Source of the DNA: Akkermansiaceae bacterium
Lineage (GTDB): Bacteria > Verrucomicrobiota > Verrucomicrobiia > Verrucomicrobiales > Akkermansiaceae
NCBI GenBank assembly: GCA_015062055.1
Contig: SUVK01000002.1
Coordinates: forward strand, 24,703-88,702
Direction of reading: 5' to 3'
Length of the DNA: 64,000 nt
Shown here: positions 1 through 64,000 of the stretch, piece after piece
How the letters are laid out: each line of letters opens with the position of its first letter
Position numbering within the stretch: position 1 is the first letter of the stretch
The notes under the pieces: model-generated
Databases searched by the model: none
What the model was told of the DNA's origin: nothing
Seen by the model: the letters and a program-made list of their open reading frames with translations, nothing else
Made by a program: the position numbers and the translations under genes

Positions 1-323
1 AAGACCCCGGCCATCAGGCGCATGCCGGTACCGGAGTTGCCGCAATCAATATCCGTTTGCGGTGCTTTGACCTGTAAGCCGGTACCAATAAGGGTAAAAC
101 AATCCGGAGAATCAGACGCAATGACCGTGGCTCCCAGCTGCTGCATGGCATTGAGTGTATTGAGACAATCTTCACTGCAAAGATAGTTGCTTACCTTCAT
201 GCTGCCGTGAGCCAGTGCGCCTAAAATGGCAACACGGTGAGATATGCTTTTATCCCCGGGAATGCGCAGGTCTCCTTTCAAACCATGAGTGGTTCGATGT
301 ACGGTGATGCTTTTATTTGACAT
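1..323 (-). CDS. aroA: 3-phosphoshikimate 1-carboxyvinyltransferase (EPSP synthase), N-terminal part
   Basis: The reverse strand encodes the first ~107 residues of EPSP synthase, the shikimate-pathway enzyme that joins phosphoenolpyruvate to shikimate-3-phosphate in the cytoplasm. It is not in the ORF track because it runs off the left edge. The N-terminus shows the DKSISHR substrate-binding motif and, near the cut, GNSGTGMRLMAG, the PEP-binding signature. The ATG overlaps the end of the upstream isomerase gene by 11 nt, so the two are probably co-transcribed and translationally coupled. Only the C-terminus is missing, because of the window edge; no disruption is visible in the part shown. 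Confidence 0.93.
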   Translation of the reverse strand, partial: MSNKSITVHRTTHGLKGDLRIPGDKSISHRVAILGALAHGSMKVSNYLCSEDCLNTLNAMQQLGATVIASDSPDCFTLIGTGLQVKAPQTDIDCGNSGTGMRLMAGV

Positions 324-1341
324 GAGTCTGTATTTTGTTTTTCTTCTTTGCCTCATTGATATTGGCCTCCATCCACATATCAACAGCTTGTTCTGTCTTG
401 TGAGAAACGATGGCGCTGCGTATGCTGTCGTTGTACTCTTTGGTCGTTAAGGGCCGTGGTTCTTGTATTTCTCCGGCAAGCACAATGTGCCACCCCCATC
501 TGCTGCGTACCAGTACAGGTACCCCGGCCGGTATGGGGTCTATACCCAGAAGATTTATTTCTTTGAGCGGTGATGTGTGATGTGCATATACCGTACCTAA
601 GTTGCCGCCTACAGGGGCGGTGCGAGGGTCTTCGCTGTGTTGTTTGGCTAAATCGGCGAATGTCTCCGGTGCAGCTGTCAGTTGGCTCAGTATGTCTTCA
701 GCGCGAGCTTTGACCTCTTCTTCATCTTTATTGTTGGTTGATAAGAAAATGTGGCTGACTTGGCGATGTTCGGGCATTACCAAGTGTTCTCCCATTTGAG
801 AGGCAATGATTTGTGCTTCTTCATCTGACGCGGCTGTGCGTTCTTTGAGTGTGTCTTCCAGATAATGCTGCTGGCGCATGATAGAGGCCAATTTATGCTG
901 CAGGGTCTCGCGATTGTATCCTTGACTACTCAGCCATGTATCGGCTTGTTGTGTGTTTTTCGCTCTGGCAAGAATAGTTTCTGCCAGGGTGTGCGCTTCT
1001 GCTTGAAAATTGGGTATATTTCGGTCGTTATAACGAGCACGCATACGCAGTAAACTGTTGCCGATAATGTCTGTCGTTGTCTTGGCTGTCAGGTAATCTT
1101 CGGAAACGCCGAGCGTTTTCAGTTCTGCTACGCGCCTTGCCCATTGTTGCTCCGTTGTTTTTTCCCCGTATATATTGAGCACCGTCGGGGAGGGCGCTAG
1201 ATTATCCTCAGCTTTTTGCCTTTCGTACAAGATACCCCATAAGGGGCCTTGCCATATAAATAAATCTATTGCCATATAAAGTAAGCCCCCGGTATACAGA
1301 GCCAACTTCAATGCGTATATTTTCAGAGCACTCAACTTCAC
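313..1341 (-). CDS. membrane-anchored parvulin-type peptidyl-prolyl isomerase
   Basis: A PpiC/SurA-type rotamase, expected to catalyse prolyl cis-trans isomerisation of envelope proteins. An N-terminal hydrophobic segment (about residues 8-30) would place the rest in the periplasm. A helical chaperone-like region of ~150 residues follows, then a C-terminal parvulin domain with HRQVSHIFLS, FADLAKQHSEDP, GGNLGTV and WGWHIVL. The ORF track starts at a TTG at 1428, and an ATG lies at 1365. I prefer the GTG at 1341, because a consensus promoter (TTGCCA, 17 nt, TATAAT) ends 7 nt before it and overlaps the upstream alternatives. It is divergent from tatA and overlaps aroA by 11 nt. Domain call confident; the start is inferred. 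Confidence 0.8.
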   Translation of the reverse strand: MKLSALKIYALKLALYTGGLLYMAIDLFIWQGPLWGILYERQKAEDNLAPSPTVLNIYGEKTTEQQWARRVAELKTLGVSEDYLTAKTTTDIIGNSLLRMRARYNDRNIPNFQAEAHTLAETILARAKNTQQADTWLSSQGYNRETLQHKLASIMRQQHYLEDTLKERTAASDEEAQIIASQMGEHLVMPEHRQVSHIFLSTNNKDEEEVKARAEDILSQLTAAPETFADLAKQHSEDPRTAPVGGNLGTVYAHHTSPLKEINLLGIDPIPAGVPVLVRSRWGWHIVLAGEIQEPRPLTTKEYNDSIRSAIVSHKTEQAVDMWMEANINEAKKKNKIQTHVK

Positions 1342-1348
1342 GCGCGCT

Positions 1349-1377
1349 ATTATACGCGTTATCATGCCGTTTGGCAA
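1349..1377 (-). promoter_or_regulatory. sigma70-type promoter of the isomerase-aroA operon
   Basis: On the minus strand: TTGCCA, 17 nt, TATAAT. The -10 element ends 7 nt before the GTG start, predicting a leaderless mRNA. Confidence 0.65.
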
Positions 1378-1446
1378 ACAAAAAGAGCCTTGCGTACACG
1401 TTGCAGGGGCTTTTGTTGTTTTTGGCAATGCTTACAGATATTTTGC

Positions 1447-1476
1447 TTGCCTTTCTCAAGTGATGAGTGTTATCAT
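1447..1476 (+). promoter_or_regulatory. promoter of tatA
   Basis: TTGCCT, 18 nt, TATCAT with an upstream TG (extended -10). The ATG at 1483 lies 6 nt beyond the -10. The ATG at 1477 touches the -10, so 1483 is the likelier start. Confidence 0.5.
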
Positions 1477-1482
1477 ATGCCT

Positions 1483-1695
1483 ATGACTCCGGTAATCGCA
1501 AATTTGGGTTCGCCTATGCATTGGTTTATATTATTTGTTGTGGTGCTGATTGTTTTCGGCGCACGGCGCTTGCCGGATATTGCTCGCAACTTGGGTAAGG
1601 GCGTGGCTGAGTTCAAAAAGGCTCGCCGTGAGTTTGAAAAAGGGCTCAAGGGAGATGATGAATCCAAAGAAGCTGAGCAAGATAAAAAAGATTAA
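1483..1695 (+). CDS. tatA: twin-arginine translocase subunit TatA/E
   Basis: A 70-residue TatA-family protein, the pore-forming subunit of the Sec-independent pathway that exports folded proteins. It has a single N-terminal membrane helix (FILFVVVLIVFG), the conserved FG hinge, the amphipathic helix ARRLPDIARNLGKGVAEFKKA and a short charged Lys/Asp/Glu tail, as in the family. The ORF track extends it upstream to 1390, but that extension is not TatA-like and crosses the promoter. ATG codons lie at 1477 and 1483; the latter fits the promoter spacing. No tatC is adjacent. A bidirectional terminator follows directly. Confidence 0.9.
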   Translation: MTPVIANLGSPMHWFILFVVVLIVFGARRLPDIARNLGKGVAEFKKARREFEKGLKGDDESKEAEQDKKD

Positions 1696-1714
1696 TGCCC
1701 TCTCATACAAAAAA

Positions 1715-1738
1715 GGCGCACCTAAGTGCGTCTTTTTT
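1715..1738. terminator. bidirectional terminator between tatA and the Rrf2 gene
   Basis: A 7-bp stem (GGCGCAC / GTGCGTC, one G-T pair) with loop CTAA, followed by TTTTTT on the plus strand and preceded by AAAA. It can serve both convergent genes. Confidence 0.8.
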
Positions 1739-1753
1739 GTACTGTTGCGTTGT

Positions 1754-2188
1754 TCAGCGCTCGCAAGCGTGAATCATATTATCACCTTGAACCAAGGTGT
1801 CGAGGGTGTACTTGCCTAAATAATTCATAACAAGTTCGTTGAGACCTTCCCACATAGGTAAGGTGGGGCAGGTGCCTTGTAACGGGCAGTCATTAACGGT
1901 CGTTGCCAAGCACTGCACCGGAGCCAAGTTGCCCTCTGCTGCATGTAAAATCTCATATACGCTGTAATCCTTGGGTTCTCTTGTTAATTTGTAGCCCCCT
2001 GATTTACCGCGCGAACTGACGACCAATTCTTCTCTTAATAATAGTGACATGATGCTTTCCATGTATTTGAGCGTCACTTGTTGGCGTTCGGCCACTGCGC
2101 GAAGGGAAACCGGTCCATCTTCTATGTGATGGGCTAGATCTATCATGATACGAAGCGCATATCGACCTTTTGTGGATATCTTTAACAT
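1754..2188 (-). CDS. Rrf2/IscR-type transcriptional regulator
   Basis: A 144-residue winged-helix regulator of the Rrf2 family, whose members sense Fe-S clusters, NO or thiol state. The start MLKISTKGRYALR is the canonical family N-terminus; the 18 extra residues of the ORF track are not. Three cysteines (about 93, 101, 107; spacing C-x7-C-x5-C) occupy the place of the IscR cluster ligands C92/C98/C104, so a [2Fe-2S]-binding sensor is plausible. It stands alone between dnaA and tatA, with no isc or suf operon attached; sufE in this window is 60 kb away. The target is unknown. Confidence 0.88.
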   Translation of the reverse strand: MLKISTKGRYALRIMIDLAHHIEDGPVSLRAVAERQQVTLKYMESIMSLLLREELVVSSRGKSGGYKLTREPKDYSVYEILHAAEGNLAPVQCLATTVNDCPLQGTCPTLPMWEGLNELVMNYLGKYTLDTLVQGDNMIHACER

Positions 2189-2200
2189 AGGCGTGCTCTC

Positions 2201-2229
2201 TATATAACATATACTTTGTATTCGGTCAA
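2201..2229 (-). promoter_or_regulatory. promoter of the Rrf2 gene
   Basis: Minus strand TTGACC, 17 nt, TATATA, 12 nt before the ATG. The spacer contains a short dyad (ATAC-AAA-GTAT) that could be an autoregulatory operator. The -35 lies directly beside the dnaA terminator. Confidence 0.6.
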
Positions 2230-2232
2230 GAG

Positions 2233-2268
2233 AAAAGACCACTTTTCAAGTAGGAAAAGTGGTCTTTT
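2233..2268. terminator. terminator of dnaA
   Basis: A perfect 15-bp inverted repeat (AAAAGACCACTTTTC) with a 6-nt loop and a T-rich end in both directions, 30 nt after the dnaA stop. Confidence 0.85.
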
Positions 2269-2298
2269 CGTTCGAAATACGAACAAATTCGAGATGAA

Positions 2299-3705
2299 TT
2301 AGGCGAATTGTGCGGACAAGCGGTTGATAATCTCTGTAAGAGAGGCGTCGTAGCCCATTTTGTCTTCGATTGTTTTAGTTGCGTGAATAACGGTTCCGTG
2401 GTCTCTGCCGCCGAATGCTGCACCGATGTCCTGGAGCGAGCTTTGAGTGTGTTTGCGGGCTAAGTACATGGCGATTTGGCGGGGGTGCGCCACGTTGGCC
2501 GTGCGGCGGCGCCCATTGATGTCGGCAACTCTAATCTTGAACTCCTGAGCAACGAGGTTCTGAATGTCAGAAATAGAGATATCTGCCACATTTTTATCCT
2601 CTTGCAGCATATCGCGCAGTTGCAGGCGAGCCTCCATAACCGTCGGCTTTTTCTGGGCAAAAGAGGCGAAAGTAGCCAATCGAATAAGAGCACCTTCTAA
2701 ACGACGTACGGACTTGGTGATATTTTTAGCCAGATACTCGAGAACTTCATCGCTGATGAGGTTGCCCTTCCACATACGACGCTTTTGTCGAAGAATGGCA
2801 ATTCTGGTCTCCAAATCCGGTACGGTGAGAGCTACGGTTAATCCCTGTTCAAACCGGGAGGTCAGACGATCATCGAGGCGTGAAATGTCTGCTGCCGGGC
2901 AATCAGAGGCTAACACAATCTGCTTGCCACTGGCAAATAGAGCATTGAAAGTGTGGAAGAACTCCTCTTGCGTTTTGTCTTTTTGAGAAAGAAATTGTAT
3001 GTCGTCTATCAGAAGCACATCTGCCTTGCGGTATTTGCTGCGGAAATTGCTCAGCGCGTCACCTTTTCGAGAGATGGCATCAATATAGGTATTGGTAAAA
3101 TCTTCGCTGGTGACATATTGTACTCGTACATTCTCGTCTTTCTCACGCATGGCGTTGCCGATAGCGCACAGAAGGTGTGTTTTGCCTAACCCGGAGGCGC
3201 CGTGTATGAAAAGCGGGTTGTACATGGAGCTGGGGGCATTGACGACGGCTCGAGCTGCGGCTACGGCAAACTCGCTGTTTGAGCCAACGACAAAGTTGTC
3301 GAAGGTTAAATCAGGGTTGAGCCCACTGTCGTATTTGGCCTTGCCTTGTGTCTTCTTGCGACTTTGGGTCTTTTTACTTACAACGGGAGAGAATGTTGTT
3401 GGTGCTGCTTGAGGGGCAGGGGGGCTTTGAGGTGCTTCGTCTATAGCCGCTTGTACGAATTCAAGTTCTCGTGCTGCTTGTAGTACGCGCGATGCCGACA
3501 TCGTGATGTCTGCCGCATAGTATGATTCTACCCATTCCACTAACATGCCGGCCGGATATTCCAGTATGAGTTTCGTGCCGGTGTCTTTCTTAAGTGTAAG
3601 CTGAGAGATATAAGTCTCGAACCCGTACGCCGCCACGTTGCCCTGCACACGGAGATCCTCCATGATCTCCTCCCAAAGGGCCTTTTCCTTTTCCTGATGG
3701 TTCAT
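2299..3705 (-). CDS. dnaA: chromosomal replication initiator protein DnaA
   Basis: A 468-residue DnaA, which binds DnaA boxes and melts the replication origin. Domain I (about 1-85) is followed by a Pro/Ala-rich linker. The AAA+ domain has Walker A GASGLGKTH, Walker B LLIDDIQFL and the sensor region LTSRFEQGL. Domain IV is the C-terminal DNA-binding helix-turn-helix with the signature GRDHGTVIHA. The ATG at 3705 begins MNHQEKEKALWEEI; the ORF track's 53-residue extension is low-complexity and not DnaA-like. dnaN, recF and gyrB are not adjacent, so the classical dnaA cluster is not kept here. Its own terminator separates it from the Rrf2 gene. Confidence 0.97.
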   Translation of the reverse strand: MNHQEKEKALWEEIMEDLRVQGNVAAYGFETYISQLTLKKDTGTKLILEYPAGMLVEWVESYYAADITMSASRVLQAARELEFVQAAIDEAPQSPPAPQAAPTTFSPVVSKKTQSRKKTQGKAKYDSGLNPDLTFDNFVVGSNSEFAVAAARAVVNAPSSMYNPLFIHGASGLGKTHLLCAIGNAMREKDENVRVQYVTSEDFTNTYIDAISRKGDALSNFRSKYRKADVLLIDDIQFLSQKDKTQEEFFHTFNALFASGKQIVLASDCPAADISRLDDRLTSRFEQGLTVALTVPDLETRIAILRQKRRMWKGNLISDEVLEYLAKNITKSVRRLEGALIRLATFASFAQKKPTVMEARLQLRDMLQEDKNVADISISDIQNLVAQEFKIRVADINGRRRTANVAHPRQIAMYLARKHTQSSLQDIGAAFGGRDHGTVIHATKTIEDKMGYDASLTEIINRLSAQFA

Positions 3706-4218
3706 TGCTTCGTATCTCGTTCGTTTGTTCTTTTGTTTCCCCGTTTTTGTGTCCGGGGGTTGTTGCGGACGGTAATATGCCACGCACCTGTGCTCAAAAA
3801 AAGTTTTTTTATTTTTTGCTCTCCCCTCAACCGTGCTTTTTCTTTTGTTCCATGGGCGTTCCACGCGTTAGATTTTTTTTTGTCATTTGAATCGGGAAAG
3901 TTAAGCAATCTTGATAATTATATTTAATTTCAATTATGCAAGGTTGCTGTGTGTGGAACAAATAACTAACGAGCTGTAAGAGATAGAAATACAACAAGTT
4001 AACTAAATTAAGAAATATAACAAGGCGGGCAAAAATGTTAGAAAGCGATAATGATAGATGCTTGAAAAAAAGCATGTTACGAGAGACCTTGAGAAAAGAG
4101 GTGAAAAGAGATGTTTCTCAAGAACTCTGCACGGCAAGCGCAGGAACGCGTCAAATCAGAAAACAAAAGTGCGCGGTTCCCTCAAGGTGGTCATCTGAAG
4201 GGGGGGATAAAAGGAGCG
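3706..4218. other. 513-nt intergenic region upstream of dnaA
   Basis: No convincing gene; the ORFs here are short and lack family features. It contains homopolymer A/T runs (about 3797-3819), an AT-rich stretch at about 3910-4030, three TGTTCCA-like motifs (3846-3854, 3857-3865, and 3952-3960 in reverse, the last matching a DnaA box at 7 of 9 positions) and a perfect 9-bp inverted repeat at 4088-4096/4114-4122. It must hold the dnaA promoter, but I could not place it with confidence. Confidence 0.5.
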
Positions 4219-5103
4219 CTAGGCCTGAAAGTGTTGCCATCCTCCCTTAAGTTTGTGAAGAGGCGCAACGGTTAATTTGCCGATGGGGTAAAGTTTGGGG
4301 AGAGAGCGTTTCTGTAAGTCGGCTGATTCTGCCGGAGACAGGGTGAGTAGTAGTTCGTAATCTTCACCATCGTTGATGGCTTGCTCAACTGTGCACCCGG
4401 GTGTACAGGGAATAGCGGCCGGTGTAAGTTCAAACCCGCATGCAGAGGCAGATGCCAAACGCGGCAAATCTGCCCCCAGACCATCAGAGAGGTCCATCAT
4501 GGCTGTTGGCTTGAGCCCTGCTTGTAAGAGGGCCCTCGCCTCGTGTACGCGCGGTATAAAATCCAAATGATGCCCTGAGGGGAAACTCCCCCCCAAGGGG
4601 CCGGTTACATAAATGGTGTCGCCTGCGCGACCTCCGCTCCGTAATATGGCTTGCCCTCGCTCAACCCTGCCGGTTAATGCCACGTTGATGACGAGACCGT
4701 CAAAGGGGATGGCAGAGGTTTCTCCACCTGCGATAGATATGTCGAATAAGCCGGCCATTTCGTCTATACCTCGGTAAATGCCCTCCAAAAGCTCAACAGG
4801 GCGATTTTTATGAGTGAGTATAGTAATGAGAGCCTGCTCGGGGATGCCACCCATGGCGGCGATGTCAGACACTGCTCTGCCAAGAGCCTTGCGCCCGATG
4901 CGGTGAGGTGCTGTATTCGGTGTGAAATGCACATTCTCGACAACAACATCGGTTTTTAACAGGGTGTCCCACTCTTCATTGCGGGGTACCACGGCACAAT
5001 CGTCCCCCGGGCCGACGGGTGCATCCGGCAGGTTTTTGAGGGTACAGAGCAATCGTTTGAGGATTGCGTTTTCACCTAAATTCTTGAGGGGGGTATGAGA
5101 CAT
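4219..5103 (-). CDS. thiL: thiamine-monophosphate kinase
   Basis: ThiL phosphorylates thiamine monophosphate with ATP to give the cofactor thiamine diphosphate. The 294-residue protein shows the PurM-like ATP-binding fold motifs GPGDDCAVV, KTDVVVENVHF, ALGRAVSDIAAMGG, IAGGETSA and MMDLSDGLGADL. The ATG at 5103 begins MSHTPLKNLGENAI; the longer ORF-track version starts inside the upstream gene. It is the last gene of a seven-gene minus-strand run starting at 11833 and lies 7 nt after the CPBP gene. No other thiamine gene is nearby, so the operon is not a thiamine pathway unit. Confidence 0.93.
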   Translation of the reverse strand: MSHTPLKNLGENAILKRLLCTLKNLPDAPVGPGDDCAVVPRNEEWDTLLKTDVVVENVHFTPNTAPHRIGRKALGRAVSDIAAMGGIPEQALITILTHKNRPVELLEGIYRGIDEMAGLFDISIAGGETSAIPFDGLVINVALTGRVERGQAILRSGGRAGDTIYVTGPLGGSFPSGHHLDFIPRVHEARALLQAGLKPTAMMDLSDGLGADLPRLASASACGFELTPAAIPCTPGCTVEQAINDGEDYELLLTLSPAESADLQKRSLPKLYPIGKLTVAPLHKLKGGWQHFQA

Positions 5104-5110
5104 TGCTTGT

Positions 5111-5917
5111 TCATCTGTTGACAAAAACTGATACAACCCCGACACTATTAAAGAGCATGTGCAACAGCATAGGGTAGATGATGGAGCGGGTGGATGCATA
5201 AAGTGTGCACTGAACAAGACCAAATACAGTCAAAGTGATTGTTTGGGCAAGTGATAAGTGGACCGCGCCGAATAAGACTGATGAAATCAAGGCTGCAACG
5301 ATGACCCCGGCATGGCTGCTGAGAACTCTGAAGAAAAAGCCTCGAAAAACGATTTCTTCTACGATTGGTGCTATGATAATGGCAGTGATGGCCAGCACCA
5401 CAAAATCGATGAGCGAGGCTTCTTGCAGGGCTTTTATCGCCTGTTGCGTTTCGGGGGTCCCCGTCAGCTCGACAAGCCAATTAATTATTCCGCTTGCATG
5501 CAATATTATGATGAGAATGTATATGCTTGCCAGCGCTGCAAAAGTGATGAGGACGTTTCTGAGTTGAATCTTTGCCGGTGGGTACGAAATGAAAAAATAG
5601 CGAACAATCAGAGGCAAATAGAGGATAATCGGCAGTAGTAACGTGAATAGTATTTTTACGAGGTTGATTGTCTGCTCGTCAGACTCGGGCGCAGAATGGG
5701 CTGCAAAACACTCGCCGGTATAGAGCAATGTTGTGAATGCTACGAAAAATAGAGTAAGCAGTTTATCGGTTGTTGACGGTACCGGAAATGCCGGTTCTCC
5801 TCCGAGCATCACTCGCTTATAATCCGAAATAGGTAGACAACAGATAAAGAACAGAATCCCCCCGCTGCATAAAAGCAGCCAGAGGTTAATTTGCATGTAG
5901 AAGGGTAAATCTGTCAT
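5111..5917 (-). CDS. CPBP-family intramembrane glutamic protease
   Basis: A 268-residue polytopic membrane protein of the CPBP (CAAX protease and bacteriocin-processing, formerly Abi) family. About eight hydrophobic segments are visible. The three conserved catalytic motifs are present: EEIVFRGFFF (Glu-Glu and Arg), FGAVHLSLAQ (His) and HMLFNS (His/Asn), all in the C-terminal half. Substrates of bacterial members are mostly unknown; some protect against bacteriocins and others process peptides. It lies 15 nt after the phosphopantetheinyl transferase gene and 7 nt before thiL, in the same operon-like run. Confidence 0.88.
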   Translation of the reverse strand: MTDLPFYMQINLWLLLCSGGILFFICCLPISDYKRVMLGGEPAFPVPSTTDKLLTLFFVAFTTLLYTGECFAAHSAPESDEQTINLVKILFTLLLPIILYLPLIVRYFFISYPPAKIQLRNVLITFAALASIYILIIILHASGIINWLVELTGTPETQQAIKALQEASLIDFVVLAITAIIIAPIVEEIVFRGFFFRVLSSHAGVIVAALISSVLFGAVHLSLAQTITLTVFGLVQCTLYASTRSIIYPMLLHMLFNSVGVVSVFVNR

Positions 5918-5932
5918 TGTTGTGGTAAATGA

Positions 5933-6529
5933 TTATATGTTGGTTTTGAGCGGATGGCAAGTCGAAAGACGGTACGCGATGGCGCCGTAATAGCCCTGTT
6001 GTGGTTGAAATAGTTGCACCTCTATTTCGTTTTCGAAACTTAAGCTAACGCTTGTGCCATGTAATATAAAGGGATAATCTTTTGCATGCCAAATGGTAGA
6101 GCCGTGCAGTTTTACGAGAGCTTCTGCAATAGACCAACAATAATAGAAATCTCTCTCTCGGTCGGTGCTGTTGTTGAACCTCTGTAATTGCTCTTCGCTC
6201 ATCATGCGCGGTGCTAAGCGGTCTATGTTATATTTTTCGCATTTGTGTTGAATATCTACGCCGATGTCGGAGTGATGAAAGGCCAAACAAAGCAAATCTT
6301 GCGAATGACTGATGTTGAAATGGATGCCCTCTGTGTATGGTTTGCCGTGCTCGTTTGTTGAAAAGCGGATGTCGGCAGGGGCTTGGTGGGTTCTTCTTGC
6401 TATTTCTTGCCGGAGAAGCAGCCGTGCTTGTTTTCTCTTGAAGGTGAATAATTGTTCTTCTGCGGACAAGATGGAGAAATCCATCTCTGTGATGGGCAAT
6501 TCGGAAAATCTGTAGCAAAGGTAATCCAT
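5933..6529 (-). CDS. Sfp-type 4'-phosphopantetheinyl transferase
   Basis: A 198-residue enzyme of the Sfp/AcpT superfamily, which transfers phosphopantetheine from CoA to a serine of carrier proteins. It shows FNISHS, IGVDIQ (Mg-binding Asp) and FYYCWSIAEALVKLHG (Mg-binding Glu, catalytic Lys). The usual WxxKEA/KES motif reads WSIAEA here, so the Lys before the Glu is an Ala. No polyketide or peptide synthetase genes are in the window, so the carrier protein is unknown. The stop lies 15 nt before the CPBP gene, and the start is 1 nt after the phosphodiesterase stop. Confidence 0.85.
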   Translation of the reverse strand: MDYLCYRFSELPITEMDFSILSAEEQLFTFKRKQARLLLRQEIARRTHQAPADIRFSTNEHGKPYTEGIHFNISHSQDLLCLAFHHSDIGVDIQHKCEKYNIDRLAPRMMSEEQLQRFNNSTDRERDFYYCWSIAEALVKLHGSTIWHAKDYPFILHGTSVSLSFENEIEVQLFQPQQGYYGAIAYRLSTCHPLKTNI

Positions 6530-6530
6530 A

Positions 6531-7022
6531 TCAAAGCTTGCAAAAGGTAACGGAGTTGGTTTGTGTATCGTAGATTCCGAATTGAGGCGGGCGTCTTACA
6601 CCGCCGACTTCGCCGGGGTTTGCAATAAGGGTTCCTTGGTGAGAATATTGCTCTGCAACGTGCGTGTGACCATAGAATACGGCATCGTAGTTGAGGCTCT
6701 CGGCCTTGGCTGCAATTTGGTATGGCAGGTGAGTAAAGTAAACCTTGCGACCGTCAATGCAGAGCTCTGCCTCGTACCTGTGATGCCGTGCTTGAGGGTA
6801 CTGCCGCGTTAGCTGAAGGTGTGCTGCTTTATCATATTCATTGTTACCGAAAACGATATCTGCAGGCTGCCCCCACTCTTCCAAAAGAAGATTGAGAGTA
6901 GCGAGCTCAACGATATCGCCCATATAAAAGAGGTGTGTGCAGCCCGCCTCTTTTGCGCCCTGCAAGGCTGCTAAGAGGTTGTTGATGTTGTCATGCACAT
7001 CTGATAATAGTGCTATCTTCAT
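6531..7022 (-). CDS. YfcE/MJ0936-type metallophosphoesterase
   Basis: A 163-residue calcineurin-like phosphoesterase. Metal-binding motifs run in order: SDVHDN, GDIVE, GNNEYD (GNHD/GNND position), THLP and GHTHV, followed by the family's NPGE segment. YfcE-type enzymes hydrolyse phosphodiester bonds in vitro; physiological substrates are usually unknown. It lies 8 nt after the coiled-coil membrane protein gene and is translationally close to the phosphopantetheinyl transferase gene. No signal peptide, so cytoplasmic. Confidence 0.88.
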   Translation of the reverse strand: MKIALLSDVHDNINNLLAALQGAKEAGCTHLFYMGDIVELATLNLLLEEWGQPADIVFGNNEYDKAAHLQLTRQYPQARHHRYEAELCIDGRKVYFTHLPYQIAAKAESLNYDAVFYGHTHVAEQYSHQGTLIANPGEVGGVRRPPQFGIYDTQTNSVTFCKL

Positions 7023-7030
7023 CGTCTGCT

Positions 7031-9136
7031 TTATTCCATTGTAAATATGGGCGACAGGGGGAGCGCCTTTGTCCTCTCTGTTGTCAGTCCCTCGTCTGAT
7101 ATATAATAGAGCTGTGCTGCATCTTTTGCTTGGCGTATGAAAACAGGCTCTCCTTCTTCATTTATAAAACCACAATATACGGCTGTTGCCGAATAATCAT
7201 TTAGAAAGTTTTGCTTCATCTCTGCGGCATAGTCGTGCCCTTTATGTGTCTTAAACCATTCGTCAAAAGCCCTTTCTGCACGTTGTACGGCGGGGTCTGC
7301 GCTGAGCCAGCAGCCGGGTCGCAACGTAATCTTGTGCTGTTTTATCAGGGCGGTAAATGATTCGGCGTGCTTTTTGAGAGTAGGCGAGAATCTGATACCG
7401 GTGAGTATGGGGTGCGGGTGTGCATCCAACAATTGCAATAAGCTCAGATACACATAGGCTTGTGCCAACGCCGGGTGTTTTCCCGTGGGGTAATTTAATA
7501 CCTGAGTCAACAATCCGGGTATATTGTGACTGATAAAAAATGTGTTGCGCTCGATGTTTAAATCTTTTACAAGTTGCGTTGCATCAATTTCTGTCAGCTT
7601 GTAGGTGTCATCATTTTGAAATTCCATTAAATTGTGTTCCGGGGAGAAATTCGGGTCGATGGAGCTTCTGCGGAAGGTGATGAAGTTTGATTGATGCAAC
7701 TCCGGCTTTATTGTGCTGTACCATGTTTCTGTTTCAGATATTTTCAATGCGTACACTTTGTAATGGTACGATGGTGCAGTAAACAGGTCTTCCGGTATTG
7801 TTAAAATGGTAGTATTGGGTGGGAATTCGGTGGGGAATGTAGGCGCGCCATCCAGAATCGCTGCTTTTGTCGCAGAAAAGAGTGCAGGTGTACAGCCCGC
7901 TTTGTTTGCCGATATTTGGGTTGTTACCTGTTGTAAGGTGAGTAACTTCCCTTTGATAGCCATAAGATTTTTAGATTCGCTGTATTGCGTGGTAGGTATA
8001 CTGTGGATAACCGAACAGAAAGAATTGTAACCGGCGCATGAGTTTAATTGAGTCAATCGAGATTGCAGTTGCTTTGTTTCGTGTATCGTACGCGTAGCCC
8101 ATTCTATTTTGCCGGTCAGCGTTGTCACTATGTCAGACTGTATGTTGTAGAGCCTTAAAGTGCTTTGTGTTTCCGCCAAACGAGTCTTCAAGGTTTGCAG
8201 ATATCCTTCCAGCGATTGCAGGTATTGCGGTAAGGTGCTATTTAACAAAGGCTCAGGAGGTAAGGGGTGTTCTAGTCTGTTTCTGATTTGAGCTTGATTT
8301 GCCCGCATTTCCGAATAACTTTGCCTGCATAAGTCTTGCCAGCGAGATCGTAATTGCTCTTGGTTGATGCGACTTTGGGAAATCTGATTTTCTATATTCA
8401 GCAATTCGGACGGGCCGAGGTCTATGATTAGCTTTCGTCTGTTTTCAAGTTCAGTTAATAGCGTATCAATGTCTCTGTAGGTCTTTTCCTGTTGGGCTAT
8501 CCATTGTTCAGCCTCTAAGATAAGGAATGAAAGCTCCGGACAGAAATAGAGGTTTATCTTGCTGTTTGCTTGTTTTTTTGTCTCAAGAAGTTTTGAGTAT
8601 GAGGGAGTGGCTAAAGCCTCTTTTAAGTCGTGTAAATGTTCGTGTGCGCGGTTATTCATGGCGTACCAAGTACCCCCTACGATAGCGCATGCGCATGCTG
8701 TTATAATGATTTTTCCGATGTGTTTACGTATTACTCGCCCCGATAATTCTCTGGTTCGTTTTTTGAGTGTTTTTTTGTATAGAATGACTTTTTCCGGCAT
8801 CTGTTGCCCGGCGTTGAGAATAATTTTTTCATGCTGTTGCAGTTTGGTCAGAATTAGGCGCAAGGTTTCGTTATTACACAAACGCAGTTCGTCAATGGGG
8901 TGATCATCGATGAGCCATTCAATGGCTTTACGCGCATCGTCAACCATGGCTTTTTTTCGTTCGGCTGCCGGCAGCATCAGTCGTAACGGTTCACCGTTGT
9001 TGAGGCGTCTCAGTTCCTCTTGCGCTTCAATATCTTGAGGGTTTGCTGTTGCGTAGTCTTGCAGCAATAATCTCAGCTCATCCCGGCGCTCGGCAAGCGC
9101 AAGGCGTTTCAGATGTCGCTGTATAGTGGCATTCAT
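7031..9136 (-). CDS. large single-pass coiled-coil membrane protein of unknown function
   Basis: I do not recognise this 701-residue protein. Residues 1-135 are charged and helical with Leu/Arg-rich stretches. One membrane helix (about 142-160, IIITACACAIVGGTWYAM) follows. The remainder, probably periplasmic, has a long coiled-coil/helical region (about 170-400) and a C-terminal ~250-residue domain without a motif I know. It directly follows the GTPase and GAP1-like genes with 21-nt spacing, which suggests it is the third component of that system, perhaps a membrane scaffold or effector. The start has no Shine-Dalgarno motif. It could also be structural and unrelated to the GTPase. Confidence 0.75.
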   Translation of the reverse strand: MNATIQRHLKRLALAERRDELRLLLQDYATANPQDIEAQEELRRLNNGEPLRLMLPAAERKKAMVDDARKAIEWLIDDHPIDELRLCNNETLRLILTKLQQHEKIILNAGQQMPEKVILYKKTLKKRTRELSGRVIRKHIGKIIITACACAIVGGTWYAMNNRAHEHLHDLKEALATPSYSKLLETKKQANSKINLYFCPELSFLILEAEQWIAQQEKTYRDIDTLLTELENRRKLIIDLGPSELLNIENQISQSRINQEQLRSRWQDLCRQSYSEMRANQAQIRNRLEHPLPPEPLLNSTLPQYLQSLEGYLQTLKTRLAETQSTLRLYNIQSDIVTTLTGKIEWATRTIHETKQLQSRLTQLNSCAGYNSFCSVIHSIPTTQYSESKNLMAIKGKLLTLQQVTTQISANKAGCTPALFSATKAAILDGAPTFPTEFPPNTTILTIPEDLFTAPSYHYKVYALKISETETWYSTIKPELHQSNFITFRRSSIDPNFSPEHNLMEFQNDDTYKLTEIDATQLVKDLNIERNTFFISHNIPGLLTQVLNYPTGKHPALAQAYVYLSLLQLLDAHPHPILTGIRFSPTLKKHAESFTALIKQHKITLRPGCWLSADPAVQRAERAFDEWFKTHKGHDYAAEMKQNFLNDYSATAVYCGFINEEGEPVFIRQAKDAAQLYYISDEGLTTERTKALPLSPIFTME

Positions 9137-9157
9137 TTTTCTGAGAACGTTTTAATG

Positions 9158-10096
9158 CTATATTGTCATGGCGACAATGACCGAAAGCATGAATACTACT
9201 ATTACCCCGAATATGAAGAAACTAATTTTGCTTGTTTTCTGGGGCATATCAAAGCAGTCATCATCCGGTGCTTCTGTGTATTTATACGGTGTGGGGGTGC
9301 TTTGTTGTGTTATTGTACTCGTTGGTGATGGTATCGGTTCGGGGTGTAGGGTGGCGGTCTCCGGCAGTGGAACTGTGTTTGAGATAGGGGCTAGTTTTCT
9401 TCTTAATGCCAGAGTGGGTACCGTTGGGCTTCTATCTGAGCTCCCCGGTAATAAGGTAATATCGTTCTCTTTGAAATCTATTTCCGGGTTAATGGAGAAA
9501 CTGCGAAACCCTTTAGACCAACCTCGGTCTGAGGTAAGCCACATGCTTTCATGTAAAAGTAATAAAAATTGCTCGTTGGTTATTGTGTTAAAAGCCTGTA
9601 TGTAGCAGTGTGTGTTGTATGGTGGGGCGAGCAAAAGTGTTGCATTGCTTTTGTGTCCGGTGAGTGTTTTCCAGGTTTGCTGAGTCGATGCATCCGGTAA
9701 GGCCGAAGCAGGCATATGCGGTGCTTCTCGAGGAATAATTATAGTGGAGTCGGCTTGTGTCTTCCAAAAATTCCGGCTTAATAAGGCATAAATAATTCCG
9801 GCGGGGGTGGGGCGTGCGCTGTTCTCTTTCAATGCTGATACCTCATCATGCGTTAATGCCAGGTGGTGTATGATTTTTTGCCCTTGGGGTACACCGTAAA
9901 TTGCGGTCAAAATATGGCAAGAGCCATTTGTGTGGTAGCAATAATGCGTGCTATTCGGAGGGTAAGGGAACTCGGCTATTATTTGGCTCAATACGTCAAG
10001 TGATAACGCCAAGTCTTGAGGAATATCGGGTGATTCAGCGTAGACAGCTACTGCCTTACTGTCCCTGTCTATACCTCTGACCGATTGATAAGACAT
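9158..10096 (-). CDS. GAP1-N-like tail-anchored protein linked to the GTPase
   Basis: A 312-residue protein with a soluble N-terminal domain (about 1-215), a Pro/Ser/Thr-rich linker and a C-terminal membrane helix (ISFFIFGVIVVFMLSVIVAMTI), so tail-anchored facing the cytoplasm. The N-terminus (MSYQSVRGIDRDSKAVAVY...) and the later WSKGFRSFSINPEID stretch resemble, by eye, GAP1-N domains, GTPase-associated proteins predicted from comparative genomics to partner P-loop GTPases in conflict-type systems. I cannot confirm this without a profile search. It lies 12 nt after the GTPase gene and 21 nt before the coiled-coil gene. Confidence 0.65.
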   Translation of the reverse strand: MSYQSVRGIDRDSKAVAVYAESPDIPQDLALSLDVLSQIIAEFPYPPNSTHYCYHTNGSCHILTAIYGVPQGQKIIHHLALTHDEVSALKENSARPTPAGIIYALLSRNFWKTQADSTIIIPREAPHMPASALPDASTQQTWKTLTGHKSNATLLLAPPYNTHCYIQAFNTITNEQFLLLLHESMWLTSDRGWSKGFRSFSINPEIDFKENDITLLPGSSDRSPTVPTLALRRKLAPISNTVPLPETATLHPEPIPSPTSTITQQSTPTPYKYTEAPDDDCFDMPQKTSKISFFIFGVIVVFMLSVIVAMTI

Positions 10097-10108
10097 AATA
10101 GCCGTCTT

Positions 10109-11833
10109 TTAATTGTCGGAAAGTAATGATTCATTACAATAATTCAATACCCAGAGTGCGCAATCCGTTACATGGGCAGGGGTTAATTTGCCTTCGGTCG
10201 GGGCAATATAGATTTGCCCGGTTAATTCATCTTCGATTTCCTCCGGCGTTGTGCCGAATGAGGAAACGGCAAAGTAACTTACGTTATCTGATATAGATTC
10301 AGCGCTCGTGCAAATCTCGGGAGTGAGTCTGAACAGGAAATCTCGTAAGCGGTCGGAGTTTTCTTGTATGTTTTGAAGTTTTAATGTGTTGTTGCGGACG
10401 GCAGGGTGCAGGGGCTCCGGCCCCAAGAGTTCTTGCCACAAATCGCTTTTGGTCATTATGATGGCCAGTGGTTTATCGATTTTTGTGCTTGGCGGTAAGT
10501 TAAGCGTTTTGCGAAGGTGAATTTCGATATCTGCTAACAAAAGTGATTGCTTACAACGGTTGCGTGAGCATAGGTTTGCAACATCCGGGTTTGCGCCTTT
10601 GATTATTTCGGCAAATGCAGGTTCTTGTGTTGGGTCGAAAAGATAAAAAATAGCATCGGCATGTCTCAGCACGTCTTTATCATCTTTCCCTTCACTGTGG
10701 ACGTTTGTGTGATAAAGTGCCAGTGTGTGCGATTCTGAGTCTCGGTTGAATGCGTAGATGAATGGCCTGGGCATATCAGCGTATGCACCATCGAGCCATA
10801 CTTTACTTCTCAGTCGTGCTGCGAGTAATCCATGCCCCTCTCTGAACTCTTGCGGCGTGTTAGAGTAAAAGATCTTTATCCTCATGTTGTTGAGCGCTGC
10901 GTTTTGTTCAGGGTCTGCATCTCTGAAGGGAATACCGAAGCTGCGTGGCAGTTCTCGCTCTAATTGCTGTACCAGAGCCGACATGTAATAGGTTTTGCCC
11001 ACTGATTCTGCGCCGACTATGGCGATACTGTGGTGTATGGCTCTTTCGTAGAATGGTGGTAATTTATGATGACATGCCGGGCATGCGTATTCGTGGCTTA
11101 CCGAGCCCATCTCATCAACCGGTTTGCCGTCATCCGTATACACGGTGGGGGTGTATCTCTTCATGCATCGTTCGCCCAGTATGGGGTCTCCTTGCAGTAA
11201 AGAATGGGTTGCTATTGCTTTGGCTTGCTCCGGGGTGAAGGTGTGATAACAAAAGGCGCAGCAGAAAGTAGAGCTTTTCAGCTTTGCTGAGGTTGAGCTC
11301 TTTAAGGTTTCTCCGTCATTTTTTATTAAAAAATCTGCGACTTCTGCTAAATCATGAAGCCTGAATGCGTTGCGGTCTATGCCGTAGAAGGTCGCCAGTA
11401 CATTTTCATCGTACTTTCTGCACTCTTTCAAAATAGAGCAAAAATCCATCTCTTCGCTCCATTCTTGAGTATTCGGGTTATAAATATACCAGCTGTCAGC
11501 ATCGAATGTTGCAAAGTCAGGGCGCGAATCTTCATTGCCATACCATGCGATAAAGCAGCCTCCGCTCAATACGAATATGTAAAATCGCTCCGGTTTGATG
11601 TGGGCTATTCCGTTCGTGCGGTTTCCGTTGACCGAATAATCTGTAATTTGATTGTGCGGAAAAAACTTGCAGATGCCGTTACGTTGCGCAAAGACGCCGG
11701 CATTTTCTGCTTCGGTCTTGATGCGAAAAGTATTTTGCTTGCCCGAGCCCACAGCCATGAAATCTCCGTTAGAGACTCGAAGTTTTCCGGTCAGACAATC
11801 ATAGACATAAAGTTGATCTTTCATAAACGGCAA
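10109..11833 (-). CDS. zinc-ribbon P-loop GTPase with FHA-like N-terminal domain
   Basis: A 574-residue soluble multidomain protein. Residues ~1-105 look like a divergent FHA/beta-sandwich domain (DYSVNGNRTNG). A WYIYNP segment (~120-155) may be GYF_2-like. Cys pairs CCAFC and CPAC (~195-265) suggest a zinc ribbon. A GTPase domain follows with Walker A GAESVGKTYY, a TKSD specificity motif and a G5-like SSFG. The DxxG switch is not recognisable: the expected place reads HTNVHSEG. It resembles the DO-GTPase group associated with GAP1 proteins (recalled, not searched). It is the first gene of a seven-gene run. A TTG at 11833 (12 nt after the -10) or the ATG at 11824 is the start. Confidence 0.75.
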   Translation of the reverse strand: MPFMKDQLYVYDCLTGKLRVSNGDFMAVGSGKQNTFRIKTEAENAGVFAQRNGICKFFPHNQITDYSVNGNRTNGIAHIKPERFYIFVLSGGCFIAWYGNEDSRPDFATFDADSWYIYNPNTQEWSEEMDFCSILKECRKYDENVLATFYGIDRNAFRLHDLAEVADFLIKNDGETLKSSTSAKLKSSTFCCAFCYHTFTPEQAKAIATHSLLQGDPILGERCMKRYTPTVYTDDGKPVDEMGSVSHEYACPACHHKLPPFYERAIHHSIAIVGAESVGKTYYMSALVQQLERELPRSFGIPFRDADPEQNAALNNMRIKIFYSNTPQEFREGHGLLAARLRSKVWLDGAYADMPRPFIYAFNRDSESHTLALYHTNVHSEGKDDKDVLRHADAIFYLFDPTQEPAFAEIIKGANPDVANLCSRNRCKQSLLLADIEIHLRKTLNLPPSTKIDKPLAIIMTKSDLWQELLGPEPLHPAVRNNTLKLQNIQENSDRLRDFLFRLTPEICTSAESISDNVSYFAVSSFGTTPEEIEDELTGQIYIAPTEGKLTPAHVTDCALWVLNYCNESLLSDN

Positions 11834-11845
11834 TATGCTTGGCTC

Positions 11846-11874
11846 CTTATATCATATGCATTGAGTCTCGTCAA
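11846..11874 (-). promoter_or_regulatory. promoter of the GTPase-to-thiL operon
   Basis: Minus strand TTGACG, 17 nt, TATAAG, 12 nt before the TTG start. An apparent AAGGAG overlaps the -10 and would lie upstream of the transcript start, so it is probably not a ribosome-binding site. Confidence 0.55.
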
Positions 11875-11895
11875 GTTAATAGGATGCCATAAAAA

Positions 11896-11924
11896 GGCAT
11901 CTCCTCGTTTGCTGAGGAGATGCC
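11896..11924 (-). terminator. terminator of the RND efflux operon
   Basis: An 11-bp stem GGCATCTCCTC/GAGGAGATGCC with a 7-nt loop, followed on the minus strand by TTTTT, 30 nt after the RND transporter stop. Confidence 0.85.
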
Positions 11925-11955
11925 GATATGGGGATAATACTTAACCTGAAACTAT

Positions 11956-14900
11956 TTATGAATGCTCATCAGCCTCCAGTTTGGCATAGGCTGCTACTTC
12001 ATCCGGGTCTTCTCCGTGTTGTGCTTTTTCGATTTTGCTACGGAAGAGTTTCATCACAAAGACGAAGGAGCAGGGGATGAAGAATACGCCGATAATAGAC
12101 GCCACACTCATGCCGACAACCACTACCACACCGATAGCGTTACGGGCCAATGCTCCTGCGCCTTCTGCTGTAAGCAACGGTACGCAACCCAGAATGAAGG
12201 CGAAGGAGGTCATGAGAATGGGGCGTAAACGCATGCGTGCAGCTGTTACGGCGGCATCAATCAAGGTCATGCCTCGCTCCATTTGCAATACGGCGAACTC
12301 CACAATCAGAATTGCATTCTTGGCTGCAAGACCCACCAACATTACCAACCCGATCTGAGCATAGATGTCGAGGGTGAGCCCGAACATCCACAAGCCGACG
12401 AATGCTCCCAATACTGCAATGGGTACCGAAAGGAAAATGGCTATCGGGAGGGTCCACTTTTCATACAATGCCGCCATAATCAAGAAGGCAAATACGCCGG
12501 AAAGCGTGAAGATGGCACCCAGCCCCAGGCCGTCTTGTACCTTTTTCTCTTGGAAACTCATATCCACATAGCTCATGGAGAATTTGGTAACGTCCATACT
12601 TTGTGCGAATACTTCATCAATGGCGGCCATGGCTTGTGCAGAGGAGTAGCCATCTGCCGGTTTGACGCTGATTTTGCCTGCGTTGTAATTGTTGTTGTGC
12701 AGTACGAACTCAGTATCTGCCGTGTCAGATATTGTTACCAGTGTGTCCATGGGCACTTTCTCGCCTTTGTCGTTGGTAACGTAGAAGTTTGCAATCTGGT
12801 CCGTATTGACGCGGTGCTCGCCGTCTGCCTGCATGTATACCTGCCATTGCTGGCCGAACTGTGTATAGTAGTTCACGAATCTGGACCCGTTAAAGCACTG
12901 TAACAGAGAGTTTGCTGCAGCATAGTCTACACCCTGGGCCAAGCATTTTTCTTTGTCGATAACAATGCTCTTTTGCGGTACTGCCGGCAGCATCATGTCA
13001 GATGCCGATGCAATGGCCGGGTGGGCATTGAGCGCTGCTTCGAGCTTTTTGACTTGCTTGTAAAGCACGGCAACGCCTTGTCCTTCTTTATCTTCGAGCA
13101 CGAACGATATGTCATTGCCCGTGCCTACGCCGGGAATGGCCGGTGGGCTTACCATGAACACCATGCCGTCTACACCGGCGTTGGACAATGCCGGCATAAT
13201 GCTCTTGAGCAAATCATTTGCCGTGGGCTTTTTGCCATTTTCCATCTCAGGGCGGTCCTCAAAGTCTTTGAGTTTCACGAAGTAGGTCATGGCGTTGGTT
13301 GTTTGCACGCCGATGACCATGTTCATACCCACTACGGAAACGACATTGTCCACCCCCGGGGTGCTCAGCAGAACATTTTCAACAGTGGGGCTTTGTTCTA
13401 CGAGGCGTTGCAATGAGACACCCGGGGTCATGATTACGCCGGCAATCAAGAATCCCTGGTCTTCATCGGGTAAGAAACCGCCGGGAACTTGCTTGGCAGA
13501 AGGGATAATCAGTACGCCCAAACCGACTAGCGCGGCCATTGACATGGTTAGATTACGGCACATGAAAGCGCAGGCAGAAGCAAACTTCGAGGCAATGTAA
13601 TCGTACACTTTGTTAAAGCCGTTGTAGAAGGGGGTCAAGAATGACTTGTGGTCCTTCTTGGGCTTGAGCATCAAGGCTGATAACGCGGGTGAAAGCGTAA
13701 GTGCATTGAATGCAGAAATAAGCATCGAAATGGCGATAGTGACGGCAAATTGTTGGAACAAGGTGCCGGTAATGCCGGGCAGCAATACGGAGGGTAAGAA
13801 CACCGCAGCCAAAACCAAGGCAATAGCCACAACAGGGCCGCTTACCTCTTTCATGGCTGCAAATGTGGCTTGTCTTGCCGTCATGCCATTCTCCATATGC
13901 GATTCTACCGCTTCTACTACCACAATGGCATCGTCTACTACCAAGCCGATGGCCAGCACCATGCCCAGCAGGCAGATGGTGTTGAGCGAGAAGCCGAGAA
14001 TCGGGAAGAAGCAGAAAGAGGTAACCAATGATACCGGTACGGCGATAAGGGGAATTAAGGTTGCGCGCCAACCTTGCAGGAAGAGGAATACAACTATGGC
14101 TACCAATACGAGTGCTTCGAACAGTGTGTGGATAATCTCGTTGATAGAGTCGCTGACGGTGGTTGTGGTATCAAGTGCCACGAAACCACGCATGCCTTCC
14201 GGCATGACGGCTTCTTTCTCCTTGAATAATTTTTCCAGGTTGGCAACGGTTTCCAGTGCGTTGGCATCGGCAGCCTGATAGATGGCTAATACCGTTGCAG
14301 GGCGGCTGAATCCCAGCTCGCTTTGGCCTACTCGGCCTGCAAGGGAATAGCTTTGTGAGCCGAGCTCTATCTTGGCAATATCTTTAAGCCTTACAGATTG
14401 TGTGCCGTTTTGATGAACAATGATGTTTTCAAACTCTTCGATGCTTTCCATTCGGCCTTTATTGCGAATCGTGTAGGTAAACTCTTGGCCATCAGGCATG
14501 GGTTCTGCACCGACTGCACCGCCGGGGTTAATGGCATTCTGTGAGTTGACGGCGTTGTATACGCTGTTTACCGAGATGTTCTTTTGTGCCATTTTTTCGG
14601 TATCCAACCAAATACGAACGGCGAAACGGCCACCGAACACCATTACGTCGCCCACTCCTTTTACTCGTTTAATCGGGTCTACTAAGTTAATGTAGGCGTA
14701 GTTCGAAAGGTCAATCGGTTTAAAGAATCCTTGCGGGGAGTCTATGGCGTACAGCATCATGGGCAACCCGGAAGATTGCTTAATATTTACCCCCATTTGA
14801 GCTACAGTGTTAGGCAGCTGAGACGTTGCCTGACTGTATTTCATGTAGGTAAGCTGCTGATTGGTGTTAGCATCGGTCCCCGGTTCAAAGATAACGTTGA

Positions 14901-15168
14901 TAGAGCAACTGCCGTTGTTGGAGGAGGTGGACGTTACATAATCCATACCCTGCATGCCGGAGAGCTGCAGTTCTATGGGCGTAGCTACGGAGTCCGCTAC
15001 CTCTTGAGCGTTGGCGCCGGGATATGAAGCACTGAGGTTAATGGTGATGGGGGCGATGTCCGGATACTGAGAAATCGGTAATCCGAGCATGCAGATGACG
15101 CCCAGCATGGTTGTCACTATTGAAATGACGCCGGCGATAATCGGGTGTTTAATGAAAAAAGGAGACAT
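11956..15168 (-). CDS. RND efflux transporter, AcrB/MexB (HAE1) type
   Basis: A 1070-residue proton-driven inner-membrane pump of a tripartite efflux complex. The N-terminus MSPFFIKHPIIAGVISIV and QYPDIAPI are typical of HAE1 pumps. Proton-relay residues are present: GLVVDDAIVVVEAVE (paired Asp of TM4) and GLAAKNAILIVEFA (Lys of TM10). Twelve membrane helices and two large periplasmic loops fit the usual length. Substrates cannot be read from sequence. It lies 13 nt after the double adaptor gene. No TolC-like outer-membrane factor is in the window, so that partner must be encoded elsewhere. No local TetR/AcrR regulator is visible. Confidence 0.95.
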   Translation of the reverse strand: MSPFFIKHPIIAGVISIVTTMLGVICMLGLPISQYPDIAPITINLSASYPGANAQEVADSVATPIELQLSGMQGMDYVTSTSSNNGSCSINVIFEPGTDANTNQQLTYMKYSQATSQLPNTVAQMGVNIKQSSGLPMMLYAIDSPQGFFKPIDLSNYAYINLVDPIKRVKGVGDVMVFGGRFAVRIWLDTEKMAQKNISVNSVYNAVNSQNAINPGGAVGAEPMPDGQEFTYTIRNKGRMESIEEFENIIVHQNGTQSVRLKDIAKIELGSQSYSLAGRVGQSELGFSRPATVLAIYQAADANALETVANLEKLFKEKEAVMPEGMRGFVALDTTTTVSDSINEIIHTLFEALVLVAIVVFLFLQGWRATLIPLIAVPVSLVTSFCFFPILGFSLNTICLLGMVLAIGLVVDDAIVVVEAVESHMENGMTARQATFAAMKEVSGPVVAIALVLAAVFLPSVLLPGITGTLFQQFAVTIAISMLISAFNALTLSPALSALMLKPKKDHKSFLTPFYNGFNKVYDYIASKFASACAFMCRNLTMSMAALVGLGVLIIPSAKQVPGGFLPDEDQGFLIAGVIMTPGVSLQRLVEQSPTVENVLLSTPGVDNVVSVVGMNMVIGVQTTNAMTYFVKLKDFEDRPEMENGKKPTANDLLKSIMPALSNAGVDGMVFMVSPPAIPGVGTGNDISFVLEDKEGQGVAVLYKQVKKLEAALNAHPAIASASDMMLPAVPQKSIVIDKEKCLAQGVDYAAANSLLQCFNGSRFVNYYTQFGQQWQVYMQADGEHRVNTDQIANFYVTNDKGEKVPMDTLVTISDTADTEFVLHNNNYNAGKISVKPADGYSSAQAMAAIDEVFAQSMDVTKFSMSYVDMSFQEKKVQDGLGLGAIFTLSGVFAFLIMAALYEKWTLPIAIFLSVPIAVLGAFVGLWMFGLTLDIYAQIGLVMLVGLAAKNAILIVEFAVLQMERGMTLIDAAVTAARMRLRPILMTSFAFILGCVPLLTAEGAGALARNAIGVVVVVGMSVASIIGVFFIPCSFVFVMKLFRSKIEKAQHGEDPDEVAAYAKLEADEHS

Positions 15169-15181
15169 AATAACTCAGATA

Positions 15182-17977
15182 TCAGAATTTTTTAAGATTA
15201 GACGTAGGTGTTTTATCTGCCGTTACAGAGGGTTCTACGGTTTTAGGCATGGTGTAGATAAATTCTCGTGGTGCCACTTTGTTGGCGCGTCCGTTTGCCT
15301 TCATGTTGGCCTGCATGGCCATGGCTGCAGGTATGGTCCCTTCGACGATTACTTTTATCTTATCGAGCGGGAGCAAGGCTCCTTTCTCGTCAACAAATCC
15401 CATGTGTACAAGAAGTTGCGGGTTAAGCTCGATAACCTGCATGGGTTGCTCTACTTCTTTACCATCGGGGCCTGCCACCGGTATGGTTACGATGGGTCCG
15501 CGCTTGATTGGTACCGCTGTGGGGGCGCCATCCGGTCCCACCAGCAATACGATATCATGACCTTCTGCATTCATGGGGGCTCGTGCCGGTACGATGTAGG
15601 CATTTTTGAAATCTCTGGCTACAATTCGCACCGTTACGGGCATACCGCTGCGCAGACCGTGAGTTACATTTTCAACCTCACCCACTATACCGAAGGTGCC
15701 GGTGCTTTTCTTAACAATGTTGTCAGGCGAAACGATTTTCCCTTCAACGGGGTATTCGCTACCATCTTCCAGTATAATTTTGAACGGCATGCCACCGTTG
15801 GGGTTGTTGATGCCTACTTGATTGGTGATTAAGAGAGTGTCTCGACCACTTACCTGAAAATCTACTCTCAGCGTGTCTACCGATGAGAGGGTGACCATGG
15901 CTTCGGGATCTGTTGAGGATACCAGTGTACCAATAGAGGGTTTGCTGATGCCGACTCGTCCCCGGAACGGTGCTTTAATGGTGGTGTAGCTCAGATTGAT
16001 CTCAGCCGTTTTAACGGCGGCCTTCATTTGAGCAACATTAGCTTCTGCAAACCGCAGGGCTGCCTCTTGGGCTTGTACTGCACTTTTTGCTTCGGTTATA
16101 TCTTTTTCCGAATACGTGTTGGGGGTTTCGATGTTGGCTTTTGTTTTACGGCTCAAGGTGTCTTGCGCTTTTGCCAGCTCGACTTCTGCCTGCGTTTTAC
16201 CTGCCTCGGCCGAGGCTAGATTTGCATTTGCCTGGTCTAACTGGGCTTGATAGGGACGCGGGTCAATCGTGTAGAGAATATCACCCTCATTTACGATGGT
16301 ACCGTTGCGGAAGTGCTGTTTGAGCAAGAACCCGTTGATGTGCGGGCGAATTTCTGTTTCTTCTTTACCGCGTAAGCTGCCGAACCAGTCGGAATAGACG
16401 CTGATGTCTTGTTGACGTAAAGCGGTAACTTTTACGGGAACGGGCGGTTGGGTTGCCTTGGCATTCGGGTCAATCTGAGGTTGCGCTTGTTGTTGGGCAA
16501 CTCGCGGGTCTGCCGGTTTGAAGGTGAGAATCTCGGGCTTAACGGTTGCCGGTACAATTGTATCAGGAGACGGTATTTCGTCTTCCATGCCCAATGCAAT
16601 GAGGAAGCTGCTCAGTGTGCTATCCTTTTGTTTCTTGTATGCTTCCTCTTGTTCTTTCTTTCGCTCGGGCAAACGCGAATTTGCAGACGAGATATTCATA
16701 GCCTGCACGCCATTGTCGGGGTCGGCTACGACACAGGCTTTTGTAACATCCGTTTCGCCTTTTGGGAGATAAGGTTTGATGGTTTCATCAAGAGGTGTGC
16801 CGGTGTAACTACCAATGGCCACGAATTGTTGTTTTGACGTATAGCCGGTTTCGGGCTCTGTGACTTCGATTTCGTATGTGCCTTCCTCGACAACCGGGAT
16901 GGCGTGTGGTACGTTTTGTGCATCAACGACAATGATGAAATTGTTGCGCAATACGGTGTAAATGGCACTCGGTGGCACTAATAATGCATCTCTTTTGCTT
17001 GCGGCAAGGGGAATTCGTACATTTACCTTCATGCCACTGCGCAATTTATGAGCGGGGTTTTCGATTGTTCCCACAATATCGACAAGTCCGGTTTTGTCTA
17101 TGCGACTGTTGATGGAGAGTAAGTCGCCTTTCACCGGGGCGTTATCGTGCGTGTAGATGGAGCCGTCTTCCAATATAAGCTCAAACTTGGGAGATTCAGC
17201 TTGAAGGTTCTCGTTGATTGTGGCCGATTCTACCTGTCCGAAGCGCTCGAATCCTTGTAACAGAGCGTCACTGTTAATTGAAAAATCAACACGCAAAGGG
17301 CCATCGGATACGATATTGCCAAGCTTGGTTGTCGGCCCGACTAAGGCGCCTGTAGATACGTTTGCCGTGCCGACAAAACCGGAGTAGGGGGCTCTGACGG
17401 AGGTGTAATCCAAATTAATCTGAGCCGTTTTGCAAGCTGCTTCTTTTTGCTTGATGTCAGCTTCACATGCTTTCACTTTGGCTTCTGCTGCTTGCAGGTT
17501 CAACCGAGCCTCGGTGTAAGTTTTCTCTGAAACGGCCGTAATGGTTTTGTGTTCTTTTTCCTCTTTTTCTTTTAAAGCCGTGTAGCGGTCGCAATCAGAC
17601 TGCCATTTATCGCGCTCTGCAATGGCTTGGGTGAGGGCTGCTTTTGCGGCCTGATGGTTTGCCTGGGCTCGCTCGAGTTCGGCTTGGAACGGTTCCGGGT
17701 CAATCTGAAAAATAACGTCGCCCTCTTTTACCTGTTGCCCTTCTTTGTAAGAAATGATGAATCCCGAAACACGAGGGTATAAGTCAGTATCCTGAACACC
17801 CCGTAAGTAGCCCATCCATACAGCGCTATCGGTAACGCTTACTTTGCGGATGTTGAATACTTTAACATTTGGGGCCGGGCTGGTTGCTTCTGCTTTTTCT
17901 GTCTCGGAACAGGAGGTCATGAGTACCCCTGCTGTACACAGACTGAAAGCTAAGGCTGTAATGGCTTTTTTAGTCAT
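15182..17977 (-). CDS. tandem-fused RND periplasmic adaptor lipoprotein (two membrane-fusion-protein units)
   Basis: A 931-residue protein made of two complete HlyD/AcrA-like adaptor units in one chain; a single unit is usually 350-450 residues. The signal peptide ends in a lipobox (LMTSC), so the N-terminus is likely lipid-anchored. Unit 1 (about 35-400) and unit 2 (about 510-890) each have a lipoyl half-motif (PRVSGFI / PHINGFL), IDPEPFQAEL / IDPRPYQAQL, a helical hairpin, INLDYTSVRAPYSGFVG / INLSYTTIKAPFRGRVG and LRSGM before a beta-barrel. A ~100-residue Pro/Gln/Lys-rich linker joins them. Start ATG 17977; the ORF track uses an upstream TTG. It is next to its RND pump. Confidence 0.92.
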   Translation of the reverse strand: MTKKAITALAFSLCTAGVLMTSCSETEKAEATSPAPNVKVFNIRKVSVTDSAVWMGYLRGVQDTDLYPRVSGFIISYKEGQQVKEGDVIFQIDPEPFQAELERAQANHQAAKAALTQAIAERDKWQSDCDRYTALKEKEEKEHKTITAVSEKTYTEARLNLQAAEAKVKACEADIKQKEAACKTAQINLDYTSVRAPYSGFVGTANVSTGALVGPTTKLGNIVSDGPLRVDFSINSDALLQGFERFGQVESATINENLQAESPKFELILEDGSIYTHDNAPVKGDLLSINSRIDKTGLVDIVGTIENPAHKLRSGMKVNVRIPLAASKRDALLVPPSAIYTVLRNNFIIVVDAQNVPHAIPVVEEGTYEIEVTEPETGYTSKQQFVAIGSYTGTPLDETIKPYLPKGETDVTKACVVADPDNGVQAMNISSANSRLPERKKEQEEAYKKQKDSTLSSFLIALGMEDEIPSPDTIVPATVKPEILTFKPADPRVAQQQAQPQIDPNAKATQPPVPVKVTALRQQDISVYSDWFGSLRGKEETEIRPHINGFLLKQHFRNGTIVNEGDILYTIDPRPYQAQLDQANANLASAEAGKTQAEVELAKAQDTLSRKTKANIETPNTYSEKDITEAKSAVQAQEAALRFAEANVAQMKAAVKTAEINLSYTTIKAPFRGRVGISKPSIGTLVSSTDPEAMVTLSSVDTLRVDFQVSGRDTLLITNQVGINNPNGGMPFKIILEDGSEYPVEGKIVSPDNIVKKSTGTFGIVGEVENVTHGLRSGMPVTVRIVARDFKNAYIVPARAPMNAEGHDIVLLVGPDGAPTAVPIKRGPIVTIPVAGPDGKEVEQPMQVIELNPQLLVHMGFVDEKGALLPLDKIKVIVEGTIPAAMAMQANMKANGRANKVAPREFIYTMPKTVEPSVTADKTPTSNLKKF

Positions 17978-18010
17978 ATGAATATTGTGCAAGTAATATA
18001 AAATGAAAGA

Positions 18011-18481
18011 TTAAGAACAAGCTCTGGATAATATGGAGAAAGCTATCAATAGAATGACGATGACAGTCGTGGCGCTGACGCCTTCTTCTTCTTTATTTTG
18101 TTGTATAATGGTGGGTTGTTTTCGTTGAGAGGGGCGATTTGGTTTGTGCTGTGACTTGTGTGGCACGGGCTCTTGCCAAAAATCCATCTGAGGTGGCGTT
18201 ACCGGTGGCTGTATTGGTTGTGCCGGTTGTCTTTTCTGATAATTTGAAATGCAAGATTCAACTTTTGGTTGATGTTGAACGAAATTCGGTGTTTTTACCT
18301 GTTGGGGTTGCTGAACAGGCAGAGCAGAGAGCGAATGTTGTTGGTTGGCAAACTCTTGAGCTCGGGCGTTTTGTTCTGCCACCATCAAATTGAGCTTGCG
18401 CACCAATTCTTCAGACATAGCCTCAAGTGCTTGCCGTTGAGGTTCTGTCGTGACTTGGTCTTGCTCCGGTTGGTGTTTCAT
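18011..18481 (-). CDS. Gln/Pro-rich tail-anchored protein of unknown function
   Basis: 156 residues. The N-terminus has a short helical segment (EAMSEELVRKLNLMVAEQNARAQ), the middle is disordered and rich in Gln, Pro, Lys and His, and the C-terminus is one membrane helix (TTVIVILLIAFSILSRACS). The architecture predicts a tail-anchored cytoplasmic-side protein. I recognise no family. The stop lies 33 nt before the adaptor start and the start is 6 nt after the DUF5069-like gene, so it may belong to the same transcript as the efflux genes. Confidence 0.6.
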   Translation of the reverse strand: MKHQPEQDQVTTEPQRQALEAMSEELVRKLNLMVAEQNARAQEFANQQHSLSALPVQQPQQVKTPNFVQHQPKVESCISNYQKRQPAQPIQPPVTPPQMDFWQEPVPHKSQHKPNRPSQRKQPTIIQQNKEEEGVSATTVIVILLIAFSILSRACS

Positions 18482-18487
18482 AGGTAG

Positions 18488-19084
18488 TTATTCTAATGGA
18501 AGTTCTCGTTGTACTTCTTTGGGTACATTGGGTGTTTTACGAGTGGGATTTTTCTTTTTCGCTGCATTGATGGCGTTGATAACCGCCGTTATTATACGTT
18601 GGCGGTCCCCGTGAGATGCCCAAGTAAGATGCAGAAAATCTGCCGGATGTATATCCCCGTGTGTACGCAAAAACTCTCGGTCCTTTTCGCAGTAAAACAT
18701 TAAATCGTCACCCAATGTGCCATGCAATTTTGCCTCTGCCTTGCGCATAATGCGGGGTAGATAGCGAATCTCCTGAAAATCATCATCTTCTGCGGGTAAA
18801 TCTGCCTCTGTTATCGGTTTAGCATTGCCGAAGATTCCTCGCTGAGAGGTAATAAAAAAACAACGCCGGGTTGCGGCAATCAACAATATTGTCGAGGGGG
18901 ATGGTGTGCCACATGTAGCATAATCTCGCACGTAAGCAAACATCTCTGCCGGGGTGTAGCCTATCTCTGCTAAAAACTCGCATTCGTTCTGCAGGAAAAG
19001 CGATGCCGGCGTAGCGGAGCCCTGCTCGAGGAATCGAGCAACCGCGTCTTTCAGCAACGTCATAAATTTATTATCCCACTCCAT
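18488..19084 (-). CDS. DUF5069-like protein of unknown function
   Basis: 198 residues from the ATG at 19084. The C-terminal half (LPRIMRKAEAKLHGTLGDDLMFYCEKDREFLRTHG...) resembles DUF5069, a small domain frequent in Verrucomicrobiota and Planctomycetota with no known function; this is from memory. The N-terminal half (about 1-90) has no recognised motif and may be a degenerate repeat of the same fold. The ORF track extends it to 19255, but a promoter (TTGCCT-18-TATAAT) ends 9 nt before the ATG at 19084 and the extension runs into the divergent gene. Soluble, no signal peptide. Confidence 0.62.
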   Translation of the reverse strand: MEWDNKFMTLLKDAVARFLEQGSATPASLFLQNECEFLAEIGYTPAEMFAYVRDYATCGTPSPSTILLIAATRRCFFITSQRGIFGNAKPITEADLPAEDDDFQEIRYLPRIMRKAEAKLHGTLGDDLMFYCEKDREFLRTHGDIHPADFLHLTWASHGDRQRIITAVINAINAAKKKNPTRKTPNVPKEVQRELPLE

Positions 19085-19093
19085 GCGCGCACA

Positions 19094-19123
19094 ATTATAT
19101 AGTAAAGTCTCATGATAAGGCAA
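19094..19123 (-). promoter_or_regulatory. promoter of the DUF5069-like gene
   Basis: Minus strand TTGCCT, 18 nt, TATAAT (consensus -10), 9 nt before the ATG at 19084. Confidence 0.6.
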
Positions 19124-19205
19124 GAAAAAATCGTGACTTGATAGTGTGTTATTTTCTTTGTTGAAAGCAACTCGCAGACAATTCTCGCAATGACGACTTA
19201 AACTC

Positions 19206-19234
19206 TTGCTTAGTAGTCGACTTGGTGGCATACT
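19206..19234 (+). promoter_or_regulatory. promoter of the polytopic membrane protein gene
   Basis: TTGCTT, 17 nt, CATACT, 7 nt before a GTG at 19242. It overlaps the TTG that the ORF track used as a start. Confidence 0.5.
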
Positions 19235-19241
19235 TGAGCCC

Positions 19242-20066
19242 GTGTCTGAGTACAAAACAGAAAATCGTTATTCGTGGTGGCAGTTAGGCTCTTTGTGGTC
19301 GCTTGATGTAGCAGTTGTTGCTGTCTGTTGGGGATGGCTGTTGGCAGTGATTTTCGGTATAAATCGACTTGCGACAGAGCCTATGTTGTTTGTGCTTTTT
19401 TCCGCTTGGGCTTGTGCTCTGTTTGCAAAGACTGCATCGGGCAGGGGGGCTAATTGCGCATATTATCGTGCGCATGCAAGGCTTATATCGCTGTTTGCGT
19501 TGTGTTGTCAGTTGGTGGCGTTGTGGCTTTTGCTATGGAGGGTAGGGCAATGTTACCTTCATTTTATTACAATACCATTGTTTTTTTTATTGATAGCTCA
19601 GGTGCCGTATTTAAGAAAACTGACCCTTTATCGAGTGTTTTGCATCTCTGCCGCATTTGTATTTAACTGTGCAATACCTGCTTATTATCACAGTTTTACA
19701 TATACTCCCCTCGGCATGATAACTGATGGTTGCCTGTGGAATATAATTTTTGTTTTCATCGTGTTTAACTTAGCGAGAAATGATTCGCAAAATAACGAGA
19801 ACCCGGATGTCGGTGAAGCGCCGGGGCAATTGTTATTTCTTCTTTTATTTTTACCGTGTGTACACTACTTGTTATCATCCGGTCCGACAATTGATTTCGA
19901 TTTCCGGTTTTACTCAGTAATCTGTTTAAGTGCTGCATTTTTATTCGTTTGCAATAAGCTGCGAGCAAGATGGTCGGGTGTGAACCGGTGCCATACTACA
20001 TGGTGGCTATTGCCTATACCGGCCATGTTGGGGGTGATTTTATACGCAGTTTCGGCTATGGTTTAA
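19242..20066 (+). CDS. polytopic membrane protein next to menaquinone genes
   Basis: A 274-residue protein with about eight hydrophobic helices. The size, helix number and position beside menDBC would suit a UbiA-superfamily prenyltransferase such as MenA. However, I find no NDxxDxxxD or DxxxD aspartate motif, so the assignment is not supported by active-site residues. It may be a degenerate or unrelated membrane protein. The GTG start at 19242 (VSEYKTENRYSW) is chosen from promoter spacing. The 3' end overlaps the convergent menC stop by four bases (TTAA shared). No signal peptide besides the first helix. Confidence 0.6.
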   Translation: MSEYKTENRYSWWQLGSLWSLDVAVVAVCWGWLLAVIFGINRLATEPMLFVLFSAWACALFAKTASGRGANCAYYRAHARLISLFALCCQLVALWLLLWRVGQCYLHFITIPLFFLLIAQVPYLRKLTLYRVFCISAAFVFNCAIPAYYHSFTYTPLGMITDGCLWNIIFVFIVFNLARNDSQNNENPDVGEAPGQLLFLLLFLPCVHYLLSSGPTIDFDFRFYSVICLSAAFLFVCNKLRARWSGVNRCHTTWWLLPIPAMLGVILYAVSAMV

Positions 20067-21082
20067 TTAAACCGTAAGAACTCGCCCTCCAGGCAAAGTC
20101 GTTTGCTTGCATCGTTTACAAATAATTGGCCCGTACCAAGTCCATGCAAGGTGTGCGGGGCGACCAGTCCGCACCATTCTGCCAGAGTTTCTAAGCCGAC
20201 ATGGCTTTCGAGGGCAGAATTGACCCACCAACTGATTTTTTGCGATTCAGCTTGCTCGGCCAAGGCTTTGGCAGCCAGCAACCCGCCGTGTAAAGATGGT
20301 TTAATGACAACACCTTGAGGGCGTATCGTTTCGAGCATTTGTCGTATGTTTTGCGTATAAATCAGCTCTTCATCCAGAGCTATGGGGATGGGTGTATGGC
20401 GGCATAGCTCAGCCAAGGCTTGCCATTGTCCGGGTTTGATGGGTTGCTCTATAAAACTGATGCCGAGGCGAGCCAAAACTTCGAGGTTACGATGTGCCTC
20501 TCGTGGTTCCCAAGCGCCGTTGGCATCTAATCGTATTTCCGCATTCGGGAACGCTTGTCGCGCAGCTTGCAACATTTCTGTTTCATGCGTGAAGGGATGT
20601 GCCCCCACTTTCATCTTAAGACAAGTAAAGCCTTGAGCTATAGCTTTGTGCATGTGCTGCAACATGGTGGGTATGTCTGCCATCCAGATTAACCCGTGTA
20701 TTCTTATGCCTTCTTCTCCTCGCGAAAAGGGCGAGTCCCAGCGCTTGTCTCCCTTGGATTGTGCTGCAATGACCGCTGATTCCAGACCGAATCGGATGGG
20801 TGAGGGCATGCCCGGCAGCGTAAGGGTTTGGTGTTGCATGACTTCATCACACCAATATTGCATCTCTGCGGGGGTGATGTCTTTTAACAATCCGGGCATG
20901 ATACAGCATTCGCCCTCGCCGGTGCCTTGACTACACGCCGCGTGTACAATGTAGGTTTCTCTGCTTGTCAGCGCACCGCGAGAGGTGGTGGCCGGGCGCC
21001 GGAATTGCAGGGTACGATGCTCCCACCGCAGGGTGATGGCTTGCGGGAAGTGAGTTAACGTGGCTTGGTCCGGCTGCACCAT
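20063..21082 (-). CDS. menC: o-succinylbenzoate synthase
   Basis: MenC dehydrates SHCHC to o-succinylbenzoate in menaquinone synthesis. The 339-residue protein is an enolase-superfamily member: catalytic KMKVG (Lys), metal ligands in LDANGAW (Asp), EQP (Glu) and DEE (Asp), and the second Lys in VIKPS. The ATG at 21082 overlaps the menB stop as TAATG, a classic coupling arrangement; the ORF-track start at 21163 would lie inside menB. Last of menD-menB-menC. The call is supported by both motifs and neighbours, although enolase relatives such as N-acylamino-acid racemases look similar. Confidence 0.9.
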   Translation of the reverse strand: MVQPDQATLTHFPQAITLRWEHRTLQFRRPATTSRGALTSRETYIVHAACSQGTGEGECCIMPGLLKDITPAEMQYWCDEVMQHQTLTLPGMPSPIRFGLESAVIAAQSKGDKRWDSPFSRGEEGIRIHGLIWMADIPTMLQHMHKAIAQGFTCLKMKVGAHPFTHETEMLQAARQAFPNAEIRLDANGAWEPREAHRNLEVLARLGISFIEQPIKPGQWQALAELCRHTPIPIALDEELIYTQNIRQMLETIRPQGVVIKPSLHGGLLAAKALAEQAESQKISWWVNSALESHVGLETLAEWCGLVAPHTLHGLGTGQLFVNDASKRLCLEGEFLRFN

Positions 21083-21900
21083 TAAGGCATTTTGGGGAAT
21101 TGCGAGAAATCCGGTTTGCGTTTCTCCAAGAATGCCCGCGAGCCTTCGTGTGCTTCCTCGCACATGTAAAAGAGCATGGTGGCATCGCCGGCCAGCTCTT
21201 GTATGCCTGCCTGGCCGTCCAGCTCTGCATTCAATCCGGCCTTAATCATACGCAGGGCAATGGGTGAGTGCTGCATCATTTCTTCTGCCCATTGTACATA
21301 TTCATCCTCCAGACGGCTCAGGGGTACTACTTTGTTGACTAAGCCCATATCTAATGCTTCTTGCGCATTGTATTTGCGGCAAAGGAACCAGATTTCTCTC
21401 GTCTTTTTCTGTCCGATGCAGCGAGCCATGTATGAGGAGCCGAACCCGGCATCGAAGCTGCCTACTTTGGGCCCGGTTTGCCCGAATATCGCGTTCTCGG
21501 ATGCAATGGACACATCGCACACCACGTGCAGAACATGCCCGCCACCTATGGCGAACCCGTTAACTGCTGCAATAACCGGTTTGGGGAGGGAGCGTATTTG
21601 TTTTTGGACATCCAGCACGGACAGTCGGGGGATTCCTTGTTGGTCCACATATCCACCATACCCTTTCACGTTCATATCGCCACCGGCGCAAAAAGCGACG
21701 TCGCCGGCACCGGTGAGTACAACAACTGCCACATCTTGCATTTCTCTGCACAGGCTCAGTGCATTGCTCATTTCTGCCGTTGTGAGCGGGGTAAAGGCAT
21801 TGCGGTAGCGTTCTCGATTGATGGTGATACGGGCTATGCCGCCGTATTGTTCAAATAAGATTTCCTCGTACTGCTTGATGGTTTTCCACTCTCTTTTCAT
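21082..21900 (-). CDS. menB: 1,4-dihydroxy-2-naphthoyl-CoA synthase
   Basis: MenB closes the second ring of menaquinone from o-succinylbenzoyl-CoA. 272 residues of the crotonase fold, with oxyanion-hole segments [11 protein letters not shown] and [20 protein letters not shown] and the MenB-specific [18 protein letters not shown]. The N-terminal [26 protein letters not shown] is also typical. It sits 2 nt after menD and overlaps menC by one base. menE, menF, menH, menA and menG are not in the window. Confidence 0.96.
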
Positions 21901-21902
21901 GT

Positions 21903-23516
21903 TTAATGTTCTGAATAAAAGTTTTTCAAAATGGCTGCATCTCGTTGAGCATCGGTAAAGGCTTCTACAAGCACGGGGGATTCGGTGTTGTGGAGAAGCG
22001 CCGGTAGTGCTGTGCCCCAGTCGTCGGCATTAAAGACGCTGTGGTATTCAAAACCTCGTGCTTTTGCCCAAGCCTCTGCCGTTGCGCTGTGCGGGGCATT
22101 GATGCAATCCAGATTAGGGGCTCCGATGGTCGAAAAAATGCCCCCGCAGCTGTTGTTGAGCAATAAGATGCGTATATTGCCGGGGATGCCGTTCATCCAC
22201 AAAGCGTTCATGTCGTAGAAGAAGCTCAGGTCGCCGATGATGAGAAACTGAGGGCGGGAATCTCCGGCGGCATAGCCCAATGCTGTAGAGAGGGAGCCTT
22301 CTATCCCGTTGACCCCGCGATTGCATTCCACTTGAATGCCTGCCGGCAAGGGGAAAAGGCGCGCATATCTTACGGCAGAGCTGTTGCCCAAGTGCAAGAC
22401 AGCGGGTGAGGGCAGCGATTTCATGAGGTCGCCTACCAGGCTGATGCCGCAGTGTTGAGCCTCAAACTCAACGGGCGGGGTCTGCCATAAACGTCGGTAT
22501 GCGGCATCGCCTTCTTCCGCAAAGGCTCCCAGTAGCTCCAGTAATTCACTTTTATCGCCTTCTATGACTCGCGTTAAACAACAGAAGGTATCGCATACCT
22601 CGCCATTGCTGCATAAATGCCAGTGTTCTGCCGGTGGATTCTGTCGCAACATTCGCTTCAGTCGTTTCGAAATGGTATCACCGCCCATGGTAATCAAGAG
22701 GTCCGGTGAGGGAATGCAGGGGAAGTTGCTATCCGGGCCAATCAGAGTGTCCGGGCGTGTGCAGTCTGCAATGGGGCAATTGCTCAGGTGCTCGCCGACC
22801 AAGGCAAAGCTGTGGTCTTCCATCAACTCCGGGGGAAAATAGGGAGCTTCATCCATTTGCCCCATCAATATCATGCGGCGGGGTAAAAGTGCCGTAATCT
22901 CCAACAATTCTTGCTCTTCATCAGCTGTCATGCGTGCCAGCTCGGTGCGGCGTATGACGCGAGGGATGGGTAATGGTTCTTCCGTTTCTTCAAACAAGGG
23001 CTCGCATAAGGGCACATTGATGTGTACCGGGCCCCCACCACGGTGTCTGAGCTCGAGCAATGCTTCGTTTATGAGTCTATTGGTGTACCAGCCTTCCGGA
23101 TCATACTCGGGCAATGCGGCGCTCATACGGTTGAGTGCCCCGAAGACGTTAGGCTGAGGTATTGTTTGCCCGTCTTGTTGCCCTATCCACTCTGCGGGGC
23201 GGTCTGCCGAGATAATCAAGAGAGGTATCTTGCGGTAAGAAGCTTCTGCTACTGCCGGGTGCAAGTTTAATACTGCCGACCCGGATGTTACGCAAACTGC
23301 CACGGGGGCCTGTGCTTGGGCTGCCCAGCCCAGTGCGACAAATCCGGCACCTCGCTCATCTGTCACATGGCGGCACTCAAACTCATTGCAAGCGCTAAGA
23401 GTGGCACAGATGGGGGCGTTGCGGCTGCCGGGGCATAATACACAACGTGTTACGCCGTGTGCCAGCATGAGGGCTACCAGTTCTCGCACGACGTGTTTTT
23501 TGCTCGTTTTTGCCAT
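21903..23516 (-). CDS. menD: SEPHCHC synthase (menaquinone biosynthesis)
   Basis: MenD is a thiamine-diphosphate enzyme that joins 2-oxoglutarate-derived succinyl semialdehyde to isochorismate. 537 residues. The N-terminal half shows [19 protein letters not shown] and [16 protein letters not shown]. The C-terminal ThDP/Mg-binding segment is [13 protein letters not shown]. First gene of the menDBC operon. It has a well-formed promoter 6 nt before the ATG, with a CATAC-N5-GTATG dyad in the spacer that could bind a regulator. Confidence 0.96.
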
Positions 23517-23522
23517 GAATTG

Positions 23523-23551
23523 ATATTACCATACAAATCGTATGATGGCAA
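23523..23551 (-). promoter_or_regulatory. promoter and possible operator of menDBC
   Basis: Minus strand TTGCCA, 17 nt, TAATAT, 6 nt before the menD ATG. The dyad CATAC-GATTT-GTATG fills most of the spacer. Confidence 0.6.
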
Positions 23552-23593
23552 GGTCGTAAGTTGACATTTAAGGCTGTTGTCGGTATTGAAACA

Positions 23594-23617
23594 CCCGATT
23601 TTCTTTTGAAAATCGGG
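23594..23617 (-). terminator. hairpin after the Arg-rich protein gene
   Basis: A perfect 10-bp stem CCCGATTTTC/GAAAATCGGG with a TTTT/AAAA loop. The T-tract after it on the minus strand is poor, so termination may be weak. Confidence 0.6.
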
Positions 23618-23644
23618 CGTTGAAACTTATCTCAGAGAGCAAGA

Positions 23645-25111
23645 TTATTCCGCATCCGGCGTTGCTTTGGGCTTAGCTGCTGCGGGAGTTTTTGCTTTTT
23701 TCTGCTTTTTGTGGCGTTTTGTCGGCTCCGGTTTGGTCGGAGCAGGGGCTGCTTCACCCTTGGGATACCAGATGGCGTTATCGTTCGTTACAACGACAAA
23801 ACCTTGCTCCAGCAACCAAATCATGTCCGCGGCAAAGGGCGCATAGGCTTCGGACGCTGCCTTTTTGCTTTCCTCATCGGTGCCTACGGGTACGCCGGAG
23901 AGCGCGGCAAACATGGCCTCCACCTTCTCGCCGGAGTGCTCTTTGCTCCAGTTGACAATGGCCATCATACGGTCTGCGAGTACGGTACCCTCGGGGATTG
24001 CCCTTACTCGACTGGGACCGGTGTAGTGGTTACCCTGCCATTTGTAGATGGGCATATGGTGGCGTGCCAAGCCGTGGCAGAGATTCGGTATCAGCATTTG
24101 CGGGGAGCGTCGCGTGCGGTCTGACAGAGTGGCTACGTGGGCTGCTATGCCGGGGCTAAGCACTTTGCGGGGGGTGGCTCCGTTGATGAATACTTTGTCT
24201 ACAACCTCGTACACTTGGCTGTAATGGTTAGCTACAAAGTCAGCCTCAACGGACTTAGCGTCCTCGAGTACTAGCTCACCGGCACCCTCACGAGTGGGTT
24301 TCCAGACTGTCTTTTTGCCGGCAGAGGCAATCCAAGCCTGCACAGCTTCCTCGTCTTTATTGAGTGTTACCTTGGCTTTGAAAGCATCAAGTGTCATGTT
24401 GGAGTACTTGGTGCGGTAAAGCCCCATGAGAGCTGCTTGGTAGCCATGCCAGTTTACCGGGCCAATGACTTCGCCACCCAAAGAGCATTGAGCAATAGCT
24501 GTGAAGTTGCCCTTGGGTGCCTCTACTTCTACCTCTTCCGTTGTGTACAGTTCACCGAGCCATGGTGCAGACCACATGTATGAAATGGCTTCTGCTTCGG
24601 TCAGCCAGCATGCACCATCGCTCTTGGTAGAGTGTACCAACATGCTGCCGGTGTCGAGTTTCATGAACACAAGGTCGTAGCGGTCCTTGCCGGCCATGAC
24701 GATGCGTGCCAAATCCAGAAGAGAAAGTGCACGTTTTTGTTTTTGAATTTCCTTGCTGAAAATCTCCAGGATGCTGTTGGTCGGGCGTAACTCTACGCGA
24801 TACCCTTCTGCCGGGGCGGGAAGCTCGCGACGCGGGCGCTCTTCGCGACTGTCTCGGCGGTTGCGACGGGGGCCGTCTTTGCGGAACGCGCCTCGGTTAT
24901 CGGCTGCACCCTCGGGGCGGGGCCCTCGGCGGTCACGGTCGCTGCCGGGACGACGTGCGTTACCTCGTCGCTCGGGGCGGTCGATAGAGTGCATTTTGGG
25001 TAGATTAGATGCAGTATCAGCTCCCGGCTTGGCCCATGCAGGCCCAAACTGGAAACCGGTCAGCTCGGTAAGGTCAAAGGGCGTATCGCCCCCCTGTTTG
25101 CTGTCTTCCAT
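23645..25111 (-). CDS. conserved protein with Arg/Asp/Gly-rich N-terminal tail
   Basis: 488 residues; I do not recognise the family. Residues ~40-100 form a basic, disordered RG/RD-rich stretch (RRGPRPEG, RRNRRDSREERPRR), like RNA-binding tails. The middle 350 residues look globular (for example KYSNMTLDAFKAKV, LIPNLCHGLARHHMPIYKWQGNHY), and the C-terminus is a Lys/Ala/Pro-rich tail. Both tails are suited to nucleic-acid or ribosome contact, which is only an inference from composition. It is monocistronic between menDBC and the PAS phosphatase gene. A promoter candidate TTGCAA-17-TAGTCT lies ~50 nt upstream of the start, unlike the leaderless genes around it. Confidence 0.72.
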   Translation of the reverse strand: MEDSKQGGDTPFDLTELTGFQFGPAWAKPGADTASNLPKMHSIDRPERRGNARRPGSDRDRRGPRPEGAADNRGAFRKDGPRRNRRDSREERPRRELPAPAEGYRVELRPTNSILEIFSKEIQKQKRALSLLDLARIVMAGKDRYDLVFMKLDTGSMLVHSTKSDGACWLTEAEAISYMWSAPWLGELYTTEEVEVEAPKGNFTAIAQCSLGGEVIGPVNWHGYQAALMGLYRTKYSNMTLDAFKAKVTLNKDEEAVQAWIASAGKKTVWKPTREGAGELVLEDAKSVEADFVANHYSQVYEVVDKVFINGATPRKVLSPGIAAHVATLSDRTRRSPQMLIPNLCHGLARHHMPIYKWQGNHYTGPSRVRAIPEGTVLADRMMAIVNWSKEHSGEKVEAMFAALSGVPVGTDEESKKAASEAYAPFAADMIWLLEQGFVVVTNDNAIWYPKGEAAPAPTKPEPTKRHKKQKKAKTPAAAKPKATPDAE

Positions 25112-25244
25112 ATATGTTAATCCTGGTAAAAGAGAGATTTTGTAACTGTGTCTAGACTACCGCGAAATCCGCGTGATTGCAATCTTTTTTTGCGCTTTGA
25201 GCTCAAAAAAAAGAATTTTTGAGAAAAAAGTGCAAGTAAACGGC

Positions 25245-26891
25245 TCAGTTGCTACGTTCTTCAATGAATTCGACGCCCAGCAGGCAAATATCATCATCTT
25301 GACGCGTAGACTCGGTAAAGCGGTGCATGCCCGCAAGAGAAATGTCTATCATCTCTTTGATGTTTTGCGGTGTATGCTGTTGCAGGTAGGAGATGATGCG
25401 TTGAACTCCCATTTCTTCGCCTTGCGGGTTGGTTGCTTCGTATAAACCATCGGTATAGAGCATGAGTTTCATGCCCGGCTCTAGCGCAATTTCGCTTTCT
25501 CGATACAGGGCGCTGTCTAACAACCCCAGTGCCGGCGATCTCGGTATGGGCGGTAATATGGCTCGGCCATCTTCCGACAAAACTATGGGGGCCGGGTGCC
25601 CCGCACCCGAAAGCGTGAGCCTGCGCTTGTCTAAATCCAGATACACATAACAGGCCGAGGCAAACATGGTGATGTTGGCTTGGCTGAAGATGCGGAAGAG
25701 TTGGCGATTCAGCGATGAGAGAAGCAAGCCCGGCGTGTCGGCCAAGGTTGAAACCTGCTCCATGAGGCCGCGAAGCATCGAGGCAATGAGTGCTGCTCTT
25801 ACGCCATGGCCCATGACATCGCATATCAACATACCCACCCCTGACTCCCTGACGGGGAATACTGCAAAACAATCTCCCGCCACGCCGGTGCAGGGCATGT
25901 AAACGTGGTGAAATCTGGCGGTGCGCTTAGTGCCGTTTTCTCCGTCTTTCCATACGCGGTCGGGTATGCGCAGCGGTTGCAAGGCATGCTGAATCTCACG
26001 TGCAAGGCTTATTTCTTTTTCGAGTGCGCGATTTCGCTCATCTAGCTGTTCGGCCATGCGGCGGTAGCGTTGCTGTGTCTCAACGAGTTCCGTTACATCG
26101 GAGGATATGCCGACTATGCCCTTAACGTTGCCCGCTGTATCATACCAGGGAAACTTAGACAGTTTGCACCATGAGTTTTCGCCATCTTTCCAACTTTCTC
26201 GGTGTATACGGTTGGTAATGGGCACCCCGGTACGCATGATTTCCAGCTCTTCCTCTCTGGCTACCAATGTGGTATCATCTGCAAAAAAATGTGTGTCCTT
26301 GCAGCCTATCAGGTCTGATGGGGTGGGTACGCCCATTTTGCGGGCCGTGGCTTCATTTGCCATAACAAAGCGAGACTCGCGGTTCTTGTAGTAGATGTTG
26401 TCGGGCAAAAAGTTAATGAGGTTGCGGAACAAGTCTCGGTCCTCCATGGCGTGCATATCTGCCATTTTGCGACGCGTAATATCGACCCAAACGCCGACCA
26501 GCTGGATATTTTTTTTGTTCTTATCGCGCTCCAAAAGGCCGTTAACACGCACCCATCGCCAACCTCGAGAATGCAGGTTCAGTAGGCGAATCTCTACTCG
26601 AAGAGGGGCCGTTGTGGGGCGTCCTAAATACTTTTGTACTTCGTTGGCAAAGAATTGTCTATCGTCTTCGTGGATGGTATGCTCCGGGTCTGTGAAAATG
26701 TTAGGTGCCCATTCATCAAAGGGCAATCCCATCATGCGCAGACACTGCTCCGTATAAAAAATCTCTCCACTCTCGATATTCCAACAGTAAACACCTTCTT
26801 CTGCCGCCCTTAATGCTTTACGTACCATTTTCCAGTTAAATACACCGGGTACGGTTTTGCCTGTGCTGTTGCTGTCAGAAGGTCGACTCAT
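25245..26891 (-). CDS. PAS-PAS-SpoIIE (PP2C-type) phosphatase, RsbU/RsbP-like
   Basis: A 548-residue cytoplasmic signalling protein. PAS domain 1 (about 25-140, ending VGVWVDITRRK) and PAS domain 2 (about 150-265, ending VGISSDVTELVE) lead into a coiled helix (LDERNRALEKEISLAREIQHAL) and a SpoIIE/PP2C domain (about 305-545). The latter has GVAGDCF, ICDVMGHG, GHPAPI, LYTDGLYEA and DDDICLL, giving the Mn/Mg-binding Asp residues. RsbU-type enzymes dephosphorylate STAS anti-anti-sigma factors. No STAS, RsbW-like kinase or sigma-factor gene is adjacent, so the target is unknown. A promoter lies 9 nt before the ATG. Confidence 0.93.
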   Translation of the reverse strand: MSRPSDSNSTGKTVPGVFNWKMVRKALRAAEEGVYCWNIESGEIFYTEQCLRMMGLPFDEWAPNIFTDPEHTIHEDDRQFFANEVQKYLGRPTTAPLRVEIRLLNLHSRGWRWVRVNGLLERDKNKKNIQLVGVWVDITRRKMADMHAMEDRDLFRNLINFLPDNIYYKNRESRFVMANEATARKMGVPTPSDLIGCKDTHFFADDTTLVAREEELEIMRTGVPITNRIHRESWKDGENSWCKLSKFPWYDTAGNVKGIVGISSDVTELVETQQRYRRMAEQLDERNRALEKEISLAREIQHALQPLRIPDRVWKDGENGTKRTARFHHVYMPCTGVAGDCFAVFPVRESGVGMLICDVMGHGVRAALIASMLRGLMEQVSTLADTPGLLLSSLNRQLFRIFSQANITMFASACYVYLDLDKRRLTLSGAGHPAPIVLSEDGRAILPPIPRSPALGLLDSALYRESEIALEPGMKLMLYTDGLYEATNPQGEEMGVQRIISYLQQHTPQNIKEMIDISLAGMHRFTESTRQDDDICLLGVEFIEERSN

Positions 26892-26900
26892 TAGTATATA

Positions 26901-26928
26901 CTTATACCTTGTTATGGACGAATTTCAA
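26901..26928 (-). promoter_or_regulatory. promoter of the PAS-SpoIIE gene
   Basis: Minus strand TTGAAA, 16 nt, TATAAG, 9 nt before the ATG. Confidence 0.55.
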
Positions 26929-26944
26929 GCTTTTTTATGCAGAT

Positions 26945-28156
26945 TTACTTCTTTTTGCTGCGTGCTATTTGCAGGAGCTTTCGAATGGGTTTAGCGTTGG
27001 TGCCACCAACACAGTCATCGACAGTGGCACCTTTGGCTGTTTTGGCTTCAAGGTCGGCACCGTGCGCGATAAGCCAACGTACGATTTCCGTATGGCTCAG
27101 GCCGCAGGCGTTATGTAAGGCAGTGGTGCCGTTCGCGTTCGGTATTATCATGTTGACATCTGCACCCTCTCGAATGGCTTGCAAGGCTGACAATAAACGG
27201 CGTTGGTATAGTTTCTCAACAGCTGTTGTGTACTGACTGCGGGATAATGCGTCAATTAAACCATCAAGCTCTGTATCCGCCTCTGCGGGGGGAGTCAAGT
27301 CCGGCAATTCGATATCTCCCGTTTGAGCGTTTGAAGGCAATATGGCAAAGACGGCCCCTTTAGCCTCCCAGCCATATCCCTCACGCAAATTGGCTTCCAC
27401 GTGCGCAAGCCCGGTTTCGGTGTCTGCAAAATCCAGTTCAATGATAAAGATAACCGGCCCCCGAATTTCGATGTAGGCAGCGGTGCCGATGGGCTCATAA
27501 CTGACCGTGTAGTTGGCGTATATCTCCGGTGGTAGGTTGCCGAGCTCTATGACGGCGGGTACTTGATACGAATCCTCTGTAGCCGGGAATTGTATGACGA
27601 TGGGGGACGATATGCTCGGCTGCCATGCCGGGTTTTCATTTTCCTGTGAAAAATGTTTCTCTATAGCCCCTTTAAAATCAATTACTACTTTTTTGCCTGC
27701 AAGAGTTCTGGGTACAACATCGCCTACCGGGTCATCCATCCGTTGCAAGGTTTTGTGGGTGGCGGTTGAATCTTGTATGCGGAACTTGAGGTGATAGTAG
27801 TCAATTTTATTCCATTTCATGTGCGCGGTGCCGACGGCGTCTCCCTCAAACTTTAAATCGATGGTCCCGGTGTCTTTCTTGCCGTTGACGATAAGTTTTG
27901 CCGTTTTCTTTTTCTCATCCGCTTGGTAACTGAGGGTGTATATGCCACGCTCTCCCTCGGCTGTGTAACTGCCGTTTACAGCCTTGCTGTCTTTCCCCAA
28001 ATCAATCAGCAGCGGTGTCATTTTGGACGCAGGAGAATAGCTGAAATGCAATTTCTTGCCGTTCAGTTCTGTGGGTATGCTGTAGGTTGCATCTGCATCA
28101 GCAAATACAAATTGACTCGCTAAAGCTAAGACTGTATAAAGGGGAAGCAGTTTCAT
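26945..28156 (-). CDS. secreted protein with C-terminal ankyrin repeats
   Basis: 403 residues. A signal peptide (MKLLPLYTVLALASQFVFADA) is followed by a ~290-residue beta-rich region with no recognised motif, then two or so ankyrin repeats (about 335-385; GTTALHNACGLSHTEIVRWLIAHGADLEAKTAKG) and a basic tail. Probably periplasmic. Ankyrin repeats usually bind proteins, but no partner is evident. It carries its own promoter, and its -35 abuts the T-tract of the pgk terminator. Confidence 0.8.
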   Translation of the reverse strand: MKLLPLYTVLALASQFVFADADATYSIPTELNGKKLHFSYSPASKMTPLLIDLGKDSKAVNGSYTAEGERGIYTLSYQADEKKKTAKLIVNGKKDTGTIDLKFEGDAVGTAHMKWNKIDYYHLKFRIQDSTATHKTLQRMDDPVGDVVPRTLAGKKVVIDFKGAIEKHFSQENENPAWQPSISSPIVIQFPATEDSYQVPAVIELGNLPPEIYANYTVSYEPIGTAAYIEIRGPVIFIIELDFADTETGLAHVEANLREGYGWEAKGAVFAILPSNAQTGDIELPDLTPPAEADTELDGLIDALSRSQYTTAVEKLYQRRLLSALQAIREGADVNMIIPNANGTTALHNACGLSHTEIVRWLIAHGADLEAKTAKGATVDDCVGGTNAKPIRKLLQIARSKKK

Positions 28157-28165
28157 TTCTATACT

Positions 28166-28194
28166 AATATGCCTTAACAGTAATTGCCTGTCAA
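28166..28194 (-). promoter_or_regulatory. promoter of the ankyrin protein gene
   Basis: Minus strand TTGACA (consensus), 17 nt, CATATT, 9 nt before the ATG. Confidence 0.6.
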
Positions 28195-28229
28195 TAAAAA
28201 AAAGGCGGGCTCATTGCGAACCCGCCTTT
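28195..28229 (-). terminator. terminator of pgk
   Basis: Stem AAAGGCGGG/CCCGCCTTT with an ~11-nt loop, followed on the minus strand by a run of T residues, 20 nt after the pgk stop. Confidence 0.9.
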
Positions 28230-28249
28230 GAAAATGTAATAATCGAGCT

Positions 28250-29449
28250 TTACTTATCGGTCAAAGAGCCGATGCCGGGCAGAATCTTGCCCTCAAGCAG
28301 CTCAAGAGAAGCACCACCACCGGTGGAGCAGAAGGAAAGCTTATCTGCCACCTTGAACTTCTTGGCAGCTGTTACGGAGTCACCACCACCCACGATGGAG
28401 ATGCAGTCGGACTCTGCCAAGCACTCGGCGATAGCTTTGGTACCCTTAGCGAAGGAATCGAGCTCGAACACGCCCAGCGGGCCGTTCCACAGCACAGTCT
28501 TGGCGCCACGGATGATGTTGCAGAACTCCTCGATGGCTTTGTCACCAATGTCGATACCCATACCACCCTCAGGAATCTCGCCACCCTCTGCCCAAGGAGC
28601 AGTGCAGCTGGTTTCGGCGCCTTCCTCGAACTTGTAAGAGTAGCGAGTGTCGGCGGGTAATACGAACTTAACGCCCTTGGCGGCAGCATCGGCAAGAATC
28701 TCGTTAGCAAGGTCAAGCTTGTCGGCCTCAATCTTGGAGTTGCCTACATTCTTGCCCTGAGCGGCAAGGAAGGTGTTGGCCATAGCACCACCGATGATGA
28801 AGGTCTGGCTCTTCTCCATGAGTTTGGAGAGCACTTGAATCTTGTCAGACACCTTGGCACCACCCATGATAACAACGAAGGGTTGGGCAGGGGTCTCAAG
28901 CTTGCCCTCAAGGTACTCGAGTTCGTGCTCGATGAGGAAGCCCATGGCGCTCTTCTCGGCGTAGTGTGTTACACCCTCCGTAGAAGCGTGTGCGCGGTGA
29001 GCTGAACCGAAGGCATCGTTTACATACAACTTAGCATCGCCAAGCAGAGCCTTGGCAAATTCGGGGTCATTCTTCTTCTCTTTCTTGTCGAAGCGAACGT
29101 TGTCAAGCAACAATACATCGCCGTTCTGAAGAGCGGCACGTGCAGCAGTGGCAGCTTCGCCGATAGTTTCGGGAACAAAGGCTACGGGCTTGCCCAAATG
29201 ACCGGCAAGACACTCTGCGGCAGCCTTAAGAGAGAACTCGGCCTGATAGCCCGTACCTTCCGGGCGGCCCAGGTGAGAGCAAAGAACAAGACGAGCACCA
29301 TTCTCAAGCAAATACTTGATGGTGGGCAGAGCGGCAACGATGCGGGCATCGTTGGTGATTACGCCGTCCTTCATGGGAACATTGAAGTCCACACGCATGA
29401 GAACTTCCTTACCGGCAACGTCGAGGTCGCGTACTGTCAGTTTAGCCAT
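28250..29449 (-). CDS. pgk: phosphoglycerate kinase
   Basis: Glycolytic enzyme that transfers phosphate from 1,3-bisphosphoglycerate to ADP. 399 residues, usual length. Motifs include RVDFNVPMKDG (signature), CSHLGRPEG, GGAKVSDKI, WNGPLGVFE and the nucleotide-binding GGGDSVTAAKKF. The ATG at 29449 (MAKLTVRDLD) matches the family; the upstream ORF-track start adds unrelated residues. Single-gene unit with its own promoter and a strong terminator. Its leader of about 55 nt makes it one of few genes here with a normal untranslated region. No gap gene beside it. Confidence 0.98.
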   Translation of the reverse strand: MAKLTVRDLDVAGKEVLMRVDFNVPMKDGVITNDARIVAALPTIKYLLENGARLVLCSHLGRPEGTGYQAEFSLKAAAECLAGHLGKPVAFVPETIGEAATAARAALQNGDVLLLDNVRFDKKEKKNDPEFAKALLGDAKLYVNDAFGSAHRAHASTEGVTHYAEKSAMGFLIEHELEYLEGKLETPAQPFVVIMGGAKVSDKIQVLSKLMEKSQTFIIGGAMANTFLAAQGKNVGNSKIEADKLDLANEILADAAAKGVKFVLPADTRYSYKFEEGAETSCTAPWAEGGEIPEGGMGIDIGDKAIEEFCNIIRGAKTVLWNGPLGVFELDSFAKGTKAIAECLAESDCISIVGGGDSVTAAKKFKVADKLSFCSTGGGASLELLEGKILPGIGSLTDK

Positions 29450-29511
29450 AATATTGATGTATGTTTGTGTTTGGAAAATGTTTTGCCACAAGTACTCACT
29501 CAGGCGGGGCT

Positions 29512-29540
29512 ATTTTAGCTTGACGCAAGGCGTTTTTCAA
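29512..29540 (-). promoter_or_regulatory. promoter of pgk
   Basis: Minus strand TTGAAA, 17 nt, TAAAAT; predicts a ~55-nt leader. Confidence 0.55.
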
Positions 29541-29623
29541 GGCAAAATGCGCAGTAGGACGTTAAAACTTGGTTATATGGGGGGAATTATTGCAAATAAG
29601 TAGGGCTGCGTGGCAACCTTAGC

Positions 29624-29651
29624 TTGACAAATCTGCACTTTAAGTCATAAT
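29624..29651 (+). promoter_or_regulatory. promoter of the secreted-protein pair
   Basis: TTGACA (consensus), 16 nt, CATAAT, 6 nt before the ATG at 29658. Confidence 0.65.
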
Positions 29652-29657
29652 TATGGT

Positions 29658-30650
29658 ATGAAGAACCCCCTCGGTCTTGCCTTGCTCTCGTTTGCTGCTC
29701 CCGTTGTCCTGTCGGCTCAGGAGCAGAGCGCAGACACCGTATCGTTGACACCATTGCTGATGTATGTTGCTGATTACCACAGTGCAGAGGCTGTTGCCCC
29801 GCGTGTAGAGGCCCTACTGGCATCTACCCCTGCCGGCAAGATTGTTATAGACGAGTTCGACCGTTCTATCTTAGAGGCAACCGGTTGTTTCGGTTCACCG
29901 CAACTCAGTCGTGTATTAGCCCCGTATATTGAGCAATTACCTGCCGAGGATATGCCCGATATTGCTCAGCATATGGCATTGTTGCACGAGATGTGGAATG
30001 TGCTCGACCAATTAGCACTGGTGCTGGAGACTGTAAACTCTGATGAAACTGCAGAGCATGCTGCCGATATCCTTTTGCAATTCAAGCCGTTCATGTACTC
30101 TTGGTCGCAGGCTGTGGCGCAAGTGCAAGAACCGGAGGCCGATGCGGCAAAACGTCGCTTGAGAATGGCTTATTTGGTAGAGACTCGCCCACGTATCGGT
30201 CGGCTTTTGAATACTTGGGGAGATTTAGCCTTGCGAGACCCGGAGTATTATGGCTCCGAACGTTTGGTTGAGGGCTTGCAAGATGTGTGCGATGTTTTGG
30301 AGAATATGGGGATGGCTGCCGACCCGGATGTAATGCCCGCATTGGCCACGGCTACCAGAGAGCTTATACCCTTATTGAATCAATGGTTGGGGGTAATCAG
30401 TCTTGTGAGAGACAAAGACTCTGCCGATGTCGCGGCTGTTCATATCATGAGACTTCATCATCAGATGTCGGCAGTCATGCAAAAAGCGTCACTTTCTCGG
30501 GTGCATGAAAAAGATCTCTTCAATGTGTCGCCTCGGTTCGAAGTCTTGGCGCATGTGTGCGACCGTATTATGCATTACCTGCTTGAAGAGGTGAATCCCC
30601 CGTGCTATGGCTCTGAAAAACTCTTTAACGCATTACAACACGAAGATTAA
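29658..30650 (+). CDS. secreted protein of unknown function
   Basis: 330 residues with a clear signal peptide (MKNPLGLALLSFAAPVVLSAQ). The mature part is acidic, helical and Leu/Ala-rich without motifs I know; it could be an all-alpha repeat fold. No membrane helix after the signal. It begins 6 nt after a good -10 element and is followed after 5 nt by a second secreted protein gene, so the two are probably one operon and may act together in the periplasm. Confidence 0.75.
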   Translation: MKNPLGLALLSFAAPVVLSAQEQSADTVSLTPLLMYVADYHSAEAVAPRVEALLASTPAGKIVIDEFDRSILEATGCFGSPQLSRVLAPYIEQLPAEDMPDIAQHMALLHEMWNVLDQLALVLETVNSDETAEHAADILLQFKPFMYSWSQAVAQVQEPEADAAKRRLRMAYLVETRPRIGRLLNTWGDLALRDPEYYGSERLVEGLQDVCDVLENMGMAADPDVMPALATATRELIPLLNQWLGVISLVRDKDSADVAAVHIMRLHHQMSAVMQKASLSRVHEKDLFNVSPRFEVLAHVCDRIMHYLLEEVNPPCYGSEKLFNALQHED

Positions 30651-30655
30651 TCCCT

Positions 30656-31813
30656 ATGAAGTTACCTGTATTCATCTCACTTGCCATGGCAATGTCTACT
30701 GTGGCACAAGAGGCTCCGAAAACTCTGCTGCCTTTGCCTCTCTTTCATGAAAGTTGGTCAGAGGAGGACAGGGAGATTGTGGTTAGGTTTACTGAGAATT
30801 TAGAGGAGCATTTGAAAACAATGAAGCTCCATGAGTCTGATATCCCCATTGTAGCCTCGTATTTACACGCCGTGGTGAGCAGTGGAGTATGCAAAGATAG
30901 CTTTGATGACGGAGACACCTTGGCTCGTTTGGCTGCTATGCTGGATGATGCGGAAGCCATGAGCTTATTTTTGAAAAAGGGCGAAAATGTCAACGCTGTT
31001 TTGAACGCATCTGATGATGAATTCCTCATTCCTGTTTCTCTGGCCTCTGAGGTCATATGGGCAAAGAATCTCATCAGCACAGAGCTATCGGCTGCGCAAC
31101 GAGTGGAGCAGATGCAAGCGTTACAATCCATGGGGTGGGACCCTCAATTGCATGTGCAATCCGTCATTTATGCTATGACTATATTGTGCGTGGAGCATCA
31201 GGATGTGAGCCCCTTGTTTGAATGGTTTTTCTCTTTAAATTATGAATTGACCCAGGAGCAAGAGGCTTCTCTGTATTGGGCTCTTCTGGTTGCAGATGGC
31301 TGTACTCCTATTGTGCGTAGATTTGTAGAAGAAGGTAAAATAGAGCTGAATCAACCGATAGGAGACAAAGGCTTGTTGCCGCTGCAAAGAGTTTGCTCGG
31401 AGCCGTTTTTCGAAAAACAAATCAATCTGGATACTCTTGAGTACCTTCTTTCTGCCGGCGCAGACCCCAATTTGATGCTTGCTGATGAGGACTCGACCGA
31501 TGGCAATGTTGAATACGACCCGGATGGTTATGAGGAAGATGATTTACCTCGGGATGATATGGCCGGGTATTCTACCCCTATTGAGTTGGTGTTCGACCAT
31601 TATCGTAGTGAATTAAGTGTGGGAAATCATGCTCGCGAAAAAAATTATCTGGCAGCTATCGACCTGCTTTTGATGTATGGTGCGGAGCTCGATATTGAAG
31701 AGGATGAATGCGGTGATGAAGAGGCAGAATCCTCTGCCTATGCTGAGGTGCGCAAACGCTTGGAGATGACACCTGAGCAGTTGAACGCCGATTTTGAAAA
31801 GTTGACGAATTAA
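30656..31813 (+). CDS. secreted ankyrin-like repeat protein
   Basis: 385 residues with a short signal peptide (MKLPVFISLAMAMSTVAQ). Helical, acidic mature region; segments such as LARLAAMLDDAEAMSLFLKKGENVNAVL and LEYLLSAGADPNLM have the ankyrin pattern, though repeats are irregular and separated by insertions, including an Asp/Glu-rich loop (DEDSTDGNVEYDPDG). Second gene of a two-gene secreted operon. The ankyrin-like character echoes the protein at 26945, hinting at a local paralogous group. Confidence 0.75.
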   Translation: MKLPVFISLAMAMSTVAQEAPKTLLPLPLFHESWSEEDREIVVRFTENLEEHLKTMKLHESDIPIVASYLHAVVSSGVCKDSFDDGDTLARLAAMLDDAEAMSLFLKKGENVNAVLNASDDEFLIPVSLASEVIWAKNLISTELSAAQRVEQMQALQSMGWDPQLHVQSVIYAMTILCVEHQDVSPLFEWFFSLNYELTQEQEASLYWALLVADGCTPIVRRFVEEGKIELNQPIGDKGLLPLQRVCSEPFFEKQINLDTLEYLLSAGADPNLMLADEDSTDGNVEYDPDGYEEDDLPRDDMAGYSTPIELVFDHYRSELSVGNHAREKNYLAAIDLLLMYGAELDIEEDECGDEEAESSAYAEVRKRLEMTPEQLNADFEKLTN

Positions 31814-31834
31814 ACAGTGTACGCGTACATTGTT
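31813..31834 (+). terminator. hairpin after the secreted ankyrin-like gene
   Basis: AACAGTGTAC-GC-GTACATTGTT inverted repeat (one G-T pair) followed by TTCTTTCT, overlapping the stop codon. Confidence 0.5.
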
Positions 31835-31850
31835 TCTTTCTGTCCCTTGC

Positions 31851-31882
31851 AAAAAAACGGAGCAGATGTTGAATCTGCTCCG
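31851..31882 (-). terminator. terminator of the ATP synthase operon
   Basis: Perfect 10-bp stem CGGAGCAGAT/ATCTGCTCCG, 5-nt loop, followed on the minus strand by seven T, 30 nt after atpC. Confidence 0.93.
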
Positions 31883-31912
31883 GTGATAAATTGAAGTTGT
31901 CTGCCAGCTTTG

Positions 31913-32329
31913 TTACAGATGCTTTTTGCGCTTGTACTCGAGCATGGCAAGCTGGCGGGCGATGTTGGCCGCTAGGCGTGTGGATTCTTCGCGAGAGAGC
32001 ACGGATGCTTGGTTTCGGTATGCTTCTTGGGCTTTCGCAACAGCCGCCTCAATAGAGGAGGCGTCAATCTCGTGAGCCTCCAGTACAGTGTCTGTTACCA
32101 GCATAACATCCTCGCCGTCTACTTGTAAGAACCCTCCGCCCACAAATACACTCTTGGGTGCATCTGCTACCGGACGGTATGTAAGCTCCCCGTTATCCAT
32201 GGCTGCAATAATATCAGCATGGCCGGGTAACACCTCCATCTCGCCTTGTGCGGAGGGCACAAGCACGCTTGTCACATCGGTATCGACCGCTGTGCGCATG
32301 GGGGTAATGATTTTAAGATGCAAGGCCAT
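31913..32329 (-). CDS. atpC: ATP synthase F1 subunit epsilon
   Basis: 138 residues. The N-terminal beta-sandwich (MALHLKIITPMRTAVDTDVTSVLVPSAQGEMEVLPGHADIIAAM) and C-terminal helical hairpin (SIEAAVAKAQEAYR...) fit the epsilon subunit, which couples the rotor to F1 and can inhibit ATP hydrolysis. Last gene of atpBEFHAGDC, 6 nt after atpD, followed by the operon terminator. Confidence 0.95.
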   Translation of the reverse strand: MALHLKIITPMRTAVDTDVTSVLVPSAQGEMEVLPGHADIIAAMDNGELTYRPVADAPKSVFVGGGFLQVDGEDVMLVTDTVLEAHEIDASSIEAAVAKAQEAYRNQASVLSREESTRLAANIARQLAMLEYKRKKHL

Positions 32330-32335
32330 GGTTTA

Positions 32336-33757
<1,422 letters not shown>

Positions 33758-33762
33758 TTATA

Positions 33763-33776
33763 TTTGAAAATTGTTG
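33763..33776. repeat. 14-mer shared between the atpD and atpA leaders, copy 1
   Basis: TTTGAAAATTGTTG on the plus strand (CAACAATTTTCAAA in the mRNA), ahead of atpD. The same 14 bases occur at 36231-36244. Confidence 0.6.
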
Positions 33777-33790
33777 ATATGAGAAGAGGG

Positions 33791-34660
33791 TTACTCCATG
33801 GCTTTCATGGCGGTGGTGATTTCAAGCAGCTCGTTGGTGATTTGGGTCTGACGGGCCTTGTTGTATTCGAGTGTAAGCTCTCCGATAAGCGTCTTGGCAT
33901 TTTCGGTTGCGGCCTTCATGGCGACCATGCGGGCAGATTGCTCACTGGCCTTGCCTTCCAGAATCATTTGTACGAGTTGATGCCCGAAGTAGAGGGGCAG
34001 TATTGCATTGAGCAGGGTCCGGGGATCGGGCTCCAATAGGAAGTTCGGGTTATCTTCATCCGCAATGTCATCTTGAGCTGCTACATTCAGCAAGTCTTCT
34101 GAAGAGAGCGGTAGCAGGGTCATTAACTCCGGGCGTTGTACCATAACGTTAATGAACTTCTGGTAAATAACCTCGACTCGGTTGTAGGTGCCATCCGTAA
34201 ACCCTTGCCGAATCATCTGGAAGATGGGCTTGAGCTCGGCTTCTTCTACGGTGTCGCCAATGGTGAATGTGGCAACCAAGTTGCGCCCACAGCGCGTTAA
34301 TTGTGCATTGAGCTTTACGCCCACGGTGATGTAGTCGGCATCTGCATCGCATTTAAGCAACACCTCTTTGAAGAGGTTGGAGTTTAAACCGCCACACAGG
34401 CCGCGGTCGGTACTCACCACGATGATGAGTTTTTTGCCCTTTTCTCGCTGCTCCATCAGGGGAGAAGAGGCACCGTCTGACAAAGTGTCTTGCAAGTGCT
34501 TGAGCACGTTGGCAAGTGCACTCATGTAGGTGCGTCCCTTGATGGCCAGCTCTTGAGCTCGTCGCATTTTTGCAGACGCAACCATTTGCATCGCTTTGGT
34601 GATTTGCGATGTGTTGCGTACCGATTTGATGCGGCGTTTAATGTCTCTGAGACTAGCCAT
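33791..34660 (-). CDS. atpG: ATP synthase F1 subunit gamma
   Basis: 289 residues, the central stalk. Typical N-terminus MASLRDIKRRIKSVRNTSQITKAMQMVASAKMRRAQ, VVSTDRGLCGGLNSNLF in the middle and C-terminal ITNELLEITTAMKAM helix that inserts into the alpha3beta3 ring. Between atpA (9-nt gap) and atpD. Confidence 0.97.
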   Translation of the reverse strand: MASLRDIKRRIKSVRNTSQITKAMQMVASAKMRRAQELAIKGRTYMSALANVLKHLQDTLSDGASSPLMEQREKGKKLIIVVSTDRGLCGGLNSNLFKEVLLKCDADADYITVGVKLNAQLTRCGRNLVATFTIGDTVEEAELKPIFQMIRQGFTDGTYNRVEVIYQKFINVMVQRPELMTLLPLSSEDLLNVAAQDDIADEDNPNFLLEPDPRTLLNAILPLYFGHQLVQMILEGKASEQSARMVAMKAATENAKTLIGELTLEYNKARQTQITNELLEITTAMKAME

Positions 34661-34669
34661 GGTGCAGGT

Positions 34670-36211
34670 TTACTTCGTCATGCGTGATTTGAATGCAGTC
34701 ATGAACTGCTTGAGCTGCTCATCGATGCTGTCGGTGAGGGCTTTCTCTGCTTCAATGGCGGCCAAAAGCTCGGGCTTTGTCGTGCGGGCATCTTCTTCCA
34801 TCTCGCGTACCACTTTCTGTACCTTGTCAACGGGTACATCATCGAGGTAGCCTTTCTGGATGGCGTAGAGGTCTATGACTTCAATGCTCAGGCTCTTGGG
34901 GTCATATTGCCCCTGCTTGAACAGCTCTACGATGCGACGGCCACGCTCGAGCTTGGCTTTAGTGTTGGCATCAAGGTCTGAACCGAACTGCGCGAATGCT
35001 TGCAATTCTTCGAACTGAGCGAGGTCGAGCTTGACGGAGCCTGCCAGCTTCTTTACAATCTTGGTTTGAGCGGAGGAGCCTACACGGCTCACGGAGATAC
35101 CCACGTTGATGGCGGGGCGTACACCTTGGTAGAATAGGTCGGTATCCAAGAAAATCTGACCATCGGTGATGGAAATGACGTTGGTGGGAATGTAGGCGGA
35201 TACATCGCCTGCTTGCGTCTCAATGATGGGCAGGGCTGTGAGAGAACCACCCTTACGGCCACCTTCTGCGTTGATACGGGCGGCGCGCTCCAACAGGCGG
35301 CTATGCAGGTAGAATACGTCGCCGGGGTATGCTTCGCGGCCGGACGGGCGGCGCAAAATCAGGGAAACTTGGCGATAGGCCACGGCGTGTTTCGAGAGGT
35401 CATCGTATACGATAAGGGCGTCTTGACCTTGGTCCATGAAGTATTCACCCATGGCGCAACCTGCATACGGGGCGAGGTATTGCATAGCGGCACTGTCGGA
35501 GGCCGATGCTACCACGATGATGCTGTAAGGCATGGCACCGCTTTCCTCAAGCTTGGCAACCAAGCGGGAGATGGTGGCGCGTTTTTGGCCGATGGCTACG
35601 TAGATGCTGTAGAGCGGGCGATGCCCCGGCAGCTTGCCTTCCTCAGCCAGCTTGTTCTGGCGAGCTTGGGAAATCATGGTGTCGGTAGCAATGGCTGTTT
35701 TGCCCGTAGAGCGGTCGCCGATGATAAGCTCGCGCTGGCCTCGACCAATGGGAATCATGGCGTCAATGGGCAAAATACCTGTTTGCACAGGCTGGTTTAC
35801 ACCTTGTCGAGAGATAATGCCCGATGCAATCTTCTCAACGGGATAATAGGCTGCTGCGGTAATCGGCCCCTTGCCATCCAAGGGATTGCCGAGGGTGTCT
35901 ACCACACGGCCAAGCAAGCCCGGGCCAACAGGTACTTGCAACAGACGTCCTGTGGTTTTGCAAGTGTCGCCCTCTTTGAGGCCGTTGCCATTGCCGATGA
36001 GCACGGCGCCTACCTCATGCTCTTCCAAGTTCATGGCTAAGCCCATGACCCCGCCGGGGAACTCAATCATTTCATTGAGCATGGCGTTGCTGAGGCCTTC
36101 GATACGAGCCACGCCGTCGCCGATGGCTTTGATGGTGCCTACGTTTTCACTGACGGCAGCGGTGGAGGCGTTTCTGATTTGTGCTTCGAGTTCTTGTACG
36201 ATGTTACTCAT
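34670..36211 (-). CDS. atpA: ATP synthase F1 subunit alpha
   Basis: 513 residues, the non-catalytic nucleotide-binding subunit. Walker [12 protein letters not shown], then [34 protein letters not shown] and [21 protein letters not shown]; the C-terminus has the expected helical domain. Standard length. The leader lacks a Shine-Dalgarno motif and carries the 14-mer shared with atpD. Confidence 0.98.
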
Positions 36212-36230
36212 ATGCCGGATGGTGTGATTT

Positions 36231-36244
36231 TTGAAAATTGTTGG
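36231..36244. repeat. 14-mer shared between the atpA and atpD leaders, copy 2
   Basis: TTTGAAAATTGTTG on the plus strand, in the atpH-atpA spacer; identical to 33763-33776. Confidence 0.6.
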
Positions 36245-36253
36245 TTGAGAGAG

Positions 36254-36649
36254 TTAAACGGAGATTTTGGAGAGTCTGTCAATGCGGGAGCGGATGGAGG
36301 CATCGGTGACGTCATCGCCGACCTTTACGATAATGCCCCCGATAAGCTCAGGGTCAATTTGCCAGACGTAATTCAGCCCCGGGGTGCGGGCATTCAGCTT
36401 AGCTTGAATGGCTTGTTTTTCTTCATCGGTTAGGGGCAGGGCACTGGTAATGGTTGCAGTGTGGCGGGCTACCTCCAAACGCACTAACTCGGCGAGTGCG
36501 CTGAGTATGGCCAAGTAGTTACGTGGCTTTTCTTTCTCAATGTTTGTAGCCACATGGCGCACGGTGTCTTCTTGCAACAGACCATCGGGCCCTATGCAGA
36601 GCCTCATGAGGCGACGCGCCTGTGCCTGAGCTTCCTTAGTGATTTTCAT
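36254..36649 (-). CDS. atpH: ATP synthase subunit delta, shortened
   Basis: 131 residues between atpF and atpA, the normal place for delta, which ties the peripheral stalk to F1. The C-terminal half is recognisable (ARHTATITSALPLTDEEKQAIQAKL ... WQIDPELIGGIIVKVGDDVTDASIRSRIDRL). Family members usually have 175-185 residues, with a six-helix N-terminal bundle; here about 45-50 residues of that bundle are missing. The ATG follows the atpF stop closely and no upstream in-frame extension appears in the ORF track, so the short form seems genuine. Confidence 0.88.
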   Translation of the reverse strand: MKITKEAQAQARRLMRLCIGPDGLLQEDTVRHVATNIEKEKPRNYLAILSALAELVRLEVARHTATITSALPLTDEEKQAIQAKLNARTPGLNYVWQIDPELIGGIIVKVGDDVTDASIRSRIDRLSKISV

Positions 36650-36675
36650 AACGGTGGCGTAGTATGCGGCGTGGG

Positions 36676-37197
36676 TTACAGCTGCTTGATGGCCTCGGCA
36701 TTAATGGTGCGGTGGTCGCTTTCGCTGAGTACTTTACCTGTTACTTGCGCTGTAGCTTGGGCAACCAAGCGGGCAAACTCACCTTTAAGGGCTTCTTTTT
36801 CGCGCTGGGTGTCCATCTCTGCCTGTTGCTTGGCGTTTTCGATAATGGTACGGGCTTCGGTAGCTGCTTTGTCACTGAGTTCGGCCTGCAGCTTGGCTGC
36901 TGTTTCGCGAGCATGCTCAATTTGTTCTTTACCGGTGGCGTGGGCCTCTGCTAAAATCTTTTCCCCGGTAGCTTTTACCTCTGCCAATTCCTTTTCGCTG
37001 CGGGCATGCATGGCCTCGCCCTCCTCAATGCGTGCTCGGCGTTCTTCTAACTGCTGCATGATGGGCTTGAGCCCGAATTTTACCACCACGATGACCAAGA
37101 TGGTAAATGCAATGGTGTGTGCAATGAATACATCGGTATGCAGACCGAACTTGTCTGCTAATTCCGCTAATTTGTTTGCCAATACCGGAGTGTACAT
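36676..37197 (-). CDS. atpF: ATP synthase Fo subunit b
   Basis: 173 residues. An N-terminal membrane helix (VFIAHTIAFTILVIVVVKFG) is followed by a long charged alpha-helix rich in Glu, Lys and Ala (RRARIEEGEAMHARSEKELAEVKATGEKILAEA), the b-subunit stalk. Only one b-type gene is present, so a b2 homodimer is expected. Between atpE and atpH. Confidence 0.96.
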   Translation of the reverse strand: MYTPVLANKLAELADKFGLHTDVFIAHTIAFTILVIVVVKFGLKPIMQQLEERRARIEEGEAMHARSEKELAEVKATGEKILAEAHATGKEQIEHARETAAKLQAELSDKAATEARTIIENAKQQAEMDTQREKEALKGEFARLVAQATAQVTGKVLSESDHRTINAEAIKQL

Positions 37198-37283
37198 AAT
37201 GATTTGTGTGTGTTGAAAGGGGACGGGAGAATATGGTGGGGTAATGGGCTGCGCCGTTCTCCGGCGGCGCAGCCCGTTGAATC

Positions 37284-37505
37284 TTACATGAAGATTGCTA
37301 CGAATGCTACACCTTCGATAAGTGCTGCAAGAAGAATGGAGATGGTCAGAACCTTACCAAAAGAGGCGGGGTTGCGGCCTGTGGATTCTGCGGCTTTCAT
37401 ACCGATGCAACCAATGCCGATACCGGCACCAATCACGGCGAGACCTGCCTTGAGGGCGCTCAGGTCTACGGAAGCTGCTGCGTCTGCGAGTGTGGTGATG
37501 TCCAT
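37284..37505 (-). CDS. atpE: ATP synthase Fo subunit c
   Basis: 73 residues, two membrane helices with the polar loop AAESTGRNPAS. The ion-carrying Glu is in ALIEGVAFVAIF of helix 2. The Ser/Thr after the Glu and the Gln of helix 1 that mark Na+-binding c subunits are not seen, so proton coupling is likelier; this is an inference from motif knowledge. Confidence 0.96.
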   Translation of the reverse strand: MDITTLADAAASVDLSALKAGLAVIGAGIGIGCIGMKAAESTGRNPASFGKVLTISILLAALIEGVAFVAIFM

Positions 37506-37607
37506 ATTATTGTATTTGTGTTTATTGTTATTGTCTTCTGCCTGTCGTCACGACTTTACTGCATGATTCGACCGGGCGGGAAGGGGTGCTTGCTGTTTGT
37601 CTGTATA

Positions 37608-38465
37608 TCAGTGGGCTGTTTCGCCTTCTTCATCTTCATCGCCACCCAGCTGAGTCTTGAGGAAGATTGCCGTGAGCATCAGGAATACTAATGCCTGCAC
37701 GAAGCCTACGATAATTTCCAAGAACATGAATGGCAGCATGGCAAACCAGCCGATTGCCCCCATCTGTTCGAGGATAGATTCACCAGCAAAGATGTTACCG
37801 AACAAACGTGCAGCCAACGCTACCGGGCGCACGCAGATAGAAAGAATCTCGATTAATCCCACAAAGAAGAAGATGGGAAGAAGCGCATATTTTAAGAATC
37901 CGGTGAGCCCTCCTTTCGGCCCAAAGGTGTGGGTGAGGAAATGCCATGGCCCTTGGTCCTTCATTACCCAGATAAACCAAAGTATGGCGTATGAGAAACC
38001 TAAGAAAATAGTGACGTTAAAGTCAGCATTGGCACCGCGGAACAGCGGCTGGCCATCATAAGTAATGGAACCAACGCCGGGCAGCAACCCCAAATAGTTG
38101 CTTACCAAAATAAAGAGGAACACGGTAGCAAAGTACCAGAAATATTTTTTTGCCAGTTTTTTGCCGGTGAGCCCTTCTACGAAGTTATATAAAAGCTCAA
38201 ATATCCACTCAACAAAGTTCTGCACCCCGCCGGGTATGCGCTTCATGTTGCGTGAGGCCAATCTCAACAATAACGTAATTACCAAAATGGCAATTATAAA
38301 CATAATCATTGAGTTAGAAACCGGTATGGTATACCCCGGCCACACCGGCATATTCCAAATGATGGGGGCATCGCTTGTTAAACCTGCGTGTCCATGCTCG
38401 GATGCGCATGCCACCCCTCCCAACATCATTGCTGCTGCTGTAAGCTTTTGTACAAAAAGTTTCAT
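37608..38465 (-). CDS. atpB: ATP synthase Fo subunit a
   Basis: 285 residues. A cleavable-looking signal (MKLFVQKLTAAAMMLGGVACA) precedes a His-containing periplasmic stretch and 5-6 membrane helices. The conserved channel Arg lies in SICVRPVALAARLFGNIFAGE, and the last helix has FVQALVFLMLTAIFL. The C-terminus ends in an acidic tail. First gene of the operon; no atpI is upstream. The promoter is 12 nt before the ATG. Confidence 0.97.
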   Translation of the reverse strand: MKLFVQKLTAAAMMLGGVACASEHGHAGLTSDAPIIWNMPVWPGYTIPVSNSMIMFIIAILVITLLLRLASRNMKRIPGGVQNFVEWIFELLYNFVEGLTGKKLAKKYFWYFATVFLFILVSNYLGLLPGVGSITYDGQPLFRGANADFNVTIFLGFSYAILWFIWVMKDQGPWHFLTHTFGPKGGLTGFLKYALLPIFFFVGLIEILSICVRPVALAARLFGNIFAGESILEQMGAIGWFAMLPFMFLEIIVGFVQALVFLMLTAIFLKTQLGGDEDEEGETAH

Positions 38466-38477
38466 GTTGCACTTCTT

Positions 38478-38506
38478 AATCTACCACTCATTCTGCCGCG
38501 CGTCAA
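38478..38506 (-). promoter_or_regulatory. promoter of the ATP synthase operon
   Basis: Minus strand TTGACG, 17 nt, TAGATT, 12 nt before the atpB ATG; predicts a leader of only ~5 nt. Confidence 0.6.
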
Positions 38507-38550
38507 GCATCAAATTGATGTTATAGTGCCTAAAAATTGTTTTTTCTTAG

Positions 38551-39261
38551 TTATCGTCCTTTTGATTCGAAGTTTACCGTTGTAACAACGGTGGACGACA
38601 CGGGGTGTTTATCGGCTCTAGCCGGTAAGAATTGCCATGCAGAGAGAATTTTTCGTTTTACCGCCTGAGAAAACGCGGGGTGGGTAGATGATAAGATGTC
38701 TACCGCGGTGGGAATTCCCTTTGTGTCAATGTGAATACGTACCTTGACCGAGCCTTTTATTCGTTTGCGAAGGAGTTCTTTGGGATAATCGGGCTGAGGA
38801 GTTGCGGCATATTGTGGGGGCGTGTAGGAGTCGATATTTGTAGGTGGATTGTGTTGTTTACCGGATTCCTTATTTTGCGCGGGCTTGGTTGTAGTTTCTA
38901 ATTCTTCTACCGAGGGGAAAAGAATGTAGGCAAGGTCCTCAGATAACTCGGTTGCATCTATTGTATACTCCGGTGCTGTACATGGTGTGAGCAGAGGTGG
39001 CGAATCGATTAACATGAGAGGTTCCGGAGAGGGAGGGATAAAATCAGTCAACTGTGGTTTATCTGCAGGTGTCTGTTGTGTTTTTTGTGGCGAGAGTATA
39101 GCCACAATTTGTTCGGCCATTTCTGACTTGCTGAGACTTTTTTGTATAGGGAGATAGGCCAATGACAGTACCATGCAACTACACAAAAATACCGCCAACA
39201 GACAGCAAATCAATCTGTAAGCAATGTTTTGAACAGCACGATGTCGTACGTGAATGGCCAT
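38551..39261 (-). CDS. TonB-family energy transducer
   Basis: 236 residues. An N-terminal membrane anchor (LICCLLAVFLCSCMVLSLAYLPI), a Pro-rich periplasmic middle (FIPPSPEP, YTPPQYAATPQPDYP) and a C-terminal TonB domain (about 155-236; YPKELLRKRIKGSVKVRIHIDTKGIPTAVDIL). It would transmit proton-motive force to the receptor encoded two genes upstream. No exbB/exbD is in the window. It lies 4 nt after the solute-binding protein gene in a riboswitch-led operon, suggesting a dedicated rather than general TonB. Confidence 0.9.
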   Translation of the reverse strand: MAIHVRHRAVQNIAYRLICCLLAVFLCSCMVLSLAYLPIQKSLSKSEMAEQIVAILSPQKTQQTPADKPQLTDFIPPSPEPLMLIDSPPLLTPCTAPEYTIDATELSEDLAYILFPSVEELETTTKPAQNKESGKQHNPPTNIDSYTPPQYAATPQPDYPKELLRKRIKGSVKVRIHIDTKGIPTAVDILSSTHPAFSQAVKRKILSAWQFLPARADKHPVSSTVVTTVNFESKGR

Positions 39262-39265
39262 GGTA

Positions 39266-41050
39266 TCAATGGCTGAGCCAAAAAGTGTGAGACTCCGTTA
39301 AATCGTATGTAGAATAGGCTCCTTGAGGAAAGTGAACATGTGGCCAAGTTGCTATGTTTACTCTGTTTTCCATCCACCCCGGCAGCCAAACCGCTTGCTC
39401 GTAAATGAGTTTCTCGATTGTGGCTGCTGCCGTGTTGAGTTCATCTTGTGTCGTTGCTGATTCGAAGTATTCGATAGCAAGGTCAATTTCGTGACTGTGC
39501 AAGTTGAACGGGGCGTCGTCTCCTGTAGCAGAAGAATGGAAGCATTGTCTGTAGTTCGGCAATGGGTTCCCTGCAACGGTAGACCAAAAGAGCATGTGGT
39601 GTTGTTTTTGCCTGACGAGGTTTGAACAGCTTTGCCATGGTAGAGGTTCCGGTACGATTTCGGCACCGCATGTTTTTGCGCTTTGTGAAAGCAGGGCTAC
39701 CAAGGTGCTGACTTTTTCCGATGGTGTGTAGGCTAAGCGTATGCTCAGGCGTGTGCCATCCTCTTTCATTAAAATACCATCTGCTCCGCAATGGGTATAA
39801 CCGGCTGCATGAAAATAAGCTCTTGCGGATTCGGGATTATAGGAGTATGGGGAAGAAGTATGCTGTATTCTTGCATAACCGGAGGCAAATTGAGGTAAGC
39901 GTTCTACCTCGCCACGGAAAATGATTTGCATGGCATATTGCATATCCATGGAGTGCATCAATCCTTTGCGAAGATTGAGGTCGGGCAATGTTTGTGCATT
40001 CAGAGCAATACCGTAGGGAGGCATGGGGTAGTTGAGTGTAAAGCGCAGCTGTTTTATTTGGCTATCAGCATAGGTGATTTTTTCTTGCCACGCAACGATG
40101 TTGCGAGTTTGTAGTACATCTAAAGCACCACGCAAGAAGAGCTCCCACACCTGTGCTTCATCGGTCAGAAAGTGGTGCTCTATAGTATCCGCATTGCATG
40201 TGTGGCGAAAACCGGCAAGATTCTTTGCCCACCAAGCATCATTGCGCACCAGGGTGATAAGTCGCCCGCGCTGTACTTTGCCCACGGTGTATGCCCCGGT
40301 CGTGGGGGGGATACGGTGTTGATAGCGTTTTTGGTAATCACTGCCGAATTCGGCGTAGAAGCCGGGCTCGGCCGGGTGCAGCGCTTGGGCTGCGATTAAG
40401 TAGGGCTCAATACTCTTTCTTCGCAATTTTATCGCCAGCACAGAGTCTTCGTACACGTGCAACTCATCTATTATATTGCTGCACGTTGAGTCCCCTGTCT
40501 GTTCTCTCAATAGGGCCCCTAGTGCGAAATCTCCTGCGCGCACAGGGCGCCCGTTCGAGTAGCGAGCCTCCGGGTTAAGTCGAAACCACAATAGGCCTTG
40601 ATGCTCAGCCCAGGCTTCAGCTAATCCCGGTATTTGTTGTCCGGTTGTCGGGTGCTCTCTTACCAGTGGTACGTCTATGCGGGTAAACAAATTATAGTGA
40701 AAAAATTGGGGGGAAGGACTACCGAAAGCGAGAAAGTTGGCGGGGAACGGCCCAACATTACTCATGCGGAGGCAGCCCCCCTTGCGGGCAAGGGGGGAGC
40801 CGATTTCGGGAAACTCTGATGTAGTTTGCCACGGTATATGTGCAGCAGATTCAGTATGGCGCAAAACTTTCATCGAATGCATTTGCCCGAGTTGCCGATC
40901 AAAATCATCGGGATATGGGGCAGGGGGCATGTTTTGCACACTCGTTGCTGTCCGGGATGTTACATGGTCGGGTATTGCCAAATGTGCTAACACATACAGT
41001 ATTAAACAGAAAAGCAACAAACCAGCTGCTATGTATCGGTATTTTTTCAT
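39266..41050 (-). CDS. ABC-type extracellular solute-binding protein, family 5
   Basis: 594 residues of the SBP_bac_5 (OppA/DppA/NikA/YejA) type, with an uncleaved-looking membrane anchor or signal (YIAAGLLLFCLILYVLAHLAI). Family features: GLAEAWAEHQGLLWFRLNPEARYSNGRPVRAGDF, PPTTGAYTV, and the C-terminal lobe with NLRKGLMHSMD. Members bind peptides, nickel or heme-like ligands in the periplasm. Its ATG overlaps the receptor stop (TGATG), so it is coupled to a cobalamin-riboswitch-controlled receptor. No ABC permease or ATPase is adjacent. The ligand may be a corrinoid or something co-imported, but this is not shown. Confidence 0.88.
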   Translation of the reverse strand: MKKYRYIAAGLLLFCLILYVLAHLAIPDHVTSRTATSVQNMPPAPYPDDFDRQLGQMHSMKVLRHTESAAHIPWQTTSEFPEIGSPLARKGGCLRMSNVGPFPANFLAFGSPSPQFFHYNLFTRIDVPLVREHPTTGQQIPGLAEAWAEHQGLLWFRLNPEARYSNGRPVRAGDFALGALLREQTGDSTCSNIIDELHVYEDSVLAIKLRRKSIEPYLIAAQALHPAEPGFYAEFGSDYQKRYQHRIPPTTGAYTVGKVQRGRLITLVRNDAWWAKNLAGFRHTCNADTIEHHFLTDEAQVWELFLRGALDVLQTRNIVAWQEKITYADSQIKQLRFTLNYPMPPYGIALNAQTLPDLNLRKGLMHSMDMQYAMQIIFRGEVERLPQFASGYARIQHTSSPYSYNPESARAYFHAAGYTHCGADGILMKEDGTRLSIRLAYTPSEKVSTLVALLSQSAKTCGAEIVPEPLPWQSCSNLVRQKQHHMLFWSTVAGNPLPNYRQCFHSSATGDDAPFNLHSHEIDLAIEYFESATTQDELNTAAATIEKLIYEQAVWLPGWMENRVNIATWPHVHFPQGAYSTYDLTESHTFWLSH

Positions 41051-42996
41051 CAGAACGTAATGGTACAGCCTGCATGAATAGTAGTGCCTGCCGAAATAAA
41101 AGAGTAATTCGGGTCGGCATAGTGACCTTCCGTTACATATTTCTGGTTAGTAAGGTTTTCAATTGCAACATGCAAGCTTAAGTTTTCATTGACCTTATAT
41201 TGAGCATACCATCGCAAGTTGTAATAATTGTCCAGATGACTATATGGCGTTGCCGAGTAGTGGCTTCGCCCAACCGCTGCTGAAAAGCCAATCCCGGTTG
41301 TAAAATCCTCTATGGGTGACGTATGGATGTCCGCTTGCCATATTTGGCGTACGGAGGACGGAATTTGTTTGTCGTCAGATGTTTTTGGCCGGGTGTAGGT
41401 CCACGATAACTTATATTGCGTATTCCAATGGGGCTCAAGCGTGCCACTCAGCGCCATTTCCGCACCGAGGATAGTCCAGTACCCCTGCATGTTCTCGTAA
41501 CGGCTTGCGTAGGCCGCGTTATCCCAAACGGTGCCTATGGCGTTATCCCTTTGTTCCCAGAAGAAGGTAAGGCTGAATGTGTGATTATCGGATACTGATT
41601 GCTCGAACCCGATGTCGGCACTGATGCTGTTTTCGCAATCCAAGTCGGGATTGCCGATGTATTTGCCATAGGGCGCTACGAATTCTCCTGCGCTGCTTTG
41701 GAAGGATGAAGGTGCCCGATACCCGGTGCCGACAGAGGCAAATACTCGCGTTTTGTCGTCATTAAAACGGTATGACGATGCAGCGCGAATGCTTACGAGG
41801 GCATCGTGCACATTGCTGTAATCCAGACGAGCAGCCAATGTGCTATCCCAATTTTCGTTTGGGGTAATATGGTGCTCTGCTGCCAGCCCGAACACGTTTT
41901 CAAGATTCTTGTACTGATTATCTGTCGTGCCACCCGAGACACAATCGTAGTCATTGCGATTCCACGAAATGGCGGCCATAGTGGTTTGGTGCTTGCACCA
42001 CTCGTAGTTGTTACGCCATTCTACTTGTAAGTTGCGCATGTTTTGCAGGTAATCATCTGCTAATTTGGCATCAAAGGTATAGTAACCGGCCATAAGAGAA
42101 CTCTGCCATTGGTCGGTAAGCTGTGTTTGCCATTTTGCTGTCAGTAGATTACTGCGAAAACGGTAGGTATTGTAGGTGGGCCAAGCGGGGTCCATGGAGT
42201 CATATCCATACTCAGAATCCTCTCGTCGATAGGTGAGCGTGATTTTGTTCTCATCGTCAGGGCGATAATCCAAGCGCATTGCTTCGTTACGCGATTCTGA
42301 TTCAAAAGCATTGCGTTGAGCGGAGGTTTTGCCGTTGGCTGTTTGCACATCGTTATCGGTGCGTGAATAGCCGATGTTGAAAAACCAAGCCAGATTATCC
42401 ACACATCCTTGGGTGGATACGTTGCCGGTGTAGGCATTGTTGCTGCCTACCTCGTTAAATAGAGTGATGCCGGGCTCGCCTTCGCCCTCCGGGGTTTCCA
42501 TAAAAATGACACCGCCGATTGCTCCGCCTCCGAAAACTGCACCTTGGCTGCCCTTGAGCACCTCGAGATTACCCAATGAAAAAACATCCGTCCTGCCCAG
42601 CACGTTAGAGGTAATGAGGGTATCGCCGCCGTTTGAACTCAAGCGCATGCCGTCTATCATGGTGGATGTGTAGGCGTCAGAGCTCATGCCGCGTATCACG
42701 ATTTGTGAGGTGTTGCCCTTTTGGTTGGCACCACCACCGGGTAGTACGTATACGCCCGGTAACGTAGTAAGGGCCTCCGAAACAGTGTAGATGCCCTCTT
42801 CTTTCATTTGTTCCAGATCTACTACCTCCACCGATACTCCTGTTTGGTCATAAGGTATGGCGAATCCGCCGTGGGCTGATACTGTGATGGAGGGTAGCTC
42901 TGTTTCTTGCTGATCTGCAAAAACGCCGCCTGTCGCTATCAGCGCAGGCACTACTGCATATGCCACTATCTGAGTGGCGTTTTTTTTGTATTTCAT
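41050..42996 (-). CDS. TonB-dependent outer-membrane receptor, probable vitamin B12/corrinoid (BtuB-like)
   Basis: 648 residues. Signal peptide (MKYKKNATQIVAYAVVPALIATGGVFA), TonB box region (ITVSAHG), plug domain (about 40-160; TVSEALTTLPGVYVLPGGG, IVIRGMSS, VEVLKGSQGAVFG-like segment) and a beta-barrel ending in IHAGCTITF with a terminal Phe. The ATG at 42996 gives the signal peptide; the ORF-track extension runs into the leader RNA. A cobalamin riboswitch sits directly upstream, which is the main reason for the B12 assignment; the receptor sequence alone would not decide the substrate. Confidence 0.9.
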   Translation of the reverse strand: MKYKKNATQIVAYAVVPALIATGGVFADQQETELPSITVSAHGGFAIPYDQTGVSVEVVDLEQMKEEGIYTVSEALTTLPGVYVLPGGGANQKGNTSQIVIRGMSSDAYTSTMIDGMRLSSNGGDTLITSNVLGRTDVFSLGNLEVLKGSQGAVFGGGAIGGVIFMETPEGEGEPGITLFNEVGSNNAYTGNVSTQGCVDNLAWFFNIGYSRTDNDVQTANGKTSAQRNAFESESRNEAMRLDYRPDDENKITLTYRREDSEYGYDSMDPAWPTYNTYRFRSNLLTAKWQTQLTDQWQSSLMAGYYTFDAKLADDYLQNMRNLQVEWRNNYEWCKHQTTMAAISWNRNDYDCVSGGTTDNQYKNLENVFGLAAEHHITPNENWDSTLAARLDYSNVHDALVSIRAASSYRFNDDKTRVFASVGTGYRAPSSFQSSAGEFVAPYGKYIGNPDLDCENSISADIGFEQSVSDNHTFSLTFFWEQRDNAIGTVWDNAAYASRYENMQGYWTILGAEMALSGTLEPHWNTQYKLSWTYTRPKTSDDKQIPSSVRQIWQADIHTSPIEDFTTGIGFSAAVGRSHYSATPYSHLDNYYNLRWYAQYKVNENLSLHVAIENLTNQKYVTEGHYADPNYSFISAGTTIHAGCTITF

Positions 42997-43011
42997 TTGT
43001 ATGGTATTGTC

Positions 43012-43198
43012 TGTGCTCGGTGCAACGCCGAGCGATTTAGACTTGCTCCACGGCCGGTCTTCCGACTGAGTTCGCTTTGTGATATGCGAACAACACGGTT
43101 GCGGCACAGCGGCAGATTCTCACTGCCTTTCCCGTCTATTTCCTGCGGCTTCCTCGCCGCCTCCGGGAGCAAAGGTCCGTTATTTTGTTGAACCTCGC
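43012..43198 (-). ncRNA. cobalamin riboswitch
   Basis: In the leader of the receptor operon the minus strand reads GGGAAAGGCAGTGAGAATC, then CTGCCGCTGTGCCGCAACCG, and later CAGTCGGAAGACCGGCC, the conserved core and B12-box-like segments of the cobalamin class. A GCTCGG...CCGAGC hairpin at the 3' side is likely part of the expression platform; there is no T-tract, so translational control is likelier than termination. Confidence 0.9.
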
Positions 43199-43202
43199 AG
43201 GC

Positions 43203-43231
43203 ATTTAATATCAAATTACGAATCAATGCAA
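43203..43231 (-). promoter_or_regulatory. promoter of the B12-riboswitch operon
   Basis: Minus strand TTGCAT, 17 nt, TTAAAT; transcription would begin right at the 5' edge of the riboswitch. Confidence 0.5.
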
Positions 43232-43369
43232 GCTTAATTTCTTGTTGTCTGTGCATTTTCGACAGTCCGGTGCAGTAGACATTTTTGAGAGTGTAGGGCA
43301 TAAAACAGTGTCTCGTGGCCTTGCTAGCCTCCAAATCAGAAAGAAAAGCCACACGTTAGCAAATTTTGC

Positions 43370-43398
43370 TTGATTTTTAGGTCGTTTTGGTGCATAAC
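43370..43398 (+). promoter_or_regulatory. promoter of lipA
   Basis: TTGATT, 17 nt, CATAAC, 11 nt before the ATG. The 42997-43409 interval contains only the riboswitch and the two divergent promoters. Confidence 0.5.
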
Positions 43399-43409
43399 TT
43401 CCGCCCGTT

Positions 43410-44327
43410 ATGGCAGAAGAAACCGCTCGCAAACCTTCTTGGCTTAAAGTTAAGCTGCCCAAGGGGCAAGCTTTCAAACATGTAAATGAGCTCGTAAAGG
43501 GTAATTCCTTGGTAACCGTGTGCGAAGAAGCAATGTGCCCCAATCGTGGTGAGTGTTGGAGCCACGGTACGGCAACATTCATGGCTTGTGGCGATGTATG
43601 CACTCGTGCTTGCGGTTTTTGTGCCACTCGTACAGCTCGCCCGAAACCACTCGACCCTGAGGAGCCTGCTAAAATTGCAGATGCCGTGTGTCGCATGAAA
43701 CTTAACCACACGGTGGTGACGATGGTGACTCGTGACGACCTTAAAGACGGTGCGGCCAACCACATTGCTGCCATTATTCGAGAAATCCGCAAGACCAGTC
43801 CTCAAACGATTATCGAGGTGCTTACCTCCGACTTTAACGGCAAGGAAGAGTGTATTGCCGCAGTGATGGATGCCCGCCCCCACATTTTCAACCACAATTT
43901 GGAGACTGTGGAGCGCTTGTCTCCGCTGGTGCGTTTCCGCGCTAAATATCGTCAATCTCTTGCCGTGCTCAAGCGTGCTTTAGAGCTTGCCCCCGGCATG
44001 GTGGTGACCAAGAGTGGTATTATGCTTGGTCTCGGAGAGACTCGCGATGAAATTGAGCGCACCATGGACGACCTGCGCGAGCACGGTGTCACCGTGTTGA
44101 CGATGGGGCAGTACCTGCGTCCTTCTCCCAAGCATTTGCCGGTGATAGACTACATACACCCCGACATGTTCGATGAGCTGCGCGAGGTGGCTCTCGGTAA
44201 GGGGTTTCGTCATGTTGCAAGTGGCCCGCTCATTCGCTCCTCTCACCACGATGCCAATTTCCGCCCCGAGCTCGACATACTCGAGGCCATCAATGCAGAT
44301 TTACGCGCCCGTGGCGAAATTGTTTAA
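43410..44327 (+). CDS. lipA: lipoyl synthase
   Basis: Radical-SAM enzyme that inserts two sulfurs into protein-bound octanoyl groups. 305 residues. The auxiliary cluster motif C-x4-C-x5-C is CEEAMCPNRGEC, and the radical-SAM motif C-x3-C-x2-C is CTRACGFC. Further LipA hallmarks: LKVKLPKG near the N-terminus, TMVTRDDLKDGAA, NHNLETV, GLGETRDE, LTMGQYLRPS and VASGPLIRSS. lipB is not adjacent. Followed after 50 nt by glgB, which has its own promoter. Confidence 0.97.
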   Translation: MAEETARKPSWLKVKLPKGQAFKHVNELVKGNSLVTVCEEAMCPNRGECWSHGTATFMACGDVCTRACGFCATRTARPKPLDPEEPAKIADAVCRMKLNHTVVTMVTRDDLKDGAANHIAAIIREIRKTSPQTIIEVLTSDFNGKEECIAAVMDARPHIFNHNLETVERLSPLVRFRAKYRQSLAVLKRALELAPGMVVTKSGIMLGLGETRDEIERTMDDLREHGVTVLTMGQYLRPSPKHLPVIDYIHPDMFDELREVALGKGFRHVASGPLIRSSHHDANFRPELDILEAINADLRARGEIV

Positions 44328-44340
44328 TTGCCGATTTATC

Positions 44341-44369
44341 TTGGCAAAGCCGATTAAATAGTGTAGAAT
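44341..44369 (+). promoter_or_regulatory. promoter of glgB
   Basis: TTGGCA, 17 nt, TAGAAT, 8 nt before the ATG at 44378. It makes the GTG used in the ORF track (44372) unlikely as the start. Confidence 0.6.
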
Positions 44370-44377
44370 AGGTGGCG

Positions 44378-46399
44378 ATGAGAAGATCACCTATTCCCGG
44401 TTTGGTGTTAGCAGACGGATGGCTGGCACCGTATGAGCGTGAAATTAAGGCCCGCATGCGTTTGTATGATGGGCAGTTGCAGCGTATATGCCGTCGCTAC
44501 GGTTCTTTGTTGGAGTGTGCTAACGGCTATACCCGAATGGGATTTAACCGCGATGCTGCTACCGGAGAGTGGGTATACCGAGAATGGGCACCCGGCGCCA
44601 GGGCTCTTTATCTCATAGGCGATTTTAATGGCTGGAACCGCAGCAGCCATGCCTTGACTTTCGGGAAAGACGGCGTATGGGAGATTCGCTTGCCGTCAGA
44701 TGCATTGGCACATGGCCAACATGTGAAGGTGCATGTTATCGGTGCGGATAATGTGGCAAAAGACCGTATGCCTGCGTGGATTCGCTATACCGAGCAAGAC
44801 ACTGCTACCTTTGACTACAGCGGTATCATCTGGGAGCCGCAAGAGCAATACAAATGGAAAAACACCCGCTGGAACCCCGCTAATATAAAAGTGCCGTTCA
44901 TATACGAAACGCATGTTGGTATGGCCGGGGAGGAGGAGCGTATTCACAGCTACCGCGAATTTGCTGATAATGTGTTGCCACGCATCAAAAAACTGGGGTA
45001 CAATGTGGTACAGATCATGGCTGTACAAGAGCACCCGTATTATGGCTCCTTCGGTTACCATGTATCCTCATTTTTTGCCCCGTGCAATCGATTCGGCACA
45101 CCCGAGGATTTGAAATATCTCATTGATACGGCTCATGGTATGGGGATTGCCGTATTGCTGGATGTGGTGCACTCTCATGCCGTGAAGAATGAGGCCGAAG
45201 GCTTGAATAACTTTGATGGCTCGGGCGGCCAATACTTTAACGCCGGTGAGCGCGATAGCCGTCACCCCGATTGGGACAGCTGCTTGTTTGATTATGGACG
45301 CTCCGAGGTGATAGAGTTCTTGCTTAGCAACTTACGTTGGTGGCTGGAGGAGTTCCGATTCGATGGCTTCCGTTTCGATGGTGTTACCAGTATGCTCTAT
45401 TTGCACCACGGGCACGAGCCCTTTACTGACCTTGGCTGCTACTTCAACACGATGGTTAATTTGGATGCCGTGACCTACCTGCAACTAGCGGCTACCTTGG
45501 TGCAACAAGTGCGCCCCGGGGCTTTTGCCATTGCCGAGGATATGTCGGGCATGCCGGGGCTGTGTCGCCCGGTAGATGAAGGTGGCTTCGGCTTTACGCA
45601 TCGCTTAGCCATGGGCCTGCCCGATTACTGGATTAAGCTTCTTAAAGAAAAGAAGGATGAAGAATGGAGTGTCGGCGATATTTGGTACACTCTTATCAAC
45701 CGCCGATACGGCGAGGCCAATATCGCTTATGCCGAGAGCCATGATCAAGCCTTAGTGGGCGACAAGACCATTGCTTTCCGTCTCATGGATGCTGAGATGT
45801 ACACTCACATGAGCTGCGACACCCCCAGCATGGTGATAGACCGTGGCATGGCCTTGCACAAGATGATACGCTTGGCCACCATGGCTGCCGGTGGTGAAGG
45901 GTGGCTCAACTTCATGGGCAATGAATTCGGACACCCGGAGTGGATAGATTTCCCCCGAGAAGGAAACAATAATTCATATAAGTATTGCCGGCGCCAATGG
46001 AGCTTGGTTGATAATGAGTTGTTGCGTTATCGTTATCTTAACGATTTTGATCGTGCCATGGTGAAGTTAGCTCAAGAAACCGACCTCTTGGCCATGCCTC
46101 CGGCTCGTCCCTTGAATATGGATGAGAAAAACCAAGTGATGGCATTTGAGCGAGCCGACTTGGTCTTTATCTTTAACTGGAGCGGTACGGCTGCTATACC
46201 TGATTATAAACTGCCGGCACCCAGCCACGGAGAATGGCGCGTTGTGCTCGATTCGGATGCTTTGAACTTCGGTGGATTCGGCCGTTTAGATAACAGCATA
46301 ACGCATTTTACGGATAAATTGCAAAATCTTTCTCTTTACCTGTTGCCTCGTACCGTATTAGTACTTGCTCGCGCCTATCGCGGAGGTCGAAGATTCTAA
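44378..46399 (+). CDS. glgB: 1,4-alpha-glucan branching enzyme, GBE1-like subfamily
   Basis: 673 residues. N-terminal CBM48 (about 60-160; YREWAPGARALYLIGDFNGWNRSSHAL), GH13 catalytic barrel with DVVHSHAV, FRFDGFRFDGVTSML (nucleophile Asp), AIAEDMSGMPGLC (acid/base Glu) and YAESHDQALVGDK, then a C-terminal beta domain. The segments GGFGFTHRLAMGLPDYWIKLLKEKKDEEW and MGNEFGHPEWIDFPREGNNNSYKYCRRQW closely match, by memory, eukaryotic GBE1-type enzymes rather than the E. coli GlgB type. It makes the alpha-1,6 branches of glycogen. No other glg gene is adjacent. Confidence 0.96.
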   Translation: MRRSPIPGLVLADGWLAPYEREIKARMRLYDGQLQRICRRYGSLLECANGYTRMGFNRDAATGEWVYREWAPGARALYLIGDFNGWNRSSHALTFGKDGVWEIRLPSDALAHGQHVKVHVIGADNVAKDRMPAWIRYTEQDTATFDYSGIIWEPQEQYKWKNTRWNPANIKVPFIYETHVGMAGEEERIHSYREFADNVLPRIKKLGYNVVQIMAVQEHPYYGSFGYHVSSFFAPCNRFGTPEDLKYLIDTAHGMGIAVLLDVVHSHAVKNEAEGLNNFDGSGGQYFNAGERDSRHPDWDSCLFDYGRSEVIEFLLSNLRWWLEEFRFDGFRFDGVTSMLYLHHGHEPFTDLGCYFNTMVNLDAVTYLQLAATLVQQVRPGAFAIAEDMSGMPGLCRPVDEGGFGFTHRLAMGLPDYWIKLLKEKKDEEWSVGDIWYTLINRRYGEANIAYAESHDQALVGDKTIAFRLMDAEMYTHMSCDTPSMVIDRGMALHKMIRLATMAAGGEGWLNFMGNEFGHPEWIDFPREGNNNSYKYCRRQWSLVDNELLRYRYLNDFDRAMVKLAQETDLLAMPPARPLNMDEKNQVMAFERADLVFIFNWSGTAAIPDYKLPAPSHGEWRVVLDSDALNFGGFGRLDNSITHFTDKLQNLSLYLLPRTVLVLARAYRGGRRF

Positions 46400-46417
46400 T
46401 TACGTTATTCTTCTTTT

Positions 46418-47503
46418 ATGGCAAAATCAAAAAAAAGGGGCATAAGGCGTATATTGCGAGTTGATACGCTGTTGGTGGCTCTCGTATTGTCGTGCGTATA
46501 TCTGCTGACGGGAAAGTTCGGTGGTGAGGAGGCTCAAACGATATGGGAAGAAGTCGTCACCCCGCTCAATACTGCGGAATCTGCTCATGATTTTGGATCT
46601 ACTGATGAGTCCGCTCAATCTCAATTGAGTGATTCCGAGCTCAATGCCCTTTTGGGCGATATGCCAAAGGCGACGCAATGCAAGCCTATTCGTTTTTTGA
46701 TGATGAACGCGCATAATTACTTTGTGCGCGAAGATACACAACGAACGCATTATAAGTTAACGATAAAAAAAGAAGAAGCGAGGGATGCTGTTGCCGAGGT
46801 AATCGCTTCTGCTGCACCCGAGATTGTTGGTCTTGTCGAGATTGGAGGACCTCATGCCTTGGCTGATTTGCAAGAACGCTTGAGATTGAGAGGCCTTGAT
46901 TATCCTTATTCGAAAATTCTGTTGAGGTCCGGGGAAGACCGGGCTTTGGCTGTGCTGTCGATGCATCCTATCGTTCAAGACCATTCACGTGCTAATTGTA
47001 ACTTGTTGGGAAAAAAACGCCAAAAGATGTTGCGCGGCATATTGGATGTGACCATACAGGTAGGAGAGAACCGTTTTTACCGCATTATGGGGGCTCACCT
47101 CAAGTCTCGCGTATCGGATGACCCCGCAGCAGCAACGGCTCGGCGTACCCTAGAGGCTCGCACCTTAGCCTTTTATTTACAGCGGGAAATCAAGAAACAA
47201 CCCAACATGCCCATGCTTGTGTATGGTGACTGGAATGATGGCCCGGCAGATGCCTCGCTGAAAATTCTCAAGCAGGGCGTTTCTAAAGACTCAGCTCTTT
47301 CTCAAGTCAAAGCAAGCGATAGTGCAGGGCAAACGTGGACCATTTACTATAAGACAGGGCAAGAATACTCTGCTTTTGATTTGATATTCGTCAATTCCGT
47401 ATTACGTAGCAGGCGAGGCCGTAGCTGTGACAGTGGTATTGTTGATATACCGGCGGCGCAAGAGGCATCCGACCACCGCGCCGTTTGGTGTGAGTTGCGT
47501 TAA
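46418..47503 (+). CDS. membrane-anchored endonuclease/exonuclease/phosphatase-family protein
   Basis: 361 residues. An N-terminal membrane helix (LLVALVLSCVYLLTG) suggests an anchored periplasmic protein. The EEP fold is shown in order by FLMMNAHNYF, VGLVEIGG (metal Glu), IMGAHLKSR (His), VYGDWNDGP (Asp/Asn) and ASDHRAVWCEL (terminal Asp-His). EEP enzymes cleave nucleic acids or phospholipid/inositol phosphate esters; the substrate cannot be told. It follows glgB by 18 nt, possibly in one transcript, and overlaps the convergent TPR gene stop by 4 nt (shared TTAA). Confidence 0.85.
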   Translation: MAKSKKRGIRRILRVDTLLVALVLSCVYLLTGKFGGEEAQTIWEEVVTPLNTAESAHDFGSTDESAQSQLSDSELNALLGDMPKATQCKPIRFLMMNAHNYFVREDTQRTHYKLTIKKEEARDAVAEVIASAAPEIVGLVEIGGPHALADLQERLRLRGLDYPYSKILLRSGEDRALAVLSMHPIVQDHSRANCNLLGKKRQKMLRGILDVTIQVGENRFYRIMGAHLKSRVSDDPAAATARRTLEARTLAFYLQREIKKQPNMPMLVYGDWNDGPADASLKILKQGVSKDSALSQVKASDSAGQTWTIYYKTGQEYSAFDLIFVNSVLRSRRGRSCDSGIVDIPAAQEASDHRAVWCELR

Positions 47504-49926
47504 TTTTTGCCCTTCTTTAACCACTTACTGGTGCTGTGAATCATCAAAGGCCATTTATCAAAGGACGCTTCTTCCAAGCAATGCTCCTTGCGTATTTGTT
47601 TTGCCCACTCCCTGAAAATGGCTGTATGCTCCGGGTATTTCATGGCAATGGGGTGACGATAAATCGTGGTGGCAATATCGGCTGCGGCCTCCCATTCTTG
47701 CATTTTCAGATGGCATGCAATCGCACCGGTGCCGGACAACGCTAATATATAGGCATGGTCGGGGCCACTTTGTTTGGCGGTGCTGGGCAGGTTCTTGATG
47801 ATGAGATTAAAATAATAGAGTGCTTTTTCGTTTTTGTTGATGCGGGAATAGAGTATGGCCTGCTGTAAATAGGCGCGGTTATACCACTCTGCGGTTAAGC
47901 CGGGCAGGGCAATGAGCCTTTCGTTAATGTTGATTGCCTCCATTAATGATTCTTCGGTGCCGGGAATGGCTGCTATATCGACCTTTACAGTGAGCGCAAA
48001 CGCATACTCGGTGGCAAGGTGGGTGTCGCCGGGTGTGTTAGCTCTTTCTTTTTCAATCTCTGCAATAATTCGATTGATGCGCAACTTCGCTTCTTCTATC
48101 TTATTGATGCGGAAGAGAATAGCTGTGTTTAGAATGGCTGCACGGAGTCGATACGGGCCTTCGATTTGGGAGGCTGCTTCAAAGAGGGCTGCGCCTTTTG
48201 TGACAGACTCGTATGTAAGGCATTGTGTAGACTCGCGCCCGGCAAGAAGCAAAGCTCGCGCCTTCATATCGCGGTCTTTGGAATTAGCGGCCAAGGCCTC
48301 CAGCATTAGCAATGCAATTTGATGATTGCCTTCCTCTGAGTAAATTTTGGACAACTTCAGCGTAATGGCAATGCGCACATCTTCTCGCTTGCTCAAATTC
48401 AAGGCATCGTGTAAGAATGTTTTGTGAGCAAGCGTAGCGCGGCCTGCCTGTTGCTCACTCTCAAGAGCATGCAAGAAAAGCCCATAGTAACGCATAACCT
48501 GCTCGTTGGGCCATGTGGAGCGTTCTTCATGGGTATAAGCGCTCAGTCTATTAAGTGCTATATCCGACTTCTGTTCATCAATATCGAGCTGGCTGAGTTG
48601 CAAATCTGCCTCAACTTTTTGAATCGGATTGGGTTGCATAGAGTGTACCGATTCTAATTCTTTTCTTGCGATTTTGGGCGTTTTACGTAAGTTAAGCCCG
48701 GCGTGAGTCAATAAAAGGGCTCGCTTTATGGCAAGCGGTCGGTCTGCATTCAAAATTTGCTCAATAATCTCTGTATTGTCGCTGACGTGCGCGCAATACA
48801 TGGCGTTGCACAGTGCAATTTCTTGTAATGGAGGTGGGGCTATTTCTGCACATTTCAGAAACAGCTCCATGGCAGTCGGGGCTGACGGGGGAAGTGTGCG
48901 GGCTCTGTAAAACAAGCAATAAGCATCTTGCTTGTTTGTCGGTACTCGTTCAAGATATTTGGACGCTTCTTGATTTTTGTTAATATCGATGAGATGTCGG
49001 GATAGCGTGTTGCTGATTTGTATGGTAATCGGCAGATAATCCGGGGCGATAGCCAGAGCTCTATTGGTGGCAATTTCGGCGAATTCTTCTTGTCCTTTTG
49101 TTCGCAATGCCTCCCTTTGAATGATTGCTGTTGCCAATAGCGAGCGATATACCTTACTGCCATCGGACGACCATTCTTCCAATTTACGTATCGCATATTT
49201 ACTGGAGGAGAAGGCTCCACGAACGTCCAGCCGTCGAAAGGCTTCCGGCAACAGCACAGAATCCGGTGAGGATGAAATAAACTTCAACAAAGTCTCTTCG
49301 CCTTTACCCTCGCTGTTACCACTGGCGGCTTCTTGGTCATAGTGAATTTCAGCCAGCAAGATTCGACTGTATTCTCGTTGCAACGGTAAAGCTTTTTCCT
49401 CTGCTTCTCGGCATTTTATTGTAGCCTCGTCGTAGCGTCCGGCGCGGCGTAACTGTTCTGCTTCAAGTAAAAGAAGAGCCCCGCTGATTTCGGCTGATGA
49501 TGATGCCGTGCTCACTAGCTCGGCAAGAGAAACATTGGCCCCACAACATATCATGTGCTCTGCCAACATTGCTTTTGCCAAGGTGGCAATCTCAGGGTTT
49601 GTAGATGTAGATAAGCGGACGAGGTGTTTTTCTGTATCCTTACTGCGGCGTGCACAGAAGATGAGAGTTTTCGCAGCATAGGGATACAGCGTGTGCTTCT
49701 CATCTACCATAGAAAGTTCTACAATGGCTTCTTCATATCTTTGTATTTGAGCTAAGGCTCGACCCCTCCAGTAGTGCGACTCGGAGCAGGGGACTACCCC
49801 TTGTAACGCCTCTAATGCTTGTGCCGGGTTTCCACTGCGCAGGGCAGCCTCTGCTTCTACTATATCGGCTTGTGTTGTTGCGGTTGCAGCTACGCTGCTC
49901 AGTAAAAAGAAAAGAGGATACTTCAT
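47500..49926 (-). CDS. secreted TPR-rich protein
   Basis: 808 residues with a signal peptide (MKYPLFFLLSSVAATATTQA). The whole mature part is helical with degenerate tetratricopeptide-like repeats (for example AALRSGNPAQALEALQGVV, RAYLQQAILYSRINKNEKALYYFNLIIKNLP), about 20 helical hairpins. Periplasmic scaffold or adaptor function is inferred from the fold only. The ATG at 49926 removes an unrelated 47-residue ORF-track extension that overlaps the upstream gene. It lies 11 nt after the M23 gene and is the last of a three-gene envelope operon (lipoprotein, M23, TPR). Confidence 0.82.
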   Translation of the reverse strand: MKYPLFFLLSSVAATATTQADIVEAEAALRSGNPAQALEALQGVVPCSESHYWRGRALAQIQRYEEAIVELSMVDEKHTLYPYAAKTLIFCARRSKDTEKHLVRLSTSTNPEIATLAKAMLAEHMICCGANVSLAELVSTASSSAEISGALLLLEAEQLRRAGRYDEATIKCREAEEKALPLQREYSRILLAEIHYDQEAASGNSEGKGEETLLKFISSSPDSVLLPEAFRRLDVRGAFSSSKYAIRKLEEWSSDGSKVYRSLLATAIIQREALRTKGQEEFAEIATNRALAIAPDYLPITIQISNTLSRHLIDINKNQEASKYLERVPTNKQDAYCLFYRARTLPPSAPTAMELFLKCAEIAPPPLQEIALCNAMYCAHVSDNTEIIEQILNADRPLAIKRALLLTHAGLNLRKTPKIARKELESVHSMQPNPIQKVEADLQLSQLDIDEQKSDIALNRLSAYTHEERSTWPNEQVMRYYGLFLHALESEQQAGRATLAHKTFLHDALNLSKREDVRIAITLKLSKIYSEEGNHQIALLMLEALAANSKDRDMKARALLLAGRESTQCLTYESVTKGAALFEAASQIEGPYRLRAAILNTAILFRINKIEEAKLRINRIIAEIEKERANTPGDTHLATEYAFALTVKVDIAAIPGTEESLMEAININERLIALPGLTAEWYNRAYLQQAILYSRINKNEKALYYFNLIIKNLPSTAKQSGPDHAYILALSGTGAIACHLKMQEWEAAADIATTIYRHPIAMKYPEHTAIFREWAKQIRKEHCLEEASFDKWPLMIHSTSKWLKKGKN

Positions 49927-49937
49927 ATCTGCGAATA

Positions 49938-50996
49938 TTATTGTTGGGGTGCAGAGTCGGTGGAGGGCGCCGGGAGCTCTCTCCACATAAAACGGTCGAT
50001 AAATACTTTGCCGGAGCTTGTCAGGTGCGCCGTGGTGCTTTTGCCGGCAAGTCGCTTGGCGGTGCATTCATTCTGATATACCGGCATCTTTTTACACGAG
50101 ATGACAACAGGGCTTTCAACCGCTGTGTCAGAGGGATAAACGGCTATGGGAATTCCCTCTGCCGTAAACGCAATATCTAAAGATGTATAATTCCTCCCCC
50201 ATTCTCCCTTAAATAAAAATGGGTATCTTTGCAAAAAATCAGGCATTTGCCCGGTATAGGGTACGCGCACTCTGTAGTGCTCCGCTAAGGTTAAAAAATA
50301 GCGAGAGAGAGAAAAAGTTTGGCCGTTTTGACAATGCAGTAAAACATCAGCGGCATTGAATCCAATAAGATTTTGTCCATTAAACAAGCCATGCTTGTTG
50401 CTGGCGGGACAAAACTTATGGTATTCTGAATGCACCATGAGGCATATTTCTAAATGGCAATGAGCTCGCACCCGATTAAGGCCATCTCCACTGTAGCCTA
50501 AAACGCCGATAGTGTCGTGGTAGCCCACTTGTTGGCCTTCTTCGCATGAAACTTTACGCAAGTGCGCGTAAAGGCTGTAAACCGTCCCCTCGGGGAGTTG
50601 ATGAGCAATGACAACATATCTGCCATAATTGCTGGCTCCGGGGGCGCTATTGGTGTATGCGACCACGCCGGGGGCGATTGGTCGCACTTCGTCCAGTGGT
50701 TCTCCGGCTGCATCTCGTCTTATGGGCTTAACATCTATCCCCTCATGCAGTTTGGTGCATATGATTTCTTTGGTGTAGATTCGCTTGGGGGTTCTGGTAA
50801 AACCATAGGTGCCGGCCTCCCATGGTTGCAGCTTTTTACCCTCGAATACACGGTCGCAGTACATGAAGTATCCCTCATTGTCGCCTCGATACAAGGCATC
50901 ATTGTCGGTCGGTAATTTGAATACCAAATCTTGTGCAGCCTGTGAGGTCAGGCTCATCACTATTGCCGGCAACAATGCTTGTATCGTGCGCTTCAT
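49938..50996 (-). CDS. secreted M23-family (LytM-like) peptidase domain protein
   Basis: 352 residues with a signal peptide (MKRTIQALLPAIVMSLTSQA). The LytM/M23 core (about 95-215) has the zinc motif LHEGIDVKP (H...D), GRYVVIAHQ, YSLYAHLRKV and AHCHLEICL (HxH), so the metal ligands appear intact and a murein endopeptidase activity is plausible. A ~150-residue C-terminal extension is unassigned. It lies 18 nt after the lipoprotein gene. Being with a lipoprotein and a TPR protein suggests a cell-wall remodelling unit. Confidence 0.85.
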   Translation of the reverse strand: MKRTIQALLPAIVMSLTSQAAQDLVFKLPTDNDALYRGDNEGYFMYCDRVFEGKKLQPWEAGTYGFTRTPKRIYTKEIICTKLHEGIDVKPIRRDAAGEPLDEVRPIAPGVVAYTNSAPGASNYGRYVVIAHQLPEGTVYSLYAHLRKVSCEEGQQVGYHDTIGVLGYSGDGLNRVRAHCHLEICLMVHSEYHKFCPASNKHGLFNGQNLIGFNAADVLLHCQNGQTFSLSRYFLTLAEHYRVRVPYTGQMPDFLQRYPFLFKGEWGRNYTSLDIAFTAEGIPIAVYPSDTAVESPVVISCKKMPVYQNECTAKRLAGKSTTAHLTSSGKVFIDRFMWRELPAPSTDSAPQQ

Positions 50997-51014
50997 GTAA
51001 AGGATTCTGCTCAA

Positions 51015-51590
51015 TTAGAAAATTTCACCTACGGTACGCCCGGTGAAGTCTCGCCTCTGTTGCACATTTTCAGGCATTTTGGGCAGAGGACGGGGGTTCT
51101 CGTCCAAGTAGCGTTTTTCTTCGATTTCGGGGTCCATAGGTTCGACCGTACGTGAGATTTGTTTGAGGTCGTAGCCATTCAAACCATTCCAGATTTTGAG
51201 GATGCCATCGCTTACCGGTGTAATTCGCATGGGTTCCATGGCCAAACCATTTACAACGGGTAACATAATCAACCCGTTTTTGTGCAGGGTTTGCGTGTAG
51301 AGGTGCATGCGCCACTCGGGCTTTGCATACAGGGTGACCCCATAGGAACCGTCGGTGGGGTCGAGCTCCGACCTGAACTTGGCAAAATGGTTCAGCGTCA
51401 TCACCGGTGTGCGTGTGTATGCCCTGCCATTGTAGTAAATAATGTGTTTGGCGCTGGTGTAAGCAGAGGGGTCTTGGTCGTCATGTCCTTCTTGTGCTAA
51501 AAAGAACACGGGATATGTCTTTTGCTGGCAGCTGCTTAACAGGGAACAAGCTGCAACTGCAATAACTGATGCGGTGCGAAAAATATTCAT
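51015..51590 (-). CDS. lipoprotein of unknown function
   Basis: 191 residues with a type II signal peptide (MNIFRTASVIAVAACSLLSSC; lipobox LLSSC). The mature region is mixed alpha/beta with no recognised motif and a Glu/Pro-rich C-terminal part. The ATG at 51590 is chosen because it starts the signal peptide. First gene of the putative lipoprotein-M23-TPR operon. Confidence 0.75.
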   Translation of the reverse strand: MNIFRTASVIAVAACSLLSSCQQKTYPVFFLAQEGHDDQDPSAYTSAKHIIYYNGRAYTRTPVMTLNHFAKFRSELDPTDGSYGVTLYAKPEWRMHLYTQTLHKNGLIMLPVVNGLAMEPMRITPVSDGILKIWNGLNGYDLKQISRTVEPMDPEIEEKRYLDENPRPLPKMPENVQQRRDFTGRTVGEIF

Positions 51591-51663
51591 ACGAGACGAA
51601 GATGTGATAATGACCGTGTAGTACTCTACCACATTTCTTCTCGCTTGGCGAGCTAAAAACGTA

Positions 51664-52317
51664 TCAGCCCTTCAGAAAACTTCGGCTCTGCACGCAGTAG
51701 TTAAGCCCGCTCCACAATGTGAGGACTACGCTGAGCCATAAGGTTATTTCCCGCAGCCAATAACCTCCGTCCCCTATGGAAAGAGAACGCAATGGCTCGG
51801 GCAAGTTGCCGGCATAACAAAGATGCACCAAGCAAGAGATACAATATGTCAGCTGCACGGCGGTTTTCCATTTGCCGCTGCGATCTGCTGCCATTACTTT
51901 TCCTTGCTCTACGGCTAATTGGCGTAAGCCGGTAACCAAAAATTCACGGAAAATAATAATAATGGTGACCCAGAACGGGCACATGCCGACATAGCTGAGA
52001 TAAACAAACGCTGCACATACCAGTATCTTGTCGGCAAGTGGGTCTATCAGTTTGCCGAAGTTGGTAACCAAATTATATTTACGTGCCAAATACCCATCCA
52101 AAAAATCACTCACGGCCCCTACTATAAATGCCCACAATGCAACGCAAATGCCCCAACTTAACGGTACAAACCAACCGCTGTATTCTACGTTATTGTTGGG
52201 AATTCGGCTGATTTCCGGGTTAACCACCGGGTCGAGACCTTTAACCGTAAGCGCCAGTGTAAAAACAATGACGAGTGCAATTCTTGTTAGTGTAATAGTG
52301 TTCGGAAGATTCAGCAT
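51664..52317 (-). CDS. pgsA: CDP-diacylglycerol-glycerol-3-phosphate 3-phosphatidyltransferase
   Basis: 217 residues, polytopic inner-membrane enzyme making phosphatidylglycerol phosphate. The CDP-alcohol phosphotransferase signature D-G-x2-A-R-x8-G-x3-D-x3-D is complete (SDFLDGYLARK ... FGKLIDPLADK). About five membrane helices. MLNLPNTITLTRI is the standard start; the ORF-track extension is not. Insertion of ~25 residues after the first helix (GLDPVVNPEISRIPNNN) is longer than in E. coli PgsA. Promoter 10 nt before the ATG. Related CDP-alcohol transferases cannot be fully excluded. Confidence 0.92.
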   Translation of the reverse strand: MLNLPNTITLTRIALVIVFTLALTVKGLDPVVNPEISRIPNNNVEYSGWFVPLSWGICVALWAFIVGAVSDFLDGYLARKYNLVTNFGKLIDPLADKILVCAAFVYLSYVGMCPFWVTIIIIFREFLVTGLRQLAVEQGKVMAADRSGKWKTAVQLTYCISCLVHLCYAGNLPEPLRSLSIGDGGYWLREITLWLSVVLTLWSGLNYCVQSRSFLKG

Positions 52318-52327
52318 GTGCGTGCAG

Positions 52328-52356
52328 ATTTTACCCCCATTTGAGCATTCTTGCAA
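52328..52356 (-). promoter_or_regulatory. promoter of pgsA
   Basis: Minus strand TTGCAA, 17 nt, TAAAAT, 10 nt before the ATG. Confidence 0.6.
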
Positions 52357-52409
52357 GCATAAATCACGTTAGTTTTAGAAAAGAACGTAATTTCTGACAT
52401 ATTCTGTAC

Positions 52410-52437
52410 TTGAAAGGTCATAAAAATATGCTATACT
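52410..52437 (+). promoter_or_regulatory. promoter of the 52445-55833 gene group
   Basis: TTGAAA, 16 nt, TATACT, 7 nt before the ATG at 52445. Confidence 0.65.
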
Positions 52438-52444
52438 GGCTGGC

Positions 52445-53119
52445 ATGAACGGATTCCGTATAGCGATTCTTACTTTGATGGTGTTTGTAGTGGCACTGTT
52501 GTTTTATTTTGTGGTCGAGATGTTGCCCAACCAACAACGAGCATATGAGGACTATGCCCGTACCAAGGCGGTGCAAAACCTTGCCCTCAGCACCACTGCT
52601 TCTCCTGAAGAATCCACTCAGCCTACTACCCCCGAAGAGCTCAATAAGCTGAGAGTAGAGGCCCAAGAAGCCGCTGAACGTGTTCAAAGTAACGAAGAAA
52701 TTCGCACTCTTGCCCAGGCCGAAGAACAACAGCGCCGTGCAGCAGAAGAGGAAATGGCAGCTCAGCTGGCTAAAGAATCTGCCGAAGCTGCCGCTATTGG
52801 CATGGTGACCGGTGTTGCCTTGGAGGAAGGTTTTCTCTCATTTAAGCCCTTGGGTGAGCAGCAAATCTCAGAAGGCCTCATTGTTGCCTTGCGCCGTGGT
52901 GACGATGATTACATCATCTGCGAGGCCACGGTTCAACGTTATCACGAGTCCGGCGAGTGGATTGCCGATATTCGCCAAGACTCATTTTCTTCTCAGCAAG
53001 ACGGCGCTGTCGATCGCCCCAAACCGGCCGAGGGCGACCTTGTGATTATCACCCCATTTGAGACCGGCGACGAGTTGAGACGGGAGTCACAAGACATACC
53101 TGCCGCCACTGGTGAGTAA
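52445..53119 (+). CDS. membrane-anchored coiled-coil protein of unknown function
   Basis: 224 residues: one N-terminal membrane helix (IAILTLMVFVVALLFYFVVEML), a Glu/Ala-rich coiled coil (about 55-120; LRVEAQEAAERVQSNEEIRTLAQAEEQQRRAAEEE), then a ~90-residue C-terminal globular domain (VALEEGFLSFKPLGEQQISEGLIVALRRGDDDYIICEATV) that looks like a small beta-barrel. Periplasmic-side location is likely. Unknown family; the order is reminiscent of scaffold or mechanosensitive accessory proteins but no homology is claimed. First gene of a likely operon with metF. Confidence 0.75.
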   Translation: MNGFRIAILTLMVFVVALLFYFVVEMLPNQQRAYEDYARTKAVQNLALSTTASPEESTQPTTPEELNKLRVEAQEAAERVQSNEEIRTLAQAEEQQRRAAEEEMAAQLAKESAEAAAIGMVTGVALEEGFLSFKPLGEQQISEGLIVALRRGDDDYIICEATVQRYHESGEWIADIRQDSFSSQQDGAVDRPKPAEGDLVIITPFETGDELRRESQDIPAATGE

Positions 53120-53146
53120 TTCTGATTTTTGTTCAAAGCGTTTCTT

Positions 53147-54091
53147 ATGATGGCTGTTACTCACGGTTCTGTGCTATTTGATCGCACCCCCAGCTTTTCC
53201 TTTGAGTTTTTTCCGCCGAAAACTCAGGAGGGGGCAGAGGCTTTGCTTGATACCGTTGTCAAACTTCAAGAGTTTCACCCCAGTTTTGTGAGCGTTACTT
53301 ATGGCGCGGGTGGTGGGTCTCGGGAGCTCACACGCTCAGTTGTTCACGATATGGTGGCGCGTGGCATCCCTACGGTTCCTCATCTTACCTGCGTAGGCCA
53401 TACCGAAGCAGAAATCGAGCAAATTTTGGAGGGCTATACCAAGGCCGGGGCCCAGGCAATCTTAGCACTGAGAGGCGACCCTCCTCGAAATCGCCCTTAT
53501 GATGCATCGAAAGATGCCTTCAGGCATGCTGCCGAATTAGTCCGCTTTATACGAGCTTGGGAGTCTCGAAATCATCTGCCGAATCGTTTGACCATAGGCG
53601 TGGCCGGTTTCTGCGAAGGTCACCCCGATACACCCAACCGAATTCGCGAAATGGATTACCTCAAAGCAAAGATGGATGAAGGTGCCGACTATATCTGCAC
53701 TCAGCTTTTCTTTGACAACCATGCCTTTTTCGACTTTCGCGACCGCTGCCGTCTTGTAGGAATAGACGTGCCCATCATTGCAGGCATTATGCCGATTACC
53801 TCCATATCCGGCATGAACCGCATGGCTGAGCTGTCTGCCGGCACTAATTTCCCGGCAAGACTTTTCAAAGCTATGTTGAGAGCCGGTGGCGATCGCTCTG
53901 CCATCGAGCGCATCGGTATCAACTACGCCAGCAATCAGTGCGCAGAACTCCTTGATGCTGATGTAGATGGTATTCATTTTTACACGCTGAATCGCTCTCG
54001 CGCCACGCTTGAAATCTACCGTAATCTCGGAATCAACAATTATTTTGATGTAGATCGCATCCACATGCTCAGTAACCTTTACAAATCCTGA
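53147..54091 (+). CDS. metF: 5,10-methylenetetrahydrofolate reductase
   Basis: 314 residues. MetF reduces methylene-THF to methyl-THF with FAD and NADH for methionine synthesis. Motifs: FSFEFFPPKT (catalytic Glu), SVTYGAGGG, HLTCVGHT, ALRGDPP, GVAGFCEGHP and YICTQLFFDN, then PIIAGIMPI. The ORF track starts at a TTG at 53129; the adjacent ATG codons at 53147 and 53150 are better starts. 27 nt after the preceding gene and 4 nt before the next one. Confidence 0.96.
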   Translation: MMAVTHGSVLFDRTPSFSFEFFPPKTQEGAEALLDTVVKLQEFHPSFVSVTYGAGGGSRELTRSVVHDMVARGIPTVPHLTCVGHTEAEIEQILEGYTKAGAQAILALRGDPPRNRPYDASKDAFRHAAELVRFIRAWESRNHLPNRLTIGVAGFCEGHPDTPNRIREMDYLKAKMDEGADYICTQLFFDNHAFFDFRDRCRLVGIDVPIIAGIMPITSISGMNRMAELSAGTNFPARLFKAMLRAGGDRSAIERIGINYASNQCAELLDADVDGIHFYTLNRSRATLEIYRNLGINNYFDVDRIHMLSNLYKS

Positions 54092-54095
54092 ATCC

Positions 54096-54977
54096 ATGGA
54101 CACAACGAATACAAAACAACAGCCGGAAGATATGCCCCTTACTCCCGATGAAATCAAAGCCATCGGTGAAATTGAACTCGGACCCGCCAAACACGAGGTG
54201 TTCTTGAACAAGCACTATAAAAAATTGATATATGGGGGTATAGCATTAGCCGTTTTAGCCTCTGCAGCAACGGCTTGGTATGCCTATGGAGAGCAGCAGG
54301 AGAGTGAGGCAGGTGCGCTTATTGTTCAATCCGTAACGAAACCCGGCTATGCGGTTCAGTCATTAGATACTGTTATTACAGAATATCCCGACACAGCCTC
54401 CAAAGAGACGGCAGCATATCTCAAAGCCGTTCAAGATATGGCAGACCCGGCTTTTGTCGATTTCTCCGTAATGAAAAATTTGGCAGACAATGCAGAGTCT
54501 GATATGGTACGCATTCTTGCTTGCCATGCTTTGGCTGCACGTTATACTCAAGACGGAGACGCCGAAAATGCCACCGCTTATTGGAAAAAAGTAATCAACT
54601 TCCCCCGCAATGTATACACGGCTCATGCCTATATAAACCTTTGCGATATAGCCTGGAACAAGGGTGACAAAGAGCAAGCAGTGGCCTACTTGCTTCAAGG
54701 TAAAGAAGCCTGCCCCGATAGCGTGTTGTTCAATGGCACTAACAGCCATTTTGTGAAAGTTCGTTTTGATTTGCTTGAAAGTGGTGTAGACGCACCCGTA
54801 GATGCGATTTTTACTCAATCCATGCAGCCTGCGGAACAACCGGCACCGGTAGATCCCGTGCAGCCGATTCTCCCGACTGCTGATACGGAGGCGGGTACAT
54901 TGACTGCTCCGGAGGTAGGGGCTCCTTCTATGCCTTCAACGTTAGATGGTATAACCCAACCCCCGGCTGCTAACTGA
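54096..54977 (+). CDS. YfgM-like TPR membrane protein
   Basis: 293 residues. A cytoplasmic N-terminus (~45 residues), a membrane helix (LIYGGIALAVLASAATAWYAY), a TPR-like helical region (about 80-215; SLDTVITEYPDTASKETAAYLKAV, ARYTQDGDAENATAYWKKVINFP) and a Pro/Ala-rich tail. The layout resembles YfgM/UPF0070 proteins that assist envelope protein folding, but this is an architectural comparison only. Starts 4 nt after metF. Confidence 0.75.
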   Translation: MDTTNTKQQPEDMPLTPDEIKAIGEIELGPAKHEVFLNKHYKKLIYGGIALAVLASAATAWYAYGEQQESEAGALIVQSVTKPGYAVQSLDTVITEYPDTASKETAAYLKAVQDMADPAFVDFSVMKNLADNAESDMVRILACHALAARYTQDGDAENATAYWKKVINFPRNVYTAHAYINLCDIAWNKGDKEQAVAYLLQGKEACPDSVLFNGTNSHFVKVRFDLLESGVDAPVDAIFTQSMQPAEQPAPVDPVQPILPTADTEAGTLTAPEVGAPSMPSTLDGITQPPAAN

Positions 54978-55008
54978 TACAATACACTAAACACGAGCAC
55001 AAACTGTT

Positions 55009-55833
55009 ATGGGGTTGTTTCAAGATAATTTTTCCATGCTCTCAGAGCTGGAACGCCTTGCAGCAATGGTGCAAGACCCTGTCCGCATTCATGAAATCGG
55101 TGTTGATGAGTGGCCTCTTGCCATCATTGCATGTGGCCTTGTCACCGGTAATGACCCATCCCGCTTGCAAGAGAATATACATGCCTACGAGATCTTTCAA
55201 CAGAAAGTGACACCGGCTTCTCGCGGCTCGGCCCTCAAGCAGCTTGTGCGATTTATTACACAACGTAAGGGGGAAGGCTGGCGGGCCTTCATCCCCTTTG
55301 CCGTCTGCGAGCAAGAAGCACTCATCAGCTCGGCTGCTGCCATTCAGTTAGCTACTCTTGCCCAACCTTCAGACTCTGAAAAGTTGGCCGGTATAGAGTC
55401 CTTAGTAGACTTGATTATAAGCTACCCGCAGACAAATCCGGCCGTGTTGAGTGGCTTGTTGGGATTGAGTGATATGCGTGCGTTGCCACTGTTGCAAAAG
55501 CTTTGTGCGCTCCCCGAAGACCGCTTGCAGAAGCTTCTTGCTGCCATTACCCCCCCGGGAAATCACCTGAGCTATCAATGGGTCTTAAGGGTCTTGGAAA
55601 ATCATCCATCCCTGGCTCAAGATGTAACTTCTCTTTTGGGACGCATGGCTTCCACTGCTTCCACTGTGCTTGATTTGGTGCTTCCCATCCCGACGTGGGC
55701 CTTCGAAAACCCCACCCCGCAGCCTCTTCATGGTTGGTCTCGCCCCGAGTACTTGGCCCGCATGCTTCCGGTGCTGAAACTGCACCTTACCGAGGCTCAG
55801 CTTTCCGGGCTCTCCGCAGTATTCGTTGCTTGA
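55009..55833 (+). CDS. helical-repeat protein of unknown function
   Basis: 274 residues, soluble, almost entirely alpha-helical and Leu/Ala-rich, with HEAT-like hairpins (ALLGLSDMRALPLLQKLCALPEDRLQKLLA). No signal peptide or metal motif. Unknown to me. Starts 31 nt after the YfgM-like gene and is probably the last gene of the group; a hairpin follows 9 nt after its stop. Confidence 0.7.
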   Translation: MGLFQDNFSMLSELERLAAMVQDPVRIHEIGVDEWPLAIIACGLVTGNDPSRLQENIHAYEIFQQKVTPASRGSALKQLVRFITQRKGEGWRAFIPFAVCEQEALISSAAAIQLATLAQPSDSEKLAGIESLVDLIISYPQTNPAVLSGLLGLSDMRALPLLQKLCALPEDRLQKLLAAITPPGNHLSYQWVLRVLENHPSLAQDVTSLLGRMASTASTVLDLVLPIPTWAFENPTPQPLHGWSRPEYLARMLPVLKLHLTEAQLSGLSAVFVA

Positions 55834-55842
55834 ATACATACT

Positions 55843-55876
55843 TTAGACTTGAAATTATGCAAGATTTCAGGTCTAA
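55843..55876 (+). terminator. hairpin after the helical-repeat gene
   Basis: 13-bp stem TTAGACTTGAAAT/ATTTCAGGTCTAA (one G-T pair) with an 8-nt loop. The T-tract is weak (TACTTCT), so efficiency is uncertain; tRNA-Arg lies 15 nt beyond. Confidence 0.6.
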
Positions 55877-55891
55877 TACTTCTCGCCTCAC

Positions 55892-55963
55892 GGCCCCGTA
55901 GTTCAATGGATAGAACGGCCCTCTCCTAAAGGGCAAATGTGGGTTCGATTCCCGCCGGGGCTG
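55892..55963 (+). tRNA. tRNA-Arg (anticodon CCT)
   Basis: A full cloverleaf: acceptor GGCCCCG/CGGGGCT (terminal G-T), D-arm GTTC-AATGGATA-GAAC, anticodon stem GCCCT/AGGGC with loop CTCCTAA (anticodon CCT, reads AGG), T-arm GTGGG-TTCGATT-CCCGC. CCA is not encoded. 72 nt. No integrase or attachment-site duplication was seen nearby. Confidence 0.95.
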
Positions 55964-55989
55964 TTTTCTTGTTGGATTGAGTTGAGGTA

Positions 55990-56691
55990 TTATTTTCCTC
56001 TGTCTTCTGGGAAGTTGCGGTAGCCGATGGTAAGTGGGGCGTGTTGATTGAGCATGTCGCGGTCGTAGCGACGCGTGGGCGGGGCCATGTTGCCCAATGT
56101 AGTGCCGGCGTTAAAGAAATATTGCAGGTAGTAAGTACCGATGTAACCGAGAGCATGAGCCTCTCGAATCATGCGGATGATGTCGGCTTCATCCAATAAA
56201 CCGGGATGAACGGTAGTGCGCACCTCAAAAGGAAGCCCGCTTTCTTTGAGAACACCAAGGGTTTCTGCGAAGCGATCAAAGAGCATGGTCCCACCCGGGA
56301 GACGCCACGTTCTCTCTGACGGCATTTTATTGTCCATCGCCACATAATCTATGAGATGATGCTCTACGAGTTCTCGAACAACTTGAGGGTTGGAGCCGTT
56401 GGTGTCTATTTTGATGAGATACCCCAAGGCCTTGATATCTTCGCAAATATCTTTGAGCTGAGGTGTGAGGGTAATTTCTCCCCCCGAGAGCACAACGGCA
56501 TCCAGGAAGCCGCGACGCTCTTTAAGAAACGCCAATTCATCCATCTCTGATTTAACACGCCCCAGTACGAGTTCCGGGTTGTAACAATAGGGACAGCGAA
56601 GATTACAGCCCGTGTACCAAAATATACAGGCTGCCTTTTTCGGGTAATCCAAAAAAGTGAGAGGGGTAATATCTACGGGGTGGCGTCTCAT
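55990..56691 (-). CDS. nrdG: anaerobic ribonucleotide reductase-activating radical SAM protein
   Basis: 233 residues. NrdG uses SAM and a [4Fe-4S] cluster to form the glycyl radical on NrdD. The cluster motif C-x3-C-x2-C is CNLRCPYC, followed by LSGGEITL and IDTNG typical of activases. It is longer than the E. coli NrdG (154 residues) and nearer the ~230-residue variant found in many anaerobes. Downstream of the separate glycyl-radical gene; a long hairpin with a T-run in the 116-nt spacer may attenuate transcription into it. Confidence 0.93.
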   Translation of the reverse strand: MRRHPVDITPLTFLDYPKKAACIFWYTGCNLRCPYCYNPELVLGRVKSEMDELAFLKERRGFLDAVVLSGGEITLTPQLKDICEDIKALGYLIKIDTNGSNPQVVRELVEHHLIDYVAMDNKMPSERTWRLPGGTMLFDRFAETLGVLKESGLPFEVRTTVHPGLLDEADIIRMIREAHALGYIGTYYLQYFFNAGTTLGNMAPPTRRYDRDMLNQHAPLTIGYRNFPEDRGK

Positions 56692-56710
56692 GAGAAATGG
56701 AGCGATAAAA

Positions 56711-56763
56711 CTCCCGCAACGGTTCAGATGATAAGTTGATGGTTACTGTTACCGTTGCGGGGG
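56711..56763 (-). terminator. hairpin/attenuator between the glycyl-radical gene and nrdG
   Basis: Perfect 11-bp inverted repeat CCCGCAACGGT / ACCGTTGCGGG with a 27-nt loop, followed on the minus strand by AGTTTTATC. It could be a terminator or partial attenuator. Confidence 0.55.
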
Positions 56764-56807
56764 AATTTTGAGGCTGATGACAGCCTCACGAGCGCGGTGA
56801 ACGCGGA

Positions 56808-57023
56808 TTACTTGAGGATGGCATCGCAGCCACAGCCGCAGCCGGGTTCGTCGAAGTGTGCACGTTCTTCGAACTCGCCTTGCTTGCCGGCGTTGAAAGT
56901 CTCTACCGGGCGGTGGTAGCCCATCACGCGCGTGTAGACGGTGCACTTGGTGCGCTCAGACTCGTGCTCGGCAAGTATTTGCTCGTCGCTCTTGACTACG
57001 GGTTTGATTTCGGTGTCGCTCAT
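56808..57023 (-). CDS. autonomous glycyl-radical domain of class III ribonucleotide reductase
   Basis: 71 residues. The segment CTVYTRVMGYHRPVETFNAGKQGEFEERAHF matches the C-terminal glycyl-radical domain of NrdD proteins, where the Gly of RxxGY carries the radical. In usual NrdD proteins this directly follows the zinc-site segment HGYLKG-x3-CPxC on the same chain. Here it has its own ATG, an N-terminal ~25-residue charged segment (MSDTEIKPVVKSDEQILAEHE) and an unusual Cys-rich tail (GCGCGC). It lies 39 nt after the nrdD stop in the same frame, with TGA and TAG between. It should complement the nrdD product, like GrcA/YfiD does for pyruvate formate-lyase. Confidence 0.85.
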   Translation of the reverse strand: MSDTEIKPVVKSDEQILAEHESERTKCTVYTRVMGYHRPVETFNAGKQGEFEERAHFDEPGCGCGCDAILK

Positions 57024-57062
57024 GGTTTTGATATGTGGAGGTTTGGGGTTCTAGGCGTTCAA

Positions 57063-59180
57063 TCAGAACAGAGGAAGCTCGGGTTGCTCTTCTGCGCGGG
57101 CCTTAGCGATGAGCTCTTCATCGCAAAGCGGGCAGTAGTCGTGACGCCCCTTGAGGTAACCGTGCTTGTCGCAAACAGAGAAGAGGGGTGTGACGGTGAT
57201 GTAGGGCATCTTGAAGTTGGTAAGCACCTTGCGTACGATGTCGCGGCATGCCTCGGGGGAGGAGATGGCCTCGCTCATGTACATGTGGAATACGGTGCCA
57301 CCCGTGTAGCAGCACTGCAACTTGTCCTGCATCTTGAGAGCCTGGAAGAGGTCGTGCGTGTAGCCGGCCGGCAGCTGCGAGCTGTTGGTGTAATAGCGGT
57401 GGCCGGGCGTGCCGGATTGGATGATGTCCGGGTAACGCTTGAGGTCTTCACGGGCAAAGCGGTGAGTGGTACCTTCTGCGGGTGTGGCCTCCAGGTTGTA
57501 GAGGTTGCCGGTCTCCTCCTGGTAGCCACGGATGCGCTCTCGCATGTAGTGCAGCACTTCTTCTGCAAAGGCAATGCCGTCGGGGGTGGCGGTGTTCATG
57601 GTGTCGCCGGAGAAGTTGCGGAGCATTTCGTTGATGCCGTTGAGACCGATGGTGGAGAAGTGGTTGCGCAGGTGCGGCAGGTAGCGCTTGGTGTAGGGGT
57701 ACAGCCCACGCTGGTAGAGCTGGTTAATGAACACGCGCTTCTTCTCCAGCGTGTCTTTGGCAAGATCCATCAGCTCACCGAGCTTGGTGTACATCAGGTT
57801 CTTGTTACCCTTGTACAGGTAGCCGAGGCGGGCCATGTTGATGGTTACCACACCGATGGAACCGGTCATTTCTGCAGAACCGAAGAGACCGCCACCGCGC
57901 TTGAGCAGCTCGCGGAGGTCCAGCTGCAAACGGCAGCACATGGAACGTACGGCATCGGGCTTGTAGGCTTCCTCGTCTATCACGCGGTTGCCGTTCTCGT
58001 CAAACTTATACTGGGAGCCGATGAAGTTCTGGAAGTAAGAGGAACCAATCTTGGCTGCGTTCTCAAAGAGCAGGGGTACGTTCTCGCCATCCCAGTCGAA
58101 GTCTTCGGTGATGTTTACGGTCGGAATCGGGAAGGTGAAGGGCTGGCCGGTGCTGTCACCCTCGGTAAGCACCTCGTAGAAGGCCTTCTGAATGATGGTC
58201 ATCTCGGGCTGGAAGTGCTTGTAGGTAAGTGCAGTGAGCGAGTCTACGCCACGCTCTTTTGCAATGGCCAGCAGCTTCTCATCTTGCACGTTCTCAAAGA
58301 TATGTGCGCCGCCGGAGAAGGGGGGCTGCTCGCGCAGGTCTCGGGGTACCGTCCAGTCGATGGTAACGTTAGTGAACGGGCTTTGCCCCCAGCGAGACGG
58401 CACGTTCAGGTTGTACACAAAGTTGCGCAGGGCCTTCTTAACGGCTGTGTAGGGCAACTGGTCGCGGAACAGGTAGGGGGAGAGGTAGGTGTCGAACGAG
58501 CTGAAAGCTTGAGCACCGGCCCATTCGCTCTGCAGAATGCCGAGGAAGTTTGCCATCTGGCCGAGAGCCTCGCGGAAGTGGCGCGGCGGGCGGCTGTTTA
58601 CGCGGCTGCGTACACCGTTGAAGCCTTCGTTGAGCAGGTTGCGGAGGCTCCAGCCGGCGCAGTAACCGGTGAGGCAGTCCAAGTCGTGAATATGGTAGTC
58701 GCCATTGCGGTGGGCGGCACCTTCTTCGGGTGTATACACTTGGTCGAGCCAGTAGTTGGCGATAACCTTGCCGGCGGTGTTGTTCACCAAGCCTGCATTA
58801 GAATATGTGGTGTTAGAGTTGGCCTTAATGCGCCAGTCTGTGTTGCCGATGTATTCTTCGATGGTTTGCTTACAATCAACCCACGTATTGCCTTGGTATA
58901 CGCCGGCAATTTGCTCGCGTTGCAACTTGTGCAGGAAACGGTATTTGATGAAGTTGCGGGCTGTCTCAAAAGCGCCGGCCTTCATTAACTCGCGCTCAAT
59001 CAGGTCCTGCACCTTTTCTACGGGCAGGTATTCCTCTTTCTTGAGGGCATCTAACACGTTGGCGTACACCAGCGGGTTATAGTCTTCCTGAGAGGCATGG
59101 TAAGCCTTTTCGATGGCCTGTTGTACTTTGTAGGCCTCGAATCGTTCGCGTTTTCCGTTTCGTTTGATAATCTGCGGCAT
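57063..59180 (-). CDS. nrdD: anaerobic ribonucleoside-triphosphate reductase, catalytic part without glycyl-radical domain
   Basis: 705 residues. One N-terminal ATP-cone (about 1-95; IIKRNGKRERFEAYKVQQAIEKA) precedes the class III barrel (HDLDCLTGYCAGWSLRNLL, NLNVPSRWGQSPFTNVT, MARLGYLYKGNK). The C-terminus reaches the zinc-site region (CDKHGYLKGRHDYCPLC) and stops at QPELPLF, just where the glycyl-radical domain normally begins. That domain is encoded separately downstream, so this chain alone should be inactive. Converts NTPs to dNTPs without oxygen. Promoter candidates lie 130 and ~240 nt upstream, the latter with an NrdR-like palindrome. Confidence 0.95.
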   Translation of the reverse strand: MPQIIKRNGKRERFEAYKVQQAIEKAYHASQEDYNPLVYANVLDALKKEEYLPVEKVQDLIERELMKAGAFETARNFIKYRFLHKLQREQIAGVYQGNTWVDCKQTIEEYIGNTDWRIKANSNTTYSNAGLVNNTAGKVIANYWLDQVYTPEEGAAHRNGDYHIHDLDCLTGYCAGWSLRNLLNEGFNGVRSRVNSRPPRHFREALGQMANFLGILQSEWAGAQAFSSFDTYLSPYLFRDQLPYTAVKKALRNFVYNLNVPSRWGQSPFTNVTIDWTVPRDLREQPPFSGGAHIFENVQDEKLLAIAKERGVDSLTALTYKHFQPEMTIIQKAFYEVLTEGDSTGQPFTFPIPTVNITEDFDWDGENVPLLFENAAKIGSSYFQNFIGSQYKFDENGNRVIDEEAYKPDAVRSMCCRLQLDLRELLKRGGGLFGSAEMTGSIGVVTINMARLGYLYKGNKNLMYTKLGELMDLAKDTLEKKRVFINQLYQRGLYPYTKRYLPHLRNHFSTIGLNGINEMLRNFSGDTMNTATPDGIAFAEEVLHYMRERIRGYQEETGNLYNLEATPAEGTTHRFAREDLKRYPDIIQSGTPGHRYYTNSSQLPAGYTHDLFQALKMQDKLQCCYTGGTVFHMYMSEAISSPEACRDIVRKVLTNFKMPYITVTPLFSVCDKHGYLKGRHDYCPLCDEELIAKARAEEQPELPLF

Positions 59181-59310
59181 GACTGGAGAGTAAAGCTGTG
59201 ATGTCTGTATGAGGATACTGCAACCTCGAGTGAGGTAATCTGTGCAGTCACCCCCCTTCTGAGTTTCAGGTTATGTCGGCCCGTTCGGTTTATTGTGCGG
59301 GAACATCCGA

Positions 59311-59339
59311 AATGTAGCATTTTTTATAGGCCGATGCAA
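59311..59339 (-). promoter_or_regulatory. promoter candidate of nrdD
   Basis: Minus strand TTGCAT, 17 nt, TACATT; predicts a ~120-nt leader before the nrdD ATG, unlike most genes here. Confidence 0.45.
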
Positions 59340-59415
59340 GCAGAAATTGTGCTTTCGCTGTCACTTTTTGTAAAATTATTTTTCAATAAAAAATCCACAT
59401 ATGGGGCAAAGTGTA

Positions 59416-59444
59416 ATTTTGTACCACAATATATTGTATGTAAA
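59416..59444 (-). promoter_or_regulatory. NrdR-like palindrome within a second nrdD promoter candidate
   Basis: The palindrome ACAATATATTGT (59426-59437) resembles the NrdR box and fills the 17-nt spacer between TTTACA and CAAAAT on the minus strand. A second, weaker palindrome (CCACATATGGGG) is centred 31 bp away, near the spacing usual for paired NrdR boxes. Confidence 0.4.
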
Positions 59445-59602
59445 GAAAAGATGCCGACATTCGGCCTCTTTTGTGAATAAGTATCGAAAGTCCTTGATGT
59501 TACAAAGGGTTTGTTGTGAATAAAAGCAGAGTTGAGTCGGGGAGATAGTTATATAAACAAACACCCTCTTAGCACAAGATGTAGCGTCATGAAAAGAGCT
59601 GC

Positions 59603-59634
59603 AAAAAAAATGACCACGTGTTCTTGTGGTCATT
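59603..59634 (-). terminator. orphan intrinsic terminator
   Basis: Perfect 9-bp stem AATGACCAC/GTGGTCATT with an 8-nt loop, followed on the minus strand by a run of T. It points away from nearby genes and would end a minus-strand transcript starting between 59635 and 60082, where no gene is recognised. Confidence 0.75.
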
Positions 59635-60082
59635 GTAAAAAGGTATCATTCATACATCATAGCTTCAATAGCGCCGAATATCGCGCATGCGCGCGCAATA
59701 TTCGTTAATCAGACGTGTAGGAGGCGCTGAAACGTAGTCTTACATAAAAAGCTTGTGCCGCTTCGGTTTTTGTGTTTTGAAGTGAGATTAGTTCACCATT
59801 CGAATGATTTTTGTAACGTATTTTATGTTTTTTACACAAAATGAATACAAATTGATAGTTTTTATTTATTTTTGACTCTACTTATATGTAGCGATTGCAA
59901 TAGTGTGAGCCTAAAAAGCATTGTTGTTGCAATTTCTTGTAATGCATCTCGATAGCATATAAGTACTATTGGGGTACGATAAAAATGATTCACCGGGAGT
60001 AGCAGCCTAACCATGCAGTCATGCATTTAGCTTGATTACTCAGGTGGTTCGAATGTAACATAATCTCAAACACAAAACAGAT

Positions 60083-60604
60083 ATGACTCAAAGAAATATA
60101 ACAACATTGGGACAAGCTTTGGAGCAAGCTGTGCCTATTATCGATATCAGCTCCAGAATACATGAAAACAAAAACCCCGAGTTTGCTTTATTAAGCAATT
60201 TGGGCCATAAACCTTTCCGTATCGATGGCCTCTCTTTTGAGTGCTTGGAAGGATTTTTGCAGTGTATTAAGACAGATGATGAAGCCAGACAAATGGATTT
60301 TTGTGCTATGTTGGGGCGGCAAGCAAAAAAGGAGGGTTCTAAAATAGCGTGGAAGCACAAGCAAACCTTATATTGGAAGGGGCGGGCTTATGGCCGCCAC
60401 ACAGAGGAGTACCAGCAATTAATTTCACGAGCCTTTCAAGAATGCTATCAACAATGCGAGGAGTTCCGGACCGTGTTGGCTGCTACGGGGAATGCCATTT
60501 TAGACCATACTATTGGTAAAGTAGACCCGACAGACACTATTTTAACGATAGAAGAGTTTGTGAGTCGACTGACGCGTTTGCGCGAGTATGGTTCGTTATT
60601 ATAG
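60083..60604 (+). CDS. NADAR/YbiA-like protein
   Basis: 173 residues, soluble. The central part (FRIDGLSFECLEGFLQCIKTDDEARQ ... LGRQAKKEGS ... LISRAFQECYQQCEEFRTVLAATGNAILDHTIGKVDP) follows the pattern of NADAR/YbiA proteins: a beta strand with a DG turn, a buried Glu before FLQ, the GRQAK segment and the LLATG...L-x-H-T helix. NADAR domains act on ADP-ribose or riboflavin-pathway N-glycosides; some reverse ADP-ribosylation of guanine in DNA. Here the match is by eye and divergent. It is a solitary plus-strand gene beside a 0.9-kb AT-rich gap, with minus-strand genes on both sides. Confidence 0.6.
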   Translation: MTQRNITTLGQALEQAVPIIDISSRIHENKNPEFALLSNLGHKPFRIDGLSFECLEGFLQCIKTDDEARQMDFCAMLGRQAKKEGSKIAWKHKQTLYWKGRAYGRHTEEYQQLISRAFQECYQQCEEFRTVLAATGNAILDHTIGKVDPTDTILTIEEFVSRLTRLREYGSLL

Positions 60605-60675
60605 GATGCTTCAGAAAGAAAACCTGACGAAGACAGGGTATTTCAGTTATATCAAAACGTTAGAAAAACCCGTTA

Positions 60676-61557
60676 TTATTTTTGCACCCAAATGGTTTTG
60701 AGGTATTGTTCGCCGTCAAAATCAAACGTCATGGGGGAGGTGGAGAGTTGCGCATTGGGCGCACCGGAGGCCACGAGTTTACGGAAATCTGCCGTGGAAA
60801 CTTTACGGCAGTTGGTGGTGCAGAGCATCCAGCCACCGGGGGCAAGGCAGGCCAAGGCTTTGGCAACAAGTTTGCCGTAGTCTTTTTCGACTCTCCAGAT
60901 GTGCCCTTTAGCATCTCTGGAAAAGGTAGGCGGGTCGAGCACAATGGCATCGAAAACGCGACCTTGGCGGGCAAAGCGGTCGAGCCAGTGCAGGGTGTCT
61001 CCCTTGCAGAAGAAATGTTGAGTGGGGTCTATGCCGTTGAGCTCCATGTTCTCTCTGCACCAGGTTAAGCAGGGTTGTGCCAAATCCAGCGTGGTGGTAG
61101 TGGCACCGGCAAGGGCTGCGCACACCGAGAATGCGCCTGTGTATGAAAACGTATTAAGGAGTCTCATGCCTTTGTGGCAGCGACTGTGTACCGTGGCACG
61201 GTTGTCTCGCTGGTCCAAAAAGATACCTTGCGAATAACCGGCATCCATATCCATGATGTAGCGTACGCCGTTTTCCTGAATAATAAAGCGAGGTTCGACC
61301 AACGGCCCGCAGATGTGCTTGGGGGCTTCTTTTACGTCGTTATCCAAGCGTTTGAGGTATACCGGGCGATTGGTGGCGGTCAATAAGTCCTTAAGTCCGC
61401 GAGGAAGTGTAGTGTTGCGTAACGATACCAACAATCTGTCCGACAATGAATCAATGAAGATATCCGGCCAAGGCGAGCCATCTGCTACCCGATAAGCATT
61501 GGTTTGCGGCGGGAGCTGGGCGGCGCGTTGCTGAATCCGCTCTTCAAGAATATTCAT
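60676..61557 (-). CDS. class I SAM-dependent rRNA-type methyltransferase (RlmI-like, without PUA)
   Basis: 293 residues from the ATG at 61557. The C-terminal Rossmann fold shows RLLNTFSYTGAFSVCAALAGATTTTLDL (motif I), FDAIVLDPPTFSR (catalytic DPP) and the C-terminal TTNCRK strand of m5C23S-rRNA RlmI-type enzymes. The N-terminal ~85 residues contain the substrate-binding part without a clear PUA domain. Substrate is unknown; large-subunit rRNA cytosine is the family guess. Distal gene of argF-sufE-methyltransferase, 17 nt after sufE. Confidence 0.85.
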   Translation of the reverse strand: MNILEERIQQRAAQLPPQTNAYRVADGSPWPDIFIDSLSDRLLVSLRNTTLPRGLKDLLTATNRPVYLKRLDNDVKEAPKHICGPLVEPRFIIQENGVRYIMDMDAGYSQGIFLDQRDNRATVHSRCHKGMRLLNTFSYTGAFSVCAALAGATTTTLDLAQPCLTWCRENMELNGIDPTQHFFCKGDTLHWLDRFARQGRVFDAIVLDPPTFSRDAKGHIWRVEKDYGKLVAKALACLAPGGWMLCTTNCRKVSTADFRKLVASGAPNAQLSTSPMTFDFDGEQYLKTIWVQK

Positions 61558-61574
61558 ATGCCGTGGAGGAGAAA

Positions 61575-61985
61575 TCAAGCATTGGCGGCGGCCTCTCTTT
61601 GAATCGTAGCGGCCATAGTGGAAAGTGCGTTGGCGCGGGTAGAGGCTAAATGCTCTTTGAGTCCGCATTCATCAAGTCGCTTCATGTCGGCAGCCTGAAT
61701 TTCGGCAGGTGTTAATCCCGAGAATAAGCGCACGAACAATGCGATAAGCCCTTTGGTAATGAGGGAGTCACTGTCGGCCATAATTTGCATCTTGCCATCC
61801 TGCACCTCGGTGCCTACCCATACTCTGCTTTGGCAACCCTTAATCAGGTATGCCGGTTTGCGATATTTGTCGGGCATGGCCGGCAGCTTGCGACCCAAGG
61901 AAATGATAAATTCGTACTTTTCTGTCCAATCCTCAAAAACGGACATATCATCCAGCAGAGACTCTATGCGTTGAGTGTAGTTCAT
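61575..61985 (-). CDS. sufE: SufE-family sulfur acceptor
   Basis: 136 residues. SufE takes persulfide sulfur from the desulfurase SufS for Fe-S cluster assembly. The persulfide Cys is in IKGCQSRVW, with FIISLGRKLPAMP, SDSLITKGLIALFV and LFSGLTPAEI typical of the family. No sufS or sufBCD is adjacent. The related CsdE cannot be excluded without a partner. 9 nt after argF. Confidence 0.93.
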   Translation of the reverse strand: MNYTQRIESLLDDMSVFEDWTEKYEFIISLGRKLPAMPDKYRKPAYLIKGCQSRVWVGTEVQDGKMQIMADSDSLITKGLIALFVRLFSGLTPAEIQAADMKRLDECGLKEHLASTRANALSTMAATIQREAAANA

Positions 61986-61994
61986 GGTGTAAAA

Positions 61995-62906
61995 TCAGCG
62001 AGAAGTTGCTAAAGTGTAAAGTACGGCCTTTTGGGCGTGGAGTCGATTCTCGGCTTCAGAGAAAATGACGGGAGCATGGTTTTCCAGTACGTCGTCTGTG
62101 ATTTCGTAGCCGCGATATGCGGGCAGGCAGTGGAATACGCTGTGCCCGGCAGCAGCATGCTTCAACAGCTCGGCGTTGACTTGATAGGGGAAGAATGCTT
62201 GCTCCTTGGTTCCTTTTTCCGCTTCTTGCCCCATGGAAATCCAAGTGTCGGTGTTGATGATAACGGCATCTCGCACAGCTTCCACGGCATCGGTGGTGCA
62301 AATGATGCCTTCGTAGTTGAGTGCAGTCAAAGTGTCTGCTTTAGGCAGGGCCTGCTCGGGCCCGGCGAGAGCCAAGGTAAAGCCCAAGTGCTTAGCTGCC
62401 CACATCCACGAACGGCCCATATTGTTGTCGACATCGCCTAAGAAGGCGATTTTCATGTCTTTCCAAGCCCCAACCCCGTATTTTTCCTCCAGTGTGAGCA
62501 AATCTGCCAAAATTTGGCAGGGGTGTTCTTGGTCTGTCAGGGCATTGATGGTAGGCAAGTTGGAGTATTTGGCAAAATCTACAACTTCATCCTGTCCGTA
62601 GGTGCGAATAACAGCACCATGAATCATGCGCCCCAAGACACGAGCCGTGTCTTTAATCGGCTCACCACGCCCCAGCTGAATGTCTCTTGTAGAAAGGAAC
62701 ATGGGGCGTCCTCCCAACTCGGCAATACCAACCTCGAACGAAACACGTGTGCGTGTAGAAGATTTGGAAAAGATTAGAGCCCAAGTTTGGCCTGCTAGGG
62801 GTTGCGTCGTGTGGTGACCACGCTCTGCCTTAAGTTTGTGCCCCAAGGCAAGTAGCTCGCGTATTTGGTCGCCCGTCAATTCTTCTATGGAAAGCAACTG
62901 GTTCAT
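61995..62906 (-). CDS. argF: ornithine carbamoyltransferase
   Basis: 303 residues. Forms citrulline from ornithine and carbamoyl phosphate in arginine synthesis. The carbamoyl-phosphate loop is SKSSTRTRVSFE, with HPCQILADL (His/Gln) and the ornithine-side FHCLPAYRGYEITDDV. Standard OTCase length. Other arg genes are not adjacent. A promoter candidate CTGACC-18-TATGAT on the minus strand predicts a ~30-nt leader. Downstream sufE and the methyltransferase follow closely. Confidence 0.95.
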   Translation of the reverse strand: MNQLLSIEELTGDQIRELLALGHKLKAERGHHTTQPLAGQTWALIFSKSSTRTRVSFEVGIAELGGRPMFLSTRDIQLGRGEPIKDTARVLGRMIHGAVIRTYGQDEVVDFAKYSNLPTINALTDQEHPCQILADLLTLEEKYGVGAWKDMKIAFLGDVDNNMGRSWMWAAKHLGFTLALAGPEQALPKADTLTALNYEGIICTTDAVEAVRDAVIINTDTWISMGQEAEKGTKEQAFFPYQVNAELLKHAAAGHSVFHCLPAYRGYEITDDVLENHAPVIFSEAENRLHAQKAVLYTLATSR

Positions 62907-62979
62907 GATGTTTTCTGCCGGTGAAAGCAGGAAACTATCATATTTGCCCCTGTTTGTAAAGGTCAGATTAAGTCAGTTT

Positions 62980-63831
62980 TTACTTATCTGCATGGCGCAT
63001 GTTGTGCAATATGGCATCTGCCATGTTGCGCACCGTTTCTTCCAATATGTTGGAGAGGTGGCTGCCTTGCCGATAATCGGCCGGGGCAAAAAAGTCTACA
63101 CGGTGTTGCCCGGATTTGAGATTGTAGCACTTACGGAAACTCTTGCGGGAGTCATCGCAGGGGTTATAGACGGCAACACTGGTGCCCCCCAGTTGTCTCA
63201 TCACGGTAAAGCAGGGGACGTCTGTGGGACCATCGCCCAGATAAATCATATGGCGGAAAGGGATGGGGCGCAAGTCACTATCCATGTGGTCGTTTACGTC
63301 CTCCGTATAGTCGAGCATACCTTTGTTAATACGGAAGAGGTATTGAGTTTTGGTAGTGTGCGAGATGACGCGTTTGGGGAAGTTGATGCAGCCGTTACAT
63401 TCGCTGAACTCGCAAGCGAAAACCTCTCGCATGTAAGGGCGAATGATGGAGCCATCGATAATGGATTTGATGCCACTGGAGATAATGTAGTACTCAACGT
63501 GAATTCCGGCGAAGCGGTGTTCGGGGGTAAGGGCGCGCTGCTCAAATGTTTCAAAGAAATCGGGGATGCCTTTGAAAAAGGTTAGTTTTTTACCCAGTTC
63601 GCGCAGGGCCTCATTGCTTACACCGTCAATACTGAGGGTATCGAGCAACTCCTTCAGGTAGCTTAATTCTCCGTCCCACCCCTCGTCTCGACTGCGATCG
63701 TTGCATTTTTTCCAAAACAAATCAGCATTGATACCGAACTCGGGGAAGATGGTATCTTCTTGCATATTGTGAGGGCTGAGTGTTTGATCAAAATCAAAGA
63801 TGAGAGCAATGGTATTCTGCGGTACGGCCAT
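62980..63831 (-). CDS. HAD-superfamily phosphatase
   Basis: 283 residues. The N-terminal HAD motif I is [12 protein letters not shown] (nucleophile and acid Asp). Later [10 protein letters not shown] and [12 protein letters not shown] (motif II, Ser) and [12 protein letters not shown] (motif IV Asp pair) confirm the fold; a helical cap lies between motifs I and II. Substrate unknown. The ORF track begins at 63921, but the promoter TTGAAA-17-TATAAG ends 6 nt before the ATG at 63831 ([15 protein letters not shown]). It lies 73 nt upstream of argF and may be transcribed with it. Confidence 0.88.
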
Positions 63832-63837
63832 GCTCAT

Positions 63838-63866
63838 CTTATAGCACCGAATGCTCGCTCTTTCAA
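63838..63866 (-). promoter_or_regulatory. promoter of the HAD phosphatase gene
   Basis: Minus strand TTGAAA, 17 nt, TATAAG, 6 nt before the ATG at 63831. Confidence 0.65.
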
Positions 63867-63934
63867 GTAAAAACGGCACTGCGTCAAAAAAGTCGCGGAA
63901 TGACGGACTGAGGCGCGCCAACCATCAAGAGTTG

Positions 63935-63943
63935 TGGTAATAT
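63935..63943 (+). promoter_or_regulatory. extended -10 promoter candidate at the right edge
   Basis: TGGTAATAT (TG plus TAATAT), 9 nt before an ATG at 63953; no clear -35. Confidence 0.3.
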
Positions 63944-63952
63944 GTGGTTGGA

Positions 63953-64000
63953 ATGAACATTATACCAGCTCTTGAAATGAAAGGCTGGCGCACCTCTGCG
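63953..64000 (+). CDS. possible gene start, cut by the window edge
   Basis: An open frame beginning MNIIPALEMKGWRTSA runs to the end of the window. Only 16 codons are visible, so no product can be named. The start fits the leaderless spacing (9 nt after a -10-like TAATAT), and the gene would be divergent from the HAD phosphatase gene. Confidence 0.35.
   Translation, partial: MNIIPALEMKGWRTSA

Follow-up and report, generated by a model that had tools for sequence, protein, structure and literature searches.

The window (the whole 64,000-nucleotide stretch of DNA that was analysed) encodes two RND periplasmic adaptors joined in a single polypeptide, a lipoprotein of 931 residues (P0001) whose gene adjoins that of an AcrB-like pump. 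This protein is probably a pre-paired (pseudo-dimeric) adaptor for an AcrB-type drug/proton antiporter, and three such chains would serve each pump trimer. The principle of the fused adaptor is already published. What is new is that these double adaptors are natural and RND-linked, that both halves are complete, that they are conserved in a clade and that they have arisen twice. Below, double adaptors of the window's kind are called type A, and those of a second kind, encoded elsewhere in the same genome, type B.

A double adaptor in one open frame

The adaptor gene, the parts of its product and the remainder of its unit lie as follows (positions in the window):

15182..17977, minus strand: one open frame of 931 aa, a double RND periplasmic adaptor; 52 genomes of the genus have homologous single frames
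17909..17977, minus strand: lipoprotein signal peptide, residues 1-23, with the lipobox ending at Cys23; the chain has no other lipid anchor
16673..17908, minus strand: first adaptor half, residues 24-435, taking in part of its own C-terminal tail, up to a conserved NISSANSR
17408..17695, minus strand: helical hairpin of half 1, residues 95-190, with an R-L-S tip; model helices 95-141 and 148-190
16442..16672, minus strand: junction, residues 436-512, made up of the rest of the family-typical tail, a subclade-specific insertion and a short spacer
15263..16441, minus strand: second adaptor half, residues 513-905, without its own start or lipobox; a short C-terminal end comes after it
15989..16258, minus strand: helical hairpin of half 2, residues 574-663; model helices 574-617 and 624-663
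11956..15168, minus strand: HAE1-type RND pump (AcrB-like), 1070 aa, starting 13 bp past the adaptor stop
11896..11924, minus strand: strong terminator-like hairpin after the pump gene, with an 11 bp stem and a T tail

The adaptor frame runs from an ATG at 17977 to a stop at 15182 and has no internal stop. The family model TIGR01730 (RND_mfp) matches its product twice, in separate stretches, and scores 316.9 bits where the cut-off is 94.9. With an intact frame and this twofold match, the initial annotation's reading of two complete RND adaptors in one 931-residue lipoprotein is borne out. The repeated motif sets on which that reading was built are all where it had placed them: IDPEPF (residues 92-97) and IDPRPY (571-576), APYSGFVG (196-203) and APFRGRVG (669-676), and LRSGM twice (312-316 and 775-779). 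Alignment of the halves agrees with its description of them as diverged, since the N and C halves of one type A protein are on average 36% identical; either half of P0001 is about 29% identical to AcrA. The lipobox of P0001 reads MTSC, and the Cys at that column is found in 51/51 homologues. Altogether, P0001 displays the marks of an adaptor: a TIGR01730 score above the cut-off, a hairpin, a lipid anchor and an adjoining transporter gene.

That transporter is HAE1-type by TIGR00915 (958 bits; cut-off 940), as the earlier naming of an AcrB-type pump had it. It keeps the paired Asp in TM4, and the motifs VVDDAI and GLAAKNAIL are present. No outer-membrane-channel gene was found in the adaptor-pump unit; OEP genes lie only elsewhere in the genome, where one channel gene belongs to a complete operon of adaptor, pump and channel whose adaptor is a related single one.

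The junction between the halves

The two halves had been described as joined by a linker of about 100 residues, a description that needs to be revised. The stretch from residue 436 to 512 is largely the C-terminal tail of half 1, and the same tail is present in the single adaptors of the group. What is extra is an insertion of 25-30 residues, confined to the subclade of P0001, and a short spacer. Across the 51 type A homologues, 44-80 residues (median 50) separate the tail motif from the beginning of half 2, and the junction is variable in sequence and Pro/Ala-rich in places. Neither a stop nor a start was found between the halves in any of 51 A-type and 45 B-type proteins. That is, the layout that would have contradicted a natural fusion (separate genes, with a stop codon between the halves) has no instance among them.

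Hairpins, tip motif and domains

In P0001, the R-L-S motif that docks adaptors to the outer-membrane channel is complete in half 1 (R128, L132 and S139 in the numbering of AcrA; over the region used, the AcrA sequence matches that of the PDB chain). In half 2, R and S are kept and L is replaced by A, so that its contact with the channel may be weaker. Over the type A alignment, the N-half tip has R in 51/51, L in 49/51 and S in 51/51 proteins, and the C-half tip has R in 51/51, L in 40/51 and S in 40/51. P0001 alone among the 51 homologues carries, in the hairpin tip of half 1 (17522-17590), an 8-residue Lys/Glu-rich insertion around EKEEKEHKT. This site should touch the outer membrane channel.

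The hairpin, lipoyl, barrel and membrane-proximal parts are kept in both halves, and neither half is without a whole domain. We considered whether one half could be a pseudogene and ruled this out, given that domains and motifs are kept in both. Domain-wise conservation is unequal between the halves. The membrane-proximal domain aligns poorly, and the residues with which AcrA docks to AcrB are kept only in part. An AlphaFold model of the single P0001 chain, made from an input alignment with just two distant single adaptors besides the double chain, gives each half a long hairpin of two helices; its confidence (pLDDT 53, pTM 0.30) is too low to predict the relative placement of the halves.

Most A-type relatives (for example, L061:5656-8625 and L063:4842-7700) have an extra 60-100+ residues in the membrane-proximal domain of half 2. 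This stretch consists of repeated helical-looking units (LVLRxAGAKDELxLIAxGxGF) and is absent from P0001.

Occurrence and evolution of type A

The double adaptor recurs in related genomes. In the genus of the window's genome (76 genomes), the type A gene is unbroken in 52, cut by contig ends in 2 and absent from 22; the genomes compared are mostly draft or metagenome assemblies. Identity among carriers goes down to 39-41%. The same frame at such distances means that independent assemblies hold a maintained gene, and the suspicion of an assembly-created fusion is countered by its presence in dozens of diverged assemblies. In an rpoB tree of 27 genomes, every carrier falls in one long-stemmed clade and no carrier lies outside it; the window's genome, from whose draft rpoB is missing, is grouped with the carriers by its genes.

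In a tree of the 51 aligned type A proteins, the N-halves and the C-halves form two separate clades (support 100/100 and 100/99). Such clean separation indicates that the halves parted ahead of the clade's radiation, with no homogenisation since. For the choice between internal duplication and fusion of paralogues, AU tests gave p values of 0.47 and 0.385 for the alternatives. No relatives with two separate adaptor genes were found, and the nearest outsiders have a single adaptor. Among 388 genomes of the phylum, no double adaptor was found outside the genus, and in no plasmid record did a single place cover 80% of the query. Long open frames in five genomes (G272, G149, G377, G148 and G194) were rejected as candidates, each being one adaptor domain with a spurious upstream reading frame.

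A second double adaptor and its pump

The same genome encodes a second double adaptor, the type B protein, outside the window:

L048:7000-9264 (G000:C53:26999-29263): second double RND adaptor (P0003), 754 aa, adjoining its own RND pump

Like P0001, this protein is a double adaptor beside an RND pump, found in the same clade and with the same branch of origin. It differs in having an ordinary signal peptide without a lipobox, in the connector between its halves, in belonging to another adaptor subfamily and in its pump, which carries an additional insertion on the periplasmic side. The connector is only 15-20 aa long, and this is kept in all 45 proteins; the halves must therefore be close neighbours. 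Type B is present in 58/76 genomes of the genus. Over the 76 genomes, 53 have both types, 5 have B only, 1 has A only and 17 have neither. Within the double-adaptor clade, type A seems to be absent from G021, G451, G454, G455 and G011, and type B from G445; the absence of one system in these six genomes reflects either loss or gaps in the drafts.

In the trees, the A and B doublings lie in different adaptor subfamilies, and the sequences indicate that the two adaptors were doubled independently, on the same branch of the genus. Outgroup species retain a single-adaptor orthologue of B together with its pump. The best tree of type B makes the halves sisters (88/81), with the alternatives not rejected.

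The pump of the type B system (L048:3661-6969; orthologues, e.g. L208-L227) has changed as well. In a comparison of 16 readable double-adaptor pumps with 10 single-adaptor orthologues, 31-70 extra residues are present in 16/16 of the former and 0/10 of the latter. The insertion lies just after TM7, before the motif S-F-[IVL]-P-x-E-D, at the periplasmic membrane surface. Its position relative to the membrane-proximal domain of the adaptor is one that we presume from the general topology of AcrB. Since the double carriers all belong to a single clade, the insertion is counted as one coupled change rather than 16. Nothing like it was found in the type A pump, which shows a 3-residue difference only.

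Two B-type homologues (L076 and L102, of G029 and G030) contain a single TAG each, inside an adaptor domain and away from the junction. These codons are due to either sequencing error or recent inactivation.

Proposed assembly and alternatives

Six RND adaptor units surround a threefold pump and channel, with the dimer considered the functional unit (PMC4446572, PMC4338810). In the assembly that we propose, half 1 would carry the single lipid anchor of each double chain. Three of these chains would ring one pump trimer, their halves alternating N-C-N-C-N-C. This would give 3 pump : 3 double adaptor : 3 channel, which amounts to the usual 3:6:3, and each of the two non-equivalent ring positions would be taken by its own fixed, specialised half. 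The ring would meet, tip-to-tip, a TolC-like channel from another part of the genome, for example the one next to the pump with the related single adaptor. The clade's other pump went through the same change independently.

The initial annotation had suggested that the fused dimer lets three chains make the hexamer. This is still the best reading and agrees with the fused AcrA, with DSY0927 and with TriA/TriB; the stoichiometry itself is something that we infer. Its further suggestion, that each half takes a defined place, fits the separate clades of N- and C-halves from the base of the group, and the placement may be as described. It is quite possible, if somewhat short of an even chance, that two unrelated RND pumps each gained a fixed heterodimer adaptor and that the pump of one co-evolved a membrane-surface loop recognising the joined pair. 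If so, both systems would fix for good which half takes which of the pump's two non-equivalent adaptor positions.

Rather than being roughly equal members of the ring, the halves might split the work, one mainly holding and activating the pump and the other mainly recruiting the channel, as in a fused TriA/TriB-like pair with strong subfunctionalisation. Their identity of 36% is the same as that reported for TriA and TriB (PMC4338810), the C-half tip is laxer than the N-half tip (S 40/51, L 40/51), and the unequal conservation of domains points the same way. Yet no whole domain has been lost from either half, and the tip R is present in 51/51 proteins in both, which makes a strong division of labour unlikely. 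It is less probable again that the chain is a precursor, cut at the junction into two ordinary adaptors (an anchored half 1 and a soluble half 2). A variable junction with Pro/Ala-rich places, as in type A, would suit such processing, but half 2 lacks a lipobox, no conserved cleavage motif was seen, and the B-type junction is only 15-20 aa long and retained in 45/45 proteins.

Another stoichiometry, with six double chains per pump or with one half of each chain outside the ring, is about as improbable as the cut precursor: twelve adaptor units mismatch the threefold pump and channel, the short type B junction leaves little room, and published models have six adaptor units (PMC4446572). The source genome is a draft of 87 contigs, which brings to mind an assembly artefact, a frameshift or a degenerate gene. 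Against this stand the 52 genomes with the same frame at identities down to 39-41% and with both halves kept, the junction without stop or start and the location of the two B-type TAG codons inside domains; an explanation of this sort can practically be set aside. The pre-paired adaptor, with three chains per pump trimer, is the probable reading.

Relation to known systems

Each half of P0001 resembles the AcrA/MexA-type adaptors (TIGR01730) in its full domain set and hairpin, and in the adjoining HAE1 pump. Unlike them, P0001 has two adaptors per chain and one lipid anchor. TriABC-OpmH of Pseudomonas aeruginosa likewise combines one pump with two non-identical adaptors, TriA and TriB, which are partners and 36% identical (Zgurskaya et al. 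2015, PMC4338810). TriA and TriB are, however, separate genes, whereas the type A pair is one polypeptide in all homologues.

Natural fusion of adaptors has a precedent in DSY0927 of Desulfitobacterium hafniense, which Symmons et al. 2015 cite along with a functional fused AcrA (PMC4446572). The DSY0927 fusion has been used as an argument for adaptor dimers (PMC4446572, PMC4338810). It shares with P0001 the natural joining of two adaptors in one polypeptide. Compared by its description, DSY0927 belongs to an ABC transporter, has an N-half without the coiled coil (Zgurskaya et al. 2015, PMC4338810) and comes from a Gram-positive lineage, whereas P0001 is RND-linked and complete in both halves. 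The tandem AcrA (Xu et al. 2011, cited in PMC4446572) also places two adaptors in one chain and complements in cells; it consists of engineered AcrA copies, in contrast to the natural, diverged halves of P0001. A natural RND double adaptor was not found in our full-text literature search. In the PDB, chain 6vej_P of entry 6vej (695 aa) is named as two RND membrane fusion proteins, and we take it to be an engineered TriA-TriB fusion.

In a homo-hexamer all subunits are identical, so the position and job of each adaptor in the 3:6:3 assembly are hard to test. A natural chain with two distinguishable halves allows each position to be mutated alone. In addition, two parallel cases are available in the clade; for one of them, related species supply single-adaptor orthologues as controls, and its pump shows a candidate matching change.

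Other genes near the adaptor

Three neighbouring minus-strand genes at 7031-11833 (701, 312 and 574 aa) are without a Pfam match; the 574-aa gene has a P-loop-like GAESVGKTYYMSALV and a zinc-ribbon-like set of cysteines. At 20063-23516, the menaquinone genes menD, menB and menC lie in a row, and the menC frame, if read from the listed GTG, shares about 80 bases with menB.
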